Part shown: positions 1 through 33,682 of the stretch, piece after piece
Position numbering within the stretch: the stretch's first letter is position 1
How the letters are laid out: every line of letters begins with the position of its first letter
Origin: a virus
Virus record (IMG/VR): IMGVR_UViG_3300033182_001240
Span: 1-33,682 of that record
Length of the DNA: 33,682 nt
Strand: one strand, 5' to 3'
Made by a program: the position numbers and the translations under genes
The notes under the pieces: model-generated
Told to the model about the DNA's origin: nothing
The model's input: the letters and a program-made list of their open reading frames with translations, nothing else
The model's database searches: none

Positions 1-2805
1 AAAGACCGCGCTCTCCCGGCCGGTCCAAGCTTCCATCAGCGCGCGGCGGCAGCGACGCTCCGCTTCCTCGGGCGGTACCGCCATCGGGAAGGACTCCGAG
101 GCAATCCGCGTGGTGTCGACGGTGATGCGCCGCGCCTCGACCTGGACCGTGTCATAATCCCCATCGGATCGGGTGACCTGCCATTTGAGAGCCTGGGGCA
201 GTTCGGTTTCCTGGCCACGGGTCAATTCCAGCAGATCGCCTTCGCGCGCGGCGACAAGGTCGTCATGGGTGAGCGTCGCGACCGGGGGGCCGTCGCGCAT
301 GACTAAGCGGATCAGCCCTTCGGTTTCGACAGCGTCAACGCCGAAATGCCGCGCAAGCGTGGTGATGGAGGCGCGTGGGCTTTCCAGTGCTGTGATGATG
401 AAACCCTCAACCGTGCCGGTGAGACCGGACGCGTCGATCTGGGCATCAGGCAGCCCGGCGCGGCGGCAAAGTGCGCGCACAAGCGTGGCCAGAGAGCCTG
501 ATCCCAAACGCCCGTTCAGCCAGAGCCCCGTCCGCCAAGCGTCGCCGTCAGGCCAGACTGCGCTGAGGTCTGGATAGAACGGATAGGGTCGCGCATCCCA
601 GCCGATGGCGGTGGCGGCCCCCATGTCGAGCATGCGCCCGCCATAAACCGGCGAGATCGGATTGCGCGCTGGATCGGACCAGTACGCGACCACCGCCTCC
701 AAGGCCGCGCGCTGAACCGCATCATCTCGCCAGCCGCGTGAAAAATACGGCACGGCAAACCCATCGGCCATACGATCCAGATGGGCATCCGGCCGGTTGG
801 TGCCGCGGTGAATGGCCGGGCAGCCGAAGCCGGTGAACACGATGGGCTTCGAGCGCGGCTCCCATGCCGTCGGAACCGACACTTCCACACCGCTGACCCT
901 GTCAAAATGCGCGTTGCTCCACCAGCCGCGCAGATCTTTGGGCCGGAATACCCAGGGTTTACCATAGGCCGGATCTTCGATCGGAACACGTGCTTGCGCC
1001 TCGCGCTCCGAGGCGGTCGGATAGGTCCAATCGAACCCTTCCCCGCCCTCGATATTCGTTTGCAGATAGGCCTCGTCATAGACCGAGCCCCACCCAGCTT
1101 GTGCATCAGCATGCCCGCGCCCGTCACGCCAATCCGACAGCGGGGCGAAACTGTTCACGCCCACAAAGTTGACATTGGGGTCGGCCCAGAGAGGATCGAG
1201 CGGGAACAAAACATCCCCGCTGCCATCCTCGAGCCGATGCGCGCCATATTCGTTCCAGTCGGCGGCGTAGGAGATGGCGGTCTGGTCGCCCAAAACGCTC
1301 CGAACGTCCGCAGCGAGTGAGCGCAATTGCGCAACGGCGGGATAGGTCGTGGCATCCGACCGAATGGTTGTGAGGCCGCCAAGCCCTGAGCCGATCAGAA
1401 ACCCGTCCACGCCCCCGGCGACCGCTGCAAGCCGTGCGTAATGCAACACGAAGCGCCGCAGGCCCCAGTCATCGCTCGCGCCGGTCCAAGTGATCACCTC
1501 GCCAACAGTCGCAAAATCCGCAGGATCGGCCGCGCCGAACATCGACGCCACTTGCCCGGCCGCAGCCGATGTCTTGTCGACGCTGCCAAGATATCCCGCC
1601 GCCGGGGAACAGGTCAGCTCGGAGGCGCGGGGATAGGCGGGTTGGCCAGTCGCCGCAGCATTGTCCGAATACGGGTTGGGCAGCGCGTTGGCCTGCGGGA
1701 TATCCATCAAGACCACGGGAGACAGGGTCACCTTCAAGCCTCTCGCCTTGATCTCCCGGATTGCCTCAAGGACCGCGAAATCCGCCGGTGTTGCGGCAAA
1801 GGCGGGACGCCCATCATGCTCCGACAGCAGATGCGCTGCGCTGCGCGACACCCCGTTCACGCGCCAGGAGTTCGGTGACGTGAACAGATCACGGGTCTCC
1901 ACGCCGGGGCGGACCCGGCAGGCGTCGGCGCGCAGGTCATCGCCGAACCACGGGATCATGAGCGTCACGGCTTCAAGCACCGGCAGCGCCGCCTGCAGCT
2001 GGTCGAGCGCGACAACGACATCCGTTACATCGGACCGGGCATGGACATTCTCCGACGCGGTCACGCCAGCCAGCCCGCTGCGCACGGGCGTGGTCGCGAG
2101 TCCGAACGCTCCCGCGGTCGGCATGATCGCCACGGAGCGGATCATGGATTCCGCGCCGGTCTGATCTTCCAGCGCGCGATAGACTTCGAAGGAAAGTTGA
2201 GGCAAGCGATTGCCATACCCATTCAGCGGCAGGTCCTCGAACATCACATAGGCGGTTCCGCGATAGGCGGGCGTCTTCCCCGCCCCCATCTTGGCAGCGA
2301 TGAACGGATCAGCGCCTTGGACCTCATCACCCGGATACCAGCGCCACGTGACACCGGTCATGTCCATGAGCTTGCCATCGGCCCAGATGCGCCCGATCCC
2401 GGTGATCGGCCCCTCACACAGCGCCACGGCAAAACTTGCGTAATACAGATACTCGGTGGTCTCGATCCGCGGGCCGCCGCCACCTTTGCCACCCCCGCCT
2501 TGGGTCGTGGTTCTGACTTCCTCGCGAAAATCCGTGGCCCAGATGATATTGCCGCCGATGCGCATGCGCCCGTAGAGCCGCGGGATAACGGCGCCTTCGG
2601 TCGACGAGGTGATCTGCAGGTTCTCAAGCCGCGCGCCTTCAATGCGCTGCGTGGGCGCCAACGAAGAGATGATCCAGCTGTCGACCACGGTGCCAATCGT
2701 GGAACCGATAAAACCGCCGATGGTCGCCGCGCTGACACCAAGGATCGTGCCGCCGATGGAGCCGCCAAGGGCGGCGCCGGCAGCGCCCAGAACAAGCGTG
2801 GCCAT
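1..2805 (-). CDS. GTA-like baseplate 'megatron' protein with TIM-barrel domain (3' end outside window)
   Basis: The frame starting with the ATG at 2805 stays open for 935 codons to the left edge, so the C-terminus is missing. The first ~45 residues are a Gly/Ala-rich hydrophobic stretch (GAAGAALGGSIGG...). Then comes a beta-rich region with a Gly-rich loop (TTTQGGGGKGGGG), and a region typical of the glycoside-hydrolase-like TIM barrel of Rhodobacter GTA g15 (motifs NFVGVNSFAPLSDW, GKPWVF, VFTGFGCPAIHRGTNRPD, SPVYGGRMLDMG). The last visible part resembles the phage-tail domain that follows the barrel in this family. Known homologues are about 1300 residues, form the baseplate hub and contribute to host envelope penetration. 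In most relatives the gene directly follows NlpC/P60; here about 1.07 kb separates them. Confidence 0.9.
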   Translation of the reverse strand, partial: MATLVLGAAGAALGGSIGGTILGVSAATIGGFIGSTIGTVVDSWIISSLAPTQRIEGARLENLQITSSTEGAVIPRLYGRMRIGGNIIWATDFREEVRTTTQGGGGKGGGGPRIETTEYLYYASFAVALCEGPITGIGRIWADGKLMDMTGVTWRWYPGDEVQGADPFIAAKMGAGKTPAYRGTAYVMFEDLPLNGYGNRLPQLSFEVYRALEDQTGAESMIRSVAIMPTAGAFGLATTPVRSGLAGVTASENVHARSDVTDVVVALDQLQAALPVLEAVTLMIPWFGDDLRADACRVRPGVETRDLFTSPNSWRVNGVSRSAAHLLSEHDGRPAFAATPADFAVLEAIREIKARGLKVTLSPVVLMDIPQANALPNPYSDNAAATGQPAYPRASELTCSPAAGYLGSVDKTSAAAGQVASMFGAADPADFATVGEVITWTGASDDWGLRRFVLHYARLAAVAGGVDGFLIGSGLGGLTTIRSDATTYPAVAQLRSLAADVRSVLGDQTAISYAADWNEYGAHRLEDGSGDVLFPLDPLWADPNVNFVGVNSFAPLSDWRDGRGHADAQAGWGSVYDEAYLQTNIEGGEGFDWTYPTASEREAQARVPIEDPAYGKPWVFRPKDLRGWWSNAHFDRVSGVEVSVPTAWEPRSKPIVFTGFGCPAIHRGTNRPDAHLDRMADGFAVPYFSRGWRDDAVQRAALEAVVAYWSDPARNPISPVYGGRMLDMGAATAIGWDARPYPFYPDLSAVWPDGDAWRTGLWLNGRLGSGSLATLVRALCRRAGLPDAQIDASGLTGTVEGFIITALESPRASITTLARHFGVDAVETEGLIRLVMRDGPPVATLTHDDLVAAREGDLLELTRGQETELPQALKWQVTRSDGDYDTVQVEARRITVDTTRIASESFPMAVPPEEAERRCRRALMEAWTGRESAVF

Positions 2806-3100
2806 TTGAACCTCAACTAAAGATGGATGTTGGGTGGCGTGCGCCGATCGGGCGGCAACGCGAAGTCGGGCAAAACCGCCCGTATTCAGTTTGGCTCAAT
2901 GACCGCTGTCAGCCCGGAGCGGACCCAAGGCTGTCTGCGCAAAAATACAATAGCCGACCTTCACTCGGTCGGTCGCGAACTGTCGAGGTGCGGGACCTTG
3001 CCGCCGTTCAGTGCAGGCGTTTCAATGTCCGCTGTCATGGTCCCGCTAGATGTTGTATACTAGCGTTCACTGGCACCATCTTAGGACAAGCAATCAGATC
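2806..3100. other. Intergenic segment between megatron and the inserted gene; small hairpin
   Basis: No convincing coding sequence. A perfect 6-bp inverted repeat, CCGACC (2954-2959) and GGTCGG (2967-2972), with a 7-base loop, could form a hairpin; no T-tract follows, so it is not a clear terminator. The ATG-starting frames here lack any recognisable protein pattern. This stretch and 3638-3877 flank the inserted AT-rich gene. Confidence 0.4.
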
Positions 3101-3637
3101 ATGATTGACTGGCTCAAGTCTTTTCTTAGCAGACAAAGTACCGAAAACCGTTCAACCGGTGCAGCGAAGGACTTCAATCAGTTAGAGCAGTTTGAAGTCT
3201 TCCTCGCCGAACAGATGAAGAGGTTTCATCCCTCCGTCAGCGAAGCATTCGCAAAGCTTTTGGAAGCTGACTTTTCAGAAAACATCACAGGGCTGCACAT
3301 CGAGATATTCTTGGATGATCCCGCCTTTTCTTTTCGGCTTTTTAGCCAAGGAAATAATGATGTTTGGGCAGATGAATCTGCACCAATCAAAGAACTGAAC
3401 GACACGATAGATCGTCTTTGGCCCATCGTGACTGAGGATGAACTGGATCACTACATGATTTGGGAAGATGGTCCAAAAGGGAAGCCGCAAGTAGCTTTGG
3501 AGCAACCACTCGACAATCTGAACATCGCAAGAATTGTCATCCCTTGGTTCAAGAAAATTGTTTCAGAAACCAGAGGAAGTTTCCCGCATCCTATCACAGC
3601 GTCTGTTCACGACATAACTCTGCCGGAAGAGCTATGA
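3101..3637 (+). CDS. Hypothetical protein, AT-rich insertion between NlpC/P60 and megatron
   Basis: A 178-residue protein if read from the ATG at 3101 (MIDWLKSFLSR...); an in-frame ATG at 3050 is possible but gives an unlikely leader. No strong Shine-Dalgarno is visible. The protein is acidic, without signal peptide or membrane segment, and I do not recognise its family. Base composition is clearly more AT-rich than the surrounding phage genes, and it lies on the opposite strand to the structural operon, between two genes that are usually adjacent. This fits a horizontally acquired 'moron' with its own promoter. Function unknown. Confidence 0.6.
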   Translation: MIDWLKSFLSRQSTENRSTGAAKDFNQLEQFEVFLAEQMKRFHPSVSEAFAKLLEADFSENITGLHIEIFLDDPAFSFRLFSQGNNDVWADESAPIKELNDTIDRLWPIVTEDELDHYMIWEDGPKGKPQVALEQPLDNLNIARIVIPWFKKIVSETRGSFPHPITASVHDITLPEEL

Positions 3638-3877
3638 TCGCTTTGCTCCAAGCACAAAAAGCTGCCATTATGCAACTTTCAGCATGTGGAAGCTTGCGTT
3701 CACAGCCGACTTTTGCTGCATCTTACACGAAAGTCCACTGTCGGGAAGCGAGCCAAGCTTTGCAAACTCCGCTTTCTGCGCAGAGCTGCCCTTCCCGTCA
3801 GGCGTCCCATCTGAGCCAGGCCCATCATTTGATGTGGCTCAGCCTGAGAACCCGGCTCGCAGCATTGTTCCTGAAGG
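3638..3877. other. Non-coding segment after the inserted gene
   Basis: About 240 bases between the stop of the plus-strand orphan and the stop of the NlpC/P60 gene. I see no protein pattern, RNA gene or clear terminator. The two genes converge on it. It looks like the right flank of the inserted cargo. Confidence 0.35.
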
Positions 3878-4315
3878 TCATCGGCTTTTCGGAAACAAAA
3901 AGGCGAATGCAACCCGTCGCCGCCAGGCTTGGGTCAGCGGTTCTTCGATCACGCCGAGCCGTTCATAGGCATGGATGAAGGTGCTCGCCTCCGTAAGAAT
4001 ACCGACATGCTTGGCGATGGCGTGAGGTCGCATGCGAAACAGCAGCAATGTGCCGGGGCCGGCATCGTGCGGATCCATCTCAATCATCATCCTCCGGGCC
4101 CCTTCTGCTAGCACCTCCCGCGGCCCGGTCTCGCCCCAGTCACGACTGTAGGGCGGAATAGGAAACGGCTCTGGCCCGACGACCTCCCGCCAGACACCGC
4201 GCGCGAGTCCGAGGCAATCACAGCCCACGCCGCGCAGGCTCGCCTGGTCGTGATAGGGCGTGCCGATCCAGGACAGCGCCACCTCGATGACCACCTCGGC
4301 CTGTACCGGTCTCAA
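3878..4315 (-). CDS. NlpC/P60 family cell-wall peptidase, tail-associated (GTA g14-like)
   Basis: A 145-residue protein. Papain-like NlpC/P60 features are visible: catalytic Cys34 in GVGCDCLGLA, His103 in AKHVGIL, and a third polar residue, probably His115 in FIHAY. The family cleaves peptidoglycan cross-links and in GTA and siphophage tails opens the cell wall during DNA delivery. Its ATG at 4315 overlaps the stop of the DUF2163 gene (ATGA), indicating translational coupling. In related phages the next gene is megatron; here that gene starts 1.07 kb away beyond an insertion. Confidence 0.9.
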   Translation of the reverse strand: MRPVQAEVVIEVALSWIGTPYHDQASLRGVGCDCLGLARGVWREVVGPEPFPIPPYSRDWGETGPREVLAEGARRMMIEMDPHDAGPGTLLLFRMRPHAIAKHVGILTEASTFIHAYERLGVIEEPLTQAWRRRVAFAFLFPKSR

Positions 4316-5196
4316 AGCACATCTCCATCATGCCCGCCGTCCCGCGACGCATAGCGGATCACAGCATCTTGCCCCGGGATATGGGGGAAGCCGCGGAAGT
4401 TCGCGGTGTTGTTGAACTTGGCCCCGCAGGTCTCGAGGCGCTTGTCGCAGCCCGCGCGGATCACGAAGGCGTCGCCCTCAGCGATCGCGCGCACCGGCGT
4501 TTCCATAAATGTCAGCGATACCACGCCGCCCGATATGCTGTGGCTGGCCAATTCTGCCGTGCGGCCCAAATTCGCGCCACTTTGCCAGTCCAGCGTTCCG
4601 AAGGTGAAAACCCCCACCTCGTAAGCTCCGATCCCTGTAACGGACACTACCCGATCATTCAGAAGGTCCAGCACCGTTCCTGCCCCGGAATAGACCACGC
4701 TATTGAGATTGACCCCACAGCGTGTATCCCCAAGCGCCGCATCGCAGGTGCCTTGAAACGTCCGCCCCACGGTCTGACCGAGAACGTGCGCGAGCGAACG
4801 GACCTCGGCCACGAAGGCCAGCCGCCCGCGGCGGATCTGTCCGATCGCCCCGCGCCGCATCAGAACGCGCTGGCTGGTGTCGGCCCAGTTGACGCGCCAG
4901 AGCTCCACGGTGGCATTGTCCCAGAGCCCATCGGCAATGTCGGTCTCGGTGATCTTGTCCGAGCTCAGCACGCCTTCGGCATCCTGGGCATCGACCGACA
5001 GATCCGTGCCCGAGCGGATCTCGGAGGCCGTCAGACCGCTCTCCGGCTCGAAGTCGGTGCCGTCGAAGCTGAGCGTCCGGTCGTGATCGGTGAAGCCGAA
5101 CATCAGCCCGTCTGAACGGGTGATCCGCCAACACCAGGCTAGCGTGGTGGTGCCCTCGTCGAGATGGGTCTGCAGCGCGGGCGAGAGGGATTTCAT
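4312..5196 (-). CDS. DUF2163 family baseplate hub protein (GTA g13-like)
   Basis: A 294-residue protein (MKSLSPALQTHLDEG...) with the N-terminal pattern of DUF2163/TIGR02218, including a WCWRITRSDG strand, FGFTDHDRTL and a conserved C-terminal part with AGCDKRLETCGAKFNN and FRGFPHIPGQD. The Cys residues in GTCDAALGDTRCG and AGCDKRLETCG are typical of the family, which binds an iron-sulfur cluster in structurally characterised GTA particles. It forms part of the baseplate hub. The start overlaps the upstream spanin-like gene and the end overlaps the NlpC/P60 start, each by four bases. Confidence 0.92.
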   Translation of the reverse strand: MKSLSPALQTHLDEGTTTLAWCWRITRSDGLMFGFTDHDRTLSFDGTDFEPESGLTASEIRSGTDLSVDAQDAEGVLSSDKITETDIADGLWDNATVELWRVNWADTSQRVLMRRGAIGQIRRGRLAFVAEVRSLAHVLGQTVGRTFQGTCDAALGDTRCGVNLNSVVYSGAGTVLDLLNDRVVSVTGIGAYEVGVFTFGTLDWQSGANLGRTAELASHSISGGVVSLTFMETPVRAIAEGDAFVIRAGCDKRLETCGAKFNNTANFRGFPHIPGQDAVIRYASRDGGHDGDVL

Positions 5197-5402
5197 GGCC
5201 GTCTCCCACAGCCGGCGTCAAGCCGTGCAATGAGCTGCGCGCCGGTCACCACCGAACGCGGTCCGCCATCTTCGGCCAGCGCCGCCGCATGGTCGCGGGC
5301 CGGTGCTGCCAACCCATTGCAAAGCGCGCTGTCACTCACGGCCACGCTCGCGCAGCCAGTCGCGAAAAGCATCGGGATCATCACCCAGATCATCTGCCGC
5401 AC
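5193..5402 (-). CDS. Small lipoprotein, probable outer-membrane spanin (Rz1-like)
   Basis: A 69-residue protein read from a GTG at 5402, chosen because GGAGG lies seven bases upstream; an ATG at 5393 is the alternative. It has an N-terminal hydrophobic segment and a lipobox (LFATGC), so it should be exported and lipidated. It begins out of frame inside the end of the preceding small membrane-protein gene (71-base overlap), as in Rz/Rz1-type pairs. Sequence similarity to known o-spanins is not recognisable, so the role rests on size, lipobox, overlap and position beside the endolysin. Confidence 0.65.
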   Translation of the reverse strand: MRQMIWVMIPMLFATGCASVAVSDSALCNGLAAPARDHAAALAEDGGPRSVVTGAQLIARLDAGCGRRP

Positions 5403-5562
5403 GGCGCATCCTCCGTTCTGTGTCATAGGCTTTAGACCGCTCGGCTTTTTCCAGGCGGTGGCGTTCATTGGCGGCGCCGAGCTTCAGTGCCAGGCGGACA
5501 AGAAGAACCAGCGCCGTCACAAAGGCGACGCCCAGGCCGGCAAGCGAACCCAGATCAGACAT
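5332..5562 (-). CDS. Small membrane protein with helical tail, probable inner-membrane spanin (Rz-like)
   Basis: A 76-residue protein from the ATG at 5562, overlapping the stop of the holin-like gene by eight bases. One N-terminal transmembrane segment (LAGLGVAFVTALVLLVRLAL) is followed by a charged helical stretch (ANERHRLEKAERSKAYDTER) and an acidic end. This is the layout of an i-spanin, which spans the periplasm and contacts the lipoprotein partner to fuse membranes at lysis. It is shorter than lambda Rz (about 150 residues). The overlapping downstream lipoprotein gene supports the assignment. Confidence 0.6.
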   Translation of the reverse strand: MSDLGSLAGLGVAFVTALVLLVRLALKLGAANERHRLEKAERSKAYDTERRMRRAADDLGDDPDAFRDWLRERGRE

Positions 5563-5776
5563 GGCCCCGGAACCCCCGCTCGATCCGGTCACGCAAGCCG
5601 ATGAGGCCGAGCCCGAGGAAGATCAGCCCCGCCGGCGAGGCATCGTGTGTTCCGGCCAACAGGGCGACCAGCTCCGCAAGGTCGGTAGCCTTGGGCACCA
5701 CCATCGAGGCAAGGCCCGTCACGATGGCCGCGCAGCCCGACCACCAGGTCAAGGAGTTTGGTCGAAGATATCGCAT
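5555..5776 (-). CDS. Holin-like small membrane protein
   Basis: A 73-residue protein with two hydrophobic segments (WWSGCAAIVTGLASMVV and AGLIFLGLGLIGL) separated by an Ala/Leu/Asp stretch. It begins three bases after the endolysin stop and overlaps the next small gene by eight bases, so it belongs to the lysis cassette. Size, two-helix topology and position suggest a holin or pinholin that times lysis by permeabilising the inner membrane. No family-specific motif is visible. Confidence 0.65.
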   Translation of the reverse strand: MRYLRPNSLTWWSGCAAIVTGLASMVVPKATDLAELVALLAGTHDASPAGLIFLGLGLIGLRDRIERGFRGHV

Positions 5777-5779
5777 GGT

Positions 5780-6481
5780 TCAGCGCTCCCGTTTGCTGGT
5801 GAACAAGTAAGACAGAAGCCGGGCCCAAAACCCGCGGTCACGCCTGGGCGCCGCGACAACGCCGTCGCGTGGAGGCAGCGCTGTGGGCTGTTCGGGACGG
5901 GGCGTCGGCCGTGGGCGATCCGTTTCAGCACGCAGCAGGACCAGCGACTCAACCTCCGTCAGGCTCCTGATCGGCCGCGCCAGTTGCAACCGTCCGGCCT
6001 CATCGACACCCCAGACCGGAATGGCGCCTGCACCGTAGCGGCCGTGGAGGAACAGGTCTCGCTCGGCTTCTCGCCGGGGAATAATTGCTGCCAGCCGGCG
6101 CCAGTTCAAAAACGCGTTGGCGGCTGCAACGCGATTGCCGGCGTTGAGATGCCGCGTCAGTGCCGCCCGCGCAATGCCGCCTGTGTTGTAATGAAAGCTA
6201 ACCAGCGCATCGAACTCGTGTGGCTCAAGCGGCACCTTCACCGCGCGGCGCACATCGGCCTCGTAGCGCGCCAGGTCCTTGCGGAAGAGCGCAAAGGCTT
6301 CTCGAATGCCGTCCTCGAGATCTGCGGGCATGCCGCGGGACATCTTGGCCGGATCAGGGTCCCCGGCTGCCGCTGTGTGGCCAATGCCGAAGGTCCAGAC
6401 GTTTTTGACATCAAGGTAGGGTCCGGGCACGACGCCTTCGTGCCGGACGAGGGCAATCAGCCCCCGATCGGTGGTTTGCAT
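5780..6481 (-). CDS. Endolysin, GH24 (T4-lysozyme-type) muramidase with C-terminal extension
   Basis: A 233-residue protein. The GH24 catalytic triad is visible: Glu in LVRHEG, Asp in PGPYLDV and Thr in WTFGIGHT; FHYNTGG and NAFLNWRR also match the family. It hydrolyses the glycan backbone of peptidoglycan at lysis. No signal peptide is seen, so a holin is expected to release it. The last ~70 residues are Pro/Arg-rich and end in an amphipathic FWARLLSYLF segment plus basic tail, unusual for plain lysozymes and perhaps membrane-interacting. AAAGGAAAA lies just upstream of the ATG. Confidence 0.9.
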   Translation of the reverse strand: MQTTDRGLIALVRHEGVVPGPYLDVKNVWTFGIGHTAAAGDPDPAKMSRGMPADLEDGIREAFALFRKDLARYEADVRRAVKVPLEPHEFDALVSFHYNTGGIARAALTRHLNAGNRVAAANAFLNWRRLAAIIPRREAERDLFLHGRYGAGAIPVWGVDEAGRLQLARPIRSLTEVESLVLLRAETDRPRPTPRPEQPTALPPRDGVVAAPRRDRGFWARLLSYLFTSKRER

Positions 6482-6510
6482 GGGTTTTCCTTTTGGGAGT
6501 TGGTGTGAGA

Positions 6511-6798
6511 TCAGCGCTGCTGGTGCAGGCGTTCGAGATCTTCGGTCAGCGCCTCGAGCCGGGCGACGATCCCGGCAATGCGCACATCGATGACCGCGAG
6601 GCGGCGGTCGGCGTCGACGATCTGGCGGTGGTATTCCGGGGATGCGGCCTGAAGACTGGAAACCCGTTCCTCAAGCGAGGTGACGCGGGTGTTCTGCGTC
6701 CCGGCCCACCAGATGGCGGCCCCACCTTGGGCAGACAGAGCCAGCGCAAGGCCAAGATAGGCGACGAGCGTGCCATTGGAGATCGGGCTGTCAGCCAT
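6511..6798 (-). CDS. Small membrane-anchored coiled-coil protein of the lysis region
   Basis: A 95-residue protein from the ATG at 6798, overlapping the heme-oxygenase-like stop by eight bases (ATGGCTGA). It has an N-terminal transmembrane segment (LVAYLGLALALSAQGGAAIWW) and a long heptad-rich helix (TSLEERVSSL, then ADRRLAVIDVRIAGIVARLEA and LTEDLERLHQQ). Such proteins next to endolysins may act in lysis control or as holin or spanin accessories. No named family is recognised. Confidence 0.75.
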   Translation of the reverse strand: MADSPISNGTLVAYLGLALALSAQGGAAIWWAGTQNTRVTSLEERVSSLQAASPEYHRQIVDADRRLAVIDVRIAGIVARLEALTEDLERLHQQR

Positions 6799-7360
6799 GG
6801 GCCCCTCCAACTTGCCGGGCCATATCTGCCTCTGCCTCTGCCTCTGCCTCAGCCCTGGCCAGCCCGCCCCGCTCGATCTCATCCATGACACCAAGCAGGC
6901 AGGCGAAGGCGACGCGCGCCGCCTGCACAAGCTCGCCGCGCGCGCGCATCTGACAGACCCAATCACGCACCTGGTCCGGATGCCGATAGCAGACGTGGCC
7001 CGTTGGCAGCCCGCGCTTGGCCATTTTGGGGGCCAGGACCCGCCCGCCGGAGACATGGGCCCCGTGGAGCACATAAGCGAGGCCCATGCGGGCTTGGACC
7101 GTATCGAGGTCATCCAGCGTGGCCTGCGCCGTCGGGGATCGGCGCACGCTTGGCAGCACGGACAAATCGGCTCGGAACAACAGATCCCGCCGCATGTGCT
7201 CCGGCAGCAGCCCATCCGCGCCCCAGTGCAACATCTGCAGCGCCTGCAGCCAATAAGCCCATTCCAACCGCGTGATGGCCCCGGTTGCCATCTTCTGACC
7301 CACTGGGTGCTCCTCGCAGGCGTGGTGATACTCGCGTGTCGATGCATAGAGGTTGCTCAT
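6791..7360 (-). CDS. Heme-oxygenase-like protein
   Basis: A 189-residue, mostly helical protein. Its first helix (STREYHHACEEHPVG) lines up with the proximal-histidine helix of heme oxygenases (EVHTQAEN in human HO-1), placing His12 at the heme-ligand position. KMATGAITRLEWAYWLQAL matches the next helix. The stretch YVLHGAHVSGGRVLAPKMAK matches the distal helix with its GDLSGGQVL signature, here with SGG at 104-106. The C-terminal helix VQAARVAFACLLGVMDEIER also fits. Canonical members degrade heme to biliverdin, CO and iron; the wider fold includes non-heme enzymes and binding proteins, so activity is inference. The C-terminus is an odd EAEAEAEA run. The start overlaps the DUF4376 gene (ATGA), so it is co-translated with tail and lysis genes. 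Confidence 0.7.
   Translation of the reverse strand: MSNLYASTREYHHACEEHPVGQKMATGAITRLEWAYWLQALQMLHWGADGLLPEHMRRDLLFRADLSVLPSVRRSPTAQATLDDLDTVQARMGLAYVLHGAHVSGGRVLAPKMAKRGLPTGHVCYRHPDQVRDWVCQMRARGELVQAARVAFACLLGVMDEIERGGLARAEAEAEAEADMARQVGGAHG
6825..6854 (-). repeat. Hexanucleotide tandem repeat encoding an Ala-Glu run
   Basis: Four exact copies of TCTGCC (plus strand, 6825-6848) and a fifth degenerate unit, TCAGCC. On the minus strand it encodes alternating Glu-Ala near the C-terminus of the heme-oxygenase-like protein. Being in units of six it can expand or contract without changing frame. Confidence 0.9.
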
Positions 7361-7959
7361 GCGATGATCCCCTGCGCCCGGGCCTCAGCCTCATAGGCAG
7401 CTTCAAACGCCGCGACCGGGTCGAACCCCTCCAACTCTCTGGCCTCAGCCAGTGCATCCATCTCTTCCGCGATCCGCTTTTCCAGCGCGAAGCACAGCGT
7501 GACATGCGCGGTGACCGCCGCGGCGATCTCCACGACCTGCTCGCGGGTCAGTTGCAGGAAGCCGTCTGGCGTTTTCCACTCGATCTGCGTCGGCACATTG
7601 CCTGCGAGGTACTGCCCGGTGAAGTTGCCGAGCTTGTTTTGGGTGGCTGCGTCCGTGCGCACCGCAATCCCGTTTGGCATGCGGAACCCGCCGACCTCGC
7701 GCTGCCACCGGTGGTAGGCCAGCCGCCCAAGCGGATCTCGCGGGATCGCGCGGGCGGCACGCAGTGCCCCCTCCAGACCGGCCTCGATCTCCGCGAGGCG
7801 CGCGGCAAACACAGCGGCCTCCTCGAACACCTCTAGCACTTCCTTGCCCGTGCTGACCTCAGCGCCCGCATAGACCCGCCCCTTGGCGATGCCTGGCCCA
7901 TAGGCAATCCACCAGGCGTCGGCCTCTGCCGTGAACCGTCGTGTGTGAATGATCGTCAT
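7357..7959 (-). CDS. DUF4376 domain protein, tail-fibre accessory type
   Basis: A 200-residue protein from the ATG at 7959, overlapping the stop of the repeat protein (ATGA). The C-terminal half has the DUF4376 pattern: YHRWQREVGGFRMPNG, RTDAATQNKLGNFTG, IEWKTPDGFLQLTREQ and AVTAHVTLCFALEKRI. This domain occurs in many prophages directly after tail-fibre genes and is thought to be a fibre accessory or assembly protein; its biochemical role is unknown. The N-terminal part starts MTIIHTRRFTAEAD. Confidence 0.8.
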   Translation of the reverse strand: MTIIHTRRFTAEADAWWIAYGPGIAKGRVYAGAEVSTGKEVLEVFEEAAVFAARLAEIEAGLEGALRAARAIPRDPLGRLAYHRWQREVGGFRMPNGIAVRTDAATQNKLGNFTGQYLAGNVPTQIEWKTPDGFLQLTREQVVEIAAAVTAHVTLCFALEKRIAEEMDALAEARELEGFDPVAAFEAAYEAEARAQGIIA

Positions 7960-10613
7960 AGCGGTGCATCTCCCGTGATGGTCCATCCCGCGCCTGCGAG
8001 CGTCAGCGTAGCGGTGGCCAGCACGCCGTCCCATGACGTCCCGCGCACCGGCGTGCCGGTCGTGGTGCCCCCCGTGGCGCGCGTCGTGCCAAGCGCGTCG
8101 AGCAGGACCCAGGCCCCGCTGAGACGCAGGAAGCGCCAGCCATTGGGCGCGACATAGGTCAGCGTGGCGGGCTGATAGCTGTAGGTCTGGTTGGCCGCAG
8201 CCTCGGATGCGCCGGTGACTGCTACAGCCAGCGGGGCTGTCAGGAAGGCGCGTGCGGCGGGGGCATTGGCAAAGGCCTCGCCCGGCGCATGGTCGAGCGC
8301 GTCGTAGAGTTTCGGCACCGATGTCGTATCGGTGGCCTGGAACACCGCATCAACAGGCCCGCCGAGCATCCTGATCCGGTTGGCCCATCCGATCAGCGTC
8401 CGAGCATAGTTCTCCGGAGACCATGACCCGGTCCGATGCCCGAAATCCCGCAGATCGACGCCGTCTGGATTGAGACCCCAAGCCGCCAGAGAGCGGTCAA
8501 AGCTGTTGGCCTCTTCCAGCATGGACTCCATGGTGATGGCAGAGGACACGTCCCAACCGCTGAGGTCCCGGTCGAAGGCCCCTGCACGAAACAGCATGAA
8601 GGAAAAATCCCGCCCCGAAGACACATCCCATCCGGAGATGTCGTCGTTGAAGGCAAAGCAGCGATAGAACATGTCCTTGAAATTGGTGCAGGCGCTCGGT
8701 TGCCAGGTGGAAAGCTGGATCGCGCCGAGCGCACCGGTATTGACGAACATGCCGCTCATGTCCCGCACATTGCGGACATCCCAGCTCCGCAGATCCCCGC
8801 GGTAATCCGTGGAGGCGAACATCTCGTGCATGTCGGTCACATTGCGGACATCCCACTGGCTCAGATCACCATCATAGCTGCCCTTGCTGGAAAACATCTC
8901 GCGCATCGAGGTGACATTGCTGACATCCCAGGTGTTGAGGTCACCCTGAAAGGCCGTTGTGGCATGGAAGGCCCGGTAGAGATCCGTGGCGCCGGAGACG
9001 TCCCACCCGCTGAGGTCCTGATTGAAGGTCGAGGCGCGGGCAAAGACCTGGCGGAAATTCGTGCAAGCGGAGGTGTCCCATGCCCCGATGGGCCGGTTGA
9101 AGGCGGTGTTAGCCCAGAACATGCGCTCCATGGTCTGGACTGCGGTTGTGTCCCATCCGGTGATGTCGGGATTGGCCGGGCTTTCGATCAGGCCGGGATG
9201 GCCGGCAAACATCAGCGCCATGTTGGTGACGCGGCCGACGTCCCAATTGGCAATCGAGCTATTGTTGAAGCTGCTGCGGTAGAACAGGCCTTCCATATTA
9301 GTGATGCGCGCGGTGTCCCATCCGCTCAGATCGCCGTTGAAATCGGCGATGTGGAACATGCGGGAGATGTTGGTGACATTGGCCAGATCGAGTGCAGAGA
9401 GATCGACGCCGATATTGGCTTCCTCGAAAAGGCCCGACAGATCGATGACCTGCGGTGGGATCTTTGCGTTGATCACCGAGAGGTTGGGCGAGGTCCGCAT
9501 CAGCGCTCGGCGCAGCGAGATCAGCCCGAGCTTGAAGCCGAAACTGTCAACGCGCAGGAGGCCAGTCTGATCCACGTCACCGCCGTAATGGGTCAGGTCC
9601 CCGGAGATGGTGACCGTGACCGGGTCGGTCACGCTGCCGGCGTATTGGTGGCTGCGGCTGCCGCGTGAGGTGAAGGTCTCGGTTTGCCCATCGCCCCAAT
9701 CCACAGTGACGTTTACCGTCGCAGTACTGCTTTCCAGGCCCAGGGGCAGATGGATGGTGCGGTTGATGGCGAGGTTGGGATCATAGACCAGCACGATCGA
9801 GGCGGCGCCGTTGAACACCGATGCCAGCTCGGTCCAGTCGGTATAGGTGATGGCGCCGGCCTGGTTGGGCCGGCCACCATAGCGGGCGCGCCAGAGATAC
9901 TCCTGGCCTTCGGCGAGGCTCGACGGGATGGTGACCGAGGCGCCGGTCAGGTCTGTGACGGTCTCGATGGGCGTATTGGTATCGCCCGGCAGGAAGAATT
10001 CGACCTGCGTTTCCACATAGAGGAACCCGAAGGCGGACTCGAAGGGCGTGATGTCGACGGTGCCGGAGGTGATGCCATCGCGGGTAACCGGCATCGGGAT
10101 GGTGATGAAGTCGGGATAGACCTGTTTGAACGGGGTCGAGAAATCCGACTGCTGGCCCTCGGTGCCGTAGTAGAGCGCGCGCCACCAGAACTCCTGGCCG
10201 GGCACCAGCCCGTCTTCGGGGAAGAGCGTGGTGTAGCTGCTGACTTCGCCGGTCAGGGTCTTGGTGAAAAGCGGCGCGTCAAATCCGCTCTCACTTGCGG
10301 CGACCTCGAAGAGCGCGCCGACCTGGCTGAGGCCTGCGGGGCTGTAGAACTGCGTGAGCCGCAGCTGCATCTGCTCAAAGGCTGTGGTCGGCACGAGGGC
10401 CGAGGGGCGTGCGATGATCACATCCTCGGAGGGCACGACCCAGTCGACACCGTCGCTGTAGTAGAACTGGCGATCATTGCCATAGGCCATGGCGCCTTCG
10501 AACAGCGCCGGGTCGAAATCGTTGTCGATCGGCGCGGTGATGGGCAGCAAGGGGCCAGCGGTCACGCTGCGGCCGGAGAGCAGCGGCCGGTGACCCAGGA
10601 AGCGGGTGTCCAT
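7956..10613 (-). CDS. Large tail protein with BspA/DUF285 repeats and a PKD-like domain
   Basis: An 885-residue protein from the ATG at 10613; a GTG at 10676 would add 21 residues. The N-terminus (MDTRFLGHRPLLSG) resembles that of the beta-helix tail protein upstream. Two beta-sandwich, fibronectin-like regions (ending in EFWWRALYYG and EYLWRARYGG) are followed by a PKD-like domain with VDWGDGQTETF. About twelve ~25-residue repeats then follow the DUF285 pattern, for example LSGWDVS/NWDVG plus VTNMALMF or VTSMREMF. The C-terminal ~150 residues contain NGWRFLRLSGAWVLLD. DUF285 repeats form leucine-rich-repeat-like surface adhesins, so a receptor-binding role is likely. There is no signal peptide, fitting a virion protein. 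Confidence 0.85.
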   Translation of the reverse strand: MDTRFLGHRPLLSGRSVTAGPLLPITAPIDNDFDPALFEGAMAYGNDRQFYYSDGVDWVVPSEDVIIARPSALVPTTAFEQMQLRLTQFYSPAGLSQVGALFEVAASESGFDAPLFTKTLTGEVSSYTTLFPEDGLVPGQEFWWRALYYGTEGQQSDFSTPFKQVYPDFITIPMPVTRDGITSGTVDITPFESAFGFLYVETQVEFFLPGDTNTPIETVTDLTGASVTIPSSLAEGQEYLWRARYGGRPNQAGAITYTDWTELASVFNGAASIVLVYDPNLAINRTIHLPLGLESSTATVNVTVDWGDGQTETFTSRGSRSHQYAGSVTDPVTVTISGDLTHYGGDVDQTGLLRVDSFGFKLGLISLRRALMRTSPNLSVINAKIPPQVIDLSGLFEEANIGVDLSALDLANVTNISRMFHIADFNGDLSGWDTARITNMEGLFYRSSFNNSSIANWDVGRVTNMALMFAGHPGLIESPANPDITGWDTTAVQTMERMFWANTAFNRPIGAWDTSACTNFRQVFARASTFNQDLSGWDVSGATDLYRAFHATTAFQGDLNTWDVSNVTSMREMFSSKGSYDGDLSQWDVRNVTDMHEMFASTDYRGDLRSWDVRNVRDMSGMFVNTGALGAIQLSTWQPSACTNFKDMFYRCFAFNDDISGWDVSSGRDFSFMLFRAGAFDRDLSGWDVSSAITMESMLEEANSFDRSLAAWGLNPDGVDLRDFGHRTGSWSPENYARTLIGWANRIRMLGGPVDAVFQATDTTSVPKLYDALDHAPGEAFANAPAARAFLTAPLAVAVTGASEAAANQTYSYQPATLTYVAPNGWRFLRLSGAWVLLDALGTTRATGGTTTGTPVRGTSWDGVLATATLTLAGAGWTITGDAPL
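8475..9405 (-). repeat. About twelve tandem DUF285 protein repeats
   Basis: Within the large tail protein, units of roughly 70-80 bases each encode a Trp-Asp-Val/Thr turn, a T-N/S-M segment and a conserved Met/Leu-Phe. At DNA level the tell-tale words on the plus strand are 'gacatccca' or 'gtgtcccat' recurring at about 75-base intervals. Units are diverged, so they are old rather than recent duplications. Boundaries are approximate. Confidence 0.8.
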
Positions 10614-10680
10614 GGATGGGGGCTTTCGGTTTGGAGAAAAGAAGTCACGCCCGGTCCAGTCGGACGCGCTTTGCACCGAC

Positions 10681-11154
10681 TTACGCGGGCTGGTGTTCTT
10701 CGATCGCGCCTTGCGCAGCGGCGCCGGTGATCTGCAGCAGGTCCGGGGCGCTCGCGCGGATTTGCAGCGCGTCGCCGGTCTCTGATGTAGGGTCGAGCTT
10801 CAGGAGCCGTTGGCCTGGGATCGGATGCGTGTAGGTCTCGCGCTTGGGGATCGTGACCGCGGCTTGCTCGATCAAGGTGATGCCATCTTCCAACAGGGTG
10901 CGGATCTCGACCGTGTGGCTGGCGTTCGGATCCGTGTTGAAGATCATCAGAGGCGCGAGGAACAGCACCTGGCCGGGCTGGATGCGGCGGTTCGAGTCGT
11001 TGGGATCGCGGAACTCCGATGGCCAAGCCTGCTGCGGGTCCGGCACGGAAAAGTCAGGCGCGGCAACAAGCGTGGTCCAGAGGTCTGGGACATCGACCAT
11101 CTGGATGCGGATGGGGCGGGCGACGGCGGGTTGGGCGGTGAGAATGCGAGCCAT
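10681..11154 (-). CDS. Hypothetical beta-rich protein between two tail-fibre genes
   Basis: A 157-residue protein starting at an ATG that overlaps the previous stop by one base (TGATG). It is rich in beta-strand-forming segments (VLFLAPLMIFNT, SHTVEIRTLLEDG) with no signal peptide or membrane helix. I do not recognise the family. Its place between the beta-helix protein and the DUF285 protein, with tight coupling on the upstream side, suggests a virion component or fibre adaptor. Confidence 0.75.
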   Translation of the reverse strand: MARILTAQPAVARPIRIQMVDVPDLWTTLVAAPDFSVPDPQQAWPSEFRDPNDSNRRIQPGQVLFLAPLMIFNTDPNASHTVEIRTLLEDGITLIEQAAVTIPKRETYTHPIPGQRLLKLDPTSETGDALQIRASAPDLLQITGAAAQGAIEEHQPA

Positions 11155-13244
11155 CAGCTTTGGCCTCCCATGATGATGGCGGCCTCAAAGGCCAACGGGT
11201 TGACGGTGCGGGGGATGGGTGGGCCCTCGAGCTTGCCCGTGAGCGGGTTCACCAGCGCGCCGCCGGTGAAATACTGTTTCCCGCGGTCATCCACGCCAGA
11301 GAAGGTCACGCGACCGAGATCGCGTTCCACGATCGTGTCGGGCACTTCGCGGGTGCGCCGGATGAAGGCACGGCGGTTCACGCCGCCGAAGGGGAAGTTG
11401 AACTGCTGCGCCGTGGCGCTGATCTGCGAGGGCTTGGTGGTGAAGCGCGGGGATTGGACCGTGGCGATCAGGGCGCCGAGGAGGCCGGTGGCCATAGCCT
11501 CTGCAGCGCCAGACATCGACAAACTCGATAGAGCGCTGCGCATGCCCTGCCAGCCGGCGATGAAGGAGGCGGGCACAGCGCCAACAAACTGACCTTGCGG
11601 GTAGAGGCCCCTGACAAAGAAAGCGGTGGCCTCTTCCTGACCAGCGGCGAGGTCCCAGTAGAATGCGTCAACAAGATACCCGGCATCGCGCCGGGTGCTG
11701 GCCTCGTCTGTGACGCCGGCGAAACCGGCAGACACAACGCCGTCCCAGGAGGCTTGTTCGAGGGTTGGCTTGGCTGCGAGGAGGACATCGGCAGCGGCTG
11801 TGTCGACAACAACCGGGCCTGCCGTCTGCTCCGGCCTGATCGCATCCACGGTGCCTTCGGCCCAAAGCGTGTAATCGCCGAACTGGCAGGCGCAGTTGTT
11901 AAGTAGAAGTTCGCCTCCGGATTGGGCCAGGAAATGCTTGTGGGGCCAGATCGAGATCGTGTTGAGCCCGTTGATGAACGCGCCGTTGCGCGCCACGTAG
12001 CCCACGCCGTTGGGTGCGGAAGTCGTGCTCGACTCTATCATGATTTGCGGAAAAGCGGAAAACGGGTTCACGACAGACGCATCTGCCAGCGCAATGCCCG
12101 GCCCGCGAGGCACCAATGGGTTGCCAGCGTCCGGATCCAGCGCAGCTGGGATCACCTCCGGGTCGCCGGGGCGGTAGGCCACACAGTGGTCGATATAGAC
12201 CGCGCGGTTGATCATCGCGCCGGGGCGAAAGGCAGCGAGGAACCCAACAGTGGGGTTCGCGAAATCATCGACCCGAAATCCCCTCGAGGACAGGTTGCGG
12301 ATCATGCCGCCGCCAAGCCGGAATACGTTGCGTTCCTCGAAGCCGTCCATGGGGATGATTTGCACCGAGCGTTGACCAAAGACGCCGGCAACCTCGGTGA
12401 CATTGTCGGGCACCTCGATGCTGCCCTCGGTGGGGTAAGTGCCGGGATAAATTGCAATGGAGTATTGCGTGTCCGGGTCGGCAGCCGCGGTTGCTGTCGC
12501 TTGCTCGATTGAGCGGAACGGATCGCGCACATCGCGGCCGCCATTCGTGTCGGCCCCACCGCTCGCGACAAAGATCGTCTGTGCGATCTCAGCCGGCGCC
12601 ACCCAGTCGACTGGGATCAGGGTCGCGGGGTCGGGTTGGTAGAGCCCCGGTTCTGGTCCATCTTGCGTCGTCGGTGTGATCGGGATCGGCGGGATCACGC
12701 GCTCGGGCCATTGGAAGCCTTCGGGAAACAGCACATCCGACGCGTCGATCTCTTCCGTGCTGAGGCTTTTGGCCGGAACCTCCATGCAGGCACAAATCTC
12801 GATATCCGTGGCATGGCCCGTGCCGAAGACCTCGACCCAAGGCCGGACGTAGCGCGCATCGAGCGGGGCTTCGAGTTCTGCCCGGGCCATCCCAAGTGGG
12901 CCAATCAACCGCGATGCGGGCCGGCGACCGCTCTCGACCAAAAGATCAGTATCGGTGGTGATCAAACGGCGCGCCAGGACCATCTTGTTGGCGTCAAGCC
13001 AGTCGACTCCTGCGCTGACGGCATCATTGGCCGGATCGGGACCGTCGGCATGGCGGCGCCAGGCGACATGCCAGAACACGATCCGGGCGGGTTCCAGCGC
13101 CACCGGATGGAGCGCCATGACGAGGCCCGGTCCCGTGAAGCGGACCACCTTGCCATCGGCGCCGATCGCGACGGAGCCGGTACCAAGGTCAAACAGGTGA
13201 GGCGCATCGCCGGGGCGATGGTCCAGGAGGCGTGGCATATGCAT
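11154..13244 (-). CDS. Tail protein with right-handed beta-helix (pectate-lyase-like) domain
   Basis: A 696-residue protein. The N-terminal ~200 residues begin with MPRLLDHRPGD and form a virion-anchoring type region. From about residue 225 the text TIFVASGGADTNGGRDVRDP, followed by PFRSIEQAT and IAIYPGTYPTEG, is the standard entry into a DUF1565/pectate-lyase-like parallel beta-helix, which continues with repeated short strands to about residue 480. Such domains form trimeric fibres or tailspikes that bind or cleave surface polysaccharide. The C-terminal 200 residues are beta-rich. The ATG at 13244 lies about ten bases after AGGA; a second ATG two codons later is possible. Confidence 0.85.
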   Translation of the reverse strand: MHMPRLLDHRPGDAPHLFDLGTGSVAIGADGKVVRFTGPGLVMALHPVALEPARIVFWHVAWRRHADGPDPANDAVSAGVDWLDANKMVLARRLITTDTDLLVESGRRPASRLIGPLGMARAELEAPLDARYVRPWVEVFGTGHATDIEICACMEVPAKSLSTEEIDASDVLFPEGFQWPERVIPPIPITPTTQDGPEPGLYQPDPATLIPVDWVAPAEIAQTIFVASGGADTNGGRDVRDPFRSIEQATATAAADPDTQYSIAIYPGTYPTEGSIEVPDNVTEVAGVFGQRSVQIIPMDGFEERNVFRLGGGMIRNLSSRGFRVDDFANPTVGFLAAFRPGAMINRAVYIDHCVAYRPGDPEVIPAALDPDAGNPLVPRGPGIALADASVVNPFSAFPQIMIESSTTSAPNGVGYVARNGAFINGLNTISIWPHKHFLAQSGGELLLNNCACQFGDYTLWAEGTVDAIRPEQTAGPVVVDTAAADVLLAAKPTLEQASWDGVVSAGFAGVTDEASTRRDAGYLVDAFYWDLAAGQEEATAFFVRGLYPQGQFVGAVPASFIAGWQGMRSALSSLSMSGAAEAMATGLLGALIATVQSPRFTTKPSQISATAQQFNFPFGGVNRRAFIRRTREVPDTIVERDLGRVTFSGVDDRGKQYFTGGALVNPLTGKLEGPPIPRTVNPLAFEAAIIMGGQS

Positions 13245-13255
13245 GGGTGGTGGTC

Positions 13256-13885
13256 CTAACGGAGGCGGAGTTCGACCAATGGGATTTGGGGAATGGATCC
13301 GAGGGTCTCGATATCGAGCGTGACGTCGAGCCTGTCGGTGTCGAAGCGTACCGGAACATCGAAGGCGAAACCCGCGGTGATGGTTGCGCCGGGCTCCGGC
13401 GCGGTCTCATAGGTGATGAGGCCAGTGGTTGCGTCCACGGACCAGCCACTGCGCCATTCCGTGCCCGCGACGGCGACTCGCACACTGTCAACGACCGGCT
13501 TGTTGATCACACGGGTCCAGATATGGGCCTCGGCGCCATACTGTTTCGCCAACTGAAACGATGTGTTGGTGCCGTCTCCAGTTCCGATCACTTGGTCCAG
13601 CTCGGTGACCGGCTTCGAAGGCAGGCTCGATTTGTAATCCGACCAGTCCTTGAACCGGAAGCCGTAGAGCGGGCCCAAGCGGGCCTCGAAGAACGCAACG
13701 ACGGCGGCCAGATCATCGGCGCGGCGAATGCCGTAGGACACATCAAACCGCCGCCGCGAGTCGGCCCAGGACGCGTTGCGTTCCTCGTGCCCTGACGCGA
13801 GCGCCACGATCTGCGTGCGCCGCTCCGGGCCGCCACGGGCTCCACGCGAGATGTTGTCCGGAAACCGGACCTCGTGAAATGCCAT
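13256..13885 (-). CDS. DUF2460 family distal tail protein (GTA g12-like)
   Basis: A 209-residue protein (MAFHEVRFPDNISRGARGG...) with the DUF2460/TIGR02217 pattern: GGPERRTQIVALASGHEERN, RRFDVSYGIR, then FFEARLGPLYGFRFKDWSDY and the C-terminal FDVPVRFDTDRLD. The family is the distal tail protein that joins tube to baseplate hub in GTA and related siphophages. It begins nine bases after the tape measure stop. In relatives the DUF2163 gene follows directly, but here about 8 kb of fibre, accessory and lysis genes intervenes. Confidence 0.93.
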   Translation of the reverse strand: MAFHEVRFPDNISRGARGGPERRTQIVALASGHEERNASWADSRRRFDVSYGIRRADDLAAVVAFFEARLGPLYGFRFKDWSDYKSSLPSKPVTELDQVIGTGDGTNTSFQLAKQYGAEAHIWTRVINKPVVDSVRVAVAGTEWRSGWSVDATTGLITYETAPEPGATITAGFAFDVPVRFDTDRLDVTLDIETLGSIPQIPLVELRLR

Positions 13886-13894
13886 AGTTGGTCC

Positions 13895-16354
13895 TCACAT
13901 ACCCCGGCGCCCGAGCGACACGGCCCGCGCGATGTCAGCCGCGACCTGCGTGCGCGATTGCCGGAAACTCTCCACGTCGCGCGTCATGATCGTGATGTTG
14001 ACCGGGGGCGTAGCGCTTGCTGCGCCATAAGCCGCTGCTTCGCGTCGGGAGAGCACGCGCTCACCGCGCTGCAGGATCGCAGGCACCTCGTCGGGCTTCA
14101 GGCCGGCCCAGCCGCCGCTGTGCATCCGTGGAGCGTCGGCGAAGACCGCCTGCGGCACCAGCATCGTGGGCGCAGGTGCGCCAACCCTCCCGCCCGCGTG
14201 AAAGACCTTTGCGAATATTCCGCCGCCGAGCGCGCCGGACAAAGTGTTGGCCAAGGGACCAAGAATGAAGCGCCGCGCCGCGAGCTTGGCGAGGTCGGCA
14301 ATCAGCGAGGTGACCAGGCTTCGGAAATCCAGCTTGCCAGTCTTCACGAACTCGCCGATCGCATTCTCGGCGGATTGGAACGCCCCAACCAGCGCGTTGC
14401 CGATATCGCCGCTGATATCGCGGGCGCGGGATGCATAGTCGGAGAGCGCGGCAGACACGGCTTGCCAGCCGGAGGCCGCGGCTTGGGTGCTTTCCGCGGC
14501 ACGGTCAGCCGCTTGGGCAGCGGCATCCCCCGCGGCAGCGGCGGCACTGCCAGCCCCTCCGGCGGCCCTCGCGGTTTCGTGCAGCTCCTGTTCGAACGCA
14601 TCAGTCGCACTGGCGGCCTCCGTCATGGCCGTTTCCGCTTGGCTGCCCGTTCGGCTCAGCACTGAGCGCAATTGATCCCAGGCCGCGAGTGGGCGGCTCG
14701 CCGCGTCAGACAGCATGCCGGCGGCTTCGCGATATCCGTCTGCGCGGGCGCGGGCTTCATCGGCGCGGCTGCTCAGGCCAAGATCAGGTGTTTCCAGATA
14801 GGTCTGGGACAGCGCCGCTGAAAACGCGTCTGCTGCAGCACTACCGGCTGCTGCAGCTGCCCCCTCGAACGGATTGTTGATCTGGCCGAGATTGACTTCG
14901 TCCAGTGTGCCGATCTGAACGCCGCCTTCCCCGACCGCCCAGTCGGGCAGGAACGACAGCGCGTCGTTCAGGCCCGAGATGAACCGGTTGATGCGCGTAA
15001 CGACCCCGTTGAGCATGGCTTCCACGCCAGCAATCAGGCCGTTCGCCGCCTGGAAGGCAAAATCCCCGATCGCATCCGGCAGGTTGCCCCAGATCGACAC
15101 CGCGGCATCGTAGGCGCCTTGGAATACGGCGGCAGTCCTATCTCCGAAGGACGTGACAGCCTCGATCAAACTCTCAAGCGCTTCAAATCCGGCCGCCCGC
15201 AGCTCGTTCCAACCTGCCGCCATGCTGGCCAAGGCCTGATCGAGGGTCAGCCCGACCCGCGTCCAGACCTCCGAGGCAAGCTCTCCGACCAACCGCATTG
15301 CCTCGCCAAAGCTGCCGGTGGCCGACACAAGCCGGGTGAACTGATAGATCAGTTCCCCTGCTCCAATGATCACAGCGCCAATGCCGGTGCGGATCAGGGC
15401 ACCCCGCAGAACAACAAGGGCTGTCGCAAGCCCGCGGACAGAAATAGCCGCAGCGGCGAAACCAGCCATCCAACGCCCGGCGAGGAAGGCGGCGAAGGTT
15501 GCAGCGTAGGTGGTCAGGCGGCTGAGATTGTCGAACAAACTCGTGATGGCCTGACCGAGCGGCCCGGTGCGGCTCGCTACCCGCGCCATGGCCTCGGCGA
15601 CGCTCTCCAAGGCTGGCGCTGCGGCAACGGCCAGCTGGTTGGCGAGGCCGCGCCAGACGAGGCCGAGGCGCGAGAGCGCGTCATTGGTCCGCTCGATCTG
15701 CTCGGCATCCTGTTCTGAGACCACCACGCCAAAGGCGATCACATCCTCCGTTGCCTGACGCAGCGTCGCCGTGTCGATGCGCGACATCGCGATCGAGCCT
15801 TCCTCGCCAAAGAGCTGGCCTGCAACAGCTGCGCGCTCGGCTGCGGGCACGAACTCTTCGATGGCAGCATTGATCGCGCCGACCCGTTGGTCCAGCGGCA
15901 TGGCCATCAGGTCCTGGACCGAGAGACCCAGTCGGTCGAGCGCATCAGCCGCCGGACCGCCGCCCGCGGCAGCCTGGCTCAGGCGCCGGGTCAGGTCCTT
16001 CGTGGCCTGCTCGATGCCGGACATGGACACGCCCGCCAGTTCGCCCGCGCGCTCCAGCGTCTGGATCGAGGCGACGGTCGTCCCGAGCGATTGCGCGAGC
16101 TTGGCTTGGGCGTCGACCGTTTGCAGACCCGACCGGATGAGGGCTGCGCCAGCAGCCGTGGCAGCGGCAACGGCGGTGGCCATTTCCACGCGCAGGCGCC
16201 GCGTGAAACCGGACAGCCGCCGATTGGCCGCCTCCATCTCGCGGCTCAGGCGGCCAAAGCCGCGGCGGCCAGCCTCACCGACACCTTCCAGCTCGGCGCG
16301 CACTTGGCGGCCACCGGTGGCGCCGAGGCGGACAGAAACCTTCTTCTCAGCCAT
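13895..16354 (-). CDS. Tail tape measure protein
   Basis: An 819-residue protein starting MAEKKVSVRLGATGG. It is mostly helical and Ala-rich, with a central hydrophobic region of likely membrane-spanning helices (TTYAATFAAFLAGRWMAGFA; ATALVVLRGALI; GIGAVIIGAGELIYQF) and a C-terminal lambda-type tape-measure segment (ALVGAFQSAENAIGEFVKTG, DFRSLVTSLIADLAKLAARR). The Gly/His-rich stretch FHAGGRVGAP and GLKPDEVPAILQRGERVL are also typical. It sets tail length and passes into the host during injection. The ATG overlaps the stop of the frameshifted chaperone extension by eight bases (ATGGCTGA). Confidence 0.95.
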   Translation of the reverse strand: MAEKKVSVRLGATGGRQVRAELEGVGEAGRRGFGRLSREMEAANRRLSGFTRRLRVEMATAVAAATAAGAALIRSGLQTVDAQAKLAQSLGTTVASIQTLERAGELAGVSMSGIEQATKDLTRRLSQAAAGGGPAADALDRLGLSVQDLMAMPLDQRVGAINAAIEEFVPAAERAAVAGQLFGEEGSIAMSRIDTATLRQATEDVIAFGVVVSEQDAEQIERTNDALSRLGLVWRGLANQLAVAAAPALESVAEAMARVASRTGPLGQAITSLFDNLSRLTTYAATFAAFLAGRWMAGFAAAAISVRGLATALVVLRGALIRTGIGAVIIGAGELIYQFTRLVSATGSFGEAMRLVGELASEVWTRVGLTLDQALASMAAGWNELRAAGFEALESLIEAVTSFGDRTAAVFQGAYDAAVSIWGNLPDAIGDFAFQAANGLIAGVEAMLNGVVTRINRFISGLNDALSFLPDWAVGEGGVQIGTLDEVNLGQINNPFEGAAAAAGSAAADAFSAALSQTYLETPDLGLSSRADEARARADGYREAAGMLSDAASRPLAAWDQLRSVLSRTGSQAETAMTEAASATDAFEQELHETARAAGGAGSAAAAAGDAAAQAADRAAESTQAAASGWQAVSAALSDYASRARDISGDIGNALVGAFQSAENAIGEFVKTGKLDFRSLVTSLIADLAKLAARRFILGPLANTLSGALGGGIFAKVFHAGGRVGAPAPTMLVPQAVFADAPRMHSGGWAGLKPDEVPAILQRGERVLSRREAAAYGAASATPPVNITIMTRDVESFRQSRTQVAADIARAVSLGRRGM

Positions 16355-16667
16355 CGCGCTTGTCCATTTGTTCGTTGGTCTTTGTGACCATGACCGCTTC
16401 GATCACAGGCAATAGTTCAGCCGCAGCCACGGTCGGCACCCCCAGAGCCTCGGCCATGGCCAGCGCAGCGGTAAAATCCCAGCCCGTCACCGCGCCGGGC
16501 AGCACTCGGATTTGGCCACCAAGGCGGCCGACGAGATCCCAGACCTGCTCGCCTTCAAAAGTCAGCGGTTGGTTTTGGAGCGTCGGGCAGTCTTCGCAGC
16601 TTTGCGAACAGGCTTGGCAGTATCGCTCGCCCCCGCCGAAGACCCAGTCGGCAAGGGCGCGGAGGCG
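16347..16667 (-). CDS. C-terminal 'T' extension of the tail assembly chaperone, reached by -1 frameshift
   Basis: This frame is open without interruption from the slippery site at 16673-16667 to a TGA at 16347, 106 codons, and lacks a convincing start of its own. Its text starts RLRALADWVFGGGERY, then a four-cysteine cluster CQACSQSCEDC (Cx2Cx3Cx2C) and a well-formed domain with TFEGEQVWDLVGRLGGQIRV, GWDFTAALAMAEALGV and LLPVIEAVM. Such conserved-looking coding text directly after the chaperone and ending in the tape measure start is what a lambda gpT-like extension should be. The fusion would be 248 residues (142 + 106). Chaperone G/GT proteins coat the tape measure during tail assembly. The stop overlaps the tape measure ATG. 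Confidence 0.85.
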   Translation of the reverse strand, partial: RLRALADWVFGGGERYCQACSQSCEDCPTLQNQPLTFEGEQVWDLVGRLGGQIRVLPGAVTGWDFTAALAMAEALGVPTVAAAELLPVIEAVMVTKTNEQMDKRDG

Positions 16668-17092
16668 TTTTTTTCCTGTTCCAGAAGAAGGCCTTTGGAG
16701 ACGTAACGCAACTGGAAGGCCTCGAAGATCGGCCAGATGTCGAGTAGCGCATCGATATGGGCTGGACTTGGATCGACCGGGTTTCCCTCGGCATCACCGA
16801 CACCCTCCCATGCAAGGATCGCGCGCCGGGCCAGCGCCTTGGCGAAGATCAGGGCGCGTTCTTCTTCAGAAACCTCGTCGGCGCCGTATGATGGAGCGTC
16901 AGCCAAATGCATCTCCGCGTCTTCAGTTGCGAAGGGAATAGTCGACTCGAAGGCCGGCTCCGGCAGGGCGGCCACGGCGGGGTCTTTCCGCGTCGCCACC
17001 ATCAGCGCCGTCGTGAGTGGCCGCAGCTGCACCCGCACGCCGGGCGCGAGCTCCACCCAGCGCGGGTCATTCGTGAGATCAAGGGTCAGCAT
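16562..17092 (-). CDS. Tail assembly chaperone (lambda gpG-like)
   Basis: A 176-residue protein from the ATG at 17092, overlapping the tail tube stop by one base (TAATG). It begins MLTLDLTNDPRWVELAPGV and has a tail-chaperone-like helical core (ALIFAKALARRAILAWEGVG, HIDALLDIWPIFEAFQLRY). After residue ~142 the zero frame becomes a low-complexity Ala/Ser/Lys tail (ASDTAKPVRKAAKTARRSK), as expected when the functional continuation lies in the -1 frame. It sits between tail tube and tape measure, the normal site for this gene. Confidence 0.88.
   Translation of the reverse strand: MLTLDLTNDPRWVELAPGVRVQLRPLTTALMVATRKDPAVAALPEPAFESTIPFATEDAEMHLADAPSYGADEVSEEERALIFAKALARRAILAWEGVGDAEGNPVDPSPAHIDALLDIWPIFEAFQLRYVSKGLLLEQEKNASAPLPTGSSAGASDTAKPVRKAAKTARRSKTNR
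16628..16673 (-). promoter_or_regulatory. -1 programmed ribosomal frameshift signal (A AAA AAC plus stem-loop)
   Basis: In the zero frame, codons GAA AAA AAC (codons 140-142 of the chaperone) contain the classical slippery heptamer A AAA AAC at 16673-16667. Seven bases later a 12-bp stem can form between 16659-16648 (CGCCCTTGCCGA) and 16639-16628 (TCGGCGGGGGCG), with two G-U pairs and an 8-base loop. The -1 frame is fully open downstream. Slippery sequence, spacer length, stem and gene position all match known -1 frameshift sites in siphophage tail chaperones. Confidence 0.88.
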
Positions 17093-18036
17093 TACAGGGT
17101 CTCGGTGTTGTTGATGAGGGTCACGGTGCACATGCGGTCCAGGGCAGTGTCGCGCGCCGCTTGCCAGTCGAAGCTCGCCTGCACGCCTTGGGGGCCGTTG
17201 ATCTCGATCCGGGGGCGCGGGAGATAGACGGCGTGCACGGTGAAGGTGAGCGCCTCGCCGGTGGGCAGGCTGTACCCGAAGACCATCTCGCAGGGCTCGC
17301 CATTGATCGCTTGGTCCACCAGCGTGCTGTCGGCAAAGCGCACCTCGATCGACCCGGTCAGCGCGGCAATCGTCGGATCCGCGCCATCGATGCGGCCATC
17401 GGCCCGGATAGTCTCGATCCGATCGAGATTGTTGGCATAGGTGATGTCCACGGAGACGACGTTGCCGAGGTCCGTGCCGTTGCGAGTGATGGAGCCGTTG
17501 AAATGCCCGAAGCGCTTCAGCGCGATATCAGCGAGCGTCCCGGCCTGAGAGGTGGTGTCCACCGCCTCGCCTTGGGCCACCAGTCGCGCGGTGGCCGTCA
17601 GCAACCCGGACCTCTGCATCTGCCAGGTCAACTGATCGACGACACAGCCCGAATACATTGCATATCGAGGCACCTCCGGCATGCCGGTCTCGATCGACAG
17701 GCTCGGCAGGTCCCAATTGCCTGAGCGAAACTCATGGGTGAACGGGCCCGGCGCTGTGCCGGTCGTGGTTGGCTGACCGAAGGCCGCCTTGAGCCAGATC
17801 CCGAACGCTTCCGCGTCGATCGGCACGACGACATCGCCATCGGCTGTCACCGCATCCTTGATCGGCGCGAGCGGATCCCGGCCATAGCCGAGCAGTTCCG
17901 AGTTCAGGAGCGGCTGCTCTGCGCCGAGCGTACTGCTGGCAAAGGGCATCATGGTGAAGCCGCCTGCCGGCGCCACGCCATAGGTCGTCTCGAACGCAAG
18001 CGCCATCTGCGCCCGCGCCCCTTGGGCTCGTGCCAT
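17092..18036 (-). CDS. Major tail tube protein
   Basis: A 314-residue protein (MARAQGARAQMALAFETTYG...). The N-terminal pattern 'AFETTYGVAPA...MPF' and a beta-rich body with internal pairing (DGDVVVPIDAEAFGIWLKAA; FNGSITRNGTDLG; TGSIEVRFADSTLVDQAING) are typical of siphophage tail tube proteins of the lambda gpV / phage tail tube group. AGGAG lies seven bases before the ATG. Its location, after the terminator-like gene and directly before the chaperone pair, supports the role. It would polymerise in hexameric rings around the tape measure. Confidence 0.85.
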   Translation of the reverse strand: MARAQGARAQMALAFETTYGVAPAGGFTMMPFASSTLGAEQPLLNSELLGYGRDPLAPIKDAVTADGDVVVPIDAEAFGIWLKAAFGQPTTTGTAPGPFTHEFRSGNWDLPSLSIETGMPEVPRYAMYSGCVVDQLTWQMQRSGLLTATARLVAQGEAVDTTSQAGTLADIALKRFGHFNGSITRNGTDLGNVVSVDITYANNLDRIETIRADGRIDGADPTIAALTGSIEVRFADSTLVDQAINGEPCEMVFGYSLPTGEALTFTVHAVYLPRPRIEINGPQGVQASFDWQAARDTALDRMCTVTLINNTETL

Positions 18037-18060
18037 CGTGTTCTCCTCGGGTTGTCGGGG

Positions 18061-18480
18061 TCAGGCCAGTGGGTCGGCCGTGGCGTAGTGCAACACGACC
18101 GGGATTACCGCCGCTTTGAGTGCGGCCGCGCCTTCAATCGGCAAGTCGACCGGCCGGGGTGCCTCAGCCTCGATCCAGTCGCACAGGCCGCCAAGCGTCC
18201 GGTCGGCGGTGAGCGCAACGCCGACGCGAGCCGTCAGCGCATCAAAGGTAGGGTCACGGTCAGCACTTTGTACAACTGCCTCGATCTCTGCCCGGTGCTG
18301 ATAGTGGTAGGCCAGCGGCGAAAGGGTGACCTCCGGCTCGCCTGGCTCGCCGTCGCGCAGGATCAGCAGGCCTTCCGCCGGCACGCGCTCGGGCAGGACA
18401 TCGCCGCGCAGGGCGGTGGCGGGCAGCGCCGAGAGCCGCGCATGCAGCGCGGTGAGGATGGTTTCGCGGTGGGAGGGCAT
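18061..18480 (-). CDS. Probable tail terminator / tail completion protein
   Basis: A 139-residue protein from the ATG at 18480 (MPSHRETILTALHARL); an ATG at 18519 would add 13 residues. The predicted pattern, an N-terminal helix, then strands with 'PEVTLSPLAYHYQHRAEIEA' and a C-terminal helix-strand, fits small tail terminator proteins. Related genes in Rhodobacterales prophages are sometimes mislabelled 'acyl-CoA transferase'. It lies directly upstream of the tail tube gene, the usual terminator position. The two cargo genes to its right separate it from the gp10/DUF6441 gene. Confidence 0.7.
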   Translation of the reverse strand: MPSHRETILTALHARLSALPATALRGDVLPERVPAEGLLILRDGEPGEPEVTLSPLAYHYQHRAEIEAVVQSADRDPTFDALTARVGVALTADRTLGGLCDWIEAEAPRPVDLPIEGAAALKAAVIPVVLHYATADPLA

Positions 18481-18648
18481 CTCGTAGAAAACCTCGGGTA
18501 ATTCGGCGCAGACCCTCATTTTGGGTTGCGCTATCGGCACCAATTCAATTCACATTCCCTTGAGGAACGGTTAGTCACCGGGCGCACGACCAGAAGTTGG
18601 CTGTCGACGCGTTCCTTCGCACTTGTTTTGACAGATTATCGGACACCA

Positions 18649-19140
18649 ATGACCCTTCGATTTCTTTGCGGCGCGCTGATCGTTGCCGTGCTAGCTTCCT
18701 GCAACTCGACCAGCACGTCCCGCACTGATCAATCTCGCTATCAGGCATCCGACGGCACCTCGACGATTTCCTGGACGCGCTTTAATCCGCCACACTTGGG
18801 CATCGCAGGCGACACCACGTATATCGTCACGCGAGCGAGCCAAGGTTCGATCGTGTTGTCGAACGGCATGACAGTCCCTGGCGGGAATTGCATGCAACTG
18901 ATTTACGATCAGGTCCCCAACTCCACCAATCTGCACAACGAGTGCGTGGCCCGCCAAAGGCAGGCTCCGCAATCGAGTTTACCAGATTTCATCCGTCTCG
19001 CCGAACGTGCCGTGCGTGCAGACGGGCGCTGCCAATGGCTCGGATACGATCCAGCCTTCGATATGCAAATCCGTCGTACCGGGGCCTTGGCGTCAGCATC
19101 AGACGCTCGACTGTTCTTTACGCGCATGCGCTGCATGTAA
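18649..19140 (+). CDS. Predicted lipoprotein, cargo gene
   Basis: A 163-residue protein from the ATG at 18649: MTLRFLCGALIVAVLASC is a signal peptide with a lipobox (VLASC), so the mature protein should be a lipoprotein starting CNSTSTSR. The rest contains four further Cys residues (GGNCMQLIY, HNECVARQ, DGRCQWLGYD, TRMRCM), likely two disulfides in the periplasm. I do not recognise the family. It lies opposite to the structural operon, between terminator-like and DUF6441 genes, and so looks like a lysogenic-conversion gene expressed in the lysogen. Envelope lipoproteins from prophages often alter superinfection or surface properties, but no such role can be shown here. Confidence 0.7.
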   Translation: MTLRFLCGALIVAVLASCNSTSTSRTDQSRYQASDGTSTISWTRFNPPHLGIAGDTTYIVTRASQGSIVLSNGMTVPGGNCMQLIYDQVPNSTNLHNECVARQRQAPQSSLPDFIRLAERAVRADGRCQWLGYDPAFDMQIRRTGALASASDARLFFTRMRCM

Positions 19141-19190
19141 TGCGCTGAGCATTTGAGGAACCATGGCGCAGCCCATGATGTGACGGCACC

Positions 19191-19949
19191 TCAATTCACG
19201 ACCCGCGGTCGTAGCAAGCCGTCGGAATCAAGTTTCAACGCACTGCGCCAAAGAGGTGTCTTGAACACATAGCACACGGGCATGTCATCCACAGTTTCGC
19301 GACTCTCCGTAACCAAGCCGGCCCATTGGAGGGGCCGAAGGATGCAGGAGGAGAACGCTGCCATCTCTCTCCAGCCCGCTGTATGCCAGTCCTGCGGTTC
19401 GCCGTAAAAGGCCTCGAACAAGGCCGCTTCTGTTGTCCCTTCGTTGGCCTCGACATTGATCACGTTCAACCAAACATCCCACTTCCCAAAGGGCATTTCG
19501 GGAAATCTTGAGTAGGATGCGTGATCGATTTGGAACATGAAATACGGGATCAGTTCACCGAACAACTGCCCGGGATGTTCTGCCAGTTCCAAGCCACGCT
19601 TGGTCAATCGAAACTCTCCCTTGATATGCCGTCCAAGGCGCATCGACGTCAGAAGGAAATGCAAAACATCAAGGGGAGGAAACTCGTGCTCATTGACGAC
19701 CTTATTGTACCGAAACATCTCCTCGGCGCCGGCACCGGGCCAGTCGAAATTTTCGATGGCCCAGTGAACGAAAACACGCTTGAACGCGCCTGTTTTTGTA
19801 AGCCCAATAGGGCCTCGCGTCTGTACATATCGCAGCGTCAACAGAGCGGCCTTCAGCAGGGGCGAAATGGCCAGATCAGGATGATCATTGGCGAGCGTTC
19901 GGAACAAAACCATGCCGCAACGGTGACACAGATCCGCCGGTAATTCCAT
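19191..19949 (-). CDS. Hypothetical protein, cargo gene in the head-tail region
   Basis: A 252-residue protein from the ATG at 19949; a TTG at 19967 or an ATG at 19913 are alternatives. A short CHRCG at the N-terminus is followed by a mainly helical protein with KTGAFKRVFVHWAIENFDWP, FPPLDVLHFLLTSMRLGR and RLTKRGLELAEHPGQLFGEL. This resembles, from memory, the helical domain accompanying pRiA4b ORF-3-type proteins in plasmids and mobile elements, but I cannot confirm it. It is not a structural family. It starts 25 bases after the DUF6441 stop, so it may be read in the late operon, yet its composition is less GC-rich than its neighbours. Confidence 0.65.
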   Translation of the reverse strand: MELPADLCHRCGMVLFRTLANDHPDLAISPLLKAALLTLRYVQTRGPIGLTKTGAFKRVFVHWAIENFDWPGAGAEEMFRYNKVVNEHEFPPLDVLHFLLTSMRLGRHIKGEFRLTKRGLELAEHPGQLFGELIPYFMFQIDHASYSRFPEMPFGKWDVWLNVINVEANEGTTEAALFEAFYGEPQDWHTAGWREMAAFSSCILRPLQWAGLVTESRETVDDMPVCYVFKTPLWRSALKLDSDGLLRPRVVN

Positions 19950-19973
19950 TGGGTTCCGCGCCACCAATCGATC

Positions 19974-20603
19974 TCAAGACCGCCCCCTCACCCAATTCGC
20001 GACGATTGCCGCCAGCACCATACCCTGCACGCGTTCGGCCTCCTGAGCCAGATCCAGCCGCTTTGAGAGCTTCACCTGCGGCACCAGCAGAAAGATCGGC
20101 ACGGTGGTGCGCCCACGGCCTGTCTTGGAGCGCGATGCCACGCCAAGACCCCGGCTGTTCAACCGTCCATCAGCGACCAGCAAGCTTGGCCCGCGCCGCC
20201 GATAGACAAAACGCAGCCGCAGCCCCCGCCGCTGCTCCCATTCTCCCGGTGTGATGCGCCCACCCCGAAACCCGTTCCCAGCGGCGGGCGTCGGGATGGC
20301 AAGATAGAAGCCATCCTTCGACCGGATCAGCGGCCCCGTGTCATGGGCTCCGACAATCGTAGGCGCCTTGGACCAGACAAATGCCGCCGCGTTCAAGCTC
20401 TCCCCCGCCTTCGGATACGTCGCGCTGCGGATCGTGTTGGCAAGCCGCTGCCCCAACCCTGCGCCGGTGATGTCCCGCCGCCACGCCGTTTTGAGCTCCT
20501 TGCTAGCCTCGCGCATAGCCGCTGTTACGGCCTTTTCGCCGGCGAGGACCTCCGCGCGCATGATGGCTTGGATATCGGGGCTGATCTCTAGGGTGAGTTT
20601 CAT
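19974..20603 (-). CDS. DUF6441 / HK97 gp10-like neck or tail completion protein
   Basis: A 209-residue protein (MKLTLEISPDIQAIMRAEVL...). The N-terminal helix with REASKELKTAWRRDI, the 'LGQRLANTIRSATYP' segment, a basic beta-rich middle (FRGGRITPGEWEQRRGLRLR) and a C-terminal helical end (VQGMVLAAIVANWVRGR) match DUF6441 proteins found between head-tail connector and tail terminator genes in Rhodobacterales phages. A neck or tail completion role is inferred from position. It begins four bases after the head-tail stopper stop. Confidence 0.75.
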   Translation of the reverse strand: MKLTLEISPDIQAIMRAEVLAGEKAVTAAMREASKELKTAWRRDITGAGLGQRLANTIRSATYPKAGESLNAAAFVWSKAPTIVGAHDTGPLIRSKDGFYLAIPTPAAGNGFRGGRITPGEWEQRRGLRLRFVYRRRGPSLLVADGRLNSRGLGVASRSKTGRGRTTVPIFLLVPQVKLSKRLDLAQEAERVQGMVLAAIVANWVRGRS

Positions 20604-20607
20604 GGGA

Positions 20608-20919
20608 TCAGGCAGGCCTCAGATCGATGGTCCACACCAGCCGCTCGCGATCGCGCACGGGCTCGCCCTGGATCAGGAACCCCGTGCCCCCGAGTTCAAT
20701 GCGATCGCCGGGGCGCGGGTTGGGCACTTCCGCGACCAGCAGATCGAGCCTCGTGGTCTCTGACCAGATCCGGGCCTCGCCAAAACCGGAGATGTCGTCC
20801 GCGCGGCGCGTAACCACGCGGACAAGCTGCGGTGCGCTGCCCGCCGCCGTATAGACAGCATCCTCGGCCAGATGCGCATCGGCGAACAGCACCTCCAGCG
20901 CGTCAGCGAAAGCGCTCAT
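20608..20919 (-). CDS. Head-tail joining (stopper/attachment) protein, gpFII-like
   Basis: A 103-residue protein from the ATG at 20919, which overlaps the capsid stop by one base (TGATG). The C-terminal half (TRLDLLVAEVPNPRPGDRIE, then GGTGFLIQGEPVRDRERLVW) follows the pattern of lambda gpFII, in which a strand is followed by 'RxGD-hydrophobic-hydrophobic' and a C-terminal strand. Such proteins close the connector and attach the tail. Size and gene order support this. Confidence 0.75.
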   Translation of the reverse strand: MSAFADALEVLFADAHLAEDAVYTAAGSAPQLVRVVTRRADDISGFGEARIWSETTRLDLLVAEVPNPRPGDRIELGGTGFLIQGEPVRDRERLVWTIDLRPA

Positions 20920-21932
20920 CAGGTCCGCCGCGCCGAGCGCAGCACCTGCGGGCGGGTGCAGATCGGCAGCGGGTTGCTTTCGATCTCGAGGCGCACCCAT
21001 TCATCGCGGTCGCGATCGGGGATCATGCGCGCGTAAAGCGGCAGGCCCATGGTGTTGACTGTCTCGAACGTATCGGCCGGCGCGTAGTAGATCTCGAAAA
21101 GCCCCTCGACGCCTTCGGGATAGAAATAGGCCTTGTCCGTCGGCACGCCGAAGCCCAGGCCACCGCGATAGCGGCGGAAGGTGATGCCGCCAAAGCTGAC
21201 CTCTTCGCCCACGCGGCCGCGCAGATCGGCAGCAGCTGCGGTGTTGAGATAGGTCTCGCGCACCTCCTTATGGGCCACGAGATCAGCAAAGAAGGCCGAG
21301 CCGCATTCCGCGCGGAGTTGGACCTGACCGGCAGCCAGCCCGCCGAGGCTGTCTTCCACGCTTTCGATCATGGCCTGACAGCGTTTGCGCAGGGCGCCCG
21401 AGCCGGGGCTCGTATTGTCGAGATCGAAGTCCACCTCCGTGGCCGGGGTGATGCCGAACTCGGCGTAGTAATCGATGACCGTCGCCCCATCCTTGGGGTC
21501 CTTCACCACGCCCTGAATGCCGTTGAAGAGGTGGAACTCGAAGGTGGCCTCGGCGTCGTTGCGCAAACGGCCCATCTTTCGCGCGACCTCGGCCTGGACC
21601 TGTTGCGTTGCGGTTTCCGAGCCGAAGTCGCGGATACCCTGGATTTCCGAGGCCCAGAGCACGTCCTGTTTCTTGAACTGGCGGCAGACAAAGGCCCGCA
21701 TCTCGCGGCGCTCGGGGACCTGCTGCTCATAGGCAGAGCCGCGTTCCGAGAACGGGATCAGCGACAGCGTGCCATCACGGCTTTCGATCATCACCGTCCG
21801 GGATCGTACGCCGCGGGAGCCGAACAGCCCGGCGCCGGATAGGATCGCGGGTTTGAATGGGATGTTTTCGAGCGCACGGGTCAGCTCGATGATGGAGAAG
21901 GCATCGCCTTCGAAGATGTCCATGGTGGCCAA
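20919..21932 (-). CDS. Major capsid protein, lambda gpE family
   Basis: A 337-residue protein. Features of the gpE family are visible: N-terminal 'AFSIIELTRALENIPFKP', 'LFGSRGVRSRTVMIE', a central helix region with QQVQAEVARKMGRLRNDAEA, 'TFEFHLFNGIQGVVKDPKDG' and a C-terminal 'GVPTDKAYFYPEGVEGLFEI' segment. It forms the T=7 type HK97-fold shell. The start is unusual: AGGAGG lies five bases before a TTG at 21932 and 14 bases before the in-frame ATG at 21923, so I chose TTG; the ATG version would be three residues shorter. gpD lies upstream and the stopper gene is fused by TGATG downstream. Confidence 0.92.
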   Translation of the reverse strand: MATMDIFEGDAFSIIELTRALENIPFKPAILSGAGLFGSRGVRSRTVMIESRDGTLSLIPFSERGSAYEQQVPERREMRAFVCRQFKKQDVLWASEIQGIRDFGSETATQQVQAEVARKMGRLRNDAEATFEFHLFNGIQGVVKDPKDGATVIDYYAEFGITPATEVDFDLDNTSPGSGALRKRCQAMIESVEDSLGGLAAGQVQLRAECGSAFFADLVAHKEVRETYLNTAAAADLRGRVGEEVSFGGITFRRYRGGLGFGVPTDKAYFYPEGVEGLFEIYYAPADTFETVNTMGLPLYARMIPDRDRDEWVRLEIESNPLPICTRPQVLRSARRT

Positions 21933-21989
21933 GGGAGCCTCCTGTCTGGCTATGGGTCAATCGTGTTGAAAAGGGCGACGCGTTTTGCG

Positions 21990-22361
21990 TCAGCGCACGA
22001 GAATGCCGGCATCCATGAGCGCGGCATGGGCGGCAGTGATTTCCGCCTCAGACGGTGTGCCGCCAAAGACGAGATCGTGGCGGTTAACGATTGCGGGGCC
22101 GCGGACCAGCGCGACGGCAGGCACATCGGCGGCGCTGGCATCGACCTTGCCCCAGAGGACGGCCACGGCGGTCTCGGTGCCATCGACGGCCGCAGGATCA
22201 TGGGCGGCATAGCTGCCCGAGGCCGTGATCTTGCCAAGAACGGTGCCGGCCGCGAGCAAGCCCGCGCCAGAAGCAACCGTGATTGTCTCGCGGGTATAGT
22301 CGCGGAAGGCTTCCCAAACGAGAAAGCCGCCGGGATGGGTGGTCTCGGTGAGCGTGGTCAT
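21990..22361 (-). CDS. Head decoration protein, lambda gpD family
   Basis: A 123-residue protein (MTTLTETTHPGGFLVWEAFR...) with the gpD pattern: a first segment 'FLVWEAFRDYTRETITVASG', an Ala/Gly-rich 'AGTVLGKITASGSYAAHDPA', and 'TAVAVLWGKVDASAADVPAV'. gpD trimers clamp the expanded capsid. The order protease, gpD, gpE is that of lambda. It begins six bases after the protease stop. Confidence 0.92.
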   Translation of the reverse strand: MTTLTETTHPGGFLVWEAFRDYTRETITVASGAGLLAAGTVLGKITASGSYAAHDPAAVDGTETAVAVLWGKVDASAADVPAVALVRGPAIVNRHDLVFGGTPSEAEITAAHAALMDAGILVR

Positions 22362-22367
22362 GGTCTG

Positions 22368-23456
22368 TTATCCTTTTTTCGGGAAGGTGCGGGCGATCAC
22401 CTCGCCCCAGGCTTGGGTGGAGCTGTGTGGTCCCGGCTGCGCGTGGGAACTGCTGATCTCAGGGGCGGTGTCGGCCTTCAGCGCCAAGAGGCGCGCGCGG
22501 ACGTCATCAAGGCTCGCCTCGTCTTCAAGAAACCGCCCCGCCATTTGCGGCTGGCCCGCGAGGCGGCAGAGGTCGATCACGGCCCGGGCGTGAGCCATGG
22601 CCTCGGAGCGAATGGCGCTGGCCTCCGGAGCAGTGTTATCGACTGCAACACTGCTCGCTGACGGGATGGAGGAGCGGGAGTTCCAGTCGGAAACACCCGC
22701 GCCTGACCCGATCGGCGCCGATGGATCCTCTGCTGGCGTTGCGGTGTCGACTGGAGTGATGGTGTCTTCCCCAACATCACTGTCGGGTTCCGCCGCCGAC
22801 GTTGCCTCCGTCGGCTGATCCGGGTCTGCTTCAAAGCCGTTGGAGGCGGCAACGGCCTCTGTGACGGCCTCCGCCAGTTCCGGCGGCGCGTTGCGGAACC
22901 GGGTCACGTCAAAGGACGCAACAAGCTTCACCGGCTCCGCGATCTGATCGGCAAAGCCCATCTCCACCGCGTCGGCTGCGTCCAGCCAGGTTTCTGCCGC
23001 AAGCAGCGCGGCGATCTCCGTGTCGGGTTTGCCGGACTTGGCCGCATAGCCCTGGATCAGGCTGGCCTTCACTTTGTCGAGCGCCTCGGCCGTCGCACGC
23101 ATATCCTCGGCCGTGCCCATCACGAGGCCAGACGGGTCATGGATCATCAGGAAGGCGTTTTCCGGCATGGTGACGGTATCACCGGCCATGGCGATATAGC
23201 TCGCCGCGGAGGCGGCGATGCCATCGATCCAGACGTTCACCGGGCCGGCATGGCGCTTCAGGGCATTGTAGATCGCGACCGCGTCAAAGACCGAACCACC
23301 GGGGCTGTTGATGCGCAGATCGATGGAGGCATCGTCCGGCAAGGCACCAAGCTCGGCCAGAAAGCCTTTCGCGCTGACGCCATAAGCGCCGATCTCGTCA
23401 TAGATCAGCACTTCCGTGCCGGTCGCCCGGGCGCGGATCGTGTACCAGGATTGCAT
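22368..23456 (-). CDS. ClpP/S49-like prohead protease with C-terminal scaffold-like region
   Basis: A 362-residue protein from the ATG at 23456, two bases after the portal stop. The ClpP fold is clear: INSPGGSVFDAVAIYNAL, the nucleophile Ser83 in GIAASAASYIAMAG and His106 in NAFLMIHDPSG, then AETWLDAADAVEMGFADQIA. Residues ~215-360 are acidic, Pro/Ser/Thr-rich and then helical, likely an internal scaffold comparable to the C/Nu3 arrangement of lambda. It would process portal and scaffold during prohead maturation. The in-frame upstream extension to 23627 lies inside the portal gene and has no protein-like character. Confidence 0.92.
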   Translation of the reverse strand: MQSWYTIRARATGTEVLIYDEIGAYGVSAKGFLAELGALPDDASIDLRINSPGGSVFDAVAIYNALKRHAGPVNVWIDGIAASAASYIAMAGDTVTMPENAFLMIHDPSGLVMGTAEDMRATAEALDKVKASLIQGYAAKSGKPDTEIAALLAAETWLDAADAVEMGFADQIAEPVKLVASFDVTRFRNAPPELAEAVTEAVAASNGFEADPDQPTEATSAAEPDSDVGEDTITPVDTATPAEDPSAPIGSGAGVSDWNSRSSIPSASSVAVDNTAPEASAIRSEAMAHARAVIDLCRLAGQPQMAGRFLEDEASLDDVRARLLALKADTAPEISSSHAQPGPHSSTQAWGEVIARTFPKKG

Positions 23457-23460
23457 GGGA

Positions 23461-24987
23461 TTACTCCTCAGGGGTTGTGGACGCGCTGCGGCCGTCCTCA
23501 TTGGGCTCCGAGGTCTCAGGGCCTGAAGTGTCGGGATCGGCAGGGGCCTGCGGCGTTGCTTGCGCCCCTTGGGTCTCGCCGGGACTTGTCCGGTAGCGCA
23601 GGCCAAGTGCTGCGGCGCGCTTGGCATCGGCCGCGTTCTCGCGATCGACCTCTTCGATGTCGTAGCCTGTGGCCTCGACCACCTTGCGCCGCGAGGTCAG
23701 GCCAGCCTCCATCGCCAGAACCTGCGCCTGAATATCCTTCAGCGGATCGACCCAATCCCACCGCGGCGGGATCCATTGCACCGGATAGAGCGCGGTGAGG
23801 TCGCGAGCCTCTAGCGCCCCGGACAGCATCGCCGTTTCCAACCAGCGCCGCCAGATCGGGCGGCAGAGCTGCGGCGCCAGCACCCCGTGCTGCAATTGGC
23901 CGATGCGGCGGCGGAATTCCACGATCTCGGCGCGCAAGGATGAATAGTTCGCCTGACGGACATCACCCGTGACCAAATGATACGGCAGGCCAAGCGAGGC
24001 CGAGACCGCGAGCAGCGTGCGGTATTGAAACGCCTCATAACCCCCGCCCACATCGGCCGGGCTGGAAAACGTCACGTCCTCGCCGGGCAGCAGCACCTGC
24101 ATCGTCCCGGGCTCAAGGCTGGCAATGCCGGTGCCATCCTCAGCATCCTCAACCTCACCCATCATGGGCTCTTCCGGCGCCGCCTTGGTGATGAAGCCCG
24201 CGAACATCGCGGCCGTCTTTTTGCGATCCAGCTCGGCGTCGTCATACTGATCAAGCAGGAACAGCCGCACCATGGCCGGCGCGATATGCGGCAGGCCTCG
24301 GATCTGGCCGGCATCGATGGGCCGGTAGACATGCAGCACATCCGCGGCCGGCACCCGCGTGTATTCCGGGATCACCTGCCCCCGATCCGTGTGATCGCCG
24401 GGATGGCGGCGGCGGAAGTGATAGGCGACCCGACGCCCGATCCCGTCAAACTCGATCCCGCAGCGGATGCGGTTGCCATTGACTGCTACTTCCGTTTTCT
24501 CGAAAGGGAGCATTTCCGCCTGCAAAAGTTGCATCTGTAGCGGCACTATCAGCCGATCTTCCGGCCGGCGCGGGCGCAGGCGGATGAAGCATTCGCCGGC
24601 TACGAACATCTCGCGTGCGACCAGCGCCTGCAGCCCGTAGAAATCCGTCAGCCCGTCTGCATCCGCCTCGTCGGTCCAGGCCAGCCAGAGCTGCTGGACC
24701 CTGTCGCGAAGGTCGGCGTCCGCAATCAGTGAGGATGGCTTGATCCCGTCACCGACGAGGTTCGCCGCAAAGGCCTCACAGGCATTGGCCGCATAGCCGT
24801 TGGTGACCACCAATTCCCGCGAGCGCGCCAGAAGCTTTGGGCCACCCGACGCGACCAGCGCGTTGATGTTTTCCAGCGGCGGGTTCCAGCCGCGCAGACG
24901 GCGCTTTGCCATCGCGCCTTCCAGCCGCGCGCGCATGGCGTCAGGGCCGCCGGTTGCCCGGCGGCGGAACAGATCGAACATGCCCAT
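23461..24987 (-). CDS. Portal protein, lambda gpB family
   Basis: A 508-residue protein (MGMFDLFRRRATGGPDAMRA...). Portal features: 'RSRELVVTNGYAANACEAFA', 'GDGIKPSSL', 'REMFVAGECFIRLRPRRPED', the conserved 'VLHVYRPIDAGQIRGLPHIA', 'DQYDDAELDRKKTAAMFAGF', and 'GLPYHLVTGDVRQANYSSLR'. It forms the dodecameric DNA channel at the capsid vertex and binds the terminase. The last ~40 residues are Pro/Glu/Thr-rich. The stop lies close to the protease ATG, and gpW lies three bases upstream. Confidence 0.95.
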   Translation of the reverse strand: MGMFDLFRRRATGGPDAMRARLEGAMAKRRLRGWNPPLENINALVASGGPKLLARSRELVVTNGYAANACEAFAANLVGDGIKPSSLIADADLRDRVQQLWLAWTDEADADGLTDFYGLQALVAREMFVAGECFIRLRPRRPEDRLIVPLQMQLLQAEMLPFEKTEVAVNGNRIRCGIEFDGIGRRVAYHFRRRHPGDHTDRGQVIPEYTRVPAADVLHVYRPIDAGQIRGLPHIAPAMVRLFLLDQYDDAELDRKKTAAMFAGFITKAAPEEPMMGEVEDAEDGTGIASLEPGTMQVLLPGEDVTFSSPADVGGGYEAFQYRTLLAVSASLGLPYHLVTGDVRQANYSSLRAEIVEFRRRIGQLQHGVLAPQLCRPIWRRWLETAMLSGALEARDLTALYPVQWIPPRWDWVDPLKDIQAQVLAMEAGLTSRRKVVEATGYDIEEVDRENAADAKRAAALGLRYRTSPGETQGAQATPQAPADPDTSGPETSEPNEDGRSASTTPEE

Positions 24988-24990
24988 CGG

Positions 24991-25206
24991 TCACAGGCCT
25001 TTCGAACTCGTAACGCGCACGTGCCGGATCAGCTTGCGCCCCTCGGCCACAGCGATCTCGCGGTCCAGCGCCTCTATGGCGCGATCAATCTCAGCCATGC
25101 TACGATAGTCCACCGTCTTGCCGTCATAGCTGACCCGGGCCACGCCAGACGCGCGCTGCGCCGAGAGCGCCTCGCGGCGTGCACGGAGATCGGTGAGAGT
25201 TGGCAT
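24991..25206 (-). CDS. Head-tail joining protein gpW
   Basis: A 71-residue protein from the ATG at 25206 (MPTLTDLRARREALSAQR). It shows the gpW pattern of two helices around a short beta-hairpin with VARVSYDGKTVDYRSMAEID and RAIEALDREIAVAEG. gpW fills the connector and is needed for tail joining. In lambda-like order it sits between terminase and portal, as here. The operator-like repeats of the toxin-antitoxin locus lie just upstream, so its upstream region has been reshaped by that insertion. Confidence 0.88.
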   Translation of the reverse strand: MPTLTDLRARREALSAQRASGVARVSYDGKTVDYRSMAEIDRAIEALDREIAVAEGRKLIRHVRVTSSKGL

Positions 25207-25218
25207 GTCATCTCCAAA

Positions 25219-25248
25219 TGCGCCATTGACATATGCGCCAATGGCGCA
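25219..25248. promoter_or_regulatory. Operator-like inverted repeats upstream of the toxin-antitoxin genes
   Basis: TGCGCCATTG (25219-25228) and its exact reverse complement CAATGGCGCA (25239-25248) are separated by ten bases. A further copy of TGCGCCA at 25234-25240 makes a second palindrome, TGCGCC-AAT-GGCGCA (25234-25248). Three half-sites just before the toxin start codon are what an antitoxin-autoregulated promoter would contain. They lie between gpW (leftward) and the toxin gene (rightward). Confidence 0.75.
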
Positions 25249-25259
25249 CATTTAGAGCT

Positions 25260-25601
25260 ATGGCGATCATCACAGTTGTCGAAACGCCCGAGTTCCAAAA
25301 ACGCGCGCGTGCGATCATGAGCGATGCAGAGCGTCACGAATTGATTGATTTCGTCGCGCGCAATCCTCTGGCCGGGACCTCCATAGGGGGCGGCGTGCGA
25401 AAGTTCAGGTTTGCACGCGACGGCTCCGGCAAAAGTGGGGGCTACCGCGTGATCCATTTCTATAGCCCGGATGATGCCACGCCGATCTTTCTGATCACGG
25501 TGTTCGCCAAGAACGAGAAGGCAAACCTCACAAAGACCGAGACAGAGACCGTGAAAGCCCTCGGCAAGCTTCTTGCCGACAGTTACAGGAGCCGCCCATG
25601 A
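25260..25601 (+). CDS. RelE/HigB-type toxin
   Basis: A 113-residue protein from the ATG at 25260. The RelE/ParE fold is suggested by 'VVETPEFQKRARAIMSDAER', 'FVARNPLAGTSIGGGVRKFR', 'SGGYRVIHFYSPDDATPIFL' and 'ITVFAKNEKANLTKTE'. Members cleave mRNA, often on the ribosome, or in some cases poison gyrase; which applies cannot be read from the sequence. The toxin gene comes first and overlaps the antitoxin start by four bases (ATGA), the HigBA/NadS-type order. The pair sits between gpW and terminase in opposite orientation, as inserted cargo that could stabilise the prophage or act in phage defence. Confidence 0.88.
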   Translation: MAIITVVETPEFQKRARAIMSDAERHELIDFVARNPLAGTSIGGGVRKFRFARDGSGKSGGYRVIHFYSPDDATPIFLITVFAKNEKANLTKTETETVKALGKLLADSYRSRP

Positions 25602-25891
25602 CGGACGCATTCAAAAGCATCGAACAAGGCCTCAAGGAGGCGATCGGCCATGCGCAGGGCGAGACGACCGCCAAGGTCCACGAAGTCAACGTACCAGAGG
25701 ACCCAGATGTACAGTCAATCCGGGCCAAAACCGGTCTATCCCAAGCCCAGTTCGCCAAGAGCATCGGCGTCAGGAAAGCCACTCTGCTCAACTGGGAGCA
25801 GCGCCGCCGCCAACCGGAAGGACCGGCGCGTGTCCTTTTGGCCTTGATCGCCAAGGATCCCGGGATCGTGCAGCGCACCCTTTCCAACTGA
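25598..25891 (+). CDS. HigA/NadS-type antitoxin with helix-turn-helix
   Basis: A 97-residue protein. The C-terminal half is a helix-turn-helix of the XRE class: LSQAQFAKSIGVRKATLLNW, then EQRRRQPEGPARVLLALIAK. The N-terminal ~45 residues (FKSIEQGLKEAIGHAQGE) are probably the toxin-neutralising part. It should bind the toxin and repress the promoter through the inverted repeats at 25219-25248. Its stop ends at 25891, immediately next to the terminase stop at 25892, so the two genes converge with no gap. Confidence 0.88.
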   Translation: MTDAFKSIEQGLKEAIGHAQGETTAKVHEVNVPEDPDVQSIRAKTGLSQAQFAKSIGVRKATLLNWEQRRRQPEGPARVLLALIAKDPGIVQRTLSN

Positions 25892-27583
25892 TCACCCCAT
25901 GTAACTCGACCTCACCGCCCGCCGGCGCGGGGTGCGCCGGCCACCGGGGACGCCGTTGGCATCCGGGCTGCGCCGCTCCACCGCCGGGGCTACTTCCAAT
26001 TGCGCGACCAGTTCCGCCCACCGCGCCTCCGGCCAGCGGTCCGCGCCGAGGATCCACGCCGCGGCCCGGGCATAGACCCGGCAATCCAGCGCCTCGTTGC
26101 GCTCGCGCAGTTTTTGCCATTCCAGCTTCTGGAACCCGCGCTTGGTTTTCACGGTCACGAGCTGCTCCGCCGTCAGCTGCTTGAGCCATTCGGCATCGGA
26201 CCAGCCCGGCAGGTGAACTAGACCTGGGGAAGTGCGTTCACCGCCTGCCGGGCTGGTCTCAGGCGGGTCCTGCCGCAAGAAACGGTAGGTTTCTGCCTTG
26301 AACGTCGAGGTTGCCACAGTCCAAAGCCGCGCGCCACGGCGAAGTCGCTTGCCCCCGATTGTCGCGTCCACATAGGTCGGCCCCGTCACCGGGCTCGCCC
26401 GGTTGAACCCCTCCACGCCCTTGACCGGCGCGACTTGTCCAAAACCCGCCTGCCGCGCCCAGGCATAGACCGCGCTGGTCTCGAACCCAGTGTCTATCGC
26501 TAGCCGCGCGATAGTCATTGCCGTTCCGTTCTCATGCACCCATGTGCGCCCGAGCAGCTCGCTGAGCCGTTGCCAGCAGGCCGGATCCGCAGGGCCGCCC
26601 TCAAGCACGACATGGTCCACAAGCCAGCTTTCCAGCCCCTTGCCCCAAGCCCAGATATCGACCTCGATCCGGTCCTTCTGCACATCGGCACCCGCTGTCA
26701 GGAACAGCCCGCGTGAAGGGACAGACTCCGCAGGCCAATCTTCCTTAAGCCCCTGCAGGCGCTGCCAATCCGGCGCCTCGCCGCTCTCCATCCAGGTCTC
26801 ACCAAGCGACGTGTTCACGAAGGTCTTCATCGCCTCGTCGCCCCCGGCCCGCGCCGACAGAAACGCCCGCGCCATCGCCTCCAGTCGCACCCAGGGCGAA
26901 TAGATCTCGTTGAGATGGAACCCGGCCGTGCCCTCAAACGGCTTTTCGGCAATCCAGCGCCCCTTTGACACCGCCGCCCATCGCGCTTCATCCCGCCACT
27001 TTGCCTCACAGGCTATGCATTCATACCGCGCAGTCTCCGGCTTGTGCCGCCCGTCCTCGGTCTTGTCCCATTTGACCTGATACCATGTCAGCACCTGCTC
27101 GGTGCCGCAGTCTGGGCATGGCACCCAGAACCGCCGCTGGTCGCTTTCCTCAAAGGCCGTCTCGATCCGGCTCGCGCCCTTGTTCGTAGGCGTCGAAACC
27201 AGCACGATCTTGCGGTTCCAGAACGTGACCGTCCGCTTCTTCGCGAGGTTGACCGGGTCACCCTCTGCGCCGGCGCTGAACGGGTAGCGGTCCACCTCGT
27301 CACAGAGAAGCAAACGGATCGGCCGGCTCGCCAGACCAGAGGGCGCGTTCGCCCCCACGATCGTCAGGTGTCCGCCCGGAAACCGCTTGTGTAGGATCTT
27401 GTTGTTGCCGTCGCGCGACTTCGGGTTGGCGATCTTGTCCTGCAGGCAGGGCGTGTCCCGCGCCATGGGAGAGAAGCGGTCCTTCGACCAGGTCTCTGCG
27501 TCCCGCTCCGTCGGCATCACCACCATGATCGGCGCCGGGTCCTGATCGATGTGATAGCCGACTGCGTTGTTGAGCATCTCCGT

Positions 27584-28817
27584 GTTATGCGTCGGGATCA
27601 TGGTCCGCCCGGCCAGATATAGCCGGTTGGGACTGTCGACCTGAATGCACCGGACCGGCACGCTGTCGATCGGTTCGACGGCGACGATCCGACGCCGCTC
27701 TGTTTCCGTGGTGCGTCGCCCTTTTCGCGATGCCAGACGCGCCCGTTTCCTCGTCAGCCGGAAGATCGGCTTGTCGTCATAAACCATGAAGGAAAACCGC
27801 GTCACCGGTTTGCCGGGGCGGCGTTCACCGTCGATCACGGCCACAGGCTGTTTGACCAGGGGCGTGTATTTGACACCGAGGCTCGCCAGCAACTCGCCAA
27901 ACCCCTCGGCCAGACGAGGATAGATCGTCGCCAACTCGCAACGTCCGCGATCATCGATATACCCATCGCTGTCCATCAAGCCTTGCAGCAGAGCCAGCCG
28001 CTGATCATGCCCGGCGCGCAGGTAGGCGGGTGGGATATGCTTGCCGGTGTTCCGCGTCTTCCGCGATTTGATCAGGCCAAGCTCACGGAGGCGCAGGCTG
28101 AACGGTTTGGCCTCGGGCAGCACTGGATCAACAGGCCGGCCATATTGCCACTGCAGACTGAACTGACGCCCGCATTCCGCGCAATTACCTTTTGCATGGC
28201 GACCGAGCACATCCATGTCATGCCCGCGGCGGCAGATGTGGTCAGGCCAGGGAAGTATCGGCTTGAGCGTCAGAATATTCGGAAACCGCTTATCCTTGGC
28301 CCTGACCTCAACCTCCATGCCGCAGGCGCGAAGGTGATCGGCGATTTCCAGATCATCCATATGGCACGTGATCTGCGAACCGTAGCTATGGCCATCCCCA
28401 AGCCAGATGCCCAACACGTAGGGCGGGATCGGCAGATCGCGGTCCGGCAGGTGTAGCGCGCCTGCCACCGGGATGGCATAGCGGTTGCGTTTCTTCGACC
28501 CAAAGTAATGCGCAGTCTCAGCAATCTCCCTCGTCGTCAGGACCATGCGATGGCCGGTCATCGAACAGATCCCCCATCGCGTGGCAGGCATGAACATCGG
28601 TATCGGACTCGACCGCCCAGAGATGGTCGGCATCGGCAATGATCGAACTGCCATCGGAGAACCGGACCCGGTAACAGGGTCGGTCCAGCATCACGTCCGT
28701 GGCCCCTGTCACGCGGCAGGGCGCGCCGGTTTCATCGAACAGCATGTCGCCCACCTGCACCTCACCCATCGTGGTCCAGCCGGTTGGCGTCGGCAGCGGC
28801 GTGTCGAGCGCGAGGGC
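27584..28817 (-). mobile_element. Class 3 intein with LAGLIDADG homing endonuclease in the terminase P-loop
   Basis: The insertion lies between GK and T of the P-loop. It starts ALALDTPLPTPTGWTTMGEV (Ala at position 1, block A) and ends with TMIPTHN, followed by Thr. Block B has His65 and Trp67 in ADADHLWAV; block F has Cys in PVRCIQVDSP. Ala1, Trp in block B, Cys in block F and Thr+1 are the W-C-T signature of class 3 inteins. Two LAGLIDADG helices are visible (PYVLGIWLGDGH; ALLQGLMDSDGYI), with a putative zinc knuckle between them (HICRRGH...NCAECG). The length is 1234 bases, one more than a multiple of three, so one extra base breaks the frame. Confidence 0.88.
28540..28600 (-). other. Frameshift position within the intein
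   Basis: The first frame is good through HLWAVES and runs to a TGA at 28518. The continuing frame is good from MVLTTREIAETAHYF onward. Removing one G from the G5 run (CCCCC on the plus strand, 28571-28575) joins them as HAMGICSMTGHRMVLTT, a natural-looking text. A homopolymer indel, real or from sequencing, is the simplest explanation. Confidence 0.75.
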
Positions 28818-28929
28818 CTTGCCCACCTGCGCACTAGACATAATGACCACATGTTCCGTGGCAGCATCGGAAATGGCCGACATGATCCCGCGCTGGTATT
28901 CCGCGCGGCTGGTCCGCCACTGCCCGGGC

Positions 28930-29538
28930 TCAGCGCTCGCTTCCGAGCTCAGCCGCCGGTTCCGGTCCGCCCAGTCGGAGATCGTCAGCTCCGGCGGCGG
29001 CGTCAGCACGGCCAGGGCCCGCTCTACCGTCCGCTTCAGGATCGGCGAGCCCGTCAGGGTCATCTTCGGTTTGGCATTGAACATCGGGCTCTGCGAGATC
29101 CTCAAGCACCTCGCAGATCGCCGCGCGGATCAGGCTCCTTGTGTCTGGGATGGTCGCTTGCTCGAAGGCCTGCGGGGCCAGCCGATCGGGCAACGACAAC
29201 AGCCGCGTGCGCAACAGCGCGAGCACTGCGATCCAGGCGGCTTCCACGTCCGCGGCGTCAATCACGCTGCCGCGTTTCTGCGCGGCTTCCATTTCCGCGA
29301 GATCGGCGCGGGCCCGGATGAAGCGCGCGCGTTCCACCGCGTAGTCCGGAGCGCCGGCCTGTGCCTGGACCGCCTGTTCGCGCAGGTAGCGCACATAGCC
29401 CCGGACCGACCCGATCAGGTCATACTGCCCCCGCGTGGCCTTTGGGATCACGCCCTCCCGGCTCAGCTGCTGCACCCGGCGCTCGGACAGGTCCAGCAGC
29501 TTGGCGATCACCGCCAGGGGTTGGGTCGCAGCAGCCAT
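28930..29538 (-). CDS. Terminase small subunit (Nu1-like)
   Basis: A 202-residue protein. The N-terminal ~55 residues form a winged-helix DNA-binding domain (PLAVIAKLLDLSERRVQQLS, then REGVIPKATRGQYDLI), followed by helices typical of Nu1-type subunits (VERARFIRARADLAEMEAAQ, WIAVLALLRTRLLSLPDRLA). It recognises the packaging site and recruits the large subunit. The last ~45 residues are Asp/Ala/Gly-rich and are read through the start of the large subunit gene in a second frame, giving an overlap of about 155 bases. The start faces the plus-strand operon across a 136-base divergent gap. Confidence 0.88.
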   Translation of the reverse strand: MAAATQPLAVIAKLLDLSERRVQQLSREGVIPKATRGQYDLIGSVRGYVRYLREQAVQAQAGAPDYAVERARFIRARADLAEMEAAQKRGSVIDAADVEAAWIAVLALLRTRLLSLPDRLAPQAFEQATIPDTRSLIRAAICEVLEDLAEPDVQCQTEDDPDGLADPEADGRAGPGRADAAAGADDLRLGGPEPAAELGSER

Positions 29539-29674
29539 GATGTGATCCGGTTATGGAGATTAAAGCAATGATATCGCGCCGAATTCCGTTGATGATGCTG
29601 CCCAGCAGAGCAACTCTGGGGGCCACGCAAAAGGGTGCATCGCGCGCCTTGTCTCAAGCCCCAAGGAGGCCCCC

Positions 29675-29893
29675 ATGGCTGCCATCACCACCATCCGCAT
29701 CGACTTCGACGCCCTACCAGATCACTTTGACCGATCGCGCCCCGAAATCATCGCCGACACCATTCAGGACGCCCTGCGCGAGCAGGGCATCGAGGCCAAC
29801 GCCACGGATGTCATCGACGTGATCCGCGTGGAAATGCCCACCTCGCAGCTTGCTGCTGCATGCGCGGCACTTACCGACATGCAGCTCATTTGA
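29675..29893 (+). CDS. Small hypothetical phage protein
   Basis: A 72-residue acidic protein (MAAITTIRIDFDALPDHFDR...). AAGGAGG lies five bases before the ATG, a strong ribosome binding site, so translation is likely. Predicted alpha/beta, no membrane segment, family not recognised. It is the first gene of a plus-strand operon that diverges from the terminase and runs to the AlpA-like gene. Confidence 0.8.
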   Translation: MAAITTIRIDFDALPDHFDRSRPEIIADTIQDALREQGIEANATDVIDVIRVEMPTSQLAAACAALTDMQLI

Positions 29894-29907
29894 AGGGGGC
29901 CTTAGCC

Positions 29908-30177
29908 GTGACCCGCCTGAACCCGATCACCACGCCCCGCCACCAGCTGCGCGCCGAGAAAGCCCGGCGGAACAGAGAGGCTGCGCTGGCGGCCTTCATG
30001 GCGAAGAAGGCGGAGATCGACGAGATGCTGGCCCGGCTTCAAAGCCTTAGCGATGACCATTTCAACCGCGATCCCGACGCCCTGAACTGGAGCGATGTGG
30101 GCGATCTCGACCACTACGCCGGCCTCCTGCGCCGCATCACCGACAGCGCCTTTGGCGAAGGGGAGTTCAAGGAATGA
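29908..30177 (+). CDS. Small hypothetical helical protein
   Basis: Read from a GTG at 29908, 89 residues, chosen because AAGGGGG lies eight bases upstream; the in-frame ATG at 29860 would overlap the previous gene by 34 bases. The first half is a basic helix with EKARRNREAALAAFMAKKAE, then an acidic C-terminal part (DPDALNWSDVGDLDHYAGLL). Family not recognised. Its TGA overlaps the next start (ATGA). Confidence 0.75.
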   Translation: MTRLNPITTPRHQLRAEKARRNREAALAAFMAKKAEIDEMLARLQSLSDDHFNRDPDALNWSDVGDLDHYAGLLRRITDSAFGEGEFKE

Positions 30178-30359
30178 AGACCCTCGCCGAACGTTACAAT
30201 GCCGAAGCGGAACGGATCATGCCGCATATGGCAAAGGACCTGACGGTCGATCCGTCCATCGATCGCGTGGGCGAGATCGACGAGATCGTCTTTCGCCGCG
30301 GCGAATATCTCGGCGGCATGGCCGCCGTCCTGCTGGCGCTGATCGCGCACGACGCCTGA
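30174..30359 (+). CDS. Small hypothetical protein
   Basis: A 61-residue protein (MKTLAERYNAEAERIMPHMA...) coupled by ATGA to the gene before it. Mostly helical, with a hydrophobic C-terminal end (GGMAAVLLALIAHDA) too short to call a membrane anchor. Family not recognised. About 90 bases separate it from the DUF3489 gene. Confidence 0.72.
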   Translation: MKTLAERYNAEAERIMPHMAKDLTVDPSIDRVGEIDEIVFRRGEYLGGMAAVLLALIAHDA

Positions 30360-30449
30360 GCAAGCGCGCCTCCGCTCCGGCCCGCCTCACTGGCGGGCTT
30401 GAAGCCGTAGAAGCCGCGCATCCCGTGCGGCTCGAAACGGGAGACAATC

Positions 30450-31007
30450 ATGACTAACCTGTCCGACACACAACTCATCATCCTCAGCGCCGCTGCACAG
30501 CGGGAGAACCAGATCGCCCTGCCCCTGCCCGACAGCCTGCGCGGCGGCGCCGCAACCAAGGTTGTCGAGGCAATGCTTCGCAAAGGCCTCCTCGAAGAGG
30601 TCGAGGCCGACATGCGCAACGGCGAGCCCGTCTGGCGTGAGACAGGGGACGGCCATGGCGTCACGCTGGTCGCCACCGACGCAGGGCTCACAGCGATCGG
30701 CATTGAGCCGGAGGGCACAGCAGACTTTCAAGCTGAGACGGCCGAACCGACCACCCCCACCACGCCCCTGACCGCACCCAAACCGTCCGCACATCGCGCA
30801 GGCACCAAGCAAGCCCGAATGATCGAGATGCTGAAGGCCGAAGGCGGCGCAACCATCGACGAGATGGCTGCGGCTTTGTCGTGGGCGCCACACACCTGTC
30901 GCGGCGCTATGTCGGGTGCGCTCAAGAAGAAGCTCGGCCTGATGATTACCTCCGAGAAGATCGAAGGGCGTGGGCGTTGCTATCGGATCGAGCAGGAGGC
31001 GCGTTGA
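30450..31007 (+). CDS. DUF3489 domain protein
   Basis: A 185-residue protein with GGGAGA seven bases before the ATG. The N-terminal ~90 residues carry a winged-helix-like pattern (MTNLSDTQLIILSAAAQREN; VTLVATDAGLTAIGI). After a Thr/Pro linker, the C-terminal domain 'TKQARMIEMLKAEGGATIDE', 'MAAALSWAPHTCRGAMSGAL' and 'KKKLGLMITSEKIEGRGRCY' is DUF3489, a helix-turn-helix-like unit common in alphaproteobacterial phages and mobile elements. DNA binding is likely. Its stop overlaps the next start by one base (TGATG). Confidence 0.88.
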   Translation: MTNLSDTQLIILSAAAQRENQIALPLPDSLRGGAATKVVEAMLRKGLLEEVEADMRNGEPVWRETGDGHGVTLVATDAGLTAIGIEPEGTADFQAETAEPTTPTTPLTAPKPSAHRAGTKQARMIEMLKAEGGATIDEMAAALSWAPHTCRGAMSGALKKKLGLMITSEKIEGRGRCYRIEQEAR

Positions 31008-31198
31008 TGCCTACCGTCCTGCTGAAGCGCCCCGAAGTCACCCGCAGAACCGGCCTAAGTAGAAGCACGCTGTACGTCTGGATGGCCCGTGGTGCGTTTC
31101 CCAAACCCATCAAGCTCGGCACTCGAAGTATCGCATGGCGTGAAAGCGATATCGAGGCTTGGATCGATGAGCGAGAGAAGTTAAGTCAATCTTCGTGA
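31007..31198 (+). CDS. AlpA-family transcriptional regulator / excisionase-like protein
   Basis: A 63-residue protein (MPTVLLKRPEVTRRTGLSRS). It shows the AlpA/MerR-type helix-turn-helix: VTRRTGLSRSTLYVWMARGA, FPKPIKLGTRSIAWRESDIE and AWIDEREK. AlpA proteins activate excision genes or act as recombination directionality factors. Here no integrase is seen in the window. It is coupled to the DUF3489 gene and is the last gene before the terminator at 31221-31246. It ends 18 bases inside the convergent DUF7220-type gene. Confidence 0.9.
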   Translation: MPTVLLKRPEVTRRTGLSRSTLYVWMARGAFPKPIKLGTRSIAWRESDIEAWIDEREKLSQSS

Positions 31199-31501
31199 AG
31201 AGTTCCCTTCACTGTCTTGCGCCAGCCTCGCGCTGGCCCTTTTTTTGCGCAGCCAGCGGAACAGCATATCCAGCCAGAACTTCCGCGACAGCGACATCCA
31301 CATGAGGACAACGGCGAAGGTCGCGTATCCACTTGCCTCAACCTCAAAGCCGAATATGGGCAAGACGAGCCATACAGTCAGCAGGTAGGTGAGATACATC
31401 GACAAGACGTCGAGGATGGCCTCCGCCAGTCCCAAAACATCGCCGCCCGCCTGCGGCTCGGGCATTGTATGGTCCTGCCCTGCTCCTAAATCTTCCGCCA
31501 T
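31181..31501 (-). CDS. DUF7220-like two-helix membrane protein
   Basis: A 106-residue protein from the ATG at 31501; an AAGGAG lies upstream at a suitable distance, which fixes this start over the in-frame codons further right. Two hydrophobic segments (LSMYLTYLLTVWLVLPIFGF and YATFAVVLMWMSLSRKFWLD) and a basic tail with FRWLRKKRASAR match the layout of DUF7220 proteins found in Rhodobacterales phages. Function unknown. On the minus strand it would follow the methyltransferase directly if the CIA30 gene were absent. Its start codon overlaps that of the CIA30 gene by two bases. Confidence 0.8.
   Translation of the reverse strand: MAEDLGAGQDHTMPEPQAGGDVLGLAEAILDVLSMYLTYLLTVWLVLPIFGFEVEASGYATFAVVLMWMSLSRKFWLDMLFRWLRKKRASARLAQDSEGNSSRRLT
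31221..31246 (+). terminator. Intrinsic terminator of the plus-strand operon
   Basis: GCCAGC (31221-31226), a 5-base loop, GCTGGC (31232-31237), then CC and seven Ts (31240-31246). It lies 22 bases after the AlpA-like stop. It is also inside the coding sequence of the minus-strand DUF7220-type gene, so the hairpin is under coding constraint in the other direction. Confidence 0.88.
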
Positions 31502-32147
31502 GACAGACGAGCTCCTTTCCTCATCAAAAGCCGCCGAGGTCATCGACGACTTGCGCTTTGACCCGCCCGTCGCCGTAACCGGCAACGGATGGGCCTTGAT
31601 CTCCGACCGTGTGATGGGCGGTCTGTCCGACGGTGCCATGACGCGCGAAACAGTCTCGGGGCGAGACGCGATCCGCATGCGCGGTGGCGTGAGCCTCGAC
31701 AACAATGGTGGCTTCCTTCAGGTCGCCCTTGATCTTGGCGAAGCAGGCGTTGTGGTGGATGCATCCGACTGGGATGGCATCCAGCTCGACGTGCTCGGCA
31801 ATGGAGCCCGGTACAATCTCCATCTGCGCACCAGCGATCTGGCGCGACCCTGGCAATCCTACCGGCAGAGTTTCATTGCCCCGGCTGAGTGGACGACCGT
31901 GCAGTTGCCCTTCTCAGGCTTCACCCCGCACCGCACGGACCTGACACTCAACCTGCGACGGTTGCGGCGGCTCGGGATCGTCGCCATCGGATCCGAGTTG
32001 GAAGCCGATATCGCGATCGCGGATATCCGTTCTATGCGGCAGAGCCTGCCTCCGACTCATCAGGCCCGTCCACCGGCTGACCCCGCCCCTCGGCAATCTC
32101 GTCGAACGTGCGACCGTCGCCCTCCAGCACGGCGTCCCGCCCCGTGA
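31500..32147 (+). CDS. CIA30-family protein (NADH:ubiquinone oxidoreductase intermediate-associated protein 30 type)
   Basis: A 215-residue protein from the ATG at 31500; in-frame starts further upstream run through the DUF7220 gene. The CIA30 galactose-binding-like beta-sandwich is clear: WALISDRVMGGLSDG, 'LDNNGGFLQVALDLG', 'DWDGIQLDVLGNGARYNLHL', 'SYRQSFIAPAEWTTVQLPFS' and 'RLGIVAIGSELEADIAIADI'. In eukaryotes the family helps complex I assembly; bacterial roles are poorly known. The domain ends near residue 177; the last ~38 residues (Pro/Arg-rich) read antisense through the end of the methyltransferase, as though the original stop was lost. No Shine-Dalgarno is seen, so leaderless translation is possible. 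Confidence 0.88.
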   Translation: MTDELLSSSKAAEVIDDLRFDPPVAVTGNGWALISDRVMGGLSDGAMTRETVSGRDAIRMRGGVSLDNNGGFLQVALDLGEAGVVVDASDWDGIQLDVLGNGARYNLHLRTSDLARPWQSYRQSFIAPAEWTTVQLPFSGFTPHRTDLTLNLRRLRRLGIVAIGSELEADIAIADIRSMRQSLPPTHQARPPADPAPRQSRRTCDRRPPARRPAP

Positions 32148-33306
32148 ACTGCTGCCAGCGTTTCACAGCCACGTCGACATAGGCCGGGTTCAACTCAATC
32201 CCGAGGCAGACGCGTCCGGTGGTTTCCGCCGCGATCAGCGTCGTGCCGGATCCCATGAACGGCTCGTAGACCGCCTGGCCCGGGCTGGAGTTGTTCAGGA
32301 TCGGGCGCCGCATGCACTCAACCGGCTTTTGCGTGCCGTGGACTGTGTCCGCGTCCTGGTCCTTGTTCGCGATCTGCCACAGCGTCGTCTGTTTGCGGTC
32401 CCCGGCCCAGTGGCCCTTTCCGGTCTTCTTGACAGCGTAGAGGCAGGGTTCGTGCTGCCAATGATAATCACCCCGGCTCAGCACCAGCCGGTCTTTGGCC
32501 CAGATGATCTGGGACCGGATCGCAAAGCCGCAGGCTTCGAGGCTCTCGGCGACTGCTGTCGCGTGCAGCGCACCGTGCCAGACATACGCTACATCGCCGG
32601 GAAACAGTGCCCAGGCCTCGCGCCAGTCGGCGCGGTGGTCATTGAGCACCTTGCCGGTGCGCTTGGTCCTGGCCGCGCCAGCCTGGTTGCGCCAGCCCGG
32701 ATCGTAGTCGACGCCGTAGGGCGGATCGCTGACCAGCAGGAGCGGCGACACGCCGTCCATCACCCGCTCCACGTCCGTCGCCACCGTGCTGTCGCCGCAG
32801 AGCAGCCGATGTTTGCCGAGCACCCACAGATCACCGGGGCGGCTGATCGGATCCTCGGGTGTTTCCGGGACCTCGTCCTCGCCCTCTTGCGCGCCGGTCT
32901 CGTCCTCGGACAGGCCGCTGAGCAGCCCGTTCAGTTCTTCATCCGTGAAGCCAGTCAGCCCAAGATCGAAGTCGGCCTCAAGCAGGTCACCGAGCTCCAG
33001 GTTCAGCAGGTCGGTGTCCCACTCGGCGTTTTCGCTGGAGCGGTTGTCCATGATCCGGAACGCCCGCGCCTGGGCGTCGGTCAGCCCCTTGGCGATGTGC
33101 ACCGGCGCGGTCTCAAGCCCAAGCTGGCGCGCCGCGGCAAGCCGCGTGTGCCCGGCCAGAACCACCATCTGCTCATCGACCACGATCGGCTGGCGCCAGC
33201 CGAACTCGGCGATGGACGCGGCCACACTGGCCACGGCCTTCTCGTTGCGGCGCGGGTTGCGCGCATAGGGAATGATCTGCTCAAGCGGCAGGTCGGTGAC
33301 GTTCAT
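32032..33306 (-). CDS. ParB-like nuclease/partition domain fused to a beta-class DNA methyltransferase
   Basis: A 424-residue protein. Residues ~1-110 are a ParB/Srx-type domain (IPYARNPRRNEKAVASVAAS, VVLAGHTRLAAARQLG). After an acidic linker comes an N6-adenine/N4-cytosine methyltransferase: catalytic SDPPYGVDYDPGW (motif IV), target-recognition region, then EPFMGSGTTLIAAE and GIELNPAYVDVAVKRW (motifs I and X). The order IV before I is the beta class. Such orphan phage enzymes protect DNA against restriction or regulate. Recognition sequence cannot be read. It is the rightmost gene, with a repeat-rich control region upstream. Confidence 0.95.
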   Translation of the reverse strand: MNVTDLPLEQIIPYARNPRRNEKAVASVAASIAEFGWRQPIVVDEQMVVLAGHTRLAAARQLGLETAPVHIAKGLTDAQARAFRIMDNRSSENAEWDTDLLNLELGDLLEADFDLGLTGFTDEELNGLLSGLSEDETGAQEGEDEVPETPEDPISRPGDLWVLGKHRLLCGDSTVATDVERVMDGVSPLLLVSDPPYGVDYDPGWRNQAGAARTKRTGKVLNDHRADWREAWALFPGDVAYVWHGALHATAVAESLEACGFAIRSQIIWAKDRLVLSRGDYHWQHEPCLYAVKKTGKGHWAGDRKQTTLWQIANKDQDADTVHGTQKPVECMRRPILNNSSPGQAVYEPFMGSGTTLIAAETTGRVCLGIELNPAYVDVAVKRWQQFTGRDAVLEGDGRTFDEIAEGRGQPVDGPDESEAGSAA

Positions 33307-33360
33307 GGCGATATCCAGGGATGGCTTGGGGCCGGCGTTGGCGTGGGCGCGGCGGCGTTG

Positions 33361-33416
33361 CGAAACGAAGCGGCGTGAGGTTGCGAAACGAAACGGCCCT
33401 ACAGCGCGAAACGAAA
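33361..33416 (+). repeat. Three CGAAACGAA direct repeats at exact 23-bp spacing
   Basis: CGAAACGAA(A/G) occurs at 33361-33370, 33384-33393 and 33407-33416; the starts differ by exactly 23 bases twice. A further direct copy lies at 33496-33505 and an inverted copy (TTTCGTTTC) at 33433-33441. Equal spacing of about two helical turns is what iterons or tandem protein-binding sites show. Confidence 0.85.
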
Positions 33417-33441
33417 TGGGGTCAGGGGGCCATTTCGTTTC
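33408..33441. repeat. Perfect 12-bp inverted repeat
   Basis: GAAACGAAATGG (33408-33419) and CCATTTCGTTTC (33430-33441) are exact reverse complements with a 10-base spacer. The left arm is the third of the direct repeats, so the site combines direct and inverted copies of the same word. A T-tract typical of a terminator is absent on either side. Confidence 0.85.
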
Positions 33442-33454
33442 AGAGGGGGGTGCG

Positions 33455-33480
33455 GGGGTCTCGGACCCCTTGTTTCATTG
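33455..33480 (+). terminator. Possible intrinsic terminator
   Basis: GGGGTC (33455-33460), loop TCG, GACCCC (33464-33469), followed by TTGTTTCATTG. The stem is short (six GC-rich pairs) and the T-tract broken, so it is a weak candidate. There is no plus-strand gene directly before it; it might block antisense reading into the region beyond. Confidence 0.35.
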
Positions 33481-33617
33481 AGTCAGTGCGCAAAACGAAA
33501 CGAAACGGGTGTTTTTGCGGGTGTCACTGGGAAAGCGTCGCGCCTCGCCCCCCCGAATACAGTCACAAACAGGAGGGACCCGTTCAATTTCAATGGGTTG
33601 CGTGTCTCACAAAATCG

Positions 33618-33630
33618 AACAGTGACTGTT
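33618..33630. promoter_or_regulatory. Short palindrome, operator-like
   Basis: AACAGT-G-ACTGTT is a perfect six-base inverted repeat around a single centre base. It resembles a dimeric repressor site, but no repressor gene or promoter is visible in the window to pair with it. Confidence 0.4.
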
Positions 33631-33682
33631 TTCTCTACAAACTGGTCAACATCTGCACCCCGACGAACCCGTTCAAACCGAC

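Follow-up and report, generated by a model that had tools for sequence, protein, structure and literature searches.

Heme oxygenases (HOs) are enzymes that open heme; those of viruses are known as pigment genes of cyanophages and pelagiphages. For pelagiphages, hemO is reported from hemO-pcyA/X-alaS cassettes (PMC11480375). The catalytic Asp140 of the HO-1 and HmuO type is not universal among HOs: plant HOs have a His at this position, and the BphO-type members of the tree discussed below have no such Asp. In soybean HO-1, Ala149-His150 occupy the positions of Gly139-Asp140 and Arg136 is missing. Here, Ala149-His150 take over the hydrogen-bond network, and both the network and the activity are kept (PMC7948506). 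In human HO-1, the Asp140His exchange significantly lowers the activity (PMC7948506). A tail-linked HO clade was not found described in the open-licence literature.

The window analysed here is the complete stretch of 33,682 nucleotides of IMG/VR record IMGVR_UViG_3300033182_001240. It belongs to a phage infecting Rhodobacterales-type bacteria and contains a heme-oxygenase-like gene within a group of tail genes.

The gene and its neighborhood

The heme-oxygenase-like gene is encoded on the minus strand, with its ATG at 7360-7358 and its stop codon at 6793-6791. An earlier note had given the correct coordinates for it, without the strand. The plus-strand reading of 6791-7360 yielded no match in searches and was rejected as the wrong strand. 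The relevant features of the window are the following:

7956..10676, minus strand: large tail protein, a 906-residue ORF of a DUF285-repeat fibre cluster (ORF list, cluster annotation)
7357..7959, minus strand: DUF4376 protein, PHROG 'tail fiber protein' (Pfam, PHROGs); the ORF list starts at 8034, the ATG at 7959 being the more likely start
6791..7360, minus strand: heme-oxygenase-like protein of 189 residues (ORF list, family profile, structure model)
6511..6798, minus strand: 95-residue protein with one membrane segment and a coiled coil, PHROG 19656 (ORF list, PHROGs)
5780..6481, minus strand: phage lysozyme (endolysin, PF00959; Pfam)
4312..5196, minus strand: baseplate hub (Phage_phiJL001_Gp84_N and BR0599; GTA g13-like; Pfam, relatives)

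Read along the minus strand, the DUF285-type fibre is followed by the DUF4376 gene, the heme-oxygenase-like gene and the gene of the membrane/coiled-coil protein, and then by the lysozyme, further small genes, the baseplate hub and NlpC/P60. The TGA that ends the DUF4376 gene and the ATG that starts the heme-oxygenase-like gene share the four bases ATGA (7357-7360). At its other end, the heme-oxygenase-like gene runs 8 bases into the gene of the 95-residue protein, across the ATG of the latter.

Two further observations concern other genes of the window. The DUF4376 family (7357-7959, minus strand) has a beta-rich N-terminal part (WIAxG..G.L..G..STG) that is confidently predicted; its fold had no significant match in the PDB. 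The large terminase (25892-29105, minus strand) is interrupted by an intein-like insert that starts with ALALDTPLPTPTGWTTMGEVQVGDM and ends with YLAGRTMIPTHN. Inside this insert the frame changes (ORFs 28518-29105 and 25892-28654), by a frameshift or an assembly error.

Relatives were collected from IMG/VR, where the window protein as query found 10 loci and searches with alignments found 120 and later 136 matching stretches. Three Rhodobacteraceae contigs and three further, more divergent copies from a family-wide genome search were added. The total comes to 127 ORF hits and 82 distinct domains, with some contigs counted repeatedly. The pattern-based searches are biased toward members with HHACE or AYVLxGAH motifs; the members reached via the neighboring DUF4376 gene are free of this bias and match the same profile strongly. 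With 160-190 residues, the tail-linked proteins are shorter than PF01126 HOs. Four family members used as queries had no match in 50,697 records of isolate phages, and the members tried had no clear PHROG.

In 37/52 loci, the start of the heme-oxygenase-like gene shares 4 bases (22 loci) or 1 base (15 loci) with the end of the gene before it, which is usually a fibre or fibre-assembly gene. Upstream lie fibre genes of the DUF285 or collagen-like kind, accompanied by genes for assembly proteins (DUF4376 or Phage_tail_APC). On the downstream side, overlaps of 4 bases (14/55 loci) and 8 bases (6/55) occur. The downstream gene itself varies, being the GTA g13-like hub in many loci and a spanin-like or coiled protein together with an M15 peptidase in others. 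The location next to a lysis cassette, as proposed in the earlier note, thus holds for this window with its lysozyme but is a local arrangement; the general association is with tail fibre and fibre-assembly genes. In IMG/VR, the DUF4376 neighbor has 19 full-length relatives, and the heme-oxygenase-like gene comes after every one of them. These are not 19 independent events, since several contigs share common ancestry. Behind more distant DUF4376 proteins the gene is not found. Of 80 hub-bearing loci, just two carry it, both of them the nearest relatives. In Rhodobacter phage RcKemmy, the minor tail gene ahead of the hub adjoins it directly. The heme-oxygenase-like gene is an accessory to the tail core.

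A beta-1,4-glycosyltransferase-like gene (PHROG 13126) lies upstream of the heme-oxygenase-like gene in one locus (L056:4414-5475, plus strand) and in several others. In several loci, it stands beside collagen-like fibre genes.

Fold and heme pocket

As a single query, the 189-residue window protein had no significant match in Pfam, PHROGs, NCBIfam or the PDB, so the resemblance to HO becomes statistical only when its relatives are included. When the profile of a 60-member alignment was compared with the PDB, human HO-1 was the best match (E 3.6e-5), followed by HO-2 and by plant and bacterial HOs (plant HO1 7eqh: E 7.9e-4). Up to E 10, nothing other than HOs was found in this search. PF01126 was matched by 40/60 members at E<=1 (best E 2.4e-5), and hhalign of the family against alphaproteobacterial PF01126 proteins gave E 4e-17 (Prob 98.8).

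The AlphaFold2 model of the window protein has a mean pLDDT of 94.1. It was superposed by VIA-align on rat HO-1 (1dvg) with Z 19.0 and an rmsd of 2.4 Å over 168 residues, and this Z exceeds the level reached by common helical bundles. The 50 structural matches listed by VIA-align are all HOs, as are the best matches from Foldseek; they share 13-21% identity with the window protein. The structure comparison called for in the earlier note thereby bears out the HO fold it had proposed. The window protein is a distant but clear relative of HO, far beyond chance.

Conservation was counted in a pooled set of 81 distinct sequences. H12, E16, M24, D49, Y96, G105, G106, R139, F152 and M159 never vary in this set, and neither does H122. 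The profile alignment against the PDB sets the register to HO-1: H12 corresponds to H25, E16 to E29, H45 to Y58, D49 to E62, R58 to R85, Y96 to Y134, L98 to R136, A101 to G139, H102 to D140, G105 to G143 and R139 to R183. The pairing of Arg139 with Arg183 comes from this profile alignment only, the MAFFT alignment having placed a gap there. For the C-terminal helix, a separate alignment plus inspection gave F152=F207 and M159=F214. The family has these features of PF01126: the proximal His with the Glu29 equivalent, the equivalents of the propionate residues Tyr134 and Arg183, and the distal glycine pair (G105-G106, Gly143-144 of HO-1). The columns mapped to the pocket, a list hand-chosen from published pocket residues (partly PMC5623701), are more conserved than random column sets (mean 0.83 vs 0.54; 0/20,000 draws). 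His13, His18, His122 and Trp37 are invariant in addition to the HO-1 set.

The earlier note had named His12 as the proximal His and an SGG motif as the distal signature, and had made their conservation in homologues decisive. His12 and both glycines are indeed invariant. The window protein does have S-G-G at 104-106, but the Ser is not conserved: S, M and R occur at similar frequencies at position 104. The actual signature is Ala-His-x-x-Gly-Gly.

Two residues of the distal network of HO-1 are replaced: Tyr58 by His45 or Gln45 (Gln in 10/81) and Arg136 by Leu98. The catalytic Asp140 is absent, with His102 in 80/81 sequences and Tyr in one. The Ala at the 139 position and the non-Asp residue at the 140 position are both nearly invariant. 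Cys15 is exchanged for Ala in 12/81. H12, E16, R139 and the GG pair are retained even by divergent members.

Possible functions

These sequences are best read as a phage-specific HO clade whose enzymes would be expressed late, bind heme and probably degrade it, a reading that we consider somewhat more likely than not. For the window protein, heme binding is likely, and opening of the heme ring is slightly favored. In this mechanism, translation would occur late in infection, together with the tail-fibre genes of the same transcription unit. His12 would bind the heme and would itself be held by Glu16, while the propionates would be held by Arg139 and Tyr96. Electrons would come from a host ferredoxin or another reductase. 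The ring would then be opened to yield biliverdin, CO and free iron, with the distal Ala101-His102 being used as in plant HOs in place of Gly-Asp. The reaction would take place in the host cytoplasm during virion assembly and would release iron from host heme or remove the heme. A supply of iron or biliverdin in late infection is possible. His102 alone is no argument against catalysis, since soybean HO-1 naturally carries Ala-His at these positions; it could, given the effect of Asp140His in human HO-1, indicate a weak or altered enzyme. What counts against this enzymatic reading is the exchange of Tyr58 and Arg136 in the distal network, and also the tight link to tail fibres, which a free metabolic gene does not need.

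No bilin reductase or ferredoxin was recognized among the annotated neighbor clusters. In one Rhodobacteraceae genome (G506; L109:7375-9151, minus strand), a divergent family member lies ~390 bases from a truncated bacteriophytochrome, which comprises PAS_2 and the start of GAF before a stop, with apparent recombinase remnants nearby. This proximity is possibly due to chance, or possibly a hint of biliverdin production. Another Rhodobacteraceae locus (L108) was considered as a bridge to cellular HOs and rejected: a phytochrome-like gene lies beside it, and it resembles an ordinary BphO.

The tail-fibre link would be accounted for if the protein were a heme-binding but non-degrading tail component in or on the fibre, for instance docking on heme-uptake receptors. 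The overlap with fibre and assembly genes across differing fibre types (DUF285 repeats, collagen-like) is in line with this, as are the 19/19 cases behind the DUF4376 gene and a heme pocket retained without the HO-1-type catalytic Asp. On the other hand, plant HOs show that catalysis is possible with Ala-His, no fusion of the heme-oxygenase-like domain to a fibre protein occurs among the 127 ORF hits, and presence in the virion is putative. A tail component of this kind is unlikely. A more specific form of it is distinctly unlikely: fibre modules of different architecture would recruit the HO fold to carry heme on the tip of the tail, for docking on a heme-uptake receptor of the host. This would be the counterpart, for heme, of the 'Ferrojan horse' proposed for iron. 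An iron supply for iron-binding fibres was also considered and found no support. The motif described for such fibres is a repeated HxH (PMC11705849), and the fibre-sized upstream proteins are without repeated HxH motifs; one 353-residue protein has two. The position directly behind fibre, Phage_tail_APC and DUF4376 genes would suit a chaperone-like accessory of fibre assembly that reuses the fold without heme, and a downstream neighbor in one locus (L058) is a relative of an L-shaped tail fibre assembly protein. However, the residues that never vary correspond to heme-pocket positions, which makes such an accessory a clearly unlikely explanation.

The remaining alternatives concern the chemistry. 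A peroxidase-like heme protein, comparable to the distal-network mutants of HO-1, would fit the nearly invariant Ala and non-Asp residues at positions 139 and 140, as the D140A mutant of human HO-1 becomes a peroxidase (PMC5623701). Oxygenase activity is, however, found in plant HOs carrying this Ala-His pair, which weakens a peroxidase-only reading of the D140 and G139 changes and leaves it improbable. A dimetal oxygenase of HO-like fold would make use of the many invariant His and carboxylate residues, with H12, E16, H18, H45, D49, H102 and H122 as the extra His and acids; moreover, the Tyr58 position is that of an iron ligand in R2 of ribonucleotide reductase (PMC5623701). It is highly improbable: His45 (Gln in 10/81) and His102 (Tyr in one) are exchanged while H12, E16, R139 and GG stay, the GG pair of the distal helix suits a porphyrin, and the structural matches listed are all HOs.

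The same gene stands directly behind tail-fibre genes in many otherwise differing phages. If active, the enzyme would be produced together with the tail; if inactive, a heme pocket would have been reused for virion building or host recognition. Either outcome would name a family that is missed by current phage annotation.

Comparison with known heme oxygenases

In a tree of 41 proteins, drawn from the tail clade, from cyanophages and from cellular HOs including HO-1 and BphO types, the tail clade forms one group (support 96/96), and the cyanophage HOs fall with cellular HO-1-type proteins. The nearest cellular relative of the tail clade is unsure because of long branches. The sequences thus point to a tail-linked clade of viral HOs, carried by many uncultured phages, that is set apart from the cyanophage HOs and departs from those of cyanophages and pelagiphages in both sequence and gene setting. 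The cyanophage HOs (ho1/hemO auxiliary genes) are likewise viral and of PF01126 fold. They differ in their GDLSGG motif and their cellular HO-1-type grouping, and three annotated cyanophage records show no overlap of the gene with a fibre gene. Two 'haem oxygenase-like' proteins of uncultured Caudovirales in BFVD (A0A6J5KN38 and A0A6J5RJ96) have the same fold (TM 0.74-0.76) and differ by an identity of 18-19%.

With the HO family as a whole (PF01126; HO-1, HmuO, plant HO1), the phage clade shares the fold across 165-168 residues and the order of the helices. Compared to HO-1, it shows Asp140 replaced by His, Gly139 by Ala, Tyr58 by His or Gln and Arg136 by Leu. The plant-type HOs (GmHO-1, AtHO1/GUN2) share the exchange of Gly-Asp for Ala-His in the distal helix (GAHVSGGRVL in the phage, FAHSAGGRMI in plants) as well as the lack of Arg136. 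This likeness of residues may be convergence. The two groups differ on the proximal side, where the His of plant HOs bonds to a backbone carbonyl (PMC7948506), while the phage clade has kept Glu16.

Follow-up and report, generated by a model that had tools for sequence, protein, structure and literature searches.

At 33361–33504 of the window, by which we mean the whole 33,682-base viral record analysed here, lies an array of short repeats. The window has exactly four copies of the word CGAAACGAA, each of them inside this interval (plus strand, starting at 33361, 33384, 33407 and 33496); 0.34 copies would be expected, and none of 100 shuffles reached four. Steps of 23 bp separate the starts of the first three copies, and the fourth lies 89 bp further on; none of 1,000 Markov-1 resamples of the window gave even three copies within 150 nt. 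The array contains an exact 12-bp inverted repeat with a 10-nt loop (33408–33419 against 33430–33441), and the arm at 33430–33441 is a fifth copy of the repeat unit. A preliminary description of this DNA had reported the four repeats with their spacing and the perfect inverted repeat, and all of these are borne out. It had the array right, but it missed the fifth copy and the rest of the element, which reaches about 33583 and takes in a putative cosN and cosQ (Table 1).

In the minus-strand direction, the array precedes a gene for a ParB-domain DNA methyltransferase, a group of plus-strand ORFs, the genes for the small terminase (TerS) and large terminase (TerL), and a lambda-family portal gene. 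The plus-strand ORFs (29553–32147) include those for a DUF3489 protein (30450–31007), a short HTH product (31007–31198) and a CIA30-domain protein (31389–32147), and the end of the CIA30-domain gene overlaps the methyltransferase gene.

The family assignment of TerS is shared with lambda Nu1, which also matches phrog_57. TerS has a wHTH-like N terminus and is 24% identical to Nu1 by pairwise alignment; hhalign of the two alone gave a weak match, and the Pfam Phage_Nu1 match was below the cut-off. A PDB search with TerS found nothing, and an AlphaFold model of residues 1–161 was poor (mean pLDDT 57.5). An intein-like insert that carries a LAGLIDADG_3 domain breaks the Walker A motif of TerL (SSAQVGK, then ALALDTPLPTPTGWTTMGEVQVGD). 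The two halves of TerL are in different frames (near 28518–28654), which may reflect a real lesion or a sequencing or assembly error. Because of this frameshift, the window's copy may be defective.

Table 1. Positions of the candidate cos elements and of the nearby genes in the window.
Feature	Positions	Strand	Sequence	Basis or remark
cosQ-like element	33576–33583	-	ACGGGTCC	alignment with lambda right end, which also has ACGGGTCC
cosN, predicted 11-nt 5' cohesive end	33543–33553	-	GGGGGGCGAGG	homology with lambda and RcDormio/RcKemmy
R3	33496–33508	-	CCGTTTCGTTTCG	CGTTTC at virion bp 47 (lambda 53)
R3–R2 spacer	33442–33495	.		place of lambda's I1 (IHF) bend
R2, inverted copy	33430–33441	+	TTTCGTTTC within CCATTTCGTTTC	about virion bp 113 (lambda 115); inverted-repeat arm
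R1	33407–33419	-	CCATTTCGTTTCG	TTTCG at virion bp 138 (lambda R1 CGTTTC at 155); other inverted-repeat arm
R0, first extra copy	33384–33396	-	CCGTTTCGTTTCG	23 bp past R1
Second extra copy	33361–33373	-	CCGCTTCGTTTCG	46 bp past R1
ParB-N domain and N6/N4 DNA methyltransferase	32032–33306	-		Pfam PF02195, PF01555; phrog_498
TerS, small terminase	28930–29538	-		phrog_57, E=2e-30
TerL, large terminase, lambda gpA family	25892–29105	-		Pfam GpA_ATPase, GpA_nuclease; translation; phrog_15

Comparison with lambda and the predicted cut

Among the closest known systems is the complex cosB, R3-I1-R2-R1, of the cos site of lambda (and of 21, phi80 and Gifsy-1). Lambda-like cosB sites keep this order, and their R2 points the other way from R3 and R1 (PMC9026076; PMC4669245). 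Read on the minus strand, 33361–33583 runs in the same way: the cosQ-like element (GGGTCC), the predicted cosN, R3 (>), R2 (<), R1 (>) and two extra forward copies. Judged by alignment, the putative cosQ, cosN and R3-R2-R1 units have lambda's order and orientation at similar distances, and this arrangement is conserved in about 90 relatives.

The lambda right end is ACGGGTCCTTTCCGGTGATCCGACAGGTTACG and its left end begins GGGCGGCGACCT, so that lambda reads ACGGGTCC...TTACG/GGGCGGCGACCT (slash, cut); the window reads ACGGGTCC...TATTCG/GGGGGGCGAGG, or more fully ACGGGTCCCTCCTGTTTGTGACTGTATTCG/GGGGGGCGAGGCGCG. The predicted top-strand nick would fall between 33554 and 33553, making 33553 virion bp 1 in the minus-strand reading. 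The distance from the start of cosQ to this cut is 30 bp, compared with 32 bp in lambda. Counting from the cut, lambda has CGTTTC at 53 and 155, with inverted GAAACG between them at 115; the window's first unit stands at 47, its inverted one at about 113 and the next at about 136, with two more at 23-bp steps. The R consensus of the window's group, CCCGTTTCGTTTCG, is similar to that of lambda, GTCGTTTCCTTTCT.

Lambda and the window have in common cosQ, a forward R3, inverted R2 and forward R1 with the core CGTTTC-TTTC, a gpA-family TerL and a phrog_57 TerS; the cut predicted for the window would, like lambda's, follow CG and leave a G-rich 5' overhang. They differ in overhang length (a predicted 11 nt in the window, 12 in lambda) and in R2–R1 spacing (about 24 bp as against 40). 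The window also adds one or two forward R copies and shows no clear IHF site, and its cos is separated from terS by a methyltransferase gene and further ORFs. We looked for a good IHF site between R3 and R2 and did not find one: the spacer holds a weak IHF-like match, with a mean best score of 7.1 out of 9 where shuffles give 6.0 and lambda 8. It also contains an A-rich stretch, imperfectly conserved, and a short dyad, and its hairpin is barely above shuffles. Likewise, there is no clear dyad at the expected centre of cosN, by a simple score that missed lambda's own centre too.

Sequenced ends are available from phages of Rhodobacter capsulatus. In those of cluster RcC, 5' overhangs of 11 bases were read by sequencing (PMC8601537). 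The deposited records of RcDormio and RcKemmy begin GGGGGCGGAAGCGCG, that is, at GGGGGCGGAAG, and that of RcDormio ends CTATGCG. In the RcC phages (RcOceanus, RcDormio, RcKemmy) CTATGCG is followed by GGGGGCGGAAG and then CGCG, and the cut is at the place corresponding to the window's. Like the window, they have an array inside the left end, a ParB-domain gene, terS (phrog_57) and terL (phrog_15, the assignment of RcOceanus TerL). Unlike the window, they have a GTTTCCACTT-like repeat and a GGTTCTT-like cosQ, and their ParB gene, as annotated, lacks the methyltransferase half. Three copies of GTTTCCACTT lie just inside the sequenced left end (L279 1–90, L281 1–90, L276 150–240), and this array is likely to be a third class of cosB. 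On the strength of the correspondence with the lambda cut and with the sequenced RcC ends, we predict that the window's overhang is GGGGGGCGAGG.

Conservation in relatives and host genomes

The element is conserved well beyond the window. The array is present in 17 loci picked by their methyltransferase alone (L003–L019), and the block on its far side, ACGGGTCC...GTAT.CGGGGGGGCGAGG...TTTCCCAGTGAC, is better conserved than the array itself. The cosQ-like element is kept in all 17 aligned relatives (single changes allowed) and in both of the cosB classes described below. A pattern scan matched 103 viral stretches and 44 in bacterial genomes, the latter mainly from Rhodobacterales, with some Hyphomicrobiales and uncertain bins. 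Laboratory isolates with the site include Roseobacter sp. MED193 and Tropicibacter naphthalenivorans.

The positions of the units are also kept. All 93 class I sites have R3 at the same position, a figure that is partly built in because the scan pattern confined R3 to a limited range. The pattern made no demand on R2 and R1; R2 was found in 86 of the 93, inverted every time, with a forward R1 next in 85. The layout is fixed in 80 viral sites, and a subset has R2 and R1 shifted together by 20 bp (two helical turns). An extra copy of the R0 kind is present in 28 of the 93.

The two checks that the preliminary description named as possible refutations do not refute the feature. Similar prophages do have the array, and a search of 12 host genomes for the 12-mer CGTTTCGTTTCG gave a single copy in 10 of them and two and three copies in the others. 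In the contig sets, ends did not pile up at the predicted cut, a result that says little either way; a single contig, L249, ends 13 nt past it. Searches of phage and plasmid records with the site DNA gave chance-level matches or none, and our searches of open papers turned up no account of the site for this group of phages.

Repeat type and the small terminase

The type of repeat goes with the small terminase and not with the methyltransferase. We counted distinct cosQ-cosN sites with TerS in view. Class I sites, which have CGTTTCGTTTCG, carry the window's TerS type, S1, in 47 of 48 cases; sites with the same cosQ and cosN but another repeat (class II) carry TerS S2 in 19 of 19. Fisher's test for repeat type against TerS type gives 8e-16, which is not a true probability because the sequences are related. 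Class II cos sites (L020–L046 and L062, from related alphaproteobacterial viruses) have the same cosQ, cosN and downstream methyltransferase, but they differ from the window in the repeat sequence (TTTTTTGGGAAGCCACC at the R3 place) and in TerS. Methyltransferases downstream of the same array span about 51–87% identity. Those of 51–59% identity that accompany TerS S1 keep class I repeats, whereas those of 71–76% identity that accompany TerS S2 have class II repeats.

The one exception, L181, combines a class I cos with a class II-type TerS (89% identity) and could be a hybrid or a recombinant, or else a product of faulty assembly. At two loci (L236 and L237) the same cosQ-cosN lies directly before terS, with neither the methyltransferase nor the class I array. 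Roseobacter phage CRP-831 (L265 80–100) has a TerS 38% identical to the window's and a single GAAACGAAAC just upstream of terS. In Aurantimonas phage AmM-1 the methyltransferase gene adjoins terS; its record begins at the terS gene and so is silent on the cut.

From the pairing of repeats with TerS we infer that TerS binds the R sites. The preliminary description held that the binding protein was absent from the window or unrecognised; the probable binder is instead encoded there, as the phrog_57 protein at 28930–29538 on the minus strand.

Competing readings and the proposed role

The array could be thought of as the operator or promoter of the ParB-methyltransferase gene, with a repressor or the ParB domain binding the repeats to control it. 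In almost every relative it sits immediately upstream of the start of the methyltransferase gene, and ParB-domain proteins and methyltransferases can autoregulate. However, the repeats change with TerS type (S1 or S2) and not with methyltransferase identity, and an operator has no need of cosQ and cosN at a fixed distance. We reject this reading because repeat type tracks TerS, and we regard it as very improbable; the earlier proposal of a methyltransferase control region falls with it, since methyltransferases of about 51–87% identity share the array. A side role of the array in regulating the methyltransferase may nevertheless exist. Direct repeats at 23 bp, about two helical turns, would also suit replication iterons or a repressor operator array. 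Yet the neighbours of the array, in the window and in relatives, are methyltransferase and terminase genes, with no initiator gene beside it; the unit keeps a set distance from a lambda-like cut site and tracks TerS type; and R2 is inverted wherever it is found, as in lambda. Neither the replication initiator nor the repressor put forward in the preliminary description is therefore supported, and we reject iterons, to which we give almost no chance, for want of an initiator and in view of the surrounding cos elements.

A different question is whether the site still works. The split of TerL over two frames within the intein-like insert, whether real lesion or assembly error, would fit a degenerate cos in a decaying prophage, but the window's cosQ, cosN and all R units agree with the consensus of relatives, and we think decay unlikely.

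We conclude, with a probability of roughly 94%, that a lambda-type cos site lies here and that the array is its terminase-loading part, cosB. The suggestion, among those first made, that such an array serves a packaging protein is the one that the comparisons favour. A lambda-type cos with an enlarged cosB, ordinary in kind, is well supported. Late in infection, TerS dimers would dock on R3 and R2 (and on R1 and the extra copies) and would bring the gpA-family TerL to cosN. TerL would then nick both strands 11 bp apart at 33543–33553, giving 5'-GGGGGGCGAGG ends. Packaging would start from the cosB side and run through the methyltransferase and terminase genes, and cosQ would halt it at the next cos on the concatemer. 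The methyltransferase nearly always sits between cos and the terminase genes. There is a slim chance that this ParB-domain protein has a part in packaging, perhaps by loading at cosB or acting on it; if so, cos, the ParB-like protein and terminase would form one recognition module.

The site is a fresh example of a well-known device, and its usefulness comes from the exact naming of a predicted cut and a probable binder. For a large group of viruses of Rhodobacterales and relatives, uncultured or known as prophages, it gives an exact, predicted point at which packaging starts. It places lambda's cosQ-cosN-R3-R2-R1 plan in alphaproteobacterial phages, including marine Rhodobacterales viruses. 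Moreover, the repeat set appears to have been swapped together with TerS while the cutting site stayed unchanged, which would provide natural pairs for studies of DNA recognition by small terminases.
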